Source of the DNA: Blepharisma japonicum
Lineage: Eukaryota > Ciliophora > Heterotrichea > Heterotrichida > Blepharismidae
DNA: 64,000 bases
Direction of reading: 5' to 3'
Assembly: GCA_949751835.1 (NCBI GenBank)
Contig: CATKHK010000013.1
Coordinates: 372,001 to 436,000, forward strand
The position numbers were made by a program, and so were the translations under genes. Within the stretch, counting starts at the first letter, position 1. The number at the start of each line of letters is the position of its first letter. Shown one piece after another: positions 1 through 64,000 of this stretch. The notes under the pieces are model-generated. The model saw nothing but the letters and a program-made list of their open reading frames with translations, made no database searches and had not been told where the DNA came from.

Positions 1-978
1 TGGCTGCGAGTTTGGCATAAACTTTGGTGCCTCATAGCTTACTATAGGCTTAGCCTTTGTCGGCACTTCTACTTTTTGTTCACTTTGAGAGGCGCTTATT
101 TCAAATGGTGTATCAACTTTTTTGGAACTTTCATCATACTCAGAATAGCTTTTCCACGTATTATTACTTTCTCTATAGCTTCTTTCACTGCTTTGTAGCT
201 CATCTTTTATAAAGTAATCAGAATTTTGACTCTCAAATTCTTCTTTTTGTTTTAAATCTGACCTTGGCGATTGATAAGATTCAGACAGCTCTGACTCTAG
301 AGGAGATATAAAAGTTTCCTTTTTTTGCGTAGGAGTGTCAAGTTTTTTGTTTAAAGAAATAGGTGGATTAATCCCAAACCGGAAAGGTTCGGTCTTTATT
401 TCTTTATGAGAAGTTTCTTTTTCTTCTTCAACACCTGCGATTTTTCCTTTAACGTCGCTTCAGTTTACAACGTTTAAAGAAGGCATGGCGGGTGAGTCTG
501 AATTTTTGCTGCTTTTAGAGCTCTGAGAGCTGGAATCTTCGTTTTTTATGGACTGTACCATGCTGAGGAATTCTTTTTTCATGCCTTCAAATTTAGAACT
601 AGCTTGCTTGATTTTCATATCTATTGGCTTGTCGTCATCTTCAGGGCTTTTTGGACGTGATTTTTCAAAGCTGACACCTTTTTTGCCAGGCTGAGTTGTA
701 GGGGTTTTTATAGCGCTTTTTGCGCTTTGAGGCTGTGGCTGAGGTTGAGGCTTGGGCTGGACTTTGCTGGGGATTTTTATGTTGCTGAAATCCATGTTGA
801 ATGCGTAAGGATCATCTCCTCCTGCGAAAAAGTTATCTTTTTTTTTGAAATCGAGATAAGGATTTTGCTTGTTAAAAAATTTTTCTTCCTCAGAAGATGA
901 GGCGTCAAGGAAGTTTTTTAAGCCTTGAGAATCAGTCAGTTCTTCACTGCTTGAACCATATGAATATTCCATATTCAA
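1..978 (-). CDS. Unknown disordered protein, C-terminus outside window
   Basis: I do not recognise this protein. The reading frame starts at the ATG at 976-978 and remains open to the window edge if TGA at about 460 is read as Trp (VVNWSDVKG), giving 326 visible codons, so the 3' end is missing. The N-terminal third is acidic and serine-rich (SSSEE clusters). It is followed by a PQPQPQPQ stretch near residue 80, then long Ser/Lys/Glu-rich sequence without a hydrophobic segment or a conserved domain. Composition suggests a largely disordered scaffold or regulatory protein. Strong codon-level coding character and a single open frame support it being real. Confidence 0.7.
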
Positions 979-1309
979 AATTAATTTAATTTAGAAGGAA
1001 TTTATAGAGCAAATACTTATATAGAATAATATTGGAAGAAATTGCAAAAGATAATTATTTAAGTGAATATAAAAATTAACTTGCATTTTCCCAAAATTGT
1101 TTCATTAGATATGCTTAATAAATATTTTATTAATTAAGATTAATAGTAAATATGATTTTTTGATTTATAATTTAATATCAAAATACCACTTCAAAGTTTT
1201 TAGATTTTTAAGAATATAATGTTAAGAATTAGCTTTTTTAAATTTATTATAAATTTATTTTAAATCTCAAAATTTGAATTTATCTCTAAGTCTCCAATGT
1301 AGACAATAA
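979..1309. other. AT-rich intergenic stretch
   Basis: Very AT-rich spacer between the divergent upstream ends of the disordered-protein gene and the protease pseudogene. I see no gene, RNA or repeat in it; it presumably holds both promoters. Confidence 0.5.
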
Positions 1310-2015
1310 ATGGACAATTTTGAATTAAGAGATATTTTCGAAACGCAAAAAAAAGAGAAAAGCTATTTATGTTTTTTATCAATTCTATCAATTGCTATAC
1401 TGGTTATAACCATCTATATTTACTCTGCTAGGCCATTGAAATTTGTGCTCAATCAATATTAGACAGAAGACCAAGAATTCCTTGCTTCATTGCTAGAGTC
1501 CTCTTGGAGCTTAAAAACAGGAGCCTTGCAAGTCTGTCTGAACAGGAATTAATTGATGATTGTTCTTCTTCTTATGGAAACTAAGGCCGCAATGGGGGTT
1601 CTACATATTATGCTTATGGATTTACTAAAAACAATGGCTTAGAAAGAGATGGAGTTTACCCTTTATATTCAGGAGCTCAAGGCAAATGTTTAGCAAATCC
1701 ATCATACACCTATGCTACAATTTCCAATTTTTCTTTAATAGAAGCTAATTCCCCCAGTTTAATGATGTCGATGGCCGCTACAAAACCAATTTCAGATGGA
1801 ATTGTAGCTAATTCTGCAGTTTTTGAGCAATATATGTCAGGAATTATAAATGTGGCATGCAATAATAGCATAAACCATGAAGTTTTCATTGTTGTTATAG
1901 ATTCAACTCTTATTGAATCATTAAGAACTCTTTTGGAACTTCTTGGGGTAAAAACGGATATGCAAAAGTTTCAATAACTAGCGCCAAGTAGTTTAATAAT
2001 AATTAATTGGCTCAA
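1310..2015 (+). pseudogene. Decayed papain-family (C1) cysteine protease
   Basis: A start at 1310 opens a short N-terminal segment with one membrane span (LSILSIAILVITIYIYSA), then the frame meets TAG. A second frame carries recognisable cathepsin sequence: LSEQELIDDCSSSYGN, then TAA, then GRNGGSTYYAYGFTKNNGLE, where active relatives have GxxGCNGG. Downstream INHEVFIVVI corresponds to the catalytic-His block (NHAVxxVGYG). The terminal block WIIKNSFGTSWGKNGYAKVS lies in yet another frame and uses TGA for Trp. The catalytic Cys block (CGSCWAF) is not visible. Stops, at least two frame changes, a Cys-to-Arg change and loss of the catalytic region mean no active protease can be made. No 15-16 nt GT-AG introns repair the breaks. 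Confidence 0.75.
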
Positions 2016-2043
2016 AACATTAATGCTATTAAATATGTGTTAA

Positions 2044-4381
2044 TTAATAAAAGATATTTTGACAACAGTACTGGAACCTATCATAGCACCTCGTACTCCA
2101 GTTGTCTAAACTTTCGTCTATTAATAAATTGATATACTCTTTACAGTCTCCTTCTGACATTGACTCTCTAGGCAAAAGCCTTTCTCTCAGTCCTCTCGTT
2201 ACTTCTTCTCCTCCTATAAAGCATCCTAAGCTTGCCCCGCTTCCAAATCTCATCATTTCTACCAACAGAACAATCTGCTCAGCTTTTTCTTTTAATGCAA
2301 TAAATCCTTTGACGCACAGCGATCTAAATTCAATAAATAGCTTGGATCTTCTCCCTCCTAAAATTCTTTCAAATTCGTCAGTCAGCTTAAATGGGGCTTT
2401 TTCGAAGTTGATGTTCCCTCCAGGTGAGTTGCTAAACATGAAGCCAAAATCAATGTGAATTAAATGTCCATGCCTATCAATCAAAATATTACCATTATGC
2501 CTGTCTTTTATTTGTAAAATGTAGCATAGCAAGCTATATCCTGCTAAACTTTTCATGAATTCTTTTCTAGCTCTTTTCATACGCTTGGTTTTTTCTCCAC
2601 CAAACTGCATTTCGAAGAAATGATAAAGAGTTTTACTATCTGCTGGCAAATCTTTTTTTAGGCCGTCTATAGAGATAGCGTCAGGAACACATTCTAAAAT
2701 TCCACAGCCTTCTCCAGTGGCTATGATATCATATGCATAGAGTCATAAATCTAATTTTTTCTCTCTTCATGTCTGTTGGAAAAATGAAATTAACTGCATT
2801 GCTAGCTGCTCCTGGCGCAAATCATCCCCACTTTTCACTATAATGTGAAGCAGCTCCCAAGTTTTCAGTTTCCCAAACGGTGATTTTGCCCTAATTCTTT
2901 GAGCCATCTCCTTAAAACTTTCTTTGAAAATAACTCTTTTGCCATCATTAATCGATTCCTCGCCACCTGCTATATCTTCATCTTCATCCCCTCCATATAC
3001 AGCTTCTAAATCGCCAGCTGCTGGCTGCCCAAAAATGCTCAATCTTTCATAATGTAGAGAAGGCGTTGACAATGCAGGAGGCCTTGAGTGTATTGCGTCA
3101 ATAGTTTCTCTATGTTTCCTACTATTTTCTGACTCTTTTTTTATTACTTTAATAATTTCATCAAACCCATCATCTATGGTGTCATTTAAAGTTTTGACTT
3201 CTTCTATAACAGTTTTACTTAAATGAAAAGACCGAATTGATGGAACTGAAGCTGACCTTCTATCCATTGTTGATGCACTTTTTGAGGGCTCTAAAACTAG
3301 TAGTTCTTCATATGGCCGAAAAATTTCTACACATATTTTATAGGGGGCTCGCTCTTTTGTGGTAAAAACTCTGGCTTCATTAGCGATTATATGTAAAACT
3401 GCACAATTTCGAGCGATTGGAGTGTTAAATGGAATATAAGCGCATGCAGGGAGAAGTTGGTTAAGCTCTTTTAGTTCTTCTTTAAGCATTTCTGATTTTT
3501 TTGGGGTGTGGAGGATTTTTATAGAAATTTGTGTGAGTTTTTCAACGAACCATAAGGTAGAATGGTAGCCATCTACGATGTTTCCTTTAGGAAACGGGTT
3601 TAAAGGGATATATTTTGGGTTGATTTTATCAGGAATATCACTTTCTACTTTTCCAGTCAAATTATACTCACGGATCAAGTCTCTTAAAACTGCCACATCT
3701 TCTGGCTCTTCATCTAAAATATCAGAAAAACTCTTTCTTGAGCTGTCAAAATTATAATCCATTCCCATGCTTGCCATAAGTTGAAATAATTCTTTTCCTC
3801 TTCCTAGAAATATTGCTTGAGAATCTTGAGAAACTTTTTCGACACTTTCAATTAAGCTGACTAATATTTTACCTGTCAGGGTCAACGCTCGGCAAATCTA
3901 ATAAACTGAAATCAGTTGATTTTAAAAACCAGTAAACCCTATGAGAGAAATGAAAAGAATTTTTGCAAAATTCTAAAACTGCGCGAATTAATTCCTCATT
4001 TTGGTCCAAAAATCCAAAAAGTAATAAATTGCTGTATAAAAATTACCAAAGCTGGGGAACATAAAATTCTAAGTCTTCACGCCTTTTCTTTCGAAAATCT
4101 GGACTGATTTGGCATTTGACAAGGTCAGAAATAACAAGTTGGTGAGAATATAAGTTAAGGAGTGTGATATATACTTGGTCAAAATGCTTTTTCTTTGAAA
4201 GTCGATCTCGGATCTTGACCCAAAATTTTTTCCTTTCAGTTCTGATGCTGAGCTGTATAGAGTTTACTTTATTTTTGACGAAACAACAGCATAGTGTACG
4301 GAATATTGATTGAAAGCATCCTTGTTTGCGTGGCTGAGGAGGTGGGACTAATGGTTGACTTATTGACATGGATTTTGCCAT
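2044..4381 (-). CDS. PI4KB: Phosphatidylinositol 4-kinase, type III beta-like
   Basis: Likely makes PI4P on Golgi or endosomal membranes. Three exons are separated by a 15-nt intron at 4032-4046 and a 16-nt intron at 3857-3872; removing both restores one frame of 768 aa from the ATG at 4379-4381. Residues about 60-200 match the PIK helical domain (HRVYWFLKS). The kinase domain fills the last 270 residues: SGDDLRQEQLAMQLI, the catalytic loop KDRHNGNILID (about residue 615) and the metal-binding HIDFGFMFSNSPGG with the PI4K-type INFEKAPFKLTDEF downstream. In WREKKLDLWLYAYDI both Trp codons are TGA, at positions conserved in PI4Ks. The N-terminal CCCF cluster could be a lipidation or membrane-contact site. 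Human PI4KB is about 800 aa, so the length fits. The subtype call is by motif only. Confidence 0.93.
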
Positions 4382-4624
4382 TTTCTCGTTGAAAGTGAGG
4401 AGAATTTAAATAAAGATTTATTGAGAATTTAAAAATAGTTTAAAATTAAAATATTTAAAATTAAATTGATGGAAATTAATATAAAATTATCCTTATGGCA
4501 CTAATGTAAAATAATTGAATATTATTATTTATTGGAATTTAATTAAATTGAAATTTATAATAAATTAAACTTTAGAATTATAGCAATATTCTGAAGATAG
4601 TATCAGAAACTGAAATAATCAAAA

Positions 4625-5902
4625 TTACGATTGAGATCTTTTGATAGAACTTTTTGCGCAATCAAGCATCATGACTGCATCGTTCACTGTGTTTTTGGCT
4701 GTATTCTGGATTGCTTCAGGCAATATTTTTATTGTTTTTAGTCTTATAATTCTCCTTTCCAGCCTAGTTAGAGCTTTTTGCCTTTCTTTAGAGATTAATG
4801 AACTTTGAATTGTTTTTTCTTTCTCAGTTAAATGCCTTTGTTGCTTTCTATCTATAAGTTGTTGCATCCTATGAGCAAGTGATTTGACAACTTTTAAATC
4901 TTGGCTTGTTTCAATTAAAACTCTTGTTGAATGAGATGCAATTAGCTTTGCATATTTTTCTTCATTTGGAAGCAATTTTTCTCCATTGTCTATTTTATTT
5001 TTTCAAAAATTATAGCTCATATGTCCAATAATTCCTTTATTTGAAATATGCTTCCTTATTCTTGAGTCCAATGTTTGCTTTATTTTGACATTTGGGGCAT
5101 AAAAAATATTTGCTGAAGTCATATCAGGCGTAGAAATAGGAGATGTTATAAAAGGTGATGATGGCATTGAGCAAGTGGTAATATGTCTGCTTTGCTTTAA
5201 TTTTGGCTTTGAAGTGTTTTCTAATGATGAAAATCTCAATAGAGAATTGCATTCACCATATGAGTAATTGTGAATCCCAATGCAGTAATATTGATGATTT
5301 GTTGATTTTATAAAATCAAGCTCTAAATGCTCAAGTCTGCAAGATATTGACTTTAATTTTTTGTTTATTATAATTTTCATTGACTCAAGAGAGCTTTTAA
5401 GCTTTACAGGGCAAGGCAAGTCAATCGATTTCACATAATTTTCTTTTGTGTGGTCTGACCATTCTGTGGATACACTAGGCTCAGCGTTTGGGACCATGAT
5501 TTTTGGGGATTTTTCATGAAGCATTACAAGTATATGGCCTTTTTGATAGTCTCAGATAGCTCGAGCAATCGAGTATTTAAGTTCATTACATATAAACTGC
5601 TGAATGATGCATTCGCCTTTTAAGATATTTTCAATTTCTTCAGTGCTAAACCATAAAGTATTCCCTTTAAGAGATTTTACAATCATAATTGGGGAATTTA
5701 TATCTCCGTTAACTCAATTCGAAATTATCCCTATGATGTCTTCTTTTTCAATTGTCAGAAATTCTAGCTTACTATGCTCTGTATTTTTCATATAAGTAGG
5801 CTTAGGAAACCCAAAACCTAATATAATAGTCTCTGGAACTTTCAGATTGCAGTTATATGAGTTTGCACTTAAAAGAGTGAAAAAGTGGACTGAAGTTGAC
5901 AT
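4625..5902 (-). CDS. Unknown 425-aa protein
   Basis: Not recognised. One uninterrupted frame runs from the ATG at 5900-5902 to TAA at 4625 when three TGA codons are read as Trp (IISNWVNGDI, RAIWDYQKGH, SYNFWKNKID). The first 140 residues look folded, with alternating hydrophobic strands. The middle contains Ser/Thr/Pro-rich linker sequence (SMPSSPFITSPISTPD). The last 110 residues are highly charged and helical (HRMQQLIDRKQQRHLTEKEK) and could form a coiled coil. There is no signal peptide or membrane span. It lies on the same strand as the PI4-kinase gene, whose start is about 240 bp downstream; the two genes do not overlap. Confidence 0.75.
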
Positions 5903-6119
5903 ATAAATCTTTTGATTTATTATTAATCATATATAAAATTTGAATAAATTGTAACTAATTTTAAGAATAATAAGCGTTTAATTTCTTTTTTATATATTTG
6001 CGCTGCAATTGGAATAAAATAGACTTATTTTGAGGTACAAAAAAGCAGGAAAATATTTACAATTTATTGAAAAAATAAAATATAATTTTCAAATTGTTGC
6101 ATAAATACTTAATTACCCT

Positions 6120-6728
6120 CTAATGCTTATGCTTTTTATCCTTTTTATCCTTTTTCGAATGTCCATGCTCTCTGCATTTACAAGGCTTATTCTTTTTCTG
6201 GTTAAAACCAGTTCCAAGGCATTTTCCACAGACTCCAGCATGCTCAGCGCATTTTTTACAAGGCTTTCCTTTATTCGTTCCAGTACCATGGCATTTATGG
6301 CAGTTAGGATTTGCATGAAAAGCAGCTTGGCCATGAGGCATTCCCATTGGTGGGCCTCCATGAATAGGCATTCCCATTTGAGGAGGAATTCCTTGTGGAC
6401 CTACATGTGGAGGCATTGGCTGTCCTGGAAATCCAGGCTGAGGAGGAAAAGCTTGTGGAGGGTATCCTTGAGGTGGTGGCATATGCATCCCTGGCTGAGG
6501 AGGATATCCTTGAGGCGGTGGCATATGCATCCCTGGTTGAGGAGGATAACCTTGTGGAGGTGGAGGATAACCAGGTTGTGGAGGATAGCCTTGTGGTGGA
6601 GGATAGCCAGGCTGTGGAGGATAGCCTTGAGGAGGTGGAGGATAGCCTTGAGGAGGAGGTGGATATCCCTGTTGAGGTGGATACGCTGGGTATCCTTGAG
6701 GAGGTGGTGGACCTGGAGGATGGCTCAT
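6120..6728 (-). CDS. GYPPPQ-repeat protein with DnaJ-type cysteine module
   Basis: A 202-aa protein. Residues 1-115 are tandem Gly-Tyr-Pro-Pro-Pro-Gln units (GYPPPPQGYPPQPG), with two copies of a GMHMPPPQ variant. Residues 135-180 contain paired CxxCxGxG units (CHKCHGTG, CGKCLGTG) and CKKC/CKC pairs, the spacing seen in the zinc-binding cysteine-rich domain of DnaJ-type proteins, but there is no J domain. The C-terminus is a His/Lys tail (KKDKKDKKHKH). Similar low-complexity PGY repeats occur in membrane-associated or condensate-forming proteins; the zinc module suggests a protein-binding role. Function is not established. The stop is TAG. Confidence 0.85.
   Translation of the reverse strand: MSHPPGPPPPQGYPAYPPQQGYPPPPQGYPPPPQGYPPQPGYPPPQGYPPQPGYPPPPQGYPPQPGMHMPPPQGYPPQPGMHMPPPQGYPPQAFPPQPGFPGQPMPPHVGPQGIPPQMGMPIHGGPPMGMPHGQAAFHANPNCHKCHGTGTNKGKPCKKCAEHAGVCGKCLGTGFNQKKNKPCKCREHGHSKKDKKDKKHKH
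6400..6728 (-). repeat. Coding tandem repeat encoding GYPPPQ units
   Basis: Imperfect tandem array of 15-33 nt units inside the proline-rich gene, with the longest near-identical copies (about 57 nt, encoding PPQPGMHMPPPQGY) around 6455-6545. The repeats also create long open antisense and shifted frames that are not genes. Confidence 0.85.
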
Positions 6729-7156
6729 ATAATAAATTATAAATGGTCAGAAATTTTGTGAAAACGAATTTGGATGATAAAATATATATATAGTTAGTAA
6801 AATAATGAAGTGGACGTTTTAAATATGTAAATAAAGCCTTGTAGGGCTGATTAAGAATCGATTTCATGCTTGGAAATTCAACAAAATGAGCTGCTAAGCC
6901 GAACGTTATTGGAAAATAAAATATGCAACATTATTCGAAGAAATGGAGTTAAGGATTTTTTATTATATTGAATAAGGTTACATTAAAGGTCAGCTTATTA
7001 TGCTAGGTAGTAAAATTAAACAATAATCCTAATCAGCAAAAATCCACCACCAGTTTTTAATAATAATTGATAGTGAAATTAATATCAATTTATATTTTAT
7101 TGATTATAACTACATTGATAAACTATTGTTTTCTTACAAAAGATAATTATTATATA
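6729..7156. other. Intergenic stretch without a gene
   Basis: AT-rich spacer between two divergent genes. I see no ORF, RNA gene or repeat of note; it is likely a bidirectional promoter region. Confidence 0.5.
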
Positions 7157-7726
7157 ATGAAAAAGAAGCACATATTAAGCAACCCTTATTCAATGTCTTG
7201 AAAAATAATATCAAATTACCAAGCCAATTCTCTATTAGAGTCACTTAGCTCAGAAATAAAAGCCCAATCATCACCCTCAATAAGAAACGAAGAAAAAAAG
7301 CAGAAAATAGAAAATCCAGACACTCATAGATTTAGCAGAATTCATTTGATTCTGGGTATAAAAAAAATAATCTCAGAAATTGACCAAATCAGTTTTATTT
7401 TCTGTTTTATTGATAAAAGCACTGAAATATTATTAGAGCCTCTTATTTTGTTAGCCAGGGAAAAAAGTGTAAAAGTGATAGGGATGGAAATAAATGAGCA
7501 TTGCTTAAGTTTTAGACAAATAATAGGAATAGATAAACTTATTGTTTTTGCACTCCCAAAAATTCATTGCTTTAACCTAACACAAAATATTATAGAGCAG
7601 CTGCCAGTGATAGAACTAAATAGAACATTTTTAAAAGGAGTTTTCAAAACAAGAGAAATTAAGATTGTAAAAAACAATAAAAACAACCAAAAAAAAGCAA
7701 ACGCGAAAATTCAATCCAAAGTCTAA
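7157..7726 (+). CDS. Putative L7Ae/Rpp38-like RNA-binding protein
   Basis: A 189-aa basic protein from the ATG at 7157, with one TGA Trp codon (SMSWKIISN). Residues 80-150 have the alternating pattern of the L7Ae/L30e fold: FCFIDKSTEILLEPLILLAR, then KSVKVIGMEI, then FRQIIGIDKLIVFAL. This resembles the order in Rpp38 and L7Ae proteins (a helix after a short strand, a V-x-V strand, a LG-x-hydrophobic final helix). The C-terminal 40 residues are Lys/Asn-rich, as in RNA-binding tails. If correct it would bind kink-turn RNA in RNase P/MRP or a snoRNP. Sequence similarity is weak, so the family call is an inference from pattern. Confidence 0.5.
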
Positions 7727-7756
7727 ATTAAATTTAATTATATTCGAATAAAATAT

Positions 7757-8380
7757 CTAAGGAAGCTCAGTAAGGTTATTTCTGTTATAAAAGTTCCAAA
7801 GTGCTTCTCTAATTGGAGTTGATAGCTCAAGCATTCGATTAAAAAGCTCCAATTGTCTTTCTAAAGAAGCATCCCCCAATAATCTTCTTCCATACTCTTC
7901 TCTATTAGGTACAGTTTTAATTCCAACTTTTGCTGCCATTCTAACAGGCCATGGATGATGAGGTCCAAAAGCTTCATCATAAGCTTCAGAAACGCATTTT
8001 GACATTTTCCAATCAAGATGTGTGCTGAAGTTAATTATAAGCTGTCTAAGAAAATCAAAAAACCACATTAATCTCAACACTGTTCTTGCTGTAGATGCAT
8101 GATGGTCGTCCTGATGAAATCTTTCAGTTCCCCTTCGAATTTCATCTAAAATCATTCCTTGCAAGCCTGTGAATTGGGAGCCCTGGAAATTATTCTTTAT
8201 TATAGCTGCTTTTGATGTTATATCTGAAAATGCCATGGACAAAGCTCTTCCTAAAAACGCAAATGAGTTTGAAAACTCAAGCATTGCATCGGCAAAGTGG
8301 AGATAGTGAATTTCATCCAGATTTACAGCTGCTAGCTCCAAATGCTCGAAGAGCTTGTTGATATCGAATTGTGATACCAT
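7757..8380 (-). CDS. Glycolipid transfer protein family (copy 1)
   Basis: A 207-aa all-helical lipid-transfer protein of the GLTP/CPTP family, expected to carry sphingolipids (glycolipid or ceramide-1-phosphate) between membranes. Start chosen at the ATG at 8378-8380 (MVSQFDINKLFEHLE); a longer version would need a non-ATG start. Family residues visible: the headgroup Asp in FSDITSKAAIIKNNF with the following Asn/Lys, the stacking Trp in VLRLMWFFDFL, and the His in HHPWPVRMAAKVG. GLTPs are about 205-215 aa, so it is full length. It lies about 180 bp downstream of a close paralogue on the same strand. The substrate cannot be told from motifs alone. The stop is TAG. Confidence 0.9.
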   Translation of the reverse strand: MVSQFDINKLFEHLELAAVNLDEIHYLHFADAMLEFSNSFAFLGRALSMAFSDITSKAAIIKNNFQGSQFTGLQGMILDEIRRGTERFHQDDHHASTARTVLRLMWFFDFLRQLIINFSTHLDWKMSKCVSEAYDEAFGPHHPWPVRMAAKVGIKTVPNREEYGRRLLGDASLERQLELFNRMLELSTPIREALWNFYNRNNLTELP

Positions 8381-8559
8381 AATTACCAGATATTTAAAAC
8401 CAATAAAAAATGACAATAAACATGTGTAATAGTTACGATATAATAAAAATATATGCTCTGCTGCAATTTAATTATAAGTAAATGATAATTTTTTATAATT
8501 TTGTCTTTTGTGCTAGCAAAAAAAACCCTTGCAATTTACCATTTACATACAAATATATT

Positions 8560-9180
8560 TTATTTAACAATATTTGCCAGATTATTTTCGTTATAAAATC
8601 CCCAAAGAGCGTCTCTCAGTGGATCTGAAAGCTCAAGCAAATGTCTGAACAATTCCAATTGTTTTTCTACAGGAATATTCCCAAAAAGTTTGTTCATATA
8701 CTCCTGCCTACTAGGTAAAATTTTAATTCCAATTTTCGCAGCCAGCCTAAACGCCCATGGATGGTGATTTGATAATGTCTCTTTGTAAGCTATTCTCACA
8801 CATTTCGAGAGTTTCCAATGAAGCTGAGTTGTTAAATGTAACACAATCTGCCTTAAAAAATCTGAAAACCACATTAGCTTTAGCACAGTGATAGCAGTTG
8901 ATGTGTGTTTTCCTTCATTTCTAACGGTTCCGCGCTTAATTTCGTCTAAAATCATGCTTTGTAGCCCAGTGAACCTTGATCTTTTGAAATTCTTTTTCAA
9001 AGAATTAGCTTTAGTAGCGATATCAGAAAAGGCTAGTGAGACAGCTTTGCCGATGAATGAAAAAGTGTGGGTAAAGTCAATCATCAGGTCAGCAAAGTCA
9101 AGGTAATTAACATCTTCAAGATTTGCTGCTGCGCCTTCTAGATGTTCGAATAGTTTGTTAAGGTTGAATTGGCCTGACAT
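8560..9180 (-). CDS. Glycolipid transfer protein family (copy 2)
   Basis: A 206-aa paralogue of the neighbouring gene, clearly a tandem duplicate: both begin QFxxNKLFEHLE, share FTGLQxMILDEI, and end with ALWxFYNxNNL. The same family residues are present (SDIATKANSLKKNF, LKLMWFSDFLRQ, HHPWAFRLAAKIG). The copies differ most in the loop after ILDEI(R/K)RGT, where copy 1 has a His/Asp-rich insert. Divergence across the length shows the duplication is not recent, and both appear functional. Starts at the ATG at 9178-9180. Confidence 0.9.
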   Translation of the reverse strand: MSGQFNLNKLFEHLEGAAANLEDVNYLDFADLMIDFTHTFSFIGKAVSLAFSDIATKANSLKKNFKRSRFTGLQSMILDEIKRGTVRNEGKHTSTAITVLKLMWFSDFLRQIVLHLTTQLHWKLSKCVRIAYKETLSNHHPWAFRLAAKIGIKILPSRQEYMNKLFGNIPVEKQLELFRHLLELSDPLRDALWGFYNENNLANIVK

Positions 9181-9237
9181 ATTTCTGGTGAAATTAATAT
9201 GAAGATTAATGTTAACTACATTAGGATAAAATTTTAC

Positions 9238-12200
9238 TTAATAACTATTAGAAGACAGTTTTTTTCCAGCTTCTTTTTCTTCCTTCATAAGCAATTTCGC
9301 TTCCATTTCCTTTTGCTTATAATATGGCACTGAATTATCATCTAGTGAAAGTGTTGAAAATCACGTCGGTAAATCAATTTCAGCATCATATTTTCTTGCT
9401 TCTTCCATTATAAATGGGTGTATTTGTCTTAAAATTAGCGTGATTGATCTTCCAGACATATCGCAAGGTCGCACACAATGTTTCGCTGAATTAGCTGCGT
9501 AACTGAATTCCTCCATTACGCAAACCACTCCTCTTGGGCAAGGAATACAAAAAGCTCCATTTAAATACCCATAAAATTGACTTCCAAATGAAAGCCTTGC
9601 ATCACTCCCTAATTTTACAGTATAAATTGGCTGTTTAAACCTAACAGCGTCATCAAAGTGCTGTGCTAAGCCTTCTTTTCCATCATGGTAAATATTCATA
9701 GCAATTGAGTTTATAAAATTCTTTTCAATAATTCCTGAGTCCACCAATGGATCTAAAATTTCTTTTTTCATTCAATATGGGGTACCACTTACGTCTACCC
9801 TTACCCCTGCTGCTACACGAGACTGTTTTTCTGCTAATTGTGTAGCTGTCCACATATAGCGAGTCCCAAAAAAAAACTTCGTTCTTTTTATTACTCCTCC
9901 AGCACCATATGAAGGTTGAGCAGTATTAATTAAAAATTGGCCATTTCGAAAGTCTTGTTCAGTGCCTCTCGCTTTTTCTTCAAGTTTTAATAGTTCATCT
10001 TGGTTAAAAACTCCTTGGTAAGTAACAATGCCAGCCCTTACATAGTCTCCTTCAAGCCATTTTTCTCAGTCATGATAGTTTGATGGTAAATCATTTTTCC
10101 TAAAATAATATTCTTGCTTAATGATATTTCTATCATTTCATCTGATAATAGACTTTTTGACATGAAGATCATAAGAAAAGGAATCTCTGGTATTTATTAA
10201 GTAAAACCAATTAGGAGGGTTTTTGGAATCTAGGAGACTGGAAAGGCCATTTTCGTAGGTATATAAAGGTTCAGTTATGGAGGAGCTGCATTTGGGACAG
10301 AAATGAGAAATTGGGAGAATATAGGAAGATGAAGGAGATCAGGAGGATGCGGGAGTGGTGTGGAGAGGAGATAAAGGACAGCTGCATGATTTTCTTCATA
10401 AAAAAATTCCTGGCTTAGGCTCCAGTGTTTTAGTAGCAAAGTACTTTTCACGTGCTGCATTTCAATCTAAGAGAAATTGCTGAATATAAGCTTCAAATTC
10501 ATATATAAATGAGCATAAGAGTTTTCTGGCATGTGGTGTTGCAATTTTTCACGCTAATTTTTGCAGGTATAGCTCAAGCCGAATTTGTGTTGCATAAATG
10601 TTTAAAGGATCAGTTTCAAGCTCGTCAAGCCCTAGACATTTTTTAACAGATTTCATACCACAGAGTCCTTTTTTCACCAAAAATCCAATCATCACATCTC
10701 CTTTATTACCTGGGAGAGCAGGAGCTAGTAGCGATTTTTCATCCATTTGCAAATGAATAACCACGAAATTATCTTTTCCCAATATTCTCCACATCATTTT
10801 TATATTTTCAACTAAAAGCTCATCTCCATCTTCCATTTCACCTAAGACATATTTTTTTAAGTCTGCTTCTCCATAATTTTTTTGTATTGTCACCCTTACT
10901 ACTCCTTGATTTTCAAAAAGATTTTTTATTAATTCACGAGACATAGTCAAATACATTTCTCTTTCGTCAGAAGGGATTATCCTATCTACTGTGCCTACTT
11001 GAAAAGCAAGAGGGGGTAGAGGCGCAAATTGATCAGAAACTCCTGCTTGTGTGCTTTCGGTTGGAAGAACATAGGTCACTCCACAGCTTCTCTTGATATT
11101 GGCTGCTGATTGTTTTTTGCGGATAAAATGAGCTTTGGTTTCTTTTTCGGGTTTTTGGGGATTTTCTTGGTTTAAAAGGTCTTCTTGGATTTTATGGCTT
11201 TCTTGCATTTCTATTGGAAGATAACGACTGATGAAATTTGTACGGTAGCCAAGATCTGTAGGATTTTTGCTGCGAAATTCGGGTGTCATGGGATTAGAGA
11301 TTTTAATTTCTTCAGACTTTTTAGGTCTTTTAAGAGTTTCAATTTTTGGGCTTTCGTCTTTAGACACTGACTCTTTTTGATTAATTTTATTTTTGATCTC
11401 ATGTGCTATTTTCTCTTCCAACTTCTCTTTGTTATTTTCTTTTTTAGCTTTACTTTTCTTTAGTTTTATTTTTTCTTCTTTTACCTCAATCTTTTGTATA
11501 ATAAAAATAGGAGATTCATTTGCTGCATTTATATCAGGAAGATCTTCATAATTCACAACTTTTCTCTTTTTAAGCAGAACTTCTTCTTCGCACTCATCTT
11601 CGCTTACCCTTATTTGTGGTTTTTCTTCAATCTTACTTTCATCTTGATTACTTTCTTTAATAAAAATATTTTGCCGCAATGCTTTTTCAGATTCTTCTTG
11701 CTCTATAATTTGTGCAGCTCCCTTAATTAGATCTTCGACAGTGTCAACAACTTCTTGAGAGATGATTTCAGTAGATTCTTCATGATTTGTATCACTAGTG
11801 ACCGCACTTTCAATTTCATTAGAAAATGACTCTTGCTTATCTATATGGTGTTTGGGGATAAAGTCTTTTAATATTGTCACGATGATTTCGGTATCTATGC
11901 AGCCTACTGTGACCGGACCTTTTTCATAAATCCATTTCTCGAAGTCAGACAAATATTTTTTATATAAGGCTTTTAAAGCACGTCTGAATTCCCGACATGA
12001 ATTGGTAGGACTCAGAACTTTTCCAACTGCTTGCCAACTAAGTCTTCCGAAGTGCTTTCTTACTTTCAATATACAATGAAAAAGGTCATATATGTCATAA
12101 TTGGAATCTGGAATTAATTGTAAACTGAACTTTGATGCCTTATATTCTTCGAGAAATCACTGCAAAAGAGCTAAAAAATTTTCTTTTGGGCTACTAAAAT

Positions 12201-12393
12201 GTAGGCTTGGATTCCTTTTGCTCATAAGCATTGGTGAATTGCAGCCACAAATGCATGGAGTGCATGTTTTGGGGCTTGTTTTATTTGATGCTTGATCATT
12301 TAAAGAATGGTGTGATGGATCTAATTTTCCAGTGGAAAATTCAACTTGTTCTGAAAGGTTTATAATTAAACTCTCCTTAGAAAAAGGCTTCAT
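9238..12393 (-). CDS. ARID-domain / AlkB-type 2OG-Fe(II) dioxygenase fusion
   Basis: One intronless frame of 1051 aa from the ATG at 12391-12393 to TAA at 9238, with several TGA Trp codons, so it is easily mistaken for three genes. Residues about 74-160 fit the ARID/BRIGHT DNA-binding fold (YDIYDLFH, GRLSWQAVGKVL, ALKALYKKYLSDFEKW). Residues 160-400 are charged and disordered (Lys/Glu-rich). Residues about 620-650 hold CPKC and other cysteines. The C-terminal third is an AlkB-family oxygenase: NIYHDGKEGLAQHFDD supplies the iron ligands His (about 912) and Asp (about 914), EEFSYAANSAKHCVRP the third His (about 972), and DMSGRSITLILRQIH the 2-oxoglutarate-binding Arg region. The pattern is nearest the ALKBH5/plant ALKBH9-10 type that demethylates m6A RNA. 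Targeting by the ARID domain is an inference. Confidence 0.85.
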
Positions 12394-12914
12394 ATATTTA
12401 AAAAGTCAAATGAATTTTCGGGTAATTCAACATATATGAATAAGGTTATGGAATATATTATAAGTCAAAATTTTAAGCCTTTGAATTTCTAAAGAAATTT
12501 ATAAATCAAAAGCAATCAAATATCACTTATATTTAGATTTCATTTTTTATTGCTAATTGTGTGTATATATTTATAAAATGCAAATTAAAATTAAAAAAAT
12601 TATAAAGACTGCTACATTGACTTAGCAAGCAGAAATGAGAACTTGGCTAACTGAAAAGTTATTTTATTTATAAGATTTAAACCTAAAAAAATTAAAATAT
12701 TTATGAATTTAAGTCTGATATGAAATATTTATATATAAAAACTGAATCAGCAATTCTGTATTTTAAATTATTTTAAGTTCGAAACATTATCAATGCTCAT
12801 TATTTTAATAAACGTGATTGATATTTGCAATCAAACATTGCATTATTAATATTAAGCAAAAAATTCTTGCCTAGGGTTTAAGATATAATTTTAATAATAA
12901 TGCTTTTGAGAAAA
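12394..12914. other. Intergenic stretch without a gene
   Basis: About 520 bp of very AT-rich DNA with many short A/T runs, between two genes on the minus strand. No ORF, RNA or repeat recognised. Confidence 0.5.
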
Positions 12915-15653
12915 TTAGCTTAAATAGATAGTCCATCCTTCAGCAATTTTAGCTGGAATTTCATTTATAATCAAATTTTCTTCTTTCACATAGTATCCTA
13001 GTGTATACAGTTCGCTTGAATTTTCTATTACAGCTAATTTAGGTACAAAATCAAGTCCAAGCACAATTATTTTTCCTACGCTAATATTCGCATTCATCCG
13101 ATTTAGTATCTTATACCTAATAGAATTTTCCTTAAATTCAATTTCAGCATAAACAAATTCTCCTGATTGGTACTTAAATGTTTCTGTATCATCTAAATAT
13201 ATCATTCCTTTTGCCTTCTTTTCTTTATCCAGGGCTATTATGATGCTTATTGGATCTAATTTCATATCTCTTGTGCTCATTTTGGCATTTTCATATCTTA
13301 CTATGACATTTCCACCTTTAATAAACACAGGAACCCAGCTCTCGCTAGTTTTTAAGCTAATAGCTCCATTTTCATTTATTTTTTGAAGAGTGTGGTAATC
13401 ATACCATATAGCTTCTGGCAAATAAATTGGAATTTCTCGTTGATTCGGCATTGTAATTCCAGCAACAAGTATGCCAGGCCCCACATGGAACTGCTTATCT
13501 AAATCTGCTGCTTGATTATCATTTGGGTATTCAACAAACATTGGCCTAATTATAGGTGTTCCTTTAGTATGATATATATAAAATAAAGTATACCAATAAG
13601 GCAATAAAGAATATCGCTCATTTATGGCTTGCCTTATTTGAGATAAATAAGGTTCATTATACAGCCATGGTTCTCTTCTTCGAGTTTCTATATGAGAATG
13701 CCCTCTAAAAAATGGCATATAAGCTCCAAGCTGATACCATCTAACTAACAAATCGCTATCAGGATTTCCGAAAAACCCTCCTACATCAGCTCCACAAAAG
13801 CTCAGCCCAGCCACAGCAATACTTAAACACATGGGCATAGAATATTCCAAATGGCTTCACTTAGAATTGTTATCCCCAGTCCATATTGCCCCATATTTCT
13901 GCACTCCTGCATAAAATGCTCTTGAAAGCACAAAAGGTCTATATCCTCCAGATCTTCTTTTAACGAGCCCTTCGCTAGTAGCTCTTTGCATATAAAGGCC
14001 ATAAATATTATGAATTTCTCTATGCTCGTAGTTTCCATGAAAATTATCTTTAGGCATGGTTACTTCAGGACCCGAAAATACAGAAGGTTCATTCATATCA
14101 TTCCATACGAACAAAATTTCAGTGGAATCTTTATATTTAGAAAAATCAAATAGGGAGCTTCAATAATTCCTAACCTCAGGTCTAGTGAAATCTGGCCATG
14201 ATGAAGAACCAGGCCAGCAATGACCTTCAAAGTCATAGCCTTTATCAGTTTTTACATAAAAGCTATTGCTTTGCATTTCTTTGTGGACGAAATAGTTGTC
14301 ACTTCTTTTTATATGTGGATCTACAATGGTAACTAGTTTTTTGTTCATGCTTTCAAGCTTTTTTTGCATTTCGGTGGGGGTTGGGAAGTTTCTGTAGTCT
14401 CATTTGAAGTAAGCTCGTTCTGGAGTATGCTCAATATCAAGCCAAAAGACGTCAACAGGGATTTGGTGCTTGATGAAGCCATCTGCTACATCTAATAGAT
14501 CTTTTTCTGAGTTATAGTTTCAGCGGCTTTGGTGGTAGCCTAATGAAAAGAGCGGAGGAAGCTGAGGAGGGCCAGTTAAGAGTGTAAAGGATTCAATAAT
14601 CTTTAAAGGTGACTCATCTTGAAATAAATAAAATTCTAATACTCCTGCTTCTGAAATTCAGTGGGTAATTTTATCATTATTTTGACTATTAATATCTATA
14701 TAAGTTTCTGAAGGATTTGACCAAAAGACTCCACTTGAAAATTTTTTAGATGACCTTGATAAGATAAAAGGAATTGACCCATATAATGCCATTCTTTCAT
14801 TTAACTCATACTCAAATACATCTAAATTATATAATCGATAGGGCTCCGATTTTACTGTATCCTTCAATGCTAAAGAGTCAGCATGCTCTGGAATCCCATA
14901 AATATGAGTTGAATTTACAAATGTAAAATCTAAAGCAATGCTACTAGGCCCAAATTGCTTTTTATCGTTAAATTGTCTGAAATCCTCGTTTCAAAGGTTT
15001 GACTGAGTCTCTAGATTTCCATTTTTCTCAATATATGCGCCTGTGGCATCTAAAATCTTTATAGGTTTATTTATATCTTTTACTTGATTTTTTGGCTTTA
15101 AATCTACATTTCTATTCCTGTACCTCTCAAAATTCATGAAGGAATTTTTATTCGCAATAATTGTGAGATCTTTTCCATAAAATCCTTCAATCATAAACTT
15201 ACTGATTTTTAAGATATAGCGGATTTTCCCTAATTCCCATATTATTTTGTCTCCTTCGAGCTTTACGTGCTGATTTGGCACCTTATTGATAGCTTTTTCA
15301 TTGATTAAATCTTCTTGAGGGGTTTTGAATCGTTTATGGATTGGGGAAATTTCATCAAGATATACATGGAGTGCGCCATTTGTATACATGATAGCTTCTC
15401 CTTTAAGAAAAGAATCTTTTTCATGAACACTGCTAATTTCAAAAGAAACTCCTCCAGAAATCCGTGACACTGTTCCTTCTTTGATTTCATAGTCAATGCT
15501 AAACCTAAGTCCTTCACTTTTAACTCTACTATTGTTTTTGGCTAAGTGACGATTTCTTACACAGAAACTTGAATGCTCACATGTTTTAAATTCATGTCTT
15601 CTGACTGTAAAAGCAATTCCAATAAAAACCAAAAACAGCCAAAATTTAATCAT
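12915..15653 (-). CDS. GANAB: Glucosidase II alpha subunit (GH31)
   Basis: A 912-aa glycoside hydrolase family 31 enzyme that trims glucose from N-glycans in the ER. It starts with a signal peptide ([16 protein letters not shown]), followed by the [14 protein letters not shown] segment typical of GANAB. The catalytic region has [14 protein letters not shown], the nucleophile motif [12 protein letters not shown] (Asp near residue 519), [23 protein letters not shown] and [16 protein letters not shown], which are specific to the glucosidase II group. The frame is unbroken once TGA is read as Trp, for example at THWISEAG and RNYWSSLF. The GANAB length of about 900-950 aa fits. No C-terminal KDEL is seen; retention normally depends on the beta subunit, which is not in this window. 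Confidence 0.95.
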
Positions 15654-16429
15654 TTTAAACTAATAAAAATGCTGATGAAAACTATGATCAATCTTCTATC
15701 AAAGAATGTTGAATTAAAGGAAGATCAATAAGTATTCACTTAGTTGGATCATAATGCATTTTATATTTAAATTTATAAAACCAACTATTTTAAAATAATC
15801 AATATAATTATAAGACTTCCAATAAACCAAATATTATATAAATATCAGACTAGAAGCACTAAATTAAATTATAAATAAGAATATAAGCAAATAGCCTTAG
15901 TCATCATGATTAAGCAACTTTATTTCAGCATGGCATGGATAAAAGAAATGATATCAAAAAATCCTTGGGATATTTGTACTCGAGATATAAAAAATAAGAA
16001 TCAATTTTTGGGTATATTGAAAGTTAAAGTAAAATGTTTTTTTAAATAAGATTGCTCCTGATCTGGAGGTTCATGAAGTATTTTTAATCATCCAATACTA
16101 ATAAAACTTTAAGATCATTATAAAGGCATTAGCTCACATATATTCTGAATGCCTTTGCAGTATTTACAAAATTAAAACATTGCTAAAGGATGCCGATTGC
16201 CAAAAATATCAAAAGTTCATAGTTCTATAAACATTTAATAAATACTCTGCATATAATAAATTCCTTTTTCTGATTGAAATTAGCTCTACTCTTCTAATTC
16301 AAAATTTCAATTACTTCAAAAATATTCTATATTGTCCATTTTAATTTTCTACTATTTCCATTTATAGATTTTTTAATTTTTCCCTCAATTTATGCATTTA
16401 TTGCAATATTTTTTCCATAATTATAATTT
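15654..16429. other. Intergenic region upstream of the Piwi gene
   Basis: About 775 bp of AT-rich DNA between two divergent genes. The longest ATG-led frame (from about 15906) is only some 40 codons and has no family resemblance. I see nothing else; it must contain the promoters of the glucosidase and Piwi genes. Confidence 0.5.
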
Positions 16430-18718
16430 ATGGCAAGAAGAATTGATCTTGTAACTAATTTCTTTGAACTTGAGCAGCCATTATCTGCGACCATAAAATT
16501 TTATGCTTTAGACTTTTCTCCTCCTGTAGACCCTTCTAATCGACAATTGCAAAGGTTCTTAATTTCCAAGAAAAGAGACGAAATTGAATCCCAAATTGGA
16601 CGTTTTATACAACTAGGCCAAACTCTTGCATCAGCTCAAAATGATCCTGTTTTAAACCCAATATTTTTTGAGTCTAAAGGTTTTGATGATCTTATATATA
16701 TTATTACTGTCTCACTTTCTCGTGATATTGGAGAAGAAGGTATTATTATGCAGAAAATGTATGCGAATGGGATTTTGAAAAGAATGCTCTTTGATTTAGG
16801 AATGAGGCAGGTGACCAAATTGCCTAAATTTTATAATCCTCAAAATAGAGTTGAATTAAGAAGATATAGACTAGAGATATGGAAAGGTAATACAGCTTCA
16901 TTTGCCCACCATATGGATAGATGTTTACTAAACATAGATTTTGCAAGTAAAATAGTTAATACTGATACAGTTTTGCAAGCACTGAATAACTTTCAAAAAG
17001 GGAATAAGCGAAGGGAGTTTATTGAATCTGAATTAATTGGAAAAATCGTGATGGCTAGATATGGAAATTTTAGATGCTATAGAATAGAAGGAATTTGCTT
17101 CGATGAAAATCCAACAAACACTTTTAATTGGAAAGGAAAAGAAATATCTTATGTGGATTATTATGCAAGGTTTAATCGAACAATTCGTGATCTTCGTCAA
17201 CCATTAATTAAATCTACTATAGAAAGAGGGCAGAAAGAAATAAAATTGATACCTGAATTATGCTATATCACTGGAATTCCTGACGATATGAAAAATTCAA
17301 GAGACATTGCCGAGCACACAAGATTAAGACCAAACGATCGATTTGATAACTGCATGGCTTTGGCACAAAAGTTAATTGAAAAATCTCGAGAAATGCGAGA
17401 AACAAACTTAAATATAAGAGCCAGACCTATTGAAATTAGAGCACAAAGACTAGATTGCGGAAGTATTTTAAATTCTGATGATCACTCGTCTAATACACCA
17501 ATATCTGAAAATGGCTCTTTTAATATTAGAAACTCTCTGCGCTATGCAAATATAATAAAATCTTGAATTATTCTACAAGTTTCCAGAGACAATGAAGACC
17601 CGGAAAAAGCTCGAAACCGTAGACGTCTTGCCGACCAGTTTAAAGAGAGTTTTAGAGGGGAGCGAAAGAATTTAGGATTAAAAATCGCAAATGCTCCTAA
17701 AGTCGAGCCACGCAAAGAATCATCAATTGTTGAGACTATTAGTAAATTAAAAGAGATAGAAATTAATGGGTCAACTCCTCAAATTTGTATTGTGCTGCTA
17801 CCAGAAGAATGCAAAGGATTATATAACATAATAAAAGAAAAATCATGCCTTAATTCAGGAGTGCCAATACAAGTAGTTATGGAAAATACCATCAGTGACA
17901 GTCGAAAATTCAAATCAGCCCTTCAAAAAATCATGCTTCAAATTGCTGCAAAAACTGGATCATATTTATGATCCTTATCAAATTTTAATGAAATGCCAAG
18001 CAGAACCATGGTAATAGGAATTGACGTTTTCCATGATACCGTGAGCAAAGCTCAAAGTATCCTTGGATTTGTCGCTTCACTTAATGAGGAGTTTACTCAA
18101 TATTTCAATACAATTAAAAAGCAAGACCACATTGGCCAAGAAATTGCAGGCTCTGTATCAGTGTGTTTTAATGAAGCAATTAATTCCTATAAAGAAAACT
18201 CGGGCCATTATCCTGAAATGATAATCATATATAGAGATGGAGTTTCTGACTCACAAATTGACGCTGTTAGAAGTTATGAGATTGAAGGGATAAAGATGGC
18301 TATTGCTTCTAAAGAAGGGTGAGCTCCTGGACTTGTGTATATTGTTATTAATAAGAAAACCAATTGCAAACTTTATAGACGAGATGGTAGTGGTAATATT
18401 GTCAATCCACTGAATGGCACATATGTAGAAACTGTTGTGGTTCCAGACAGTAAGAGTTTTTATTTGATATCTCATAATGTTAATCAAGGTGTGGCCACCC
18501 CTATTCTTTATAGAGTTATTCAAGACAACACAGATCGCGAAGATATTATTACTTATGCTAGGCTGGCTTATAAGTTGTGCTTTTTATATTACAATTGGAC
18601 AGGAGCCATCAAAATCCCTGCACCTACTATGATGGCTCATAAGCTAGCTTATATAGTCGGTCAAAGTGTGCATGATGACTATCTTCCTGATCTCAAGAAA
18701 ATTCCTTGGTTTTATTAA
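16430..18718 (+). CDS. PIWI: Piwi-clade Argonaute protein
   Basis: A 762-aa Argonaute/Piwi protein in one intronless frame with three TGA Trp codons (IIKSWIILQ, SYLWSLSNF, KEGWAPGLV). Order: N-terminal domain, PAZ (about 160-260), MID (about 395-510, including ICIVLLPEECKGLYNIIKE) and PIWI (520-762). The slicer residues are present: Asp532 in MVIGIDVFHD, Asp603 in IIIYRDGVSD, and His737 in KIPAPTMMAHKLAY, so cleavage activity is expected. The C-terminus ends in hydrophobic WFY, as Argonautes require. YRDGVSDSQ and SKSFYLISHNVNQGVATP are Piwi-type. In ciliates Piwi proteins carry scan RNAs that guide genome rearrangement, or other small RNAs in vegetative cells; which applies here cannot be told. 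Confidence 0.96.
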
Positions 18719-18926
18719 GCCTAATTTATTTTTTTATGAAACTTGCTCACATTTAAACTTCTAAAACCAACAATCTATTTATTGCAATACAAAAATTTCC
18801 TTCATTATTTTGAGTATATCATAGATTTATTATGCTTCAGCTTTTTGATATTTTATTTAATTTATGATTATATCCAAATTTGACAAATTAATTTTCGTTG
18901 AAGTTATAATTAAGCTGTAAAATAAA

Positions 18927-19475
18927 ATGAGCAAGAAATAGTAAATATTATGAAGTGAACATTCTTTTACTGTTTATCTACTAGGAGATCAATGCTCTGG
19001 TAAATCATCTTTTATTTCATCATTCACTAATAAAATTTTTTCAAACGAATACTGCCCAACAATTAGAAGTAATTTTGTAAGTCTTATAAAGTTCACAAGC
19101 ATTGTAAAATTCCAGGAGAGAATCATAAAATTTGCTATATTCGATTTTTCAGGTCGTATTAAATTTATGAATACAAAATCTTTGCATTTGGGAGAAGGCT
19201 ATGGAGTTTTCATATTTTTCAGTCTGATAGACTGATTCTCATTCGAAATGGTAAACTTCTGAAAAAGGTTTATTGACGATAATTTGGGAAAAAATATTCC
19301 ATGTATTTTAATAGGAAATAAATGTGACTTGAAGGACCAAAGAGTGGTTAAATACGATATAGCAAAAAAATTCGCTGACAGTTTTTATATTCCATATATG
19401 GAGGTATCTTCAAAAAATGGATTTAATATCGATCAAGCCTGAAGACTAATGGCTTGCAATATTTTATATCACTAA
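18927..19475 (+). CDS. Divergent Rab-like small GTPase (copy 1)
   Basis: A 177-aa protein with a 15-nt intron at 18941-18955 right after codon 4. Removing it joins MSKKY to EHSFTVYLLGDQCSGKSSF, a P-loop. The Ras-superfamily order is kept: P-loop, switch I region with TIRSNFVSLIKF, G3 as FDFSGRIKFM (normal WDTAGQE, here without the catalytic Gln), G4 GNKCD and G5 EVSSKNGFNID. Several Trp are TGA, including in IDWFSFEMVNFW. There are no C-terminal cysteines for prenylation. Loss of the switch II Gln suggests slow or no GTP hydrolysis. A related gene follows 320 bp downstream. Confidence 0.8.
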
Positions 19476-19796
19476 TATAGATGATTTATTTATAAATAAT
19501 TAAACAGAGATAGATATAAACTAGGCTAAGTTTTTGCAATTATAAAAAGAATTTATAGAATTATTTTAATTTCTTATATATGTTTCAAGAAGTATTAATG
19601 TACATTATTGGGTTAAATATAAATACTTAAAATAATTTTATTAAAATTAAGACATTTAGAATTTCCTTCTTAATTAATAAAAATCATATCGCTAGATTAT
19701 AGCAATTTATTCATGGGGCTTGCATAATAATCATTCTTGTAAACATCAACTATGAGGAGTAGCTTTTAAGAGAAACATCTTTATTATAAAAATAAA
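19476..19796. other. Spacer between the tandem Rab-like genes
   Basis: AT-rich DNA of about 320 bp containing no gene or repeat that I can see. Confidence 0.45.
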
Positions 19797-20357
19797 ATGA
19801 GCCAAAATTGGTATTTTTTAAATAGCGATTTCCTATTAAATATTGTCCTTTTAGGGGAGCCAGCTACTGGAAAATCATGTGTTTCTTCATCATTTATTAA
19901 CGAAAATCAGCCTACAGAATATAAATCGACTATTGGAATTGATTTTGTAAGGTTTATACAGAAAGCTAAATACGTAAAATATCAGAAAAAATGTATCAAG
20001 CTTTATATATGAGACCCTTCAGGGCAGTCTCAATTCACTAAAATAACAACTTCTTATCTGAGAGGTCGCCATGGTGTTTTTATTATTTTTAATTTGACAG
20101 ATAGGAACTCTTTTGAAAAAGTTAAATTTTGAAAAGATCTTTGTGATAATAGTTGACGATGCAGCGATTCATGCATATTAGTAGGAAATTGATGTGATAT
20201 GGAAGAAAAAAGAGAAATCACATATGAAGAAGCAAAACAGCTTGCCGATAGTCTTGGCATTATATATATTGAAGTTTCTGCAAAGCGGGGATTTAATATT
20301 GATCGAGCATTTTGGTTTATGATTTTTAATATTATGCCTACTTTAAGGTTTTTTTAA
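19797..20357 (+). CDS. Divergent Rab-like small GTPase (copy 2)
   Basis: A 186-aa intronless relative of the preceding gene. P-loop VLLGEPATGKSC, switch I EYKSTIGIDFVRF, G3 IWDPSGQSQFTKI (the Gln is kept, but ThrAla of DTAGQ is replaced by ProSer), G4 LVGNWCDMEE and G5 EVSAKRGFNIDRAF. In G4 the normally invariant Lys of NKxD is Trp, encoded by TGA, which should weaken guanine binding. No C-terminal Cys pair is present, so prenylation is unlikely. The GFNIDRAFW/GFNIDQAWR ends show common descent with copy 1. It may be a pseudo-GTPase. Confidence 0.8.
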
Positions 20358-20477
20358 TATTAGTTTTCGATTAAAGAGGCACAAAGGCATCAATCTTAAA
20401 ATATCATTGAAAATCTTATTGATTTCTATTATAGACAATTATCCTTTACTATAAAAAAGAAAGATTCTATTCCTGAG

Positions 20478-21266
<789 letters not shown>

Positions 21267-21346
21267 TATATTTTACTCATTTCAGATTAAGATATTAATG
21301 CACTTTATAGCTAATGAAATAATTATTTATTAAGAAAAGCAGTTAG

Positions 21347-23188
21347 ATGGACGGCGAGCTTGAAATCGAGCTATTAAAATGCGTCATGAACCGCCGAAGA
21401 GAAATGCAAAGATACCCAAAGCTAAGAGGCCACTATAGGCATTACCGTCAAAGTATGGATCTCGATAATACAATAGATATCTGCACAAGGAACTTAAAAA
21501 TTGACCAAAATAACCAAAGAGCGCTGTATCTCCGAGCTTCTTCTTATCTAAAAAAAGGAATGCTGGAAGAAGCTTTAACAGATTGCAATAAGCTTATAGA
21601 GGATGACAAAAACTTTGTAGGTGGATATTACATCAGAGGCTGCACAAATGAAAGACTTGGGAATTTTGAAAAAAGCATTGAAGATTTCACCACAGTTCTG
21701 CAGCTAGATCCGAACCACATTAATGCAGCTTATGCTAGAGGTGCCTGCCAAAACAGAATAGGAAATTTTGTGAAAGCGCTAGAAGACTATTCAATGGCCT
21801 TAGAAATTGATAGAGAAAGAGTGCCATCGCCTTACAAAAATAGAATTTCTGGATCAACTTCAACAGGACTTAGCAACCCAGGATTAGATGACTTTCATAT
21901 AACGTTAAACGACGAGCCTTTGTCTGAAAGATTTGAAGACGAAAGCAATGAAACAGCGGAATCTTTGTACGCTAAAGGGGTACAAGCTCAGAAAATTGAA
22001 GAATATATGGAGGCTATTAAATATTACACAAAAGCACTGAGCATTGACCCATCACATTTCAAATCTCTTTTCAATCGCGCCTTTTCTTATGACAAGATGG
22101 GAAGACTTGAAGAGGCTGTTATTGATTATACGTCAGCGCTAAGTATCGATTCTAACCATGCAAGTGTCTATTTTAACCGTGGGATATCATATGATAAAAA
22201 GAAAGAATATTTATCAGCAATCAATGACTTCACGACTGCAATAAGGCTCAATCCTTATAAAGCTGATTTTTATCATAATCGAGGACTTACTTATAAAAAA
22301 ATAGAAGAGTGCGATAAGGCCATCCAAGACTATTCCCACGCAATTAGAATTGACCCTCGTCATGTAAGAGCTTTTTTCTCTTGTGCAGTGTGCCTAGAAA
22401 CTCTTAATAGACTAGAAGAAGCAGAAGAGTATTATTTTTGCGCCTTAGAAATCGATAGTAAAAATCTAAAAATCATAGAAAGGCTTGCAAATGTCCAAGA
22501 AAATAGGGGGAAATATGAAGAAGCTATAGAAACCTACAATAAAGCACTTAAAATTGATAGCAATTATGCACCTGCTTATAATGGCAGAGCCATTATTTGG
22601 GACAAGCAAAAAAAATACGACCAAGCACTCGGAGACTTCACCAAGAGTATTCGACTTGATAATCGAAACGCTACTTATTTCCATAACCGCGCATGCTGCA
22701 AGAGGAATATGAATTTATTAGAAGACTCTTTAGAAGACTTCACAAAAGCTATTGAAATCGACCCAATAAATTCCAAAATTTACAACAGTCGAGCGTGGGT
22801 TTGGAGGAAGTTGAAGCAATTCGATAAAGCGATTGATGACTATTCTAAAGAAATCACATTAGATCCTACTGTAAAAGCGTATACCAGTAGAGCTTATTGT
22901 TATGCAAAGATCAATAAGTTTAATGAAGCAGTCAATGATTACTCTTTTGCTATCTCTCACGAACCAAAAGAGGCAGAAAATTATTATAATAGAGGAATTG
23001 CTTATGAAAGATCAGGAAAATTTGAGCAGGCTATAGAAGATTTTGGAAAGACGATTGAGCTAGATCCGAGGTATGGAGATGCGTATTTTAATAGAGCATG
23101 CTGCTATGATAATATTGGAGAAATAGAGTTAGCGAAAAAAAATTATGAGATGGCTTCACAATTTGAGGGAGGTAATAAACCAGAATAA
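21347..23188 (+). CDS. Tetratricopeptide-repeat protein
   Basis: A 613-aa protein composed almost wholly of TPR units, about 14 in two blocks (residues 45-160 and 205-605) separated by a Ser/Thr-rich linker. Units follow the A-x-x-x-YNRGxxYxKxxxYxxAIxDFxxAIxLDP pattern (for example AYNGRAIIWDKQKKYDQALG). No catalytic domain, signal or membrane span is visible. Such all-TPR proteins act as binding scaffolds. The extreme regularity resembles the large TPR families of ciliates. The partner cannot be inferred. The gene is divergent from TPI1, with their start codons 80 bp apart. Confidence 0.93.
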   Translation: MDGELEIELLKCVMNRRREMQRYPKLRGHYRHYRQSMDLDNTIDICTRNLKIDQNNQRALYLRASSYLKKGMLEEALTDCNKLIEDDKNFVGGYYIRGCTNERLGNFEKSIEDFTTVLQLDPNHINAAYARGACQNRIGNFVKALEDYSMALEIDRERVPSPYKNRISGSTSTGLSNPGLDDFHITLNDEPLSERFEDESNETAESLYAKGVQAQKIEEYMEAIKYYTKALSIDPSHFKSLFNRAFSYDKMGRLEEAVIDYTSALSIDSNHASVYFNRGISYDKKKEYLSAINDFTTAIRLNPYKADFYHNRGLTYKKIEECDKAIQDYSHAIRIDPRHVRAFFSCAVCLETLNRLEEAEEYYFCALEIDSKNLKIIERLANVQENRGKYEEAIETYNKALKIDSNYAPAYNGRAIIWDKQKKYDQALGDFTKSIRLDNRNATYFHNRACCKRNMNLLEDSLEDFTKAIEIDPINSKIYNSRAWVWRKLKQFDKAIDDYSKEITLDPTVKAYTSRAYCYAKINKFNEAVNDYSFAISHEPKEAENYYNRGIAYERSGKFEQAIEDFGKTIELDPRYGDAYFNRACCYDNIGEIELAKKNYEMASQFEGGNKPE

Positions 23189-23451
23189 TTTTAATTATGT
23201 TGTACAGGATATTTATTTTTTTTACCTAATTTATTATTTAAATCAATATCCTGATAGTATCAATTAAATAATAAAAATTATGATAAATTTTCTTTTGACT
23301 ACAATAATTAACCACAGCCATTTTGCATATTTAAAAGTTATCTTTTTATATTTTGTTTTGGTTTTTTTATTTTTAAAAACATTTTTAAACCAATATTATA
23401 ATCTCCCATCGCCTTCTATTAATTCTACCAAGGTTGAATAAATAAATTAAG

Positions 23452-24459
23452 ATGGACTCAAGTGTAATTCAAATCTCAATCACCCCTTCTCTTCCTGTCA
23501 GGCCAATAGCCGCTTTGCAAACCCCTAAAAGCCCGCCCAATGGAACTCTCGCGCAGCCTTTTCCCAAAAATAAAAATAAGAAAAATAAGAAAAGGCCGAT
23601 TCCACTAAACCTTGCTGAGTTGTCAAATGCAAGGGTAATTCAGAGCAATTTAATATATGTCACAAATATCCCTGTGAAATTCGCTGACGACGAGCTTCTG
23701 AAGCGTTATGAGTATTTTGGACAGTATGGAAATATTAAGAAGTTCTCTATAAACAAATCTATTACACATGGGGAAACGGACGCTCCACCAACATATGGAG
23801 CTTACGTTACTTATTCTACAGACGAAGAAGCAGCGCTTTGTTTGAAGGCAGTCAATAACTTTGAATTAGAAGGAAATACTCTGGTCGCAACTTATGGGAC
23901 TACGAAATATTGCGCGTATTTTCTTAAAGGGAACCCTTGTCCTAAAAAAGAATGTCTATATTTACATAAACTAGGAAACCAAGGGGATACACTGGCAAGA
24001 GATGTTATGCCGAATGTAAAACATATTCAACCTAAAGATGCAGCTATCGATAGGATGAGAGTCATTATTCTGCCTCCAGACCATAATACAAAATTCCCCA
24101 TTGCAAGAGTGGTAAGAGAAAGAGCTACAAGTGCTGGATCAACTTCGCCAAGAAGACTTAGGCACGCAGATCGGCCGAGGAATCGAAATTTCCACTTGGT
24201 TGAAAGCGAAGACCAAGAGCCTGAGATTCCTGAAATTGTAAATAAATTGAGAAAAATGGCCTCACCTTGTCAAGATGTCGTAGAGGTGCCATCAGACGCT
24301 ATTGAAGAAATTATGAGTCCTGCTAGTCCTGACAGATGAGCTGCAGATATTTTAGATATCTCTCCTAAACCTCCTCTGACCCCTCATCCGCTAAGACTTG
24401 TAATCGAAGAAGATACGTTTTTGGTCGCATCAAAGCCGTATAGAAATAAAATCATTTAA
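23452..24459 (+). CDS. Not4-like RRM and C3H zinc-finger protein without RING
   Basis: A 335-aa protein. Residues about 62-160 match the RRM of CCR4-NOT subunit Not4 (RVIQSNLIYVTNIPVKFADD, YFGQYGNIKKFSINKS, YGAYVTYSTDEEAA), immediately followed by the C3H finger in KYCAYFLKGNPCPKKECLYLH and the Not4-specific LGNQGDTLARD. Canonical Not4 begins with a C4C4 RING ubiquitin-ligase domain; here only a 60-residue Lys/Pro-rich leader precedes the RRM and no RING or upstream exon is seen. The C-terminus is disordered. One TGA Trp (SPDRWAADIL) extends the frame to TAA at 24457-24459. It probably binds RNA or the CCR4-NOT complex, without ligase activity of its own. Confidence 0.88.
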
Positions 24460-24581
24460 TTATAATGCATTCTGCATTAAACAATATGTTAATTTAATAT
24501 TAGATATTTGAATTTATTCTTACAATTATAATATATTCAGATATTCTATGAATTTAGATAGGCTTAATTGTAAAGTATAAT

Positions 24582-27500
24582 TTAGTTATCCTCTTTTGAA
24601 ACTCACTCACCTCTTGAAGTGTTTGGTTCACTTTCATCATGTTTAAAATCTTTCAATTCCTGGTCGTCTTTCAGCATGTTTTTATAGTCATTTCTATTAT
24701 TAGAAAGCCCTTTTTTAGCTTTCTTGTGCTTTACGGTTGTATCTGTATAATTTCAAGACTTTTCTACAATTCTCATAACTCCTCCAATAGCACTCATAAC
24801 TCCAAAAACAGATCCCAGCAATGCGCTTATTAGAATAATGACGGTTTGTTTTGCAGCCCTTGTTGTATATAAACTTGTATCACTTTTAGCAAGATACACT
24901 TGTAGCTTTAAATCAGAAGTAAAAGGAAGCCTAAATAGAAAATTACTCTGTGATTGTATATTGGGATCCTCCTACAGGCGAAGAAGCAACAGACACATGG
25001 TAGCCGGTTACTTTATCAGTCCAATCAGAAACATATGACCTAAAATATGAAGGAGTCATGGTATAAAAGAATTGTGTAGGGTTATATCCTCTAAAAACTG
25101 AGTTATCATTCGGTATTAAAACTTCATTTATGCTGCTTAATTCATTAGGAATAGATGATGTCGATGTTACGTTTACACTAATAGCTGATGTATAGCTTGA
25201 CACTTCTAATAGATTATACTGTATATATGCCCCAGTCTCAACCACACAATTAGTACACGCCAAAGAAATTGTGCAATCATTTTCTGAGCTTCTAGTGCAG
25301 TTAACTTGTAACTTATCATATGTTATATAGTGAAGATTATATGATATTGATTCCTGACATGCATTTTTCTCAGTCACACATTCTCCTCCGTACCTAAAAA
25401 AAGTAGCATAAACACGCACAAAACCTGTAAAGACAGATATTTCGTTCTGTAAAGTCACCAAAGGCACTAAAGCTTTTGTTTCTTCTATATTGGCCATTTC
25501 AAAAGTGATTATATCAGAGGCTATTAAGATGATAGCGAGGATAATAAAAAAGATACTGAACAAGCCTCCCATACGTGTTTTCATAAGCTTCATTGGAGCA
25601 TCTAGATCGTAGTTATGCTTATCAGAATAAAGGTCAATTTTCTGCAAGTATAGCCTAACACCTCTAAAAAAATAAATGGAAACAAATATAAAAAATGTAA
25701 CTATCATGACTGTAATGACCATATAATTAATAGCATTTTGGGCATCACCGTCTGATTTTGAGTAAAGCTTTGGCTGAATTGAAGAAGAAGTGACTTCAAC
25801 TGAATCATCTAAGGGCTTTGTACTGCCTACAGGGCAAGTTTTCCCCGCTGGGCAATTTTTGCAAGTAGATGCTCCTTCTTCGTTGTTGAAAGAATTCTGG
25901 CTGCAAGGATAGCATTGTCTAACTGTATTTGCTCCATTTAACGGATTGAAACTTCCTTTTGGGCACTTGATGCAAGAATCCATCCCATAAGCATCAGAAT
26001 AGCTCCCTTTAGGGCATTCTACACAAGAACTACTAAGCAAGTAAGTGCCTGGGCTGCAAGTATATGGACAAGGCTTCATATTAGGGCATTTCAGATCAAC
26101 TTCTAAGAAGCTTGATTTGGTCACTGAAGTTCTCATTGCTTGCCCATAAACAGCTCCACCTCCATGTATGTAGAGTATTGTTTTATAGTATGCATAAGCG
26201 GAATTATAGTAGTAATCAGGAAGGCTTGAAATAGTTGTAGTAGTGCTTGTATTGAGATTTAAAATATAAACGTCATTGAATACATCAGTAGACCATTGCT
26301 CTCCACCCATTACGACAATTGTTGAATTCATCTTTTTGATAATGGCTTGAGCTCTGTTAGTCAATGGTGTTGCCCCATCTGTCGTATACAGCTTTGTCCA
26401 TTTCTGAGACGTCAAATTAAACAAATCGACTTCGCCTAATGGAACTTCTCCATCTGCAGTCCCATACATAGTAATTAAGTTAATATTTCCATAATCATCA
26501 AGCTGCATCTCACAAGTCGGTCCAATTACAGGAGTTGGCCCTTCATCTCCAGTCCCATCATAAAGTAAGGTGTATTCATTTGTCCCACTATCATAGCTTC
26601 ATACTTCTCTTGAGAGCCCTGCACTAGTTTTTCCTCCAAAAATAATGATATAAGGCATATAAATCTGCATGCATGCTCCCGTCCTGGCGCTTGGGCTGGA
26701 GCTTGATGCTGGATTGACTTCTTGTCATTGATTAGACAAGGTGTTGAACTGATACATGTCATTTAAATAGCCTGAATCATCTTTTCCTCCAAAAATAATC
26801 ATGACGTCTCCTTGTGAACCTGCCGCATGGCCAGATCTTGCTGAAGGCGTTGTGCCTTCTGCTTTGACTGACTCTCATAAATCAGTATCTGGATCATAGA
26901 CCCACAAGTCATTCACAAAGCTGTTCCCATTAGTCCCTCCAAATAAATACAAAAGGCCATCCATCACACAAAGTGAGTGGCTTTCTCGAGAATCTGGACC
27001 TGTATATAAATCGCTTAAAATCGTATAAGTAACAGGACTTTGGGTAAGGTCAAACTTAACTAAATCGTTCATAATTCCTTCATTACTGCTGTAGCCGCCA
27101 AAGATATAAAATGCTGAATCTGCAAGAACATATGCAAAAGAATCTCTGGGAATTCGAGAGAGTCCATTAGAGCTATAGGAAACTGTTACTTCTTGTCATT
27201 TAAAATCTGGATCTGTGAAATCTAGCCTCATAATATTTTTTATGTCTTGGCTTGTATTGTCTGACCACCCATATAATAAGTATGCAGCCTTATTGTAGAC
27301 AACACTTCCTGAAAAGTATCGGTACTCATACTTGTATTTAATATTTGTTATATTTGTCCAAGCATTTGATGTTAAGCTGTAGCGAAGAGTGTCAGTATTT
27401 GCTGAGTCTATGCCAAGTTCTTTATTTGAGGAGATATCTCCACCAAAAACGTAAATATACCCATCATAATATTGAACTAATGGACCATTTAACTTGCTTG

Positions 27501-28125
27501 GAACTAATGAAGTTGTGTTTGTCATCTTTGTCCAATAGGTAGTTGCAACGTCAAATCTAAATAATTTTTACACATAAAGTGAGTTTGAGTATCCTATTGA
27601 TAAAGTTCCACCAAATAAAATAAGTTTCAATTTCCCATCGCTGTCTATATACTTTGAATAGCCAAACCTGAACCTTGAAGTAGGCACAGTTCCTTTCTGA
27701 GTTACTTGCGTCCATTGCAAGCTGCTCAAATCATAAACCCACATATCATTTTGCGGGCCATTATCAGAATTTCCTCCAAATATATATAGTTTGGAGTTAT
27801 TATCATCAACCCAGCACCCATGAGTATATCTTGCAACTATTTATAAATTACGTGGAGCTGCTGAAGAAATTGGCACTAGTCTTTGTCACAAGTTTGAGGT
27901 CAAGTTATACTCTCATACACTATTAAAAGTAGAAGAAATTCCTTGATTTCCTCCGAATAGTATAATGGATTTATCGCTACTATAGTAATCTCCACATAAA
28001 TATTGTCTATAACTAGGAGGTGAATCAGTTGTAGGAAGTCTTGAGAAGGTTATTGCTATAGTTTTATTGATGAAAAGAACAGCAAAAATTGCAACTGTTA
28101 TCATATTTATGAAATTTAGTAGCAT
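24582..28125 (-). CDS. Kelch-repeat / cysteine-rich membrane protein
   Basis: An 1165-aa membrane protein with three introns (15 nt at 27837-27851, 15 nt at 27557-27571, 16 nt at 24931-24946). A signal sequence or anchor (FINMITVAIFAVLFINKTIA) leads into about eight kelch units with GG pairs (IILFGGN, LYIFGG, YIYVFGGD, FYIFGG, LLYLFGGT, IIIFGGK twice), a beta-propeller. Next comes a GCC2/GCC3-like cysteine region (CSPGTYLLSSSCVECPKGSYSDAYG and repeats), then membrane segments near VITVMIVTFFIFVSIYFF and FSIFFIILAIILIASDII, an extracellular-type Cys domain, and a last span (TVIILISALLGSVFGVM) with a charged tail. Such proteins are common surface or sensor proteins of ciliates. Function unknown. 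Confidence 0.88.
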
Positions 28126-28223
28126 TCAAATAAGAATTCCCCAGTAAATCCTATACAAAGAAAACTTTTTTTTAATCAATAATTATACGTTAACTTTAAC
28201 GATTTATAAATATTTAAAGGAAA

Positions 28224-29246
28224 ATGAAAAAAGAACAGTCGTAATTTTTATGCAGGATTTATGCAAGTACTTTTACATGGTCTCGAGATTCTCATGGGCT
28301 TTTTGATTATGAGTCTACCCATATAAGCAAAAAGCTTTTTAAAATTACTGAAAATTCAAAAATCGTGAGGGCTGGAAATGAAACCCACATACAAACCCAT
28401 AATTCAGAGATGGCAAATAGTTCCTTACTACTATCAGTGAATCCCATAAGGTATCATGCCATAATAACCTCTGCAGAGCAGGAGTCTTTGTGGCTTGCTT
28501 TAAGGAATTATAAGTCATCTTCTCAGCCGAAAACATATACATTAAAAGAAAATGATATAATAAAACTGGGCCGACTAAAATTCAAAGTATGCTCATTAAA
28601 CAATGATTTAATAGAGCCAATTGTCCAAGAAACTATAAACCCAGAAAATACAGAAAATGTGTGCAGAATCTGTTTATGCGATACTAATGAGTCAAATAAC
28701 CCTCTTATCTCTCCTTGCATGTGTTCAGGAACTATGAAATATATTCATGTTCAATGCTTACAAAAATGAATTTCCTCAAAACTAAATACTAAAGAAGGCG
28801 AAAACTCAGTCATTTATTGCTGAAAATCTATGGACTGCGAATTATGCAAGCAGCCTTTTCCAGCAAAAATAAAGTCAGGCAAAAAAACCTATGAAATTTT
28901 TATAGCAGAGGGAATAAACACCCCTTATATAGTGCTAGAAGCAATGAATAAAGATCATAATAACCACAGATATCTTTATTTAGTCACTTTTATAAATAAA
29001 TGTATAGCAATTCTTGGGAGAGGACATGACTCTGATGTCAGGATTTCTGATATCTCAGTATCAAGAAGCCACGCAAGCATCAAATATGAGGGAGGGAATT
29101 TTTTATTGGAAGACAATACTAGCAAATTCGGGACTCTAGTCAAGCTCGAAGACAGCTGTAAGCTAAGCTACGAAAATGAGCTTATGCTGCAAGTAGGGAG
29201 AACCCTGGTTGAGTTCTCAAATAAGAAAAGGAATCTGAATGAGTAA
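28224..29246 (+). CDS. RING-CH (RINGv) and FHA domain protein
   Basis: A 335-aa protein with one 15-nt intron at 28241-28255 after codon 5 plus two bases. The middle holds a C4HC3 RINGv finger: CRICLCDTNESNNPLISPCMCSGTMKYIH followed by VQCLQKW and CELCKQPF, the E2-binding module of MARCH-type ubiquitin ligases. The C-terminal 90 residues form an FHA domain (GRGHDSDVRISDISVSRSHASI, LEDNTSKFGTL), which binds phosphothreonine. No membrane spans, unlike most MARCH ligases. Inference: a soluble ubiquitin ligase recruited to phosphorylated targets. Two Trp are TGA (LQKWISSK, YCWKSMD). The upstream kelch gene starts only 98 bp away on the opposite strand. Confidence 0.9.
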
Positions 29247-29266
29247 AATAAATTTTTGAAAATGAA

Positions 29267-30130
29267 TTAATTTTTAGGTATTTTATATTCCCATAGCTGA
29301 TTTGGGTTATAATCAAGCAGACTATATAGTTCTTTTCTTGTTTGCATTTTAGGAAGAGCCGATTTTTGAGATCCTTCATTTTTAATTACTTCTAATAAAT
29401 CATTTACTGCTTTCATAGCAATTCTTAAAGTAGAGACTGGGAAAATGACTACCTTATAGCCTATTTCATCAAGTTTAGCAATATTTATATCTAGAGATGT
29501 TTTGCCAAATTCTGTCAAATTGGCTAAAAGTCATGCTTTGTTGTCTATTTCTGTATAGAATTTTTCGAAATCTTCAATATTATGCAAACCTTCAGGAAAA
29601 ATCATATCAGCTCCTCCTTCTATATAAGCTTGGGCTCTCTTAATAGCGCCATTTATTCCTTCAACCGAGAAAGCATCAGTTCTAGCGCATACAATGAATT
29701 CTCCATTTGTGAAATCTAATGATGCTTTTTTGGCAGCTTCAACTTTTTCTTGCATTATTTCAGTGCTTTCAAGGGTTTTTCCATCTAAATGGCCACATCT
29801 TTTAGGAAAAGTTTGGTCTTCAATGTGAAATCCGCCAGCACCTGATCTTCAGTATTCATAAACTGCTTTTCTTACAATTTCAGGACCTCCAAAGCCTGTA
29901 TCTGCGTCTGCAAGAATAGGCAGCTGACTACTATCATGAATTTCTTTTATTACTTGACAAAAAGAATCATAAGTTAGCAATCCAACATCAGGAAGCCCTT
30001 TTGATGCATGAAGAGCTCCACCACTGAGATAGCAACCTTTAAATCCTGCACTTTTAATAGCCTTTCCAATTAAGCCATTATAGGCACCGATAAGTGGGAT
30101 ACATTTATTTTCAGTCAAAAGTTTTCGCAT
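29267..30130 (-). CDS. 2-methylisocitrate lyase (PrpB-type)
   Basis: A 287-aa enzyme of the isocitrate lyase/PEP mutase superfamily, expected to split 2-methylisocitrate into succinate and pyruvate in propionate breakdown. Motifs: YLSGGALHASKGLPDVGLLTYD, the Mg-binding PILADADTGFGGPE, the PrpB-type HIEDQTFPKRCGH with the catalytic Cys, ARTDAFSVEG, and MQTRKELYSLLDYNPNQLWEY at the end. PrpB proteins are about 290 aa. TGA Trp codons occur at YEYWRSGAG and NKAWLLANL. The start is the ATG at 30128-30130; no obvious mitochondrial presequence. A citrate synthase gene lies about 2 kb downstream on the other strand. Confidence 0.92.
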
Positions 30131-30204
30131 TTAAATCCATTTCAAGATTACAAAATTGATACAAAGCTGGTATATTACTAAAATAAATATCAGCATATAA
30201 AATT

Positions 30205-30819
30205 ATGGAAAAATTTCATGGCATCACATATTTAGGCTTGTCTTATAATGGATCCATACCAGTAAAAAAAACCGAAAATTTTTGAGTCCAACCGGCTAGA
30301 ATTTCTATACAACTGAACAAGCCTTTATTAGTTAGTAATAGCTTTGCATCTAGATCTACAAAAAAGCTATCTCCTTTTGTTAGCAGATGAAAGTCTAAAA
30401 AGTCACCTAACAAAATGCTTTTGAAGTATAAATTTTCGCAGCTAACTGGATTCAATTCTAATGAGAGTTCATTTTCAAGCATCTGCAATTATAAAAAGTC
30501 AAAAAACCGAGAAAGTATTAAGAAAAATACAAATTTTGATAAAAAACTCTCAATATCTCCAAAAATTTGCTTTGGGTTGACCAAGATGAAAAAAATAGCA
30601 AGTCCAAATTTAAGTTTAGGATGTAGAAGAGAAAATACCGAAGAAGCAAACTCAGCTAAAAATTTATTGAGTCGAACCATGCTGAAAAGAAGCTCATCTA
30701 TGAAAAATTCTATTTCAACTAGTTTTGATGCTATAAAAACCTTTGAGACTACAGCTTCTGAAAGCTATATACCATGATTTACCAAATACCCATATATTTC
30801 GCCAACTCATAAAAGCTAA
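30205..30819 (+). CDS. Small basic serine-rich protein, unknown
   Basis: Not recognised. A 204-aa frame from the ATG at 30205, starting 75 bp from the divergent lyase gene, with three TGA Trp codons (ENFWVQPAR, VSRWKSKKS, YIPWFTKYP). It is rich in Lys and Ser, has no hydrophobic segment and no known domain. An opposite-strand frame overlaps its first half, but the plus frame is longer, uses TGA like its neighbours and ends properly, so I prefer it. Possible DNA- or microtubule-binding protein on composition alone. Confidence 0.6.
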
Positions 30820-30874
30820 CTTATCAATTCTGATGTCAAAAAATTTCTTAATTAAATTGCAATCTAATTATTTA

Positions 30875-31858
30875 ATCCCTGCTAAGATTAGCTATAGAGT
30901 CACCCACTTCGGTTTCTTCATAAAGCCTTCTATTCTATGTCCTTCATTTCACTCTCCTTGCTTGACTTTATGATGTTTAACATGCTTCGTATAAAAAGAA
31001 TATGTTCCAATTCCATGCTACTTCCCTTCTTTCCACCCCCCCCTTCATAAATTCTTCCATCTGACCATACAAATTTTCTATGTGCTTCCTTCAGATCATT
31101 TACATACTCTCCTGAGTATTCTCACTATTTTTCGTGTTTTCCGATTTACTGATTATCTTTGCCACCAATTAAATACCAATTTTGTAAATTTTATCTTCAT
31201 ATTTCTGTCCCTCATAATTCCATCCTATAATTTCCTATCAGCATCTTCTCCATCTTCTTTCTTAGTGCTTTCTTCAGCTTTTTCTTCTGCCACTCATTCG
31301 TCTTGGCTTGCGTCACCATCTCCAAGAGATTTCAAATCATACTTTATTTATTTACTCTCCAGCTTATTCACAAACTTTCTGTTAGCCCTGCACAATTTTT
31401 GACTTCCTTTTCTGGTATTATCGAAAAGCTCAATTTCGATGAATTTGTGGACAGCATTAGTTCACCATTATTCAGCACTACTCCACTTTGCATAATGGCT
31501 CGGACTCTAATTTTTCCAACAAGCTCTTCCTCTGTATCTTCTTCATCCAATTCTTCTTCGTCTTCATCTCTTCAATACTCTTCATCCAACTCATCTTTCC
31601 ATCCAGCCAATTTGTTCTATTAATATCAGCTCTTTCAATATTTTGTCAGAATAATCTTCGGAGTCACTATTGTCCGAGGCGATACTGGTATGCTTAATCT
31701 CCGTCCCAAGGTTGGAACAGCTTTTTCCCAAACACGCCCTCTTCTTTTTTGATCATTCATTCAAAAATAAAAGTTTTTTCATCCTCCATGCAAAAGTAAA
31801 ATTCAGCTGCTCAGATTCACTAAAGAACTCTCCCGTTATTACAAATCTTAGCAGGGAT
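30875..31858. repeat. Perfect 15-bp inverted repeat flanking a decayed gene
   Basis: ATCCCTGCTAAGATT occurs at 30875-30889 and as its reverse complement at 31844-31858, about 955 bp apart, enclosing the MORN pseudogene. No target-site duplication and no transposase are visible, so this may be chance in AT-rich DNA. Confidence 0.45.
30900..31790 (-). pseudogene. Decayed acidic MORN-repeat protein gene
   Basis: On the minus strand, coding-like peptides appear in changing frames. An acidic segment (DEDEEELDEEDTEEELVGK) lies near 31550, followed by LKSLGDGDASQDEWVAEEKA-type sequence. Nearest the 3' end are MORN-repeat sequences, KFVWSDGRIYEGG and HKVKQGEWNEGHRI. A run of seven G at about 31040 shifts the frame within GGWKEGK, where six would keep it, and the next codon is TAG where MORN repeats commonly have Gln-His-Gly. 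Other stops and shifts lie upstream. No 15-16 nt introns repair them. The long serine-rich plus-strand frames here are antisense shadows of this acidic stretch. Intact MORN proteins bind membranes or organise cytoskeleton. Confidence 0.65.
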
Positions 31859-32164
31859 ACAATTAAGAATGCAAATCAAAGCCTTATAATGATAAAATTC
31901 AAATTAGCGTGGCCAAACGGTAGACCGGTATAATATCGTGATATTGTGATTATCAAAATTTAAATTTTTAGTCAATTGAATTTTTTTATCGGAATATTAG
32001 AAATAATGTTCGATAGCAGCTAATTTTTTGATTGCCTAATTAAATTAAATATGCATAATGATTATTAAATTAAATATTTTCTCTTTTATGTATATATCTA
32101 TCAAGATTTGCAGCTGCAACTCCTCATTAGACTTAGTCTTATACTCTCTATTATATTATTCATT

Positions 32165-33550
32165 ATGAATTTAAATTCAAAGATGGACCAAGAAAATAAT
32201 GACGCAATCTTAACTCTTCCTGATGGAAAAACATATAAATTTCCTATAATAAAAGGAACAGCTGGACCTCCAGTTATTGACATAAAAAATTTCTATTCTC
32301 AAACTGGGTGCTTTACATTTGATCCTGGCTTTACATCTACTGCAAGCTGCGTTTCTGGTATAACCTATGCTGATGGAGAGCAAGGTCTTTTATGATATAG
32401 AGGATATGATGTTCAAGAATTAGCAGACAAGTGCTGCTATTTAGAAGTTTGCTATCTTTTGCTATATGGAAGCCTTCCAAATAGCCAGGAATTGCATTTT
32501 TTTGAGCAGCAAATCCAGGAAGAAATGCCGATCCATCAGAAATTAATTGATTTCTATAGCAGCTTTCAGCAAGGCGCTCATCCGATGGCTATCATGGTAG
32601 GTGTTATAGGTGCTTATTCAGCTTTTGTACAAAATAGCATTGATGTTAATAGTCCTAGTCAAAGAGAAGCAGCTGCTATAAAAATTATTGCAAAATTCCC
32701 GATGATGGCGGCGGTGGCTTATCGGACTGCTTATGGCCTTCCTATTGTGTACCCACAGAAGAAGTATAGCTATGTAGAAAATTTTTTATATATGATGTTT
32801 TCTGATCCTATGAGTAATGATTTCCAAATAAATCCGATTATTATAGAAACAATTGAAAAGCTATTTATTTTGCATGCTGACCATGAACAAAATGCTTCTA
32901 CTTCAACTGTCAGAATTGCTGGAAGCTCTTTGGCTAATCCTTTTGCATGTATTGCTTCAGGAATTGCTAGCCTATGAGGACTTAGACATGGCGGTGGTAT
33001 GGAAGCTGCAATGCAAATGCTGGATACAGTGAAAAATAATCAATCCATTGGTGATTTAATATCAAGAGCTAAAGATAAAAATAATCCATTTGTGCTCATG
33101 GGTTTTGGGCATAGGATATATAAGAATTTTGACCCAAGAAGCCAAAAACTGAAAGAAATCGCTCATAAATTATTTTCTACCAATGGCTCAATGAATCAAG
33201 ACCATTTCCATATTTCCTTAGAAATTGAAGAAATGGCTTTAAAAGATGAATATTTTATAGAGAAAAAACTATATCCGAATGTAGATTTTTACTCGGGTGT
33301 GATATTAGAAGCTATTGGAATACCAAGAACAATGTTTATTGTGATTTTTGCATTATCAAGAGCTGTAGGATGAATATCGCAATGGAATGAAATGATGAGT
33401 GAAACGGTTAGAAAAATTGGAAGGCCAAGACAGCTTTATGTAGGAAAAAATAAAAGGGTAGTAATCCCTATAGAAGAGAGAGAATGCTTAGAACGGATAA
33501 ATCCAAGCCATTTGAATTCAAAAAAATTTGTATGGTCTCAAAATAATTAA
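32165..33550 (+). CDS. Bacterial-type (GltA-like) citrate synthase
   Basis: A 461-aa citrate synthase condensing acetyl-CoA (or propionyl-CoA in methylcitrate synthases) with oxaloacetate. Motifs: GTAGPPVIDIKNFYSQTG, HPMAIMVGVIGAYSAF, the His of LHADHEQNASTSTVR, the active-site His of LMGFGHRIYKNFDPR, and the catalytic Asp of YPNVDFYSGV, ending IGRPRQLYVGK. This is the GltA/glyoxysomal sequence class, not the mitochondrial class. TGA Trp codons occur in LLWYRGYD, SLWGLRHG and VGWISQW. The start was set at the ATG at 32165; upstream frame would need a non-ATG start. It has no clear PTS1 or presequence. Close to methylisocitrate lyase, so a methylcitrate role is possible but not shown. Confidence 0.94.
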
Positions 33551-33558
33551 AATTTATT

Positions 33559-34761
33559 TTACATCAAATTTTCTAAAAATGATGATTTGGAAATAAAGCT
33601 TTTGGAGAAATCCTTTTGTCTTAGAGGGGTATTTTCTTTTTTTCCACTTTTATCTAGCTTTTTGTTTCTTAAAAAGTTAGGGCAAAACTCTGCCACTGGC
33701 GGAGCTGTGCTAGCTATTTTTTCATTTGTCTTTCGCATTCTTTTAGTTGTAGATTCCATTGAGTTTTTAGGACTTAATATTGAATGAATTCTTTCAGTTG
33801 AAACATTCAACTTTGGGACTGGCTGGATGCTTCGTGATCTTTGAGTGTTTTTCTCTAATAAAAATGTCAGCTTATTTTCATTTGATGTAAAAGAAGTATT
33901 CATACAATCAGATAGCCTTAAATTAGTAGAAATAAAGGAATTTTTGGTTGACTGACAGCTTGGCATAGCTTGGATTGATTTTTCTAATTCTTCGAAGAAT
34001 AGTAACTTTGGCTGATTTGTAGGGGATACTGGCAAGATTTTTTGTTCTCGCCGAGGAGATGATATAAGCTGTGAGACTGCAGATGCTTTATCATCATAAT
34101 TTTCATCTGAAAATTTAAGCTCTAACACTGTGCTTTTATCCGAGTTTTCAATTTTCATTTCCATTTGCTTTATATAATCATTTTTTGTATTTAGCTTTTC
34201 TTTAAGATCCGCAATTTCAATAGACCTCTCTATATTATTTTTTTTCTCATGCTCAAGGTTTATTAAAATCTGTGAATTTTCATTTGTTAATCTTACAATT
34301 TCAGCCTTCAAACTTTCATTCTCTTCATCGAACTTAGAGTCTTTTTTATTTGATAAACTTTTTTCTAATAAATCTCTATATTTTTCTTCAAACGCATCTT
34401 TCATCCTCAAAGCATGATCCAATTGGATTTTCAAGCTTAAAACATCTTCAGAAAAAATCAAAGTGTTTCTTAAGTTTTCGTTTTCTTCAGAAATTGTTAA
34501 AAGTTGTTCTTCATAATCTATTGAAGCTGTGTCTACTGTGATTTTATTTTTTTCATATTTGCTATCTTCGTATTCTTGGACTTTTTCACTTAAATATTTT
34601 ATTTCTGAATCTTTTGCTTGCAAATGTGCTTTTAGCTCGCTAATTTTTATTTCCATTTGGCTTACTTGTGCAATATAATATTGATTAATCCTCATCATTG
34701 AATCTTTCCCTAGCTGAAATTGCTCAAAAGTCTGTCTGTTAAAGCTTCCATTTTCACACAT
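33559..34761 (-). CDS. Coiled-coil protein, unknown
   Basis: A 400-aa protein: residues 10-235 are heptad-rich coiled coil (ISELKAHLQAKDSEIKYLSE, LKAEIVRLTNENSQILINLE), then a Ser/Thr-rich disordered region with basic clusters (SPRREQ, TTKRMRKTN). The start is set at the ATG at 34759-34761, because a longer frame needs a non-ATG start and would overlap the gene upstream. The start lies just 7 bp after the stop of the Ash2-like gene on the same strand. Coiled-coil proteins of this kind are often basal-body or cytoskeletal. No specific family recognised. Confidence 0.8.
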   Translation of the reverse strand: MCENGSFNRQTFEQFQLGKDSMMRINQYYIAQVSQMEIKISELKAHLQAKDSEIKYLSEKVQEYEDSKYEKNKITVDTASIDYEEQLLTISEENENLRNTLIFSEDVLSLKIQLDHALRMKDAFEEKYRDLLEKSLSNKKDSKFDEENESLKAEIVRLTNENSQILINLEHEKKNNIERSIEIADLKEKLNTKNDYIKQMEMKIENSDKSTVLELKFSDENYDDKASAVSQLISSPRREQKILPVSPTNQPKLLFFEELEKSIQAMPSCQSTKNSFISTNLRLSDCMNTSFTSNENKLTFLLEKNTQRSRSIQPVPKLNVSTERIHSILSPKNSMESTTKRMRKTNEKIASTAPPVAEFCPNFLRNKKLDKSGKKENTPLRQKDFSKSFISKSSFLENLM

Positions 34762-34768
34762 TATTACG

Positions 34769-35527
34769 TTAACTGTATTTATGATTATTAAAAAATGGTT
34801 TTGCATTGTACTGCTTGAGAATTTTAGGGTAAGAAAGATTTGGAGTCATGTTTATTTCTACTCTTGCATATTGGTACAGTCCTACAGCTGGATAATAGCA
34901 TCCTTCATAAATATTGGAAAATGCGCACCCCATATGTTCTCCATTCTTAAAATAATGAATTTCACTCGCTTCACTAATTACAGGCCCATCTTCTACTACT
35001 CCTCTTATTTTAGGCTTTTGAGGTTGGAGTCTTATTAAGCATCCTATTATGTCATTATACCCATATGAATCAGCGTATTCATTTATATAGCCTTCATGAA
35101 ATACACCTCCATCAAGGTCTCTATATGAATAACTGTATCGGTCAGTTCCTATTGGTAATTCTAAATCAGTCTGAGTTGTTGCAAAGCCGATCCTTGTGTG
35201 GGCTGAGTTAAAATGTATGGAAATTGTGTCATGTGTTTCTAAATAAAGCATATTTGAGGTTGTTAATAAAGGCTCTAGCATTGGAGCTGAAGGGGGAATT
35301 GGGTTTGAAGGGATATTGAGAGATTCACTGGAAGGGTTAAGAATAGTTACTTCATAATAATAGCTTCCTTCAGTGACACCTTGTGTACCTAATACAGACC
35401 GATAGCCTTTATCACCATTTGCAATCAAACCATTATCATAAAGTTTGATTGCTTTGGCTTTCATTATACTTGAAAAGCAATGTAATGAAACTTCTGAAGG
35501 GTTAGATGGGATAAAAGCGGGAAACAT
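34769..35527 (-). CDS. Ash2-like SPRY-domain protein
   Basis: A 252-aa protein that is nearly all SPRY domain. Motifs match the ASH2L/Bre2 type: IKLYDNGLIANGDKGYRSVL, GSYYYEVTI, RIGFATTQTDLELPIGTDRYSYSYRDLDGGVFHEG, DIIGCLIRLQ and a late FKNGEHMG strand. In animals and yeast this domain is a core of the COMPASS H3K4 methyltransferase. The N-terminal winged-helix/PHD part of ASH2L is absent, as in many protist Bre2-like proteins. A histone-methylation role is inferred from the family. Confidence 0.82.
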   Translation of the reverse strand: MFPAFIPSNPSEVSLHCFSSIMKAKAIKLYDNGLIANGDKGYRSVLGTQGVTEGSYYYEVTILNPSSESLNIPSNPIPPSAPMLEPLLTTSNMLYLETHDTISIHFNSAHTRIGFATTQTDLELPIGTDRYSYSYRDLDGGVFHEGYINEYADSYGYNDIIGCLIRLQPQKPKIRGVVEDGPVISEASEIHYFKNGEHMGCAFSNIYEGCYYPAVGLYQYARVEINMTPNLSYPKILKQYNAKPFFNNHKYS

Positions 35528-35672
35528 TAATTTTTATTGAATTAATACTGATATTTTAATGATATTAATATGTAATAATATGTTAGTCAAATAAGGCATT
35601 GTATAGCATTACTGATAATCGTAGGCAGTAAACTATCTTATATATTAATAAAAATCCATCATAATTTAGTTA

Positions 35673-38459
35673 TTATTTTCTTACGTTTTGGATTGGCTTT
35701 GATTTTGGGGTATTTGAAGTGTTTGATTTTGATGCTGTTTGCGCAAAACTAGAGCCTTGAGTAGTTTTTGTTATAGGGGTATTTGATGCTTTCTTTTTAA
35801 CTATAAAATCTTCTTCCAATTTTTTAATAGAGATATTTTTTTGAACAGGAGATTTTTTCTCTTCTTCTGATTTACTTGTTGGTGCCTTTTTTGGAGAATT
35901 GCTCTTTAACTCTTCTAAAAGCTTTTTTGCAGGCTCTTTTTTTGGAGGATTGCTCCCCAATCCTTTAGCAGGCTGTTTTGTAGTCTCAATTTTAGAAGGA
36001 TTACCTTTTAAACCTTCAACTGCTTTTTTTGTTTGCTCTTTTAACGAAGGACTGTTCTTTAGTTCTCCTTTTGAAATGGGCTGATTAGATTTTGCAGTCG
36101 GAGTGGTTGGTAGTGGAGCTTTCCGTTTTATTACAAAATCTTCATTAGCTTGGGCATTTTCTGCATTTAAGATGTCCACTTTTTGCTTTTCAGGAGCCTT
36201 TACTTCTTCAGCCATCTTCATGCATCTGTCATCAGCTCCTCGGGCATTTTGTGCATCTAAGATGTTTGCTTTTTGCTTTTCAGGAGCCTTTACTTCTTCA
36301 GCCATCTTCATGCGCCTGCCATAAGCTCCTCTATCTTTGGTATTTATCTTAGTTTGAATTGGTTTTTTCCTTTTAATTTCAAAATTTTCATTGTTCTTGT
36401 TTATTTCTTCGCTCTTTTGTTTTTCATTTATTTGAACATCCAAAGTTACGCACTGTGGATGCAGAAATCCCCTTTCTTTTAGCACAAGAGAAGTAGTAAT
36501 TGGCTTTTTGCATGCATAACAAATTAAGCATTCTGTGTGGAATTTTTTCTCTCCAGCTTCAAAGTAAGGTTGGCCTGATATAACAATTTTTCCAAGTTCA
36601 CAATTTTCACTGCCACATCTGAATGGATGATGCTCAATGCAATAAAGCTTTCCTAAGTATGCATATTTATTGATTTCGTTATATACTGCATTGGAATCTG
36701 ATGTCGTCTCTATTGTTTTAGAATTGAACTCAATTACTGTGTTGCAGCCTTCATAAGAACAGTTGTGAGGCTGCATCAACTGTACTAAGCACATTACAGG
36801 CTCGTTTTCATTAAATTCATCCTCAGTGCTCTCATCATACTCTAATAAATCATTCACATAGTCATAATGAGTTATGTGAAATGGAGAAAGAACTTCTACA
36901 TCCCTCGTCAAAATTTCTTGGAGATGTTCTTCATAATGGCTCTCAGTGTTCTGGGATATTAAATTTATTCCTCCAGTAATTATAAGAGTCACTTCAAAAT
37001 TTCCTTCAATTCTTTGTTCTTTTCTTTGAATTCTTGGAACTTGGTTTTTAGGGTAAAAATCTTCAACTTTGGGGATTCTCAGCTTCAAGCTTTGTGTGTC
37101 AATCATATCTTTCGGAATTTTAAGAACATCTCGAAACCACTCAGCAGCTGCTGATAATATTGATATTTGCTTAAGTCGGTGAAATTCTGGAATTAGTGCT
37201 GCTAATTCGTCGAAATGACTAGTTAAATAAGTAGCAAAGTCTTTTGTAATAGTTTCCTCATTCGTGTCTTCTAGCCCGAATTCAGAATTAGCATTCATTT
37301 GAAGCTTCATTGCTTCTACACGAATTTTGAACTCTTTTGGATCAATCACTATTCCATCTTCAGTATTAAAATAATTAAATTCTACTTTATCGTTCACGAA
37401 TCATAGTCTTATAAAGCCTTTATGGCTAGAATCTGTTATATAATAATCATAACCACTTTTGAATCATGGGATATCAAGAGATACAGGGGACCTTTGTTGG
37501 GTTAAGTCATCAAATCACAGTCCCTGGTCTAGTTGTTTCAGCTTTCAGTCTGCCTCAAATAATGCACTCCCAACAGTTGTATCTTCCAGCTCAGGAGGAT
37601 CATAGTGTTTCTTTTGGTAAGGCCCTTGAGGTGCTTTTGGGTCACTTGGGACCAAGGTAAAGGATAATCGTTTTGGATACTCATATGCCATATAAAATAT
37701 AGTTGCTAAGTCCCCTTCTATATACAGATTTTCATCAGACTTTTCTGTCTCAATGAGCAGAAACCCAGATTTTGGATCAAAAGAAATCTTTTTTATAGTG
37801 GGAAAGTACTTTGATGTCGATATATGGATTTCTGGGATTTGGTAGTTCAGAAAATTTTGAATGGAGTGTGGATGTAAGCCTGATCGGTTTGGCAGAAAAT
37901 GGACTCTTTTAGAGTCTCCTGGGGAAATATAATATTTTGATAGGGAGTCTCCTTCAATTTTGTATACTTCAATATCAATTGGATCTGGAGTAAGACCAAA
38001 TTTTTTCAGTGAGTTTATATTCCTTAATGCAATTTCACCTAAACCTAAAGGGTTGAAGCAAATTGCTTTCATTTGTTTTGTAATATCTGCAAGTGCTCCA
38101 ACAATGCATGCTCCAGATGAGTACCCTACTCCAGTTATATCATAATTTCTAAACTCTTTTTTCCTTTTTTCAAGTATTTCTAAAGCACTAAAAGTATCAA
38201 TTGAAACTTTTTTTATATAAAGCTGCAGCCCTTCAACTAATATCGAACCAATTATCACATAATATAATTCTCTTCTTTCATGATCAGCGAGGACATATAT
38301 TGAGCCTGTATTTTCAATTAGTAGAAATCTAGTGAAATCATACCCTCTCTCTTCTTTGTACTTCTGGTTTATTTCAGAAAAGTACATACTTTTATCTTTT
38401 GAAGCTAAAATGCACATGTCTATAAGTGCTGCATGAAATTTCATTGAGTCAGCTTCCAT
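35673..38459 (-). CDS. Alpha/beta-hydrolase-like and LIM zinc-finger fusion
   Basis: A 928-aa protein in one intronless frame. The N-terminal 250 residues resemble a lipase class 3/DUF2974-like hydrolase, with the nucleophile elbow ITGVGYSSGACIVGAL, then KAICFNPLGLGE and IEVYKIEGDSLSKY where the second acid is expected. Next is a conserved-looking region (GSALFEADWKLKQLDQGLWFDD, HKGFIRLWFVNDKVEF) that I cannot name. Residues about 540-640 carry paired Cys/His of a LIM-like finger (CSYEGCNTV, YCIEHHPFRC, KFHTECLICYACKK, HPQC). The last 280 residues are disordered Lys/Pro/Ser-rich sequence with two 30-aa repeats. Four TGA Trp codons bridge what would otherwise be two genes. Catalytic activity is unproven. 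Confidence 0.8.
36155..36335 (-). repeat. Two 90-nt tandem repeats within coding sequence
   Basis: Two nearly identical 90-nt units encode the 30-aa motif MKMAEEVKAPEKQKANILDA in the disordered tail of the hydrolase-LIM gene. The period is exactly 30 codons, so the frame is kept. The high nucleotide identity points to a recent duplication. Confidence 0.85.
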
Positions 38460-38514
38460 TTTTTATATTAGATATGATTAGGATTTTTACTTATAAATTT
38501 TATTACAATATCAA

Positions 38515-40248
38515 TTACTGAGATATTAAATATTCCTCAAGCATTTCTGTAGCTGTTTTCTTAGGAGAATCATTAGGACTGCTAACAATAGTTCATCTCC
38601 CATCTTTTTTTACCATCATGGCTTGAGCTCCAGGAATCTCGCAGCTCCCATCAATAAGATTTTTCATATTGATTTCATTGGAAAATGTAATAGTCTCTGG
38701 CTTTAACAATAATTGGTCTTTTCTTCCACTATCAGTTGAGCTTTGAGTTAGATCATGTGCTAAAGTTCTTTGGGTGACGCATGGGGATGATCTTTTAGTA
38801 ATATTCGGGGTCAGTGATCTTTTAGTTTGACAATCTAAAGATCTATAGCTTTTACAAATCGATTCATTGCTCAAAACTGAATTTTGACCTAATAGATCTA
38901 ATATAATTGTATGCAGAGGTGATAAAATCTGCTCAAGAAAAACTACATCTTTAGAACTTGGCATTGCTTTCTCAATAATTTTTATGAGCTTTGCTATTTC
39001 AAGCTTTACAAGTGAAAGGGTATTCGGAAGAGATTTTTCTTCAAAAATTCCTTCCTCAGTTATTTTTGATTTTTGCTCCCTTATTTTTGTCTTAAAGCTC
39101 CTCTGCTTATCTCTATACTTTTTTAACTCATCTATCAGCTTATTATTTTCTGCTTCAAGAATCAAAATTCTTCTATCTTTTGAATCCTGATCAATATATT
39201 TACTAGCAAATTCTTTATTCTCCTGCTGATCTGCTAGCTCTTTTATCGTGTTTTGCAGTTTCTGCAATTCATTTTCTAGCAAAATCACTTGAGCTTTGTG
39301 TAGCTCGTTTTGCTTTTTAAATAGTTTTCTAAATTCTTCAAATAACTTTTCTTTCAATTCTTTTCTTTCTTCATTTCTTGTGTCATTTCCTTGGGTTTTT
39401 CTTTTTGATTTGATTTCATGATGCAAATCTTGTAAGGCCAAGGCATTTTCTATGGTATTTTCTGCATCTTTTTTAAAAGCTAGATTTTCTATCTTTAATT
39501 TGGTGATTTCTGCTTTTAATTGGTCGACATCTCTTGTAGACATTTGATCAAGGACGTCTTTTAAGCTGAAATACATGTTCGATAATGCATTTCTTACTTT
39601 GGGAAAATTAAATCCAAAGTTATCTAGTGATAAAATCTTAACAATCTCATCAAAATTTTCAGAATTTAAGCACAAACCGAAGATTTGGTTTATTTTCGAA
39701 GCAATTTCTTCATCTTCTGAAGAAAATTTTCCTCTTGGTAAAGTTTTTGAAGAGAGTGGTTGTGATTTTTGGGTTTCAAATGAGGCATCTTTTAATTTCA
39801 ATGGTGGGACTGAAAGAGGTGGCCGAGACTGAGTTGCTAATAAAGTTTTGGCTTCATTTAATAATGTTTTTTGCTTATTTTCAGCAACCATAATAAATGT
39901 ATTGGTAACTGAATTTGATTCGCATTTTTGAACTAAAGAAATTTTTTGAGTATTCAACTCCTTTAAAATAAGCTCATAGTCTGGGTTATTTTCGCTTGTT
40001 TTGTCTAGTTTCTCTTCTATTTTTTGAATATGTGTATTAATTTCGGTAATAAGCTCTTGGATTTTGATTTTGTATGGATTTGAACAAACAGGGGCTTGCG
40101 AAATGGCGCTTATTGAAGGCTTTGAGATATTTGAATATGTAAATGAGTCTGAAATAAAGCTTTCAGAGGCAGTAATTCCGTATTCTAGTAATGAGTTTTC
40201 TTTGTCAGACTCGAAGTTCAATGAGCTTCCAAAAGAGCTATTTGACAT
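38515..40248 (-). CDS. Coiled-coil protein, unknown
   Basis: A 577-aa protein with a Ser-rich N-terminus, a short coiled coil (IQELITEINTHIQKIEEKLD, about residue 62) and a long one (about 235-400: ITKLKIENLAFKKDAENTIE, ENNKLIDELKKYRDKQRSF). The C-terminal region has repeated Thr/Ser-Pro/Arg motifs (TKRSLTPNITKRSSP). The frame ends at TAA 38515 after one TGA Trp (KDGRWTIVSS). No enzymatic domain. Overall style resembles centrosomal or cortical scaffold proteins, which is only an inference. Confidence 0.85.
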
Positions 40249-40477
40249 TTGTTATATAAATTTAATGCCAATTAAAACAATAAAAATGGAAAATTAACTT
40301 GTTTAAGAAATTTAAATTTTGACTTCTCCATTCTTTAGCTCTCAGCTTTTTCTTATATTTACTACCAAAATTAGTTTATTATTAGTTTTCTTCATTTTTT
40401 AAGCCATAATTGCATTTGGCTCTGTAGTATCCGTTTTTTCCATAATCGTTAAAAATATTTAACAGACAATATAAAAA

Positions 40478-41179
40478 ATGATACGAAGTTTACTAATCTG
40501 CTCGCTAATTTCCTTATCCCTATCAAACACTCCTCAACAATTTATCACTGCCCCAGATCTAGAAGCAACAGTGTTTTTTGAAGGCGAATGCCCACCTGAA
40601 GGCTGCCCTGAAAACAACGTATGCAACTGTGACGCATCAATGCTGGGAGATGGAATATGCCAATGGGAATGCGTAAATTTTGCTTGCAACTGGGATGGAG
40701 GTGACTGCTGTGAAAATTGGATGCTATATAATGATTTTTGTGATGCTGCTTGCTACCTTGAAAAATTCAAATGGGATCAAGGTGCTTGCAAGAAGCCATT
40801 AGGCAAGTGCAAATGTTCTATAAATGAAATTGGCAATGGTTTCTGCAACTGGCATTGTAGCGACCACATCGAATGTCTTATGGAAGGAGGTGATTGTTGT
40901 TTTTACTTTGAAGTAGGAGATGGCCGTTGTGAAGAGTATTGTTATAACAAAGAAAATAATTGGGATGGAGGAGACTGCTTCCAAAACCCTCCAAAAGACT
41001 GTCCTTGCTATGAAAAAGGCTTGCTAGGGGATGGAGTTTGCAACGAAGAATGTGACACAGAAGAATGCGTCCATGATTTTGGGGACTGCTGTGACGAAAA
41101 ACTATTAGGAAATGGAGTTTGCGATGAATCTTGTAACACTGAAGTTTTAGATTTTGATGGAGGAGACTGCATTAATTAA
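40478..41179 (+). CDS. Secreted protein of Notch-type (LNR) repeats
   Basis: A 233-aa cysteine-rich secreted protein. A signal peptide (MIRSLLICSLISLSLS) is followed by about six LNR units of the C-x-GD/GN-G-x-C-x-x-x-C-x-x-W-D-GGDC type (MLGDGICQWECVNFACNWDGGDC, EVGDGRCEEYC, LLGDGVCNEEC, LLGNGVCDESC). In Notch such units bind calcium. No membrane anchor or other domain is present. Many ciliates and oomycetes have stand-alone LNR proteins of unknown function. Two units lack some Cys or Asp (for instance KWDQGAC), so they may not all bind calcium. Confidence 0.9.
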   Translation: MIRSLLICSLISLSLSNTPQQFITAPDLEATVFFEGECPPEGCPENNVCNCDASMLGDGICQWECVNFACNWDGGDCCENWMLYNDFCDAACYLEKFKWDQGACKKPLGKCKCSINEIGNGFCNWHCSDHIECLMEGGDCCFYFEVGDGRCEEYCYNKENNWDGGDCFQNPPKDCPCYEKGLLGDGVCNEECDTEECVHDFGDCCDEKLLGNGVCDESCNTEVLDFDGGDCIN

Positions 41180-41193
41180 ATTTTATAATCTTC

Positions 41194-41541
41194 TTATTCA
41201 TCTACTATATATGGAGAATACTCTGAAATTCTTCCAATGATAATATTTATATCTTCTGGCTCAATTCCAACCTCATATAATGTTTGCCTTAAATAAGTAA
41301 TAAACCTTTCCATATGCTCTTGTGAGATTCCTCTATCTTGATGAGCATATTTTAAGACTTCTTCATAATTATCATCAGCATAGCCTAGCCCTGCTTTTAA
41401 TATTGCGAAATTAATAGACTGGACTTCACTTGGAGTTCTTCGTTCAAAATAATGACGAAGTGTATGGTCTGAGCGCAATTTCTCGTGAAGGATAACAATT
41501 GCATGATTCCAAAATTCAATGTTACCATAGCGATAAAGCAT
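41194..41541 (-). CDS. Truncated-haemoglobin-like protein
   Basis: A 115-aa protein of the size and helix pattern of truncated haemoglobins. HTLRHYFERRTPSEVQSINFAILKAGLG matches the CD-E region (…FFxxxDMxxQ…FLxxxLGG), and YEEVLKYAHQDRGISQEHMERFITYLRQTL matches the F-G region, where the His of KYAHQDRGI fits the proximal haem ligand. VGIEPEDINIIIGRI matches helix H. The usual B10 Tyr and the distal Gln are not clear. Haem and oxygen binding are therefore plausible but uncertain. Converges tail-to-tail with the LNR gene, 14 bp apart. Confidence 0.65.
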   Translation of the reverse strand: MLYRYGNIEFWNHAIVILHEKLRSDHTLRHYFERRTPSEVQSINFAILKAGLGYADDNYEEVLKYAHQDRGISQEHMERFITYLRQTLYEVGIEPEDINIIIGRISEYSPYIVDE

Positions 41542-41757
41542 TTTAAATGGAATTAAAAAATTGCAACATTTGGATATTCAGTAGTATTCATAAAAAAATA
41601 ATTTGAAGAAAGGTGCTAAATTTAAAAAAATAAAAATAACTATATTATAATAGAAAGAATTTCCAATGACATAACTAATAAATTAATAGCTATAAATATT
41701 TTTTGACGCAAATTATAGTAAAGTTTATAGGCAGATAATTGTATTGAATATTTTAAA

Positions 41758-42879
41758 TTAAGAATGCAATTCGATTGTATCAGCCCCTCCTTTTCCTTCA
41801 AGCATTTTCAACTTTTCTTCTAATGATGAAATAAGCTTCTGATCTTCTGCTATCATTTTTTGGGCTTGCTCTTCAGTTTTGAATCTTTGTTGTTGTTCAT
41901 GCACAAGTTTCTTAGAAAGTGCGATACAAAGCTTTTTATTTGTATCCGGATCATTTTTTATCTCACATAGCTGGAAGAGTAATAAAATTTCTGAGTCAAT
42001 GAAATTTGTATAATCTCCCTCATTATCAGGTGGCACTAATTCATTTAATTTCTGCATTATTTCTGTTTCGCTAAGCCCACTAAAATTTCCATCTCCCCTG
42101 CTTGATGATCTTGAATTCGATTTATTTTCTTCTTTCCCCGCTAGCTGCTGTTTCAGCTGCTCATTTTCCTGCTGTAAAACCAATAATTTTTTATCCATAA
42201 TTAATGCTTCATCTTTTACCACTTTCAATAATTTTTCTGTTTTCTTTTTATATGCCCTATTTCTCAATTACATTTCTGCTTGTTGAATCGGATCTAAAGC
42301 TTCTCCAGGTTTCTGTAGTGAATTTTTTATTTGATTTATAAGTTCTAGCTCGTTTTCTTCTTGAGCTTTAGCCTGCTCAGCAAATCTACGTCTAGATTCA
42401 ATCAAAGAGTCAACAAGTTTTTCGACTTCATTAATAGTTTCAGGATCAAGATTTTTATTAACTGGAGAGGCAGATCTACTAGCAGGAGATGCTGATCTTT
42501 GTCGGTTCCTTGGAGGAGTTTGGCGGAGTGTTGAAGTTGGAGTTGAATATCTAGGGCGAGATGTAGCTAAACCTCGAGGAGACGTGGCAATATTTATAGG
42601 AGGAGGCTTTATTGTTGAAATTAATGGCTTTTGGGGTTTTGGTTGAAGAGTTTGAGAAAGTTCAGGGACTTTTATGTCAGAGTCTGAAAGCTTGGATTCG
42701 TGAATTGGAGATATAGAAGGACGGGGTGGTTTTGGAGTTGTTATTGGAGAAATAGTAGAAGGTTTCATTCTAGGGGGCGAGGTTACTTGTCTTGGAGGAG
42801 GTTGCTGAGCTTTAGCTGGAACAGTATTAAGTTCTTGAGCTCTTTGAAGAAATGCTTGAACCCTTGAACTCGTAGACAT
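41758..42879 (-). CDS. Proline-rich coiled-coil protein
   Basis: A 368-aa protein with one 15-nt intron at 42257-42271; splicing joins PIQQAEM to AYKKKTEKLL and removes a TAA. The first 130 residues are Pro/Ser/Thr-rich with many SP/TP sites (SPPRMKPSTISPITTPKPPR), typical of phosphorylated disordered tails. The rest is mainly helical (ETINEVEKLVDSLIESRRRF; IMDKKLLVLQQENEQLKQQL). It is not recognised. The SP/TP density suggests cell-cycle or cytoskeletal regulation, an inference. Confidence 0.85.
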
Positions 42880-43290
42880 ATTTCTAACAATCCCTAATAT
42901 GCTTGATTTATATTAGGAAAGCTATATATAAAATGAAAAGATCATTGAAATTTTTATATTAGTTAGATAAAATTTAAGTTAGGAGAAAAATTATAAATAA
43001 TTTTATCAACCCTGATAACTTATTGTAATTGCAAGGTCTAAATAACTCTTATACAATGGAATTATGATATATTTTTTGAATTTAGACACATATAGGAATC
43101 TCCTACAAATATATGTAAATTATGATATAAATTAGCAATTTTTAATATAATTAAAATTTAGAGCCCAAACAATTTTGCAGAGTTTTGAATATCAATTTTA
43201 ATGTTTAATTTTGCTTATTTTACATTGCAAAAGATTATTTAAAAACTACTTATAATAAGTGCATTTTTTACTATATATTGCCTCTATTAA
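42880..43290. other. AT-rich intergenic DNA
   Basis: About 410 bp of very AT-rich sequence before the decayed frame that begins at 43291. No gene or repeat found. Confidence 0.45.
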
Positions 43291-43585
43291 TTATTTAATG
43301 AATATTTTTTATATCTAAATAAAGCAAGATTAATAACTCTCTTTAATCTTTATTCTGACTTAAGCTTAGCCAAGGAAAGAAGAAACAAATTAAATGGTCT
43401 AAATCAATATAATCTTTATAAATCTACTAAGCTCGTTAAACAATTTGAAGAAATAGGCTCCTTTAATGATATCCTCAACATTTTTATTTACGAATATTAG
43501 ATTATCTAACGATAGTAAAATTCAGTAGGACTTCACAAGTCTTAGTCTAATAAAAAGGCTTTATAATGAAATAAGGAATTAAAAA
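43291..43585 (+). pseudogene. Remnant of an unidentified protein gene
   Basis: A 69-codon open stretch on the plus strand ends at TAG 43498-43500, with protein-like content (NKARLITLFNLYSDLSLAK, LNGLNQYNLYKSTKLVKQFE). It lacks a start. After a one-base frame change similar coding-like sequence continues (RLSNDSKIQ, stop, DFTSLSLIKRLYNEIRN). The combination of residue-balanced peptides, a stop and a shift looks like a decayed gene. I cannot name the family. Confidence 0.45.
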
Positions 43586-43793
43586 ATTTATATTCATTAC
43601 GCTTCTTCGTTCAGAAAAAAAAACAGACATTTATATCTATGCTTAAATCTTAAGTCAACACATAAAATCTAAAAATGTAGCATAGAACCATTGATTTATA
43701 CGTAAAGCAAAGATAAAGTTATTGATTTGTTTAAGTCATTTCTTTATATTTAGAGTGATAATCATAAGAACCATCTTTGTGGAAGTTTTTAAA
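43586..43793. other. Intergenic DNA
   Basis: AT-rich sequence in which I see nothing. Confidence 0.4.
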
Positions 43794-44081
43794 TTATGAG
43801 TTATGGTTTTCGCCTTCAAGTTCGTTGTCTTCTTGTCTTAAGTGCTCACATGAAAATGACGAAGCGTTTTCTAATGGCAAGTGCTTCCGTAAATGCTTTT
43901 TTAAGCATCTTGGCCCTGAGAAGTTTAAATCACAGATTGTACAGCAATATATCCGATTATTCGATATGATTTCTGGGCAATCGTTGATTTGAAAACTATC
44001 TGCCTCGTTTGTCTCAATTATATCTGTTGGAATGGAGAAAATGCGGTTCTCATTTCTTCTATCGAAATTGTGCCAATTCAT
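43794..44081 (-). CDS. Small C2H2 zinc-finger protein
   Basis: A 95-aa frame from an ATG at 44079-44081 to TAA, with one classical C2H2 finger: CTICDLNFSGPRCLKKHLRKH has the C-x2-C-x12-H-x3-H spacing of DNA- or RNA-binding fingers. N- and C-terminal flanks are polar and acidic. A single finger gives little specificity, so the protein may act in protein binding. It sits alone in a gene-poor stretch with several decayed frames, so it could itself be a fragment. Confidence 0.6.
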   Translation of the reverse strand: MNWHNFDRRNENRIFSIPTDIIETNEADSFQINDCPEIISNNRIYCCTICDLNFSGPRCLKKHLRKHLPLENASSFSCEHLRQEDNELEGENHNS

Positions 44082-45624
44082 TTCTAGGAATAATTTATAC
44101 CATTTATTTCTTCCAACTATTTATTTGAAAGTTAAAATTTTAATGTGGGAAAAATTAAAGTCAAGATTTCATGGAATTAATCTGAAAAGAAGTTGGATGG
44201 CTTCTATAATTTTGTCTTATATAAAGCACTGATTTTTTTCAATCAATTTTAGAAAGTTATAAGACACAATTTCAAAAATTTACTAAGAGAGATCATCTTT
44301 TGTAGCAATCTAGTTTTATTGCTGTTATAATTTGATTTTCTTTTTTTGTAATTTCTTATAAAAGATCCAATAAAAAAATAACAAAATAGTTTTACGATTT
44401 TTCACAAAAGTCGCATTGAAATGATTGAAATATTTTATTAAAGGATGAAAAATAAAAAACAAATAGAAGATAATGCCCTGCACCTTTAACTCATTATCTG
44501 CATTTTGACTTCAGTTTTAACAAAGTATCCAGTTCTGGGCAACTTTGAAGTGGATAGATAAGCAATATTGCCTCTTTATTTACTTTATCTTGCTTTTTCT
44601 GACAATAAGCTGCATGAAAACTATGTTTTGATATAATTTTTTGAAACATTATTATTCATGCTCTTTGATCATATCTTCATGAGTTCTAGATTTTCGAGCT
44701 GGAATTAAGGATTGCTCATCAAAATGCAAAAAATCGCCTTTTCTCTTGCGGTGATATTAGGCAAATTTTAAAATACATGGTTCTGATTTTTATGTATAAT
44801 TTAAAATTAATTTAAATTTTATTTATAATTTCAAACAGTCTTATTAAATTAATAATACTAATGCTTTGCACAATCTTTTAAATAATTTTTAGCATTGATT
44901 AACATGCCAAAATAATTCTATATATAAGTATTATGCAAAACAAAATTTATTTTGATCTCAACCCAACAAAAATAGTCAATTAAAAATAGAAAACGTAATA
45001 ATTTAGATATTAATAGCTATGAAAATTAAAAACCGCTGTCAAATTACTTTTATGATAAAAATGGAATCTTAGGGTTTTGAAACAATAATTAATTAATTTC
45101 TCAGACATTATTGTGATTATAAATAAATAAAGCCCAACATTATATATACCTTAAAATCTATATAATTTATATTTTAAGCAAAATCTTCTCACTTTATAAA
45201 AAGGAATTTCTTTGAAATACATCAAATATTTTTGAAACTGGCAAATTTGCAAGCTGAATGAACATTAAAATATTTTATCATTTAATTATAAATTAGTCAA
45301 TTTTAAAAGCTTAATTATAAAACTTTATTTTATCTGATTAACATAAAGATAAAAATTTATTTTGTCTACTAATTGAAATATAAAAATTTATTTGAAAGCT
45401 TCAGAAAATTAATTTTTTAAGAAGTATTTATTATGAAAATAAGTATATAATTAAGAAGCTGATAAATTCACATAAAATTAATAATCATTGAGTTATATCC
45501 TATTTTAAATTTAAATTTAAATTTGAAATGTTAAATTTTTTAAGAAGTATATATTCTCTAGAAAAGTTCATTCATTACTAAAGTTTTTTCAATATCCAGC
45601 AAATGCAATTTATATTAATTGATA
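44082..45624. other. Long gene-poor AT-rich region
   Basis: About 1.5 kb with no intact gene. The only coding-like signal is a decayed minus-strand frame around 44494-44765, listed separately. The rest is A/T-rich with short runs and no evident repeat or RNA. Confidence 0.5.
44494..44765 (-). pseudogene. Remnant of an unidentified protein gene
   Basis: Minus-strand peptides of normal composition in two adjoining frames: HRKRKGDFLHFDEQSLIPAR running to EDMIKEHE, then two TAA, then in another frame MFQKIISKHSFHAAYCQKK through LIYPLQSCPELDTLLKLKSKCR to TAA at 44494. A one-base deletion could join them. No family recognised. It may alternatively be a small 51-aa gene starting at 44649, but I favour a decayed gene. 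Confidence 0.4.
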
Positions 45625-47025
45625 TTAAAGAATAATAGAATATTGAGATGAAAACCGTAAATCGATTGTTGCGATAAAATCATTAAAATCTACAACTCCA
45701 TCACCATTCACATCAGCGTCTCTTATAATTTCTTCTCAATATTCGCTATCTTGCAAATCTTCTTTTCCTAATAATTCTTTTAAATCATCTATAGATATTA
45801 ATCCATTATTGTTCTTATCAAACACTTTAAATGCGGTTATGAGACGTTCTTGCTGCATATAAATGCTTTTGTCTAATGAGGCTGCTAGAAATTCAGTATA
45901 ATCAATGATTCCATTCCTATTTACATCCATACTAGCAATAATGCTCCCTATTTCATCACCTAGAGCTGCTGAGTATTGTTGCAAAACTTGGTGTAGTTCA
46001 TCGTAAGTGATGCTTCCTTTGCCACTCCTATCAATTCTCATAAAATGCCCTCTTAAATTTGAGATATCGCTTTCATTACACTGAGAAGCCACACATAATA
46101 AAATTGCTTTTCTGAATTTTCTTGAAATATTAAAACTCCTTAAAGAATTAATGTTAATCTCTAAAGGTGTATCCATCAAAGTAAGTCCAGAAAGTCATTC
46201 ATGCTTCAGTGCTTGATCAGCTGTAAGCCTAAGACTTGGGTCAACTACAAGCAAGTGCCTTATTAGATCTTTAGCTAAAGGCGATACATCTGCCCATTCT
46301 TTCCCACGAAAACTATAATTTCCATTCAAAACTAGGCGAAAAATCTCATTATCAGATTTTGAGTAAAAAGGAGGATATCCGCAAAGCATTACATAAAGGA
46401 TCACTCCTGCGCTCCAGTTATCAGTACTCATTGAGTAAGATCCTTTAAGGATTTCTGGCGAAATATAAAAAGGGGTTCCCGCACGAGTGAACATTAGTCC
46501 TGAAGGGTTATCAACAAACTTTGCAAGTCCAAAGTCAATTAATTTGAGAGGCGAATTGAAATCAGCTTCAGAAAACATCAGATTTTCTGGCTTGATATCT
46601 CGATGGCATACTCCATTTGAGTGTAAATAATTGATAGCAAGTAATAATTGTCGAAATAATGTAGCAGCTTCTAACTCAGTGAGGCGGCCTTTTTTAAGAA
46701 TGAAGTCAAAGAGTTCACCTCCTTTACAATGCTCAAGAACTAAGTAAATATCTGCCTCGTCTTCAATGAACTCAAAGATCCTGCATACATTTGGGTGGTC
46801 AGAGTATGATAAAACTTTGATTTCATTGTCAAGTCTTTCTCTGCTTTTAAGACGCCTTTTAGGAATATCTTTAATTGCTCTAACTTGATTAGTCTCATTG
46901 TGTTGAGCCAAAAAGACACGACCATATGATCCGTCTCCAAGTTTATGGAAGATTTTGTATCGCTCATCGATTTTGCAAGTGTACGAATGAACAAAGCAGG
47001 CTTTAGTCAAAATCGGTTCGTTCAT
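45625..47025 (-). CDS. Calcium-dependent protein kinase (CDPK)
   Basis: A 466-aa kinase fused to four EF-hands, the plant/alveolate CDPK layout. Kinase (about 25-280): glycine loop KLGDGSYGRVFLAQH, catalytic Lys in VRAIKDI, HRDIKPENL, DFGLAKF and the activation segment to GTPFYISPEILKG. Next is the autoinhibitory junction (FNISRKFRKAILLCVASQC), then EF-hands with DRSGKGSITYDE, DVNRNGIIDYTE, DKNNNGLISIDD and DVNGDGVVDFND loops. Calcium binding to these should release the kinase. TGA is Trp at KHEWLSGL and SEYWEEII, so the frame spans the whole protein to TAA 45625. No N-terminal Met-Gly, so no myristoylation. Substrates unknown. Confidence 0.96.
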
Positions 47026-47487
47026 TTATAGGTATTTAACTTAAATGGCAAATTCAAAAATCAAAATTAAAAATTAGGTTTAGATTAATTATTTTAAAAT
47101 ATATTTGTTATATTTAAATTATGAGATATAAATCAGTATATGATTTTTAAAATTAAGTTTATGTTAATATTTTATAATCATATTTATATATAATTTAAAT
47201 TTATAATCTTACCATTAATAATATTAAAAATCTTAATTTTGAGTTCAAAAAGCTTTATTTAATGATTGTTCCTAATAGTGAAATAATAAAAATATTGGTC
47301 TTTATGAAGGTTTTATGTCTATTTTAACACCGTATTTTTGTTTTTATATCTAATTGTCATTTATAAAGTGGGCCAAAGTTTGCAAAATAAATTTAAAGTT
47401 AGTGATATCATATATCCAGCATGTTTTATGATACATAAAGCCTGCATAGGAATCAAACCTTTTAAATTTAAAATAATGATATATTTA
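47026..47487. other. Intergenic DNA
   Basis: AT-rich region of about 460 bp upstream of the CDPK gene. I see no gene or repeat; the CDPK promoter should lie here. Confidence 0.45.
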
Positions 47488-47740
47488 ACATATATCTGAG
47501 AGATCTTCATAACTCATCTTAGCGATTTCTTACTGAAGTCCTTTGAAAGAATTTTATGAAAACTCATATTGGGCTATAAATTTAAAGAAGTGTGAATAGG
47601 GAAGAATACCAATCTGCTTTTAGATATCAGAGATAAGATGCTTAGCTGATCGAAGTCAGAGTCTTTGCAGCATCTTCCTGTTCATCATCAGGAGCATTAG
47701 TCATATTGCAATTTTTGACTCAGAAGAAAAGGATGCAACT
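47488..47740 (-). pseudogene. Possible gene remnant with internal stops
   Basis: One minus-strand frame shows protein-like stretches separated by TAA codons: SESKIAIWLMLLMMNRKML through SAKHLISDI, stop, KQIGILPYSHFFKFIAQYEFS, stop, NSFKGLQ, stop, EIAKMSYEDLSDIC, stop. Spacing of the stops and balanced composition suggest decay of a once-coding frame. No family recognised; chance cannot be excluded in AT-rich DNA. Confidence 0.3.
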
Positions 47741-47860
47741 TAGAATATAGAAATCCTTACTGTAATATCTATTCTTAATTTTATAAATTTTGAATTAATA
47801 TGTTGATTAATTAAACTGAGGAGCTTGTGAAGCATTGCTAATTAAAAATAGAAAAAAAGC

Positions 47861-48367
47861 TTAATCACTCCTTAATTTTACCCTAATTTCCATCAGCATT
47901 TCTCCTAATCTGTTCCTTGAACCTTCTAAAACTCCGCCCCAATAAGCGTCTTTAGCGCTGTCTTCTATTAATATTTTGTCTCCTGTTTCCAATAATTTTT
48001 CCTTTAATTCTGGGTGTTGTAAAAATTTCGCCCAAAGTCCTCTCATCATTACCTCATCTTTTCGTTCTATCCAGTTTTCTTTATCAAATTCCATGCTATT
48101 TGCAAGTTTCTTCGCTTGATCTGGGGTTGCGCAGTTTCTAATCATTTCGTATGTATCATGATCGGCATATTTATTTGCTTGGTAAAAATGCTCGACAGTT
48201 TGGTATTCTTTGCCTCCTATCATAAATGGTGATACAAAATAGTTGTTTAGGTAGATGTTTTCTTCACGGACTCTTTCAGAAGGAAGATCATAAAAGTAGA
48301 TGATGTTTTCATCCATTTTTATAGGTCGACCCAATTTATTTAAAAATCTAAAAAACATATTTTTCAT
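47861..48367 (-). CDS. NADAR-family protein
   Basis: A 168-aa protein of the NADAR/YbiA family. Features: a Tyr/Phe-rich beginning (IIYFYDLP), YFVSPFMIGGKEYQTVEHFYQANKYA which holds the family's conserved Glu-His pair, ATPDQAKKLANS, MRGLWAKFLQHPELKEKLLETGDKILIEDSAKDAYWGGVLEGSRNRLGEMLMEIR. Family members such as RibX cleave N-glycosidic bonds of riboflavin-pathway intermediates or ADP-ribosylated bases. An N-terminal 17-residue extension (MKNMFFRFLNKLGRPIK) precedes MDENI, which is a possible alternative start. The substrate here is unknown. Confidence 0.88.
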   Translation of the reverse strand: MKNMFFRFLNKLGRPIKMDENIIYFYDLPSERVREENIYLNNYFVSPFMIGGKEYQTVEHFYQANKYADHDTYEMIRNCATPDQAKKLANSMEFDKENWIERKDEVMMRGLWAKFLQHPELKEKLLETGDKILIEDSAKDAYWGGVLEGSRNRLGEMLMEIRVKLRSD

Positions 48368-48747
48368 TTTATATGAGATGTCAACTTACTCACTTTTCAT
48401 ATTAATTATTTCATTTTAATGACGTCATTATAAGCACTTAATTATTGTTATGTTGAAAGGCTAAGGTTAATTATTATAATTTTAACGCAGTTTTTGATGA
48501 AACAAATTATTTCAATTATTCATAGACTGGTCATGCATCTATAACTTATTTTAGCTTGTAACTTCTTAATGAATTAATTTTGGTATTTGGCATTTTTCGG
48601 CTTTTCAAAAAGATTTTAATGCATTAGTATCTTTATATTTGTATTTTTAATTAAAATGATTAACATAAACAGAAAAGACTGTTGAAAGCGGTAACGTTTT
48701 TTGAAATAATAATAATTTCGCCATTTCAACTTTGCATTATTTAAGAA
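48368..48747. other. Intergenic DNA between two divergent genes
   Basis: About 380 bp, AT-rich, containing no recognisable gene, RNA or repeat. Confidence 0.45.
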
Positions 48748-49650
48748 ATGATCTACTCTCGAACTCCAAGGACCCCTAAGCCTTCGGAAGCTGAACTCCA
48801 AAATTCAGATATAATCAGTGTGATAGTAAAATCAACAAATGAGATGGGAAAAAAAATTGATCAATCAAAGCAAACTGAAGATACAAAATCTATTATAAAA
48901 TATAAAAATGCGTGAAAAGAATATTTAAATGAGCTCCTGAGCAGAAACCAACAAAATCCCTTTTCTCACCATCAAGACTCTAGGAAAAAAATGACAAGAA
49001 GAACTCGGTATATGCAAGATCAAGAAACTTTCTATGAGGAAATAAATGATAAGATTATTAATGAGGATATAGCCTCATTATATAAGCAATCATTTATGAG
49101 TAATTTTAAAGATGAAAGCACTCAAATAGATGCACCTATTTTCAACTCTCAGAAAATGGACTTATCACCAAAAATATGGAGAAATAAACAATTACTCTCT
49201 CCTATTGATTTTTATAAAATATTAAGTGAAAAACCTACAGAAAAATCCTTAAAGCCTTTATCACCAGTTTGTCCAAAGATAAAAAGTCCGCATTCTGATG
49301 TTGAAGACAGCTATGAGTCAAAAGTCCTGGAAAAGTTTCAATCAAAATCAGTAAAATCAGTGCCAAGACATATTTCATTAGAAAATTACAGTTTTAAAGA
49401 CAAAGAAACTTTTCTCGAGCTTGCACCAAATTTACATTCCAAAAAGAAACCAGATTTGTATGAAAACCATAAAAGGCGATTAAAAATTCTGAAAATAAAA
49501 GAATCCACAGAGAGAGGAAGAGGCAGCTGTTCTCCAAAAACTGATTTTAATGGGTTCATTGAAATCAAGTCGAAGAGACAGCCAAGCGATGCAAATAAAA
49601 CAATTAACCAAATAAGAGGAATGAAACTTCCTAAGTTGAATTTGTCCTAA
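48748..49650 (+). CDS. Unknown disordered basic protein
   Basis: A 300-aa frame from the ATG at 48748, with one TGA Trp (KNAWKEYL). It is polar, Lys/Ser-rich, with a Thr-Pro-rich start (YSRTPRTPKP) and scattered SP sites (PLSPVCPKIKSP). No domain, signal or span recognised. It converges with the next gene: the two stop codons lie 16 bp apart. Composition suggests a disordered structural or regulatory protein. Confidence 0.75.
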
Positions 49651-49666
49651 AATTAAAATTAATAAT

Positions 49667-50992
49667 CTAAATATTTTTATAACTTCTTGCGAATTTTAAT
49701 TGTATATAAGCTGAGTATAGTTGCTTCTCAATCCATTGATGTCATGTATGGAATGGTACATTTTCTTTCAAGGCTTTGCGATATAAATCTTTAGGAGGAA
49801 TGATACAAATAGCATCCATGTATGAAAGATTTAGCTTGACAGCCTGAGTAGAAAGGATGAAATATTCTTCAGCTGGCTCTTTTCTACCAGAAAATTCATA
49901 GGACTTTTGAGGTTTTATTAGTATGGAGCTTATATTTGTAATAATTTTTGAGTCTCTTACCAGTTGATCTGGCTTTAATGCTTGGCTTGATAATATTGTT
50001 AGTGCTTTAGGTGTACTTACCTGTGGGACTTCTGATTCTTCAGTATCCTCATCTAGTATGATGCTTATTTGTTTAATCTCAGGCTTCTTCTTATTTTTAT
50101 AAAATAATTGTTCTTCATCTATGATATCTAGCTCTGAAGAAAGAGAAATACCTTTCTCATTATTTTTGGGCTCAGTGGCTTTTATTCTTGCATCTTCTAA
50201 TATTGAAAGGTCTTCCTCAAGCTTTTCCACCTGAATCCTTAATTTTTCGTTGGCTACCATCATCTGTCCATATTTTTGTTCCTTATCCATCAATTCATTG
50301 CTCAAATCCAATATGTCATTTTCTAGTAAACTGCATTTTTCACTGCACTTTTCATATTTTTTTTCTAAATTATTGAATTTTTCACACTTTTCATCATAAA
50401 GCATTTCTAATTTTTGGTATTCATCAGCAATTTCTTTATTTTTCTTTTCAAGACCTACAATTTCTTTATACATATTTTCAAACTGGTCTCGAAAAAATGC
50501 CTTTAAATTAATTATTTCATCCTCAAGTGAAATTGGCATTTCTTTGAGTTTGTTGCATTCTGAAAGAATTTTTTGATATTCTGCATTCAAAACTTGTAAT
50601 TGTTCTTCAGATAAAATTAAAGCAGAGTTAGTTTGCTCAAATTTTTTGGCTGTTTTTGATAATTGAGTTTTCATTTTTTGATTTTCTTGGTAGAGGATTT
50701 CTTTGTGGAATTTGCAATCTTCCTTTTGGTTTTTTATTAATATGATTGATTTTTCTGTTGTGTCAATTAAATTATTTGCAATTTCAATACAAGCTTTCAA
50801 TTCGCTTTCCCGATCTGCAAAGAAAGTAATTATTTCGTTTATGTCTTCGCTTGAATTTATTTTATTATAGGCAGATGAAGTCCTATGCTCTATAAATGGC
50901 TCTTCTAATTTTTTCTCTATGATGTTCAACGCGGATTTGAGTTTTTTAATTTCTGATTCTAATTGGAATATATCGTCAATAGTATCTTCCAT
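49667..50992 (-). CDS. Coiled-coil protein, unknown
   Basis: A 441-aa protein; the frame passes TGA (PFHTWHQWIEKQ) and ends at TAG 49667-49669. Residues 5-290 are almost continuous coiled coil (ESEIKKLKSALNIIEKKLEE, ENDILDLSNELMDKEQKYGQ). The C-terminal 130 residues are polar with a folded-looking end (VKLNLSYMDAICIIPPKD). Structural, possibly cortical or basal-body associated; no family recognised. Confidence 0.85.
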
Positions 50993-51382
50993 TTTATTTT
51001 TTTAGCTATGAATGATAGTTAACAAATCTTCACAAAATGCCCTAAATTAGGAAGATTTCCATGTTTTTCGATCCCTCTTATGCAAAAAGTATAAGCACTT
51101 GATTTTTTGTGTAGTGTTTAAAGCATATTTAGCTTTCTTTTTAGAGTGTTTATAAATAAAATGACATGACTTATTATGATTGTATTAAGCTAATAGATTA
51201 GAAAAAATTCATAGAATAAATTTCTTATATGAATAATAGATATTAATAGTAGATTCTAATAATTTGAAGCAAAATAATAAATATATTTACAATCTTAAAT
51301 AATCAGAGTCAGTTTAACTATATTACTGAAAATTGAAATTTTGATTGTAATTTATTTTATAACATGCTTAATTATTTTAACC
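50993..51382. other. Intergenic DNA
   Basis: About 390 bp, AT-rich. No gene, RNA or repeat noticed. Confidence 0.45.
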
Positions 51383-51739
51383 TTAAACTTTGATATGAGG
51401 CTCAAAGTCATCAAACATTTTGATCATTTCTTCTCTAAATTTCCTAACTTCAATATCGTATTGCATTTGGAGCTCATTAACTGTCTCATCTATCCTCATT
51501 GAGTCTTCTGATCTGTCTCTTTGAAGCACTTCTAGCTCTCTCTATATTAGCATTACCTTCTTCTCTGCCAACTCTCTTGATAATTTTTCGTTTTCAGCTT
51601 GAAGATGCTGATTTTCTCTGATAATTGCTTCCAATCTTTCTCTAGAACTTTGATCACTTTCTGAGGTTTGAGCTCTTATAAGCTTTGCTGGAGAAACTTC
51701 TTCTGGGGCTTTTCTTTTCCAATTGCTATTGTCTTCCAT
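51383..51739 (-). CDS. Small coiled-coil protein
   Basis: A 113-aa protein with one 15-nt intron at 51542-51556 that removes a TAG and joins LAEKK to RELEVLQRDR. The first 30 residues are charged with Ser (SNWKRKAPEEVSPAKLIR); the rest forms a helix with heptads (RENQHLQAENEKLSRELAEK). The size and single coiled coil resemble bZIP-like or adaptor proteins, but the region before the coil is not convincingly a bZIP basic region. Function unknown. Confidence 0.8.
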
Positions 51740-51892
51740 ATTAAAGGGGTTCTATAAAACTTATATATGATTATAATTAAATTGATAATAACTAAATAAC
51801 TTTGCTCTAATTTAAATGAAGCAATATTTATTAAGATTATTATTCCAGAAAACTTAATATATATATTTTATATTTAAAAATAAAATATCATC

Positions 51893-52177
51893 ATGTCTGT
51901 GCAATTCCACCCGCTCTTTAAAACTATAGCTGAAAGAGATACGAGAATTTCCATCACTCTAAAAAATAACATCGAATTATCAGGGAAGTTGCACTATATT
52001 GACACAAATCTAAACATGAATATCACAGATGTAATAACTGAAGATCCACATCTTGTAGGCATCGAAAAATGTTTCATCAGAGGAAACTCAGTAAAATTTT
52101 TATCATTTGATTATCAGAATATCACCCCTGAGCTTTTGGATGACCTGATTAGAAGAGAGTCTCAAAAACTAGAATAA
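51893..52177 (+). CDS. LSM2: U6 snRNA-associated protein LSm2
   Basis: A 94-aa Sm-like protein forming part of the LSm2-8 ring on U6 snRNA and the LSm1-7 decapping ring. Sm1 motif: RISITLKNNIELSGKLHYIDTNLNM; Sm2: CFIRGNSVKFLSF, typical of LSm2. Length (human LSm2 is 95 aa) and the FFxT/LFKT N-terminal helix fit. No intron. Neighbours are unrelated SNAREs. Confidence 0.94.
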   Translation: MSVQFHPLFKTIAERDTRISITLKNNIELSGKLHYIDTNLNMNITDVITEDPHLVGIEKCFIRGNSVKFLSFDYQNITPELLDDLIRRESQKLE

Positions 52178-52199
52178 TTAATTTATTTTCTGAAATTAT

Positions 52200-52907
52200 T
52201 TATTTCACAGTATCTGAAGGAGTCCCTAAATCTTTTCCACCGACTGCTCCATATATAATAATAACCACCAAGACTATCATGACACAAATGATCAAGCATA
52301 AAATGCACTTGTCAGTCAGATATCTTCTGTATATTTGGTCCATTATTTTGTTAGCTCTTCTTAAATGCCCTCTCAGGTCTTGTGTTTTATCTTCGACCCT
52401 TCCTATCTGCTGCTCTTGCTGATTTAATTCGACTTCAATAGCGCCTGCAACTTGTTTTGATTGCTCAGTGACCCCAAAAGCTCTTTGCATTCTTTCTTCA
52501 GCTTCTTGATATAGTACGTCTCCTCTAGAAATCACTTGTTGAGCACTCATCTGCGAGAGGTTTTGCTTTGCTTCTTGTTTTGGGCCATCAATTTCGAGCG
52601 CATTACCAAATAATGCTTTCTGGCTCCCGCTTTGACGTTTAAATTCCAGCTCAGCTCTGCAGCGGTCAAATCTGTCGTTAAGCTCAGCTAATTTATTCTT
52701 GCAATCTTGTTTGTCTGGGCCATCACATTCTGAGATTGCTTGCTCACAGGCTTCAAAATCATTGCGGATTCGTTTTATTTCATTATCACACTCGGTAATA
52801 ATACGAGGAACGCTGGGAACTGGAGCATCTTCAAGCTTCTTTATATTGCCTTCAAGGCGATCTAAACGCTTACTGGAGCTGTCAGAATAGTGCTGAAATT
52901 CTTCCAT
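52200..52907 (-). CDS. Qb-SNARE, NPSN-like (copy 1)
   Basis: A 235-aa tail-anchored SNARE. Residues 25-95 form an N-terminal helical bundle (VPRIITECDNEIKRIRNDFE). The SNARE motif lies at about 125-195 (ISRGDVLYQEAEERMQRAFG, LNQQEQQIGRVEDKTQDLRG), followed by the TDKCILCLIICVMIVLVVIIIYG membrane anchor. The ATDKCI-type sequence just before the anchor, and the motif, are typical of plant 'novel plant SNAREs' (NPSN). A near-identical architecture follows in the next gene. It probably works at the plasma membrane or endosomes, by family analogy. Confidence 0.88.
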   Translation of the reverse strand: MEEFQHYSDSSSKRLDRLEGNIKKLEDAPVPSVPRIITECDNEIKRIRNDFEACEQAISECDGPDKQDCKNKLAELNDRFDRCRAELEFKRQSGSQKALFGNALEIDGPKQEAKQNLSQMSAQQVISRGDVLYQEAEERMQRAFGVTEQSKQVAGAIEVELNQQEQQIGRVEDKTQDLRGHLRRANKIMDQIYRRYLTDKCILCLIICVMIVLVVIIIYGAVGGKDLGTPSDTVK

Positions 52908-53019
52908 TCTTTCAAGTATATATTATCGGAATTTTTAAATAAAATTTTAATGAAATTAAATAAAGAGATTCAGCACTTATTTGTGGGTTTAATTAATTTT
53001 ATAACAAAATATTGCTAAT

Positions 53020-53715
53020 TTATTTCACAGCATCATTTGGAGATCCTAAACTTTTGCCATTCGCAATTCCATAAATGATAATGATGACAAGCACAATTGC
53101 AATAGCAATAATCAAGCAAAGTATGCATTTATCTGTCAAATATCTACGATATATTTGATTCATGATCTTATCAGTTCTTTTAAGGACTCCTCTCAAATCA
53201 TTTACATCGTCACCAATTTTATTCATTTTCTGTTCCTGCTCATATAATCCTGCTTCAATTGCGCTAACTACAGGCTTGATTTCTTCAGTTTTTCCATATA
53301 TCCCTAGCATCCTCTCTTCAGCTTCTTGATATAGCCTATCACCTTTATTAATTAATTCCTGTGCACTTATATTGGACAAATCTTGCTTCTCGCTTTCTTT
53401 ATTTTCTTCAAACCCGTTTCCAAATAAGTTTCTTTTATTTTGTTTTTTAAATTCAAGTTCTGCTTTGAAGCGATTTAGTTTGTCGACTAATTCATTATAT
53501 TTATTTTTGCATACTTCTTTATTTGGACTACTTATTTCGTGAATTGACTGCTCACAATATTCTAAATCTAAATCTATTTTTCTTATTTCTTTTTCACATT
53601 CTGCAAAAAATTCCTGAGTACTTGCTTTGCTATTCTTTTCCGAATTCTTAATAATGATTTCAAGGTGGCTTAAACTACGATAGGCTTCGTCAGATCAGTC
53701 ATGAAAATCTTCCAT
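53020..53715 (-). CDS. Qb-SNARE, NPSN-like (copy 2)
   Basis: A 231-aa paralogue of the neighbouring SNARE, arranged head-to-tail about 110 bp apart. The true start is the ATG at 53713-53715 (MEDFHDWSDEAYRSL), upstream of a TGA Trp codon. It has the same three-helix N-terminus, SNARE motif (LYQEAEERMLGIYGKTEEIK) and identical IYRRYLTDKCILCLII pre-anchor sequence. Conservation is much higher in the SNARE and anchor than in the N-terminal bundle, which suggests different regulation of the two copies. Confidence 0.87.
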
Positions 53716-53796
53716 CCCGAGATGATCTAATATGAATAATTTAATATTCCTTCATGCTTTATTTTAGTTAATTAATATTAAATCTATCCAAAATGT

Positions 53797-55035
53797 TTAT
53801 TCATCACTATCTTCATTCTCTATTTTTTCTTCTTCAATCTTTTTCTCTACAGAGCTTGCTGCTACAGAGACTTCATCATAGTGCTTCATAGCATCTGAAT
53901 GGTTTATAGAATATTCCTCCATCCTCATTTCTAAAGACTCCTCAATCCTTTGGAAATTTTGTATGTCATACTGACTCACCATTGTAATTGCATTTCCCTG
54001 CAACCCTGCTCTTGCAGTTCTCCCTACTCTGTGTATATAATTTTTGGTTTTTGTTGGGACATCATAGTTTACTATCAGCTCAACTTCAGGGATATCGATA
54101 CCTCTGCTAGCTACATCAGTCGCTATCAAAATATTTTTTTTACTGTTTTTAAACCTATTAAGAGCTTTTATCCTTTTTTTCTGTGTAAGTTTCCCATATA
54201 ATGCAATGGCTTTATAGCTTAGCTGCTGCAGTAGAATTTCAAGTCTTTTTGCGTCTATATTTGTAGCTGTAAAAATTATGATTGAAGATTTAGAAAAATT
54301 TTCTATGATGTGGACTAGATATGTATCTTTAAATCTGAATGGTAAAAATGTGTATTTTTGTGTAAGAGTTTCAACAGTTTCATTATTAGATAAGTCTATC
54401 TTAACTGCGTCTTTTTTGAGGCAATAATTTTTCAGCTTTTTCACTCCGCTTGTCATTGTGGCTGAATACAGATAAGTTGATCTTGACTCAGGGCATTTTT
54501 CTATAATTTTTTTGATGTCTTTTTCGAAGTCCATGCTTAATAGTCTGTCAGCTTCGTCGAAAACCAAAAATTTGATTTTCCCTAATTTCAGCAAGCTTGT
54601 GTTCTCTAAAAGATCGACAATTCTACCAGGAGTTCCTACAATAATGTGTGGCTTTTCTTTCAGAATAGCTTTTTGTTCCGAGGAGCTAAGTCCTCCTATT
54701 ATAGAAGCTGCTTTAACTTCAACTTTTTGGCCTACAGTCTCTATGGTTTCAGCTGTCTGTAAAGCTAATTCTCTTGTAGGAGTCAAGATTAAAGCAAAAT
54801 ATGAATGCGGCTCTTCTATGAACTTTTGTAAAATTGGTAATATGAAGGCTAGAGTTTTCCCTGACCCAGTTTGAGAGGCACAGATTAAGTCTTTTCCATC
54901 TAATGCATGTGGAATTGATTTCAATTGGATTGGGGTTGGATGAAAATATTTCAATTTCCTGCAAGTTTTTCTAAGCTCCATACAGATGTTGAGGTCTTTA
55001 AATTTCGGCTTAGAATCTGTGTCTTCATCTGACAT
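53797..55035 (-). CDS. DDX47: DEAD-box RNA helicase, DDX47/Rrp3-like
   Basis: A 412-aa DEAD-box helicase with all core motifs: Q motif (HPTPIQLKSIP), AxTGSGKT Walker A (ASQTGSGKTLAF), PTRELA, GG, TPGR, DEAD in FDEADRLLSMDFEK, SAT, then in RecA2 IIFTATNIDAKR, TDVASRGIDIPEV and HRVGRTARAG. The linker RLLSMDFEKDI and the domain order favour DDX47/Rrp3, an 18S rRNA-processing helicase, and the length (about 410-450) fits. The C-terminus is acidic rather than the usual basic tail. Subfamily assignment is by motif context. Confidence 0.92.
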   Translation of the reverse strand: MSDEDTDSKPKFKDLNICMELRKTCRKLKYFHPTPIQLKSIPHALDGKDLICASQTGSGKTLAFILPILQKFIEEPHSYFALILTPTRELALQTAETIETVGQKVEVKAASIIGGLSSSEQKAILKEKPHIIVGTPGRIVDLLENTSLLKLGKIKFLVFDEADRLLSMDFEKDIKKIIEKCPESRSTYLYSATMTSGVKKLKNYCLKKDAVKIDLSNNETVETLTQKYTFLPFRFKDTYLVHIIENFSKSSIIIFTATNIDAKRLEILLQQLSYKAIALYGKLTQKKRIKALNRFKNSKKNILIATDVASRGIDIPEVELIVNYDVPTKTKNYIHRVGRTARAGLQGNAITMVSQYDIQNFQRIEESLEMRMEEYSINHSDAMKHYDEVSVAASSVEKKIEEEKIENEDSDE

Positions 55036-55148
55036 TTTTAGAGTATTATTTAGTCATTCCTGGGTATTTTATTTAATCATTTAAAAGAATTAAAACTGGC
55101 AAGTTAAAATTTATTGCGCCATAAATTGTAAATAATAACTACTATAAG

Positions 55149-57497
55149 CTAATTAGTAATTGATGGACGATTATTGCTTTCTTTTAATTTTTTCGCAACA
55201 TTAGCCGCAATTTTCTGTTTTGGTAACTTCCCCTTGACTTCTTTAAACTTTTCAAGAATAGGGATTAAATATTCTAAATGCAGCCTCGAGTATTTCTTAT
55301 CTCTTATTGCAGGGTCTTTAAGAGACTCCAAATCATTATTTACGAACACGAAAATCAGTTCTTTTATCTCAATAAGCGAATCAATGAGCCCAGGAATTCT
55401 GCAGCAATTCGGTGACCTTGATATAAATTCTTCAATTATCCTTGTATCCTGGTTGATTTCTTCAATCAAATATATATTAAATTGTTGGACAGTAGGACTG
55501 TTGAGTATTGCTATAAATTGAGTCGAAATATACTGAAAACTTGCAAGGATAGCAGTTGAACTAAGTTGAGTTCCCAGCAATTTTTCTAAAGAGGCTGCTG
55601 TATTATCAATGTACATCAGCATTTCATCTATTCAGCCATGCCTTTTTGGAGAACTTGGCAAGAAATCAACTATCATCTTTAGATAAGTCCCAACTTGTTC
55701 TTGAATTTTCAGAAATATTGAATGTTCGCATTTTTCTTTTAGCTGCATAAATGCTTCTCTTGCTGAAAAATCTCGGCTGGCTCCAGTGATATCTTCAAAA
55801 TATTCATATACATGGCTGAAAGTTTTGTATATAAAGTTTGCATTTATCGCCAAAATTGCTGTCTGCATTACAGTGGAGTGCTTAATTTGTTCAAAAAGCT
55901 GCTCATTTATTTTGTGTATCATTTGGTCAATAGTTTTAAACAATTCTTCTCCAGGACTTTCAGTGATTTGTTCTAAATAGTCTAAATCATGCCACACAAA
56001 TTTCTTGAGTAGGTTTCCAAGATCAGGGACTGTTTTACTGAAAGGGTATTTGCCTTCATCAGCTTCTTGGTCTAAGCCAATTGCTTCAAGCTGTCTTCCT
56101 TCTAGTTCATCAGCTTTAAGAGACTGAAAAGTCTCTGTATCTATTATTTTCTGTGATTCATTTACAAATTGTTTTGATAAAGTATCTAAAAATCTCCAAT
56201 GATTTTCTTTTAACAACTGAAAAAGTTCATATGATCGATGTGTGAAGCCACATTTTACAGTCGAGTGGATAAATAAGACGATAGCTTTTTTGACTTGGAG
56301 AACTTCCAACGCACTGGTGCAGCTTACCAAAATTTCATGCAAGCCTCTTTCCAGTTGTGAGATGGTTTCTACCCACAGTCCTTGAAGTTCTTCTTCTGAT
56401 CTAAATCTATCATCGTGCTCATACAGCTCTTTCTCAATTGCTAACTGTCCAGCCAAAGCTTCAAATTTCTCGATATGGTTTTGATAAAACGATGTAGTCT
56501 GCAGAATTTGAGTCTTCCTATTGTGCTTCAATTTTTCCCTGTATTCTTTTGCCTTGCCAAGGACATCGAAAACTGATTCATATTGCCATAAACTTGAAAA
56601 ATTAATGGTAATTAAATGGAAATCTTGCTTATGGTCTGCAATTTTTATTTGATTTCGTGTGGATTGTCGCATGCTTGCCATTTTGCTGAGCTCATAAGAG
56701 TTCAATTCTCGAGATGGTTTTATCGATGGTCTTATACTTTCTCTTGTATGCATGCTTAAAATATTTGTTTCTCGAGTCTTTGCTGAGAATTTCGACTCAT
56801 TGTTTTTCTTCTTTTTTTCGAAAGAAACTCTGTTTTCAGCTTGCAAAAATAATTGCTTGCCAAGCTCTTCGGCAATTTTTCTGGTTGACACTAATCATTC
56901 GCTTAAGCTTTCTTCAATCTGCCTTTCTATCATTTCTTCAAATCTTGGAACAAAGGAAAAAATCATTTTTGAGGTATCTGTTGAAGATTTCTTTAATAGC
57001 TTTAAGCCTTTTACTTTATTTAGGGTTCTTAGTGCTGATATATGTCTCATGCTCACAATTTGTGTCTGAGCTTTATTCAGTAAAGAAACAGCATAGCTGA
57101 TATCGGAGAGGTGTTTTAAAGCTTTTTCTGAGTTTTCCAGCTTCTTTTGTGGGATTTCAATTTTCTTATAGGCATCATTAATAAGATTTCCTACTTCTTG
57201 GACTCCACTCTGCAAAAATCCTACGTCTTCACGAGCATTTTTAAAGGAATCACACAATTTTGATGCAGTTTCAACACCTAAAAGAAGATCTCTGCTGTGC
57301 TCTATGCAAAGGTCATGGATTTCAGTCTCTTTTACTTCAGTCAGTCTTTCAAGGGATCTTAAAATATTTGCACGATTTCTTTCTTGTAAAATTAAACTTA
57401 GAACGCTTGGGATTGTATTTTTATCCAAATTATTACTGCAAATTGTATTTTCAATGCTTTCATATTTTGCTTCCATTATTAATTGCCTTAAGCTCAT
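55149..57497 (-). CDS. EXOC6: Exocyst subunit Sec15 (EXOC6)
   Basis: A 782-aa helical tethering protein. The ATG at 57495-57497 is preferred, since further upstream only TTG is available. Sec15 features: EHSRDLLLGVETASKLCDSF and the NLIND helix region at the N-terminus, SALRTLNKVKGLKLLKK, the FEEMIERQIEESLSEWLVSTRKIAEELGKQLF segment that corresponds to the conserved ExLxxWLxxIR motif of Sec15, and the C-terminal domain (HLEYLIPILEKFKEVK) which in Sec15 binds Rab GTPases. Two TGA Trp codons join three pieces. It would tether secretory vesicles to the plasma membrane. The other exocyst subunits are not in the window. Confidence 0.85.
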
Positions 57498-57557
57498 TAT
57501 TCTTGGCAATGATATTTAGAATATAAATGAATTTTGATGGTAAAAATAAAAATAATA

Positions 57558-58880
57558 ATGATTTTCTTCGTGTTAATGAGCTGCATTTTGTTAGCAGGAT
57601 ACAGTTTATTGTTGCCCGAACAAATTCACTTATCGTGAACTGAGAGGGAAAACGAAATGAGAGTTACATGGGTAACGAATATTGATACCATAACTTATGC
57701 TACCTATCGGCCAATAATATGCCCGAGCATTGAGTATTCAGATAATTGAAAGACTATTCTTCCTAATACTACAAAGTTCAATAAGGGTGAGATCATGGTT
57801 CTGTTTCAATTTATACATACTGCGATTATGACTGATTTAAGGCCTGAATGCTTTTATGAGTACTATGTTGTTTCAGAAAAAGGCAGAAGCGAGACCTTTA
57901 TTTTCAGTGGGAGGACACCAGATTCTAATGAGCCATACCAAGACGCAAATAATGAAATCGATCTAGTGATTTTTGGGGATTGAGGAACTGGTCCAAATGG
58001 AGTTTATGTAAAGCAGCTACTGGATCAACATTCAAAAATTAGAAATTTCTTAGGGATTCTTCATTTAGGAGACATTGCCTATAATTTGGACCAAGAAGAT
58101 GGCCAAAATGGAGATGAATTTTTAAACCAAATTCAGACCATTGCAGCAAATTTTGCTTATATGACGGTTCCAGGGAACCATGAGCTAGCCTCAAATTTCA
58201 CTCAATATAAGGAGAGGTTTAAAATGCCAATAAATGAAGCCAATGGCGGAAACAATTGTTTTTATTCTTTTAACCTTGGTCCAGCTCATTGGATTATGAT
58301 GGATACTGAAGTTTACTTGAGTGAAAATCTTAAAGATTCTCAATTAACTGAAACAAATTGACTTTTAGACGATTTATTAAAGGCAAATAATGAGAGACAC
58401 ATAAGGCCTTGAATTATTGTTGCAACCCATCATGCATTTTACTGCTCAGTTGAGCATATTTTCAGTCAGGAATGCTGGGAAGAAAGCATCCTTTATAATT
58501 CCTTATTTGAAGATATATGAAACCACTATGGCGTTGATCTAATTCTCGAAGGTCATGTTCACAACTATGAAAGAGATACTCCTATATATAAGAACGCAAC
58601 TGTAAAAAGCGAGTATGACGATTCTCATACTCATAAAAACCCAAATGCTCCAATATATATTGTTAGTGGGAATGCAGGGAACAAAAAGGGCCACAATGAC
58701 CCAATTCCGTCTAACTGAATGCCATGGACAGTATTTATGAGCGAAGACTATGGCTACGGGAAAATAAAAGTTTTCAATAAAACTCATATCTACTGGGAGC
58801 AATATTCAGCCATAGCTTTAGAAAAAATCGATTATTTGTGGATCATCAAAGATCACTTAAGATACACTAAACCTAGCTAG
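57558..58880 (+). CDS. Purple acid phosphatase-like metallophosphoesterase
   Basis: A 440-aa secreted metallophosphatase. A signal peptide (MIFFVLMSCILLAGYS) precedes a fibronectin-like domain (VTWVTNIDTITYATYR) and the catalytic domain, with metal-ligand motifs in PAP order: FGDWGTG, LHLGDIAYN, VPGNHE, VATHHAFYCS and LEGHVHNYER. Typical animal/plant PAPs have the same five blocks. Trp by TGA occurs in several places, including the GDWG motif itself. Probably lysosomal or extracellular. The stop is TAG. Confidence 0.94.
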
Positions 58881-58964
58881 CGTATCGTTAATTAATTATT
58901 ATAATAAATCCCTGATTTCTAGAACCACTTCCATTTTATTTTCATAGATTAGATAAAAATCATA

Positions 58965-59693
58965 ATGTCATCAGCTGACTTATCTGAGGTATCATCAACT
59001 CCGTTCTTAAAAAAGCTTTTTTCTATTTTAAACGACGCCACCTTCGAATCTGTAAGTACTTGGACTGATGATGGCCTCGCTTTCACTATCAAAAATATCC
59101 CAGCATTTACAGAATCAGTCCTTCCCAGATATTTCAAACACAATAATTATTCAAGCTTTATTAGGCAACTTAATAACTATGGTTTTCACAAGGTTAAGGA
59201 TTCCAATCAAATTTTCCATCACCCTTTCTTCGCAAGGGAGAAGCCAGAACTCTTAAAAAAAATGACTACCAAAAAAGATAAAGGAATGACCCTGGCGCTG
59301 TGCCAAAAATTGGCAAATTCTGAGCTGGGGCCTGCAATAGGCCAATTAATTCAGCTAAACAATCAAACTATTGTGTCAGAAGAGCATGCGAAAAGACTTA
59401 AAAACAAGGTCGAGACTCTTTCTGAAGAAAATAGGCTAATAGCCCAACAGTGTTGACAGACAAACCAAAGAATAAAAAATGTGAAAAATATTCTGCTTAT
59501 GATATATCAGCAGTGCAAAGACAGTAGCAGCGATATTATCAATCTTCGACCTAATATCTCAGGTGCCATTCCTTTGCCCTTTAATCCACCAGCGAAGCGG
59601 GTAAAGGTTGATGTCGAAAATGACTGCCCAAGAAAACAAGTAGAAGAATTATTATATATTGAGGAACCGCAGACTGTAAGAGTTGATAGATAA
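58965..59693 (+). CDS. HSF: Heat shock transcription factor
   Basis: A 242-aa HSF. The DNA-binding domain at about 12-105 has FLKKLFSILNDATFESVSTW, the recognition helix YFKHNNYSSFIRQLNNYGFHKV and HPFFAREKPELLKKM. A heptad region (about 135-185) for trimerisation follows (LNNQTIVSEEHAKRLKNKVE). The protein is short and lacks an obvious C-terminal activation domain; a basic patch (PAKRVKVD) may be the nuclear signal. One TGA Trp (AQQCWQTNQR) joins the parts. The promoter it recognises would contain nGAAn repeats. Confidence 0.95.
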
Positions 59694-60010
59694 CATAATC
59701 TTATATTGATACATATAAGACGCATTGTAATATCAATTATGGACAATTAAATTCAAGGATTAATTTTATAAACTATATAGCCCTGTGTAAGATTTCTTGC
59801 AAAAGGAAGAGAATATAAAGTATATTTGATGAGAGAGAGCATTATTAATAACTAGCAATTAAATAAAGCTTCATTCAAATTTCCCAAGTAGTTTTTTTAA
59901 TTCCTGGATACTGTCCAATTTGTGGGCTTATAATAGCTATCCCTTCCAACTTTCATCAAAAATATCCCAAGCAGCTCCAATATTTTTTAATAATATATAG
60001 ATTAAATCTT
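59694..60010. other. Intergenic DNA
   Basis: About 317 bp between the HSF gene and the next plus-strand gene; AT-rich, no feature seen. Confidence 0.45.
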
Positions 60011-60547
60011 ATGCGCAAATCTCTATCTAATCAAGCATTTCGACCCAAACTAAAGGACCGGAGTTCACTACTAATGGATCAGCAAGAAACAGCCTCATCT
60101 TCTTATCGTTCTGCTAGAAATATTGTGTTGAATAAAATTACCTCGAGAAATAAAAGCACGCGATCAATAATCAACTGTGAACACATAAAAGGCCTAAAAA
60201 GCGAAAATTCCCTGTTTAAGGAGCAAAGCTCTTTTTTCCATGATTTCAATACAGATATTCAGCCCATAAAAGAAAACCATTGCGATGATTCTTATGAAGA
60301 GGAAGATTCCTTGATCCAAGAATTAGCTGATATTCTCACCTCAAATGAAAAAATCAAGCTGCTTTCGAGGAAAGAAGTAGAGTTTGCCAAGCCACCGCTA
60401 TCGATGACTATCAAACCTTTTGCAAAAATTAAAATTGATAAAAATGCGCTCAAAAACTGCACTAGACCAAGAGTTACGTTGGGGAAATCTGAAGGATTGC
60501 TGGAAAAAAGAATTGAGATTAGGCCAATTTTTAGGAATGAGGCCTAA
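60011..60547 (+). CDS. Unknown 178-aa protein
   Basis: Not recognised. A basic, Ser/Arg-rich frame from an ATG at 60011, with an acidic patch in the middle (CDDSYEEEDSLIQELADILT) and a C-terminal segment with Pro/Lys (PPLSMTIKPFAKIKIDK). No signal, span or domain. It contains no Trp codon, so the TGA test does not apply. No close neighbour on the same strand downstream. Confidence 0.6.
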   Translation: MRKSLSNQAFRPKLKDRSSLLMDQQETASSSYRSARNIVLNKITSRNKSTRSIINCEHIKGLKSENSLFKEQSSFFHDFNTDIQPIKENHCDDSYEEEDSLIQELADILTSNEKIKLLSRKEVEFAKPPLSMTIKPFAKIKIDKNALKNCTRPRVTLGKSEGLLEKRIEIRPIFRNEA

Positions 60548-60836
60548 AAGTTTGGATTTTTTAAAAACCCGACTGAATTTGTGCAATACACATATCAGAT
60601 ATTATGATATATAATTAATACATTGGCTTACTATGCATCTTCAGTTTCTTTCATCTTTACTTATGTTAAATGCATTAAATATATATTTTTTATCAAGTTT
60701 TATATTTTTTAGAAAATTAATTCTATTTTTGCCCTGAAAATGCAAAGAAGCTTAATAAGCCTTTACCGTTTATAAATTTTAATTGCAATATAGTCCAGCT
60801 CTTCTATCCTAAATGGCCGCGCTATTCGAAAATTAA

Positions 60837-61394
60837 TTAATTATTTATTCCAACTTGCTTATCAGTGAACTCTTGTTTCTCTACTTCTAAATTAAGTAAG
60901 CTTTGTATTCCTAATAAAGATATTGCTTGCTCTTTTGTAACAAACCTTCCTTTCACCCTAATTCGTTTGTCTGCTACCCTTTTTCTGCAATCATAACTAA
61001 TCTTTTTGTGCCAAATCCTCCTAGCCTTCTTCTCTCTGTATTTTTGAAGTTTTTTCTGTCTTTCTTCATAACTGATGCCTCCAATTTTGCTGTTAGAGGA
61101 TGGATTAGCAGCTAATTGATAAGTTGGGGCATTTCTGAGTAAATCTGACTGATCATCTGAAGAGCATTCAGATATTGCTGTGCTTGCTTCTTCTGAAGCA
61201 GCTAAGCTTGGCTCAACTAGGGAAATATCTTGAAGATCGCCTAAAGGCATACATAATGGTTCTATTTGTAAAGTTAGTGAAAATGAAGCTTCAGAGCTGC
61301 CTTGAAATAGATTGCACCTCTCACGCTCGTAAAAATCTCCTTGAGTGGCTTCAAACTCGAAATCGGCCAGAAAGTTATCTTGGTAATATTCCAT
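60837..61394 (-). CDS. CCT-domain protein
   Basis: A 185-aa protein with a C-terminal CCT motif (CONSTANS/CO-like/TOC1): ERQKKLQKYREKKARRIW followed by KKISYDCRKRVADKRIRVKGRF. This Arg/Lys-rich block of about 43 residues is characteristic and in plants mediates binding to NF-Y subunits and DNA. The N-terminal 110 residues are acidic and Ser-rich, suggesting an activation region. CCT-only proteins occur in plants, algae and several protist groups. Likely a nuclear transcription regulator; targets unknown. Confidence 0.9.
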   Translation of the reverse strand: MEYYQDNFLADFEFEATQGDFYERERCNLFQGSSEASFSLTLQIEPLCMPLGDLQDISLVEPSLAASEEASTAISECSSDDQSDLLRNAPTYQLAANPSSNSKIGGISYEERQKKLQKYREKKARRIWHKKISYDCRKRVADKRIRVKGRFVTKEQAISLLGIQSLLNLEVEKQEFTDKQVGINN

Positions 61395-61587
61395 TTATAA
61401 TTTGAATAATATTAAATTAATCCGGCATTTAACTTAATTTTTCTTTAAGAGAGATTATTAAGAAAATAATTTTGTTTAATTTTTCATTAATTTTCCCAAA
61501 ATTTTCCCCTTAATTTTCCAATTTATGTTTCCCTTTTTGATCTTCATGTTCAACTGAAATTAAATCAGTCATTATATTTATTTAACA

Positions 61588-62658
61588 ATGGATACTGCAG
61601 AATCCAACGAAACTCCTTATTCAGAGGACGAAATAAATAACTTAAGGCAGCTCTTCGAAATTTTTGATAAAGACCAAACTGGAAAAATCGACCTCTCAGA
61701 TATGGAACAAGTCATGGAAAATCTTGGAAAAGATCCTGCAGAAGCTCAATCAATCCTTAAAGAAATTGATCCAGAAAACGACAACAAAGTCACTTTCGAT
61801 CAGTTCTTAAAGATGCTTGCAGAAATGGAAAAACGGCTGAGGGCTGATACTCCAAAAATTCCTCCTCCTGAATTACCAGCTGTTCAAGCAGATGCCAAAG
61901 TCTTGGATTTTTTAAAGTAAGTACTATTCAGCTTATTAGAAGAATATCGAGCAAAATGTGAAGGAGAAGGAAATTATGCAGAAGCCAAAAAGGCCATTCA
62001 AAAATATGAAGAACTAAAGAAGAAAGAAACTATTCGGCAACTGCAATCTGTTAGGCAAGCACAAGAGCAGGAATTGCAAGAGATTGAAGAAGCACAAAAC
62101 AGCCAATTATCAGAATTCTCCAAAGCATGGGATGAGTACATGGCTGATTATGAAGCAACTGCTTATCTTTCCCTTGAAAAACTCAAAGAAAGGCATATAT
62201 TGGAATACCAGGAATTTAGAGCTAAAGTTATCAAGGAAGCAGAGAAAAAAGTTAAACACTCAAAAGAGCTTTTAGAAATGAGGAAGAAACAGCAAACCTT
62301 GGCGAGACAAAAATTATATGAAGAAGCTGAAGCAATCAAATTTAAAGCAGATGAGCTTGAAGCTTGGGAAAATGCAAAAAATGAAGCTATTATGAAGAAA
62401 TATATTGAAGCTAAAGAAAAAAAGCTAAGACAAAATCAGCAGCTGGCCTTGGCTGCACTTTTGAAAAGGATTGAAAGGGATAGAAATGAGCAGATAAAAC
62501 ATAGAGAAATGGACTCAAAAAGACTAATGCTGAGAAATAAAAATATCATCAATACTATTATTAACAAGCAGAATGGGGAGGCAAAGAAAACACTAGGCCA
62601 AATTAAAACAATGATGGGAAGTGATTTCAAAAGAATGCGAAGTGTGTCACAAAACTAG
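61588..62658 (+). CDS. EF-hand and coiled-coil protein
   Basis: A 351-aa protein with one 15-nt intron at 61917-61931 joining VLDFL to NLLEEYRAK. An N-terminal centrin/calmodulin-like EF pair (residues 14-75): the first loop DKDQTGKIDLSD is a good calcium site, and the second (DPENDNKVTFDQ) resembles one, though its sixth position is Asn rather than Gly. From residue 115 onward the protein is a single long coiled coil rich in Glu/Lys/Arg (KKAIQKYEELKKKETIRQL), with the C-terminal 120 residues strongly basic. The stop is TAG. Such proteins occur around basal bodies and cortical fibres; here that is an inference. The two halves would look like separate genes if the tiny intron were missed. Confidence 0.9.
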
Positions 62659-64000
62659 CATAAAAATGATAAAAATAACACTTAAAACAATATTCAAAAA
62701 ATTGCAATTCTACGATTAGTCATTAAATTAACAATTTTTTATTTGTAAGGTTCAGCCATGCATCTCTAAATGCAAAATATAATAATAGAATTATAGCCCA
62801 AATATAAAATCTTACCAAGCTACTATTATTAAAGCGTTTATTATTCTTCTTATGAGATGCTTTACGCCATTCTTATTATCATAAATATAAATCAGTAACA
62901 GATCTACACGCATAGCTTTTATATTTCAGCAGCTCAAATTATATATTAGTAATCATTAGGAATAAAATTTTAGATGCTCAAAATTTGACTGCTTTAATCG
63001 TCTTAAAATGCAAAGCACAATTTAGGATTATTAAAGTGAATATGTAAGATAGTATCTATTCTTTCTATAAGTGAAGGCTGAAGAATCCTTCTAATTTATT
63101 GATTTCACAATGCTATATAAAATTTCATTACATCTTATAATCATAAATATTCCCTTAATACCATATTTATAATATTAACTTATAATTATGTTAAGATATG
63201 CACATTTAGTGTGCTATTATATCAGAATATTAAATAGCTGTTACTTGCAATTATCATAACTATATTGATAGCTAAGAAGAGCTGTTTTATTATTTTAATT
63301 ATTTAATTATTACTATGGAATTGGAGAGTCTTATATTTTAAGATAGGTCTAATTATAAGAAGTTCATAAGTTATTAGAAAAACAAATTTTAAACTATATT
63401 ATGAAAAATAATTAAATAGACTGATTATATTTATTTTTGTTGACATTTTTCTTTATATTATCTAAAGAGGAGCTATTTTTCAAATATTCCCCTTATGCCT
63501 TGCATGTTTATTGCTATTTTATTTTATCTTTTATCACTCGATTCTTCAAAGATTGAGTCTATCTAAATTGCTTTTATTAAAATTTCGATCTCTATCTGGG
63601 CATTCAGGATCTTTTTTTGATTTTTAATGGTTGAATTGGAAGTTTAACTTAACTGTAACTCTTTTGTGCATAAGTTACTTTTGAGTTATGCATATTCACA
63701 AAATCGAAATTTCTAGAGAAGAATTGATGTCTAACTTCTAATATTAGTTTATGATTTTTTTGATTTTATTTTTAATTTACTGCTGGAAAGGGAGCTAATT
63801 TGCATAATCGCTTGCCAATTACATGTTGTAGCGATAGTTGTGATTTTTAAATGTTTACTCTTAAGGCGAATCTAAATTAAAACGTCACCAGTTACCATAT
63901 TTTTAATACTTTGGAAAACGGATTCAATAAGGTTAGCTATTTTTGCCAGGCAGCCTAAATTTAAAAGAATTTTATAAATTCATTTTCTCTGCAATTTAAT
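62659..64000. other. AT-rich terminal region without a gene
   Basis: About 1.3 kb of very AT-rich DNA to the window edge. I found no intact reading frame of note, no tRNA, no repeat and no telomere-like array. Some short protein-like scraps exist near 63900 on the minus strand but they are too broken to call. Confidence 0.45.

What the first reader, a model, noticed from the sequence alone, without database searches (positions are those of the whole stretch)
9238..12393. ARID DNA-binding domain fused to an AlkB/ALKBH5-type dioxygenase
One 1051-aa frame starts with ARID-like sequence and ends with a complete HxD...H...R 2-oxoglutarate oxygenase closest in pattern to m6A demethylases. I know of no described protein with this pairing. 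An ARID domain would bring a nucleic-acid demethylase to AT-rich chromatin, relevant in ciliates that carry abundant DNA 6mA. The standard code splits it into several fragments, so it would be overlooked.
Basis: partly seen in the sequence, partly recalled or inferred. Interest (0 to 1): 0.8.

Follow-up and report, generated by a model that had tools for sequence, protein, structure and literature searches.

The report
ARID–ALKBH5 fusion gene in a ciliate
A ciliate gene, present in two diverged copies, joins a chromatin-type DNA-binding domain to a relative of the enzyme that removes methyl marks from adenine, which points to a demethylase parked on DNA, although one key cofactor-binding residue is changed in both copies.

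Summary
On the minus strand (12393 to 9238) one 1051-codon frame is open when TGA is read as tryptophan. It carries a divergent ARID domain (residues 70-152), a Lys/Glu-rich linker, a conserved middle region without a match, a CxC…CPxC cluster, and an ALKBH5-like 2-oxoglutarate oxygenase domain (about 761-990). A second copy in the same, Blepharisma-like genome has the same architecture end to end (70% identity; dN/dS 0.16 overall, 0.05 in the oxygenase), so it is one gene, not two. ALKBH5 is the only AlkB protein that the domain hits in the PDB. One correction: iron ligands and the distal Arg are kept, but the 2OG-binding Arg (R277 of ALKBH5) aligns with Ser in both copies, with an Arg one residue earlier. 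The genome also encodes an AMT1/MTA1-type methyltransferase and YTH proteins; one family search showed no further ALKBH5- or ALKBH1-like protein. Best reading: a chromatin-tethered N6-methyladenine eraser. DNA or RNA as substrate, and activity itself, are unproven. ARID with a 2OG oxygenase is known in KDM5 (JmjC); I found no report of ARID with AlkB in a limited literature search.

The parts
9238..12393 (-). Whole gene: 1051-aa frame with TGA=W, ATG at 12393, stop TAA 9238-9240
   Evidence: second copy G000:C18 (L012:1141-4404 +, 1087 aa) aligns end to end, 70% identity; dN/dS 0.16; no GTA...TAG candidate intron of 15/16 nt (other intron forms not tested)
12241..12264 (-). N-terminal Cys motif, residues 44-51 (C47, C49, C51 shared by both copies), function unknown
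   Evidence: alignment
11938..12186 (-). ARID domain, residues 70-152 (divergent)
   Evidence: Pfam PF01388 26.6 bits in fragment, 27.4 in second copy, cut-off 24.1; 28.1 bits in genome search; 20.7 in the whole window protein; hhalign to four ARIDs P=1.4e-5 over 82 columns, control region P=0.52
11299..11853 (-). Low-complexity Lys/Glu-rich linker, residues 181-365, 45% identity and most of the indels between the copies
10444..11298 (-). Conserved middle region, residues 366-650, no family match
   Evidence: 75-78% identity, dN/dS 0.07-0.11; no Pfam, NCBIfam or significant PDB match; single-sequence fold of 441-760 uninformative, pLDDT 35
10288..10386 (-). Putative zinc-binding cluster, residues 670-702 (CxC ... 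HxCPxC; C670, C672, C699, C702 invariant)
   Evidence: alignment; zinc binding is inference
9424..10113 (-). ALKBH5-like Fe(II)/2OG oxygenase domain, residues 761-990
   Evidence: ALKBH5 chains E=1.8e-18 to 2.8e-17; profile of both copies hits ALKBH5 only, E=4.3e-19 to 1.8e-18, next hit (unrelated) E=0.84; dN/dS 0.05 over 781-1010
9652..9660 (-). Fe(II) ligands H912-x-D914 (H204/D206 of ALKBH5)
9478..9480 (-). Fe(II) ligand H972 (H266 of ALKBH5)
9445..9450 (-). R982-S983: Ser at the position of the 2OG C5-carboxylate Arg (R277 of ALKBH5), Arg one residue earlier; same in both copies
   Evidence: searches (MAFFT and BLAST; HMMER) agree, without a gap; role of Arg277 from PMC3985658 passages
9427..9429 (-). 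R989 (R283 of ALKBH5), conserved

Best explanation
A single gene of a Blepharisma-like ciliate encodes a protein in which an ARID domain holds the protein on DNA while a C-terminal ALKBH5-type Fe(II)/2OG oxygenase oxidatively removes the methyl group of N6-methyladenine. I think it slightly more likely that it acts on DNA 6mA, perhaps on unpaired DNA near its binding site, than on RNA alone, opposing the AMT1-type writer of the same genome. Shown: one frame, both domains, a conserved second copy, purifying selection, writer and reader homologues. Inferred: DNA binding by this ARID, nuclear location, catalytic activity, the substrate, and that R982 (or another basic residue such as K927) does the job of the missing 2OG-binding arginine.
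For: Second copy with the same architecture, 70% identity over the whole length and dN/dS 0.05 in the oxygenase. ALKBH5 is the only AlkB protein hit by the domain in the PDB. H912, D914, H972, R837 (=R130), K839 (=K132), Y846 (=Y139), N900 (=N193), Y902 (=Y195) and R989 (=R283) are kept (ALKBH5 numbers recalled, in accord with the residue names in PMC3985658). ARID passes Pfam's cut-off in isolation and in the copy, with hhalign P=1.4e-5 against 0.52 for the control region. The genome has an MT-A70 protein that matches PDB chains 7f4l/7yi8 at E=8.1e-84 and 2.5e-83 (recalled to be Tetrahymena MTA1/AMT1) and three YTH loci. The 5 scored PF13532 matches at E<=1 are this pair, two ALKBH8-like and one ALKBH6-like (C73 and C30 named by PDB search; C36 by my reading of its RRM-AlkB-methyltransferase order, not tested further), so no ALKBH1 was seen. 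C230 of ALKBH5, half of the disulfide that apparently constrains its substrate loop, is S938 here (disulfide from PMC3985658 passages).
Against: The 2OG C5-carboxylate Arg is Ser in both copies, so activity may be lost or altered. Human ALKBH5 is an RNA m6A demethylase, and the MT-A70/YTH set fits RNA as well. The ARID is divergent: 20.7 bits in the whole window protein, below the cut-off; the two-copy profile finds ARID chains in the PDB only at E=0.68 and 0.71, below unrelated chains at 0.22; the fold prediction was poor and its search had no significant match. PF13532 scores are below its cut-off. Absence of ALKBH1 rests on one Pfam family in a six-frame search without introns, whose counts are lower bounds. 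No expression, localisation or methylation data.
Confidence: 0.4

Rival explanations
1. A co-transcriptional RNA m6A eraser: the ARID tethers the enzyme to chromatin of active genes and the ALKBH5-like domain demethylates nascent RNA, as ALKBH5 acts on RNA in animals.
For: The domain's only AlkB match in the PDB is the RNA demethylase ALKBH5; R130, K132 and Y139 equivalents kept; METTL3-like protein with a ZZ-finger match and three YTH loci in the genome; ALKBH5 is listed among conserved germline factors in the Oxytricha macronuclear-development dataset (PMC5312943 passages).
Against: A fused DNA-binding domain is not needed for RNA work; the disulfide partner C230 of ALKBH5 is missing. Neither is strong.
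Confidence: 0.28
2. A catalytically weak or dead oxygenase fold kept as a reader, scaffold or sensor: it binds N6-methyladenine or iron but does not turn over, the ARID giving the address.
For: Ser at the 2OG-binding Arg in both copies, while the three other AlkB proteins found in the genome keep Arg there.
Against: Fe ligands and distal Arg are invariant and dN/dS in the domain is 0.05; R982 lies one residue away.
Confidence: 0.24
3. Two genes, or an artefact of reading through stops: an ARID gene followed by an AlkB gene that merely share a frame.
For: The standard code cuts the frame at 9 TGA; the stretch 651-720 is only 44% conserved.
Against: The second copy is one open frame of 1087 aa with only 3 TGA; 7 of 14 shared Trp positions swap TGA and TGG; 721-780, just before the oxygenase, is 83% identical with dN/dS 0.06; telomere repeat and TGA use match Blepharisma.
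Confidence: 0.03

Closest known systems
ALKBH5 (AlkB homologue 5, RNA m6A demethylase)
   Same: Only AlkB protein hit in the PDB; 67 of 214 columns identical in BLAST; Fe ligands, R130, K132, Y139, N193, Y195, R283 equivalents kept
   Different: R277 is Ser, C227 and C230 are Ser, Y141 is Trp; fused to ARID, middle region and Cys cluster; 1051 aa
KDM5/JARID1 histone demethylases (ARID + JmjC)
   Same: ARID and an Fe(II)/2OG oxygenase on one chain, acting on chromatin (architecture recalled; KDM5A and JARID1 ARID chains appear)
   Different: The oxygenase is AlkB/ALKBH5-type, not JmjC; no JmjN, JmjC or PHD match
ARID domain proteins (Dead ringer, ARID2, ARID3A)
   Same: 82-column profile match that includes the conserved Trp before helix 4 and the C-terminal Y..YL..FE helix
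   Different: Divergent; the GG is not kept and four residues before the Trp are missing
AMT1/MTA1-type MT-A70 writer
   Same: Homologue in this genome, E=8.1e-84 to PDB 7f4l; it may write the mark that the fusion removes
   Different: Writer, not eraser; not part of this gene

Membership tests
ALKBH5 subfamily of AlkB oxygenases | Sequence similarity closer to ALKBH5 than to other AlkB proteins | tested here: met
   ALKBH5 only among PDB chains; next PDB hit E=0.84, unrelated. No tree was built
ALKBH5 subfamily of AlkB oxygenases | HxD...H iron triad | tested here: met
   H912, D914, H972
ALKBH5 subfamily of AlkB oxygenases | Arg of strand beta-VIII that binds 2OG (R277), R-x5-R spacing | tested here: not met
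   S983 in both copies; R982 one residue earlier
ALKBH5 subfamily of AlkB oxygenases | C230-C267 disulfide | tested here: not met
   S938 and C973
ALKBH5 subfamily of AlkB oxygenases | m6A demethylation | not testable with these tools
   Needs an assay
AlkB superfamily (Pfam PF13532) | Score over the curated cut-off | tested here: not met
   16.5 and 20.7 bits against 31.2, although the ALKBH5 match is clear
ARID (PF01388) | Score over the curated cut-off | tested here: met
   26.6 (fragment) and 27.4 bits (second copy), cut-off 24.1; but 20.7 in the whole window protein
ARID (PF01388) | Helical ARID fold | tested here: inconclusive
   Single-sequence model pLDDT 51, helices only, no significant Foldseek match
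ARID (PF01388) | DNA binding | not testable with these tools
   Needs an assay
KDM5/JARID1 | JmjN and JmjC domains | tested here: not met
   Pfam at E<=10 lists ARID and 2OG-FeII_Oxy_2 only

The most novel reading that the evidence does not exclude
A dedicated DNA 6mA eraser of ciliates: an ARID-addressed ALKBH5-type oxygenase, with a rebuilt 2OG pocket (Arg of strand VIII lost, R982 or K927 in its place) and without the disulfide that constrains ALKBH5, removing AMT1-written 6mA at AT-rich sites of the macronucleus or during its development.
Probability: 0.2. Interest if true: 0.85.

Novelty: new variant of a known kind. Interest (0 to 1): 0.62.

Why it matters
6mA is written by AMT1-type enzymes in ciliates. 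The main texts of two recent 6mA papers that I searched by term, PMC12695648 and PMC11760949, do not hold words beginning with demethylase or eraser, so whether ciliates remove 6mA actively looks open from what I saw. A gene that fuses a DNA-binding domain to an ALKBH5-type oxygenase, kept in two copies under strong selection, gives a concrete candidate. It is also a pairing of ARID with a 2OG oxygenase parallel to KDM5, with a nucleic-acid enzyme in place of a histone enzyme, and it tests whether an AlkB fold can work with its 2OG-binding Arg displaced.

Tried and rejected
Codes 6 and 10 were tried first: table 6 leaves the TGAs as stops (one search was the + strand, which is not the gene); table 10 opens the frame with Cys, but at 6 of the 9 TGA positions the second copy has TGG, at 2 TGA, at 1 GGT. 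Relatives in viral contigs (query: two-copy alignment of the oxygenase; 12 pattern matches) and in prokaryote genome contigs (query: whole protein; 107 pattern matches): none confirmed, as expected for a ciliate gene; no other ciliate genome could be searched. PHROGs gave only a weak AlkB-type hit (E=0.21). NCBIfam: none. Middle region: archaellin at E=0.27, judged chance. Structure predictions from single sequences failed (ARID pLDDT 51, middle 35), and the one fold search, with the ARID model, had nothing significant. Repeats inside the gene look like two-copy chance matches. Considered and put low: K927 as an FIH/JmjC-like Lys of strand IV. Its distance to the end of the strand does not fit what I recall of FIH and KDM4, and the PMC3985658 passage does not list the ALKBH5 residue there as pocket lining.

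Papers. Listings with titles and starts of abstracts only: searches (326 papers, 20 listed; 19 of 19; 25, 20 listed; 7 of 7; 698, 15 listed; 4, 3 listed; 10 of 10; 1,921, 12 listed; 32, 12 listed), 100 (none). Passages by term: PMC9942806, PMC5312943, PMC9778586, PMC11779730, PMC3475032, PMC11760949 (one search gave only a heading), PMC3985658. PMC12695648 held none of the six terms. Salvini 1986 on DNA methylation in Blepharisma japonicum was seen as a title in a reference list only.

Full report
What is there. The finding's coordinates hold a minus-strand frame: ATG at 12393, TAA at 9240-9238, 1051 codons, interrupted under the standard code by 9 TGA and by no TAA or TAG. With TAA and TAG as the only stops it is the longest frame in the window (1086 codons between stops), and the longest such frame in any of 100 simulated first-order Markov windows was 276 codons. 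No 15- or 16-nt stretch of the form GTA…TAG lies in it (other intron forms were not tested), which matters because Blepharisma stoltei has mainly 15- and 16-bp introns (PMC9942806 passages).

Which organism. The window is a part of G000:C13, in a genome of 45.2 Mb in 224 contigs. The pattern of three CCCTAACA units has 77 forward and 91 reverse (overlapping) matches, none for the reversed control; the forward places listed lie within the first 421 bases of a contig, and the places listed on C4 reach to 4 bases from its end (the other contigs with reverse places were not checked). The start of C13 itself shows no such repeat. PMC9942806 (passages) gives the same repeat, an AT-rich genome of 41 Mb and UGA=Trp for Blepharisma stoltei. 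I therefore read G000 as Blepharisma or a near relative; the species is inference.

The second copy. A search of the own genome with the protein finds, apart from itself, one other gene, in two pieces at G000:C18:411640-414891. It is a single frame of 1087 aa with 3 TGA and aligns from Met to the last Tyr at 70% identity. Of 15 aligned positions with Trp in at least one copy, 14 have Trp in both: 7 swap TGA with TGG, 2 have TGA in both, 5 TGG in both; at the other, TGA79, the copy has a Gly codon. This is direct evidence for TGA=Trp. Nei-Gojobori dN/dS is 0.16 overall, 0.22 in the ARID, 0.11 in 441-650, 0.06 in 721-780, 0.05 in 781-1010 and 0.19 across the junction 640-790; the weakest stretches are the N-terminus (0.45), the Cys-rich 651-720 (0.37), the C-terminus 1011-1051 (0.30) and the linker (0.29). 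dS is about 0.7 to 2.2 and in one short stretch (160-180) saturated, so single values are rough. The region between the two domains is thus coding and selected in one frame, which speaks against two separate genes more firmly than any single frame could. A gene downstream of the C18 copy is 89% identical to window 2044-3777(-), so the pair most likely comes from a duplicated block.

The ARID domain. Pfam gives PF01388 at 70-152: 20.7 bits in the full window protein, under the cut-off of 24.1; 26.6 in a 103-aa fragment and 27.4 in the whole second copy; 28.1 and 32.9 in the genome search. hhalign of the two-copy alignment against four ARIDs (three chains from the PDB and the C40 ARID of this genome) gives P=1.4e-5 over 82 columns; the same test with the middle region gives 0.52. 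Against it: the two-copy profile finds Dead ringer in the PDB only at E=0.68 and 0.71, below unrelated chains at 0.22; four residues before the conserved Trp are missing; the single-sequence model is poor (pLDDT 51, helices only), and the Foldseek search has an ARID only at rank 4, E=8.9. I take it as a true but divergent ARID (about 0.85).

The oxygenase. Five ALKBH5 chain sequences match at E=1.8e-18 to 2.8e-17 and the two-copy profile hits ALKBH5 only (five sequences, 4.3e-19 to 1.8e-18; next, unrelated, 0.84). The aligned residues, numbered by recalled human ALKBH5 positions anchored on H204, are: R130=R837, K132=K839, Y139=Y846, Y141=W848, N193=N900, Y195=Y902, H204=H912, D206=D914, C227=S935, C230=S938, H266=H972, C267=C973, R276=R982, R277=S983, R283=R989. 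PMC3985658 (passages) names Arg277 as required for 2OG binding and the Cys230-Cys267 disulfide as an apparent constraint on a loop that binds substrate in other 2OG oxygenases. HMMER, BLAST and MAFFT place Ser at 277 without a gap (the copy's residue is the same Ser), while the two ALKBH8-like proteins and the ALKBH6-like protein of the same genome have Arg there.

Setting in the genome. AlkB family matches at E<=1, all 5 candidates scored: C73 (ALKBH8-like, 3thp E=7.5e-41), C36 (RRM-AlkB-methyltransferase order by my reading), C30 (ALKBH6-like, 7vjs E=2.5e-29), and the two fusions. MT-A70: 2 loci, one like the enzyme of 7f4l/7yi8 (E=8.1e-84; that this is Tetrahymena MTA1/AMT1 is recalled, the entries say MT-a70 family protein and the set includes MTA9), one METTL3-like with a ZZ-finger match. 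YTH: 3 loci. ARID: 3 loci, the third (C40) a classical ARID. These searches are six-frame, without introns, and lower bounds. Neighbours in the window are two tandem GLTP-like genes (Pfam tested for one; the other by resemblance), a GH31 glucosidase and a Piwi gene.

How it most likely works. The ARID brings the protein to DNA and the ALKBH5-type domain removes the methyl of N6-methyladenine. I put DNA slightly before RNA because of the fused DNA-binding domain, the AMT1-type writer, the unseen ALKBH1 and the lost C230; ALKBH5's known activity argues for RNA. The lost 2OG Arg leaves a real chance that it is a non-catalytic reader. An ALKBH5 homologue is in the Oxytricha macronuclear-development dataset (PMC5312943 passages), which makes conjugation the time to look.

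Novelty. ARID with a 2OG oxygenase is known from KDM5, with JmjC (recalled; KDM5 and other JmjC papers are in the listing). In the titles and abstract starts that I saw for none points to ARID with AlkB; of those papers I opened two (PMC11779730, PMC3475032), where ARID means a dry climate, a plant promoter element or JARID1. One search (ciliate and ARID domain) found no paper. Subscription journals, preprints and databases of domain architectures were not available, so the claim is only that I did not find it. I rate it a new variant of a known kind.

Noticed in passing
window 9445-9450 and L012 (second copy): The 2OG C5-carboxylate Arg of AlkB enzymes is Ser in both fusion copies, with Arg one residue earlier, while the other three AlkB proteins found in the genome keep it.
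   Followed up: partly
window 16430-18718 (+): Piwi protein gene (PAZ and Piwi domains), about 4 kb from the fusion gene.
   Followed up: no
window 7757-8380 (-) and 8560-9180 (-): Two tandem glycolipid-transfer-protein-like genes directly downstream of the fusion; no such ORF is listed between the C18 copy and its next gene.
   Followed up: partly
window 2044-3777 (-) and L029:1116-2843 (+): A gene of about 575 aa, 89% identical between the two blocks: the fusion pair seems to belong to a duplicated segment.
   Followed up: partly
L024:1141-2505 (-), G000:C15: METTL3-like MT-A70 protein with a ZZ-type finger match at its end and more Cys-rich sequence in a neighbouring frame; a tiny intron may join them.
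   Followed up: partly
L023:1357-2004 (+), G000:C104: MT-A70 protein very close to the enzyme of PDB 7f4l/7yi8, recalled to be the Tetrahymena MTA1/AMT1 DNA-6mA methyltransferase.
   Followed up: partly
window 6120-6728 (-): 202-aa Pro/Gly/Tyr-rich repeat protein with a Cys-rich C-terminal part.
   Followed up: no
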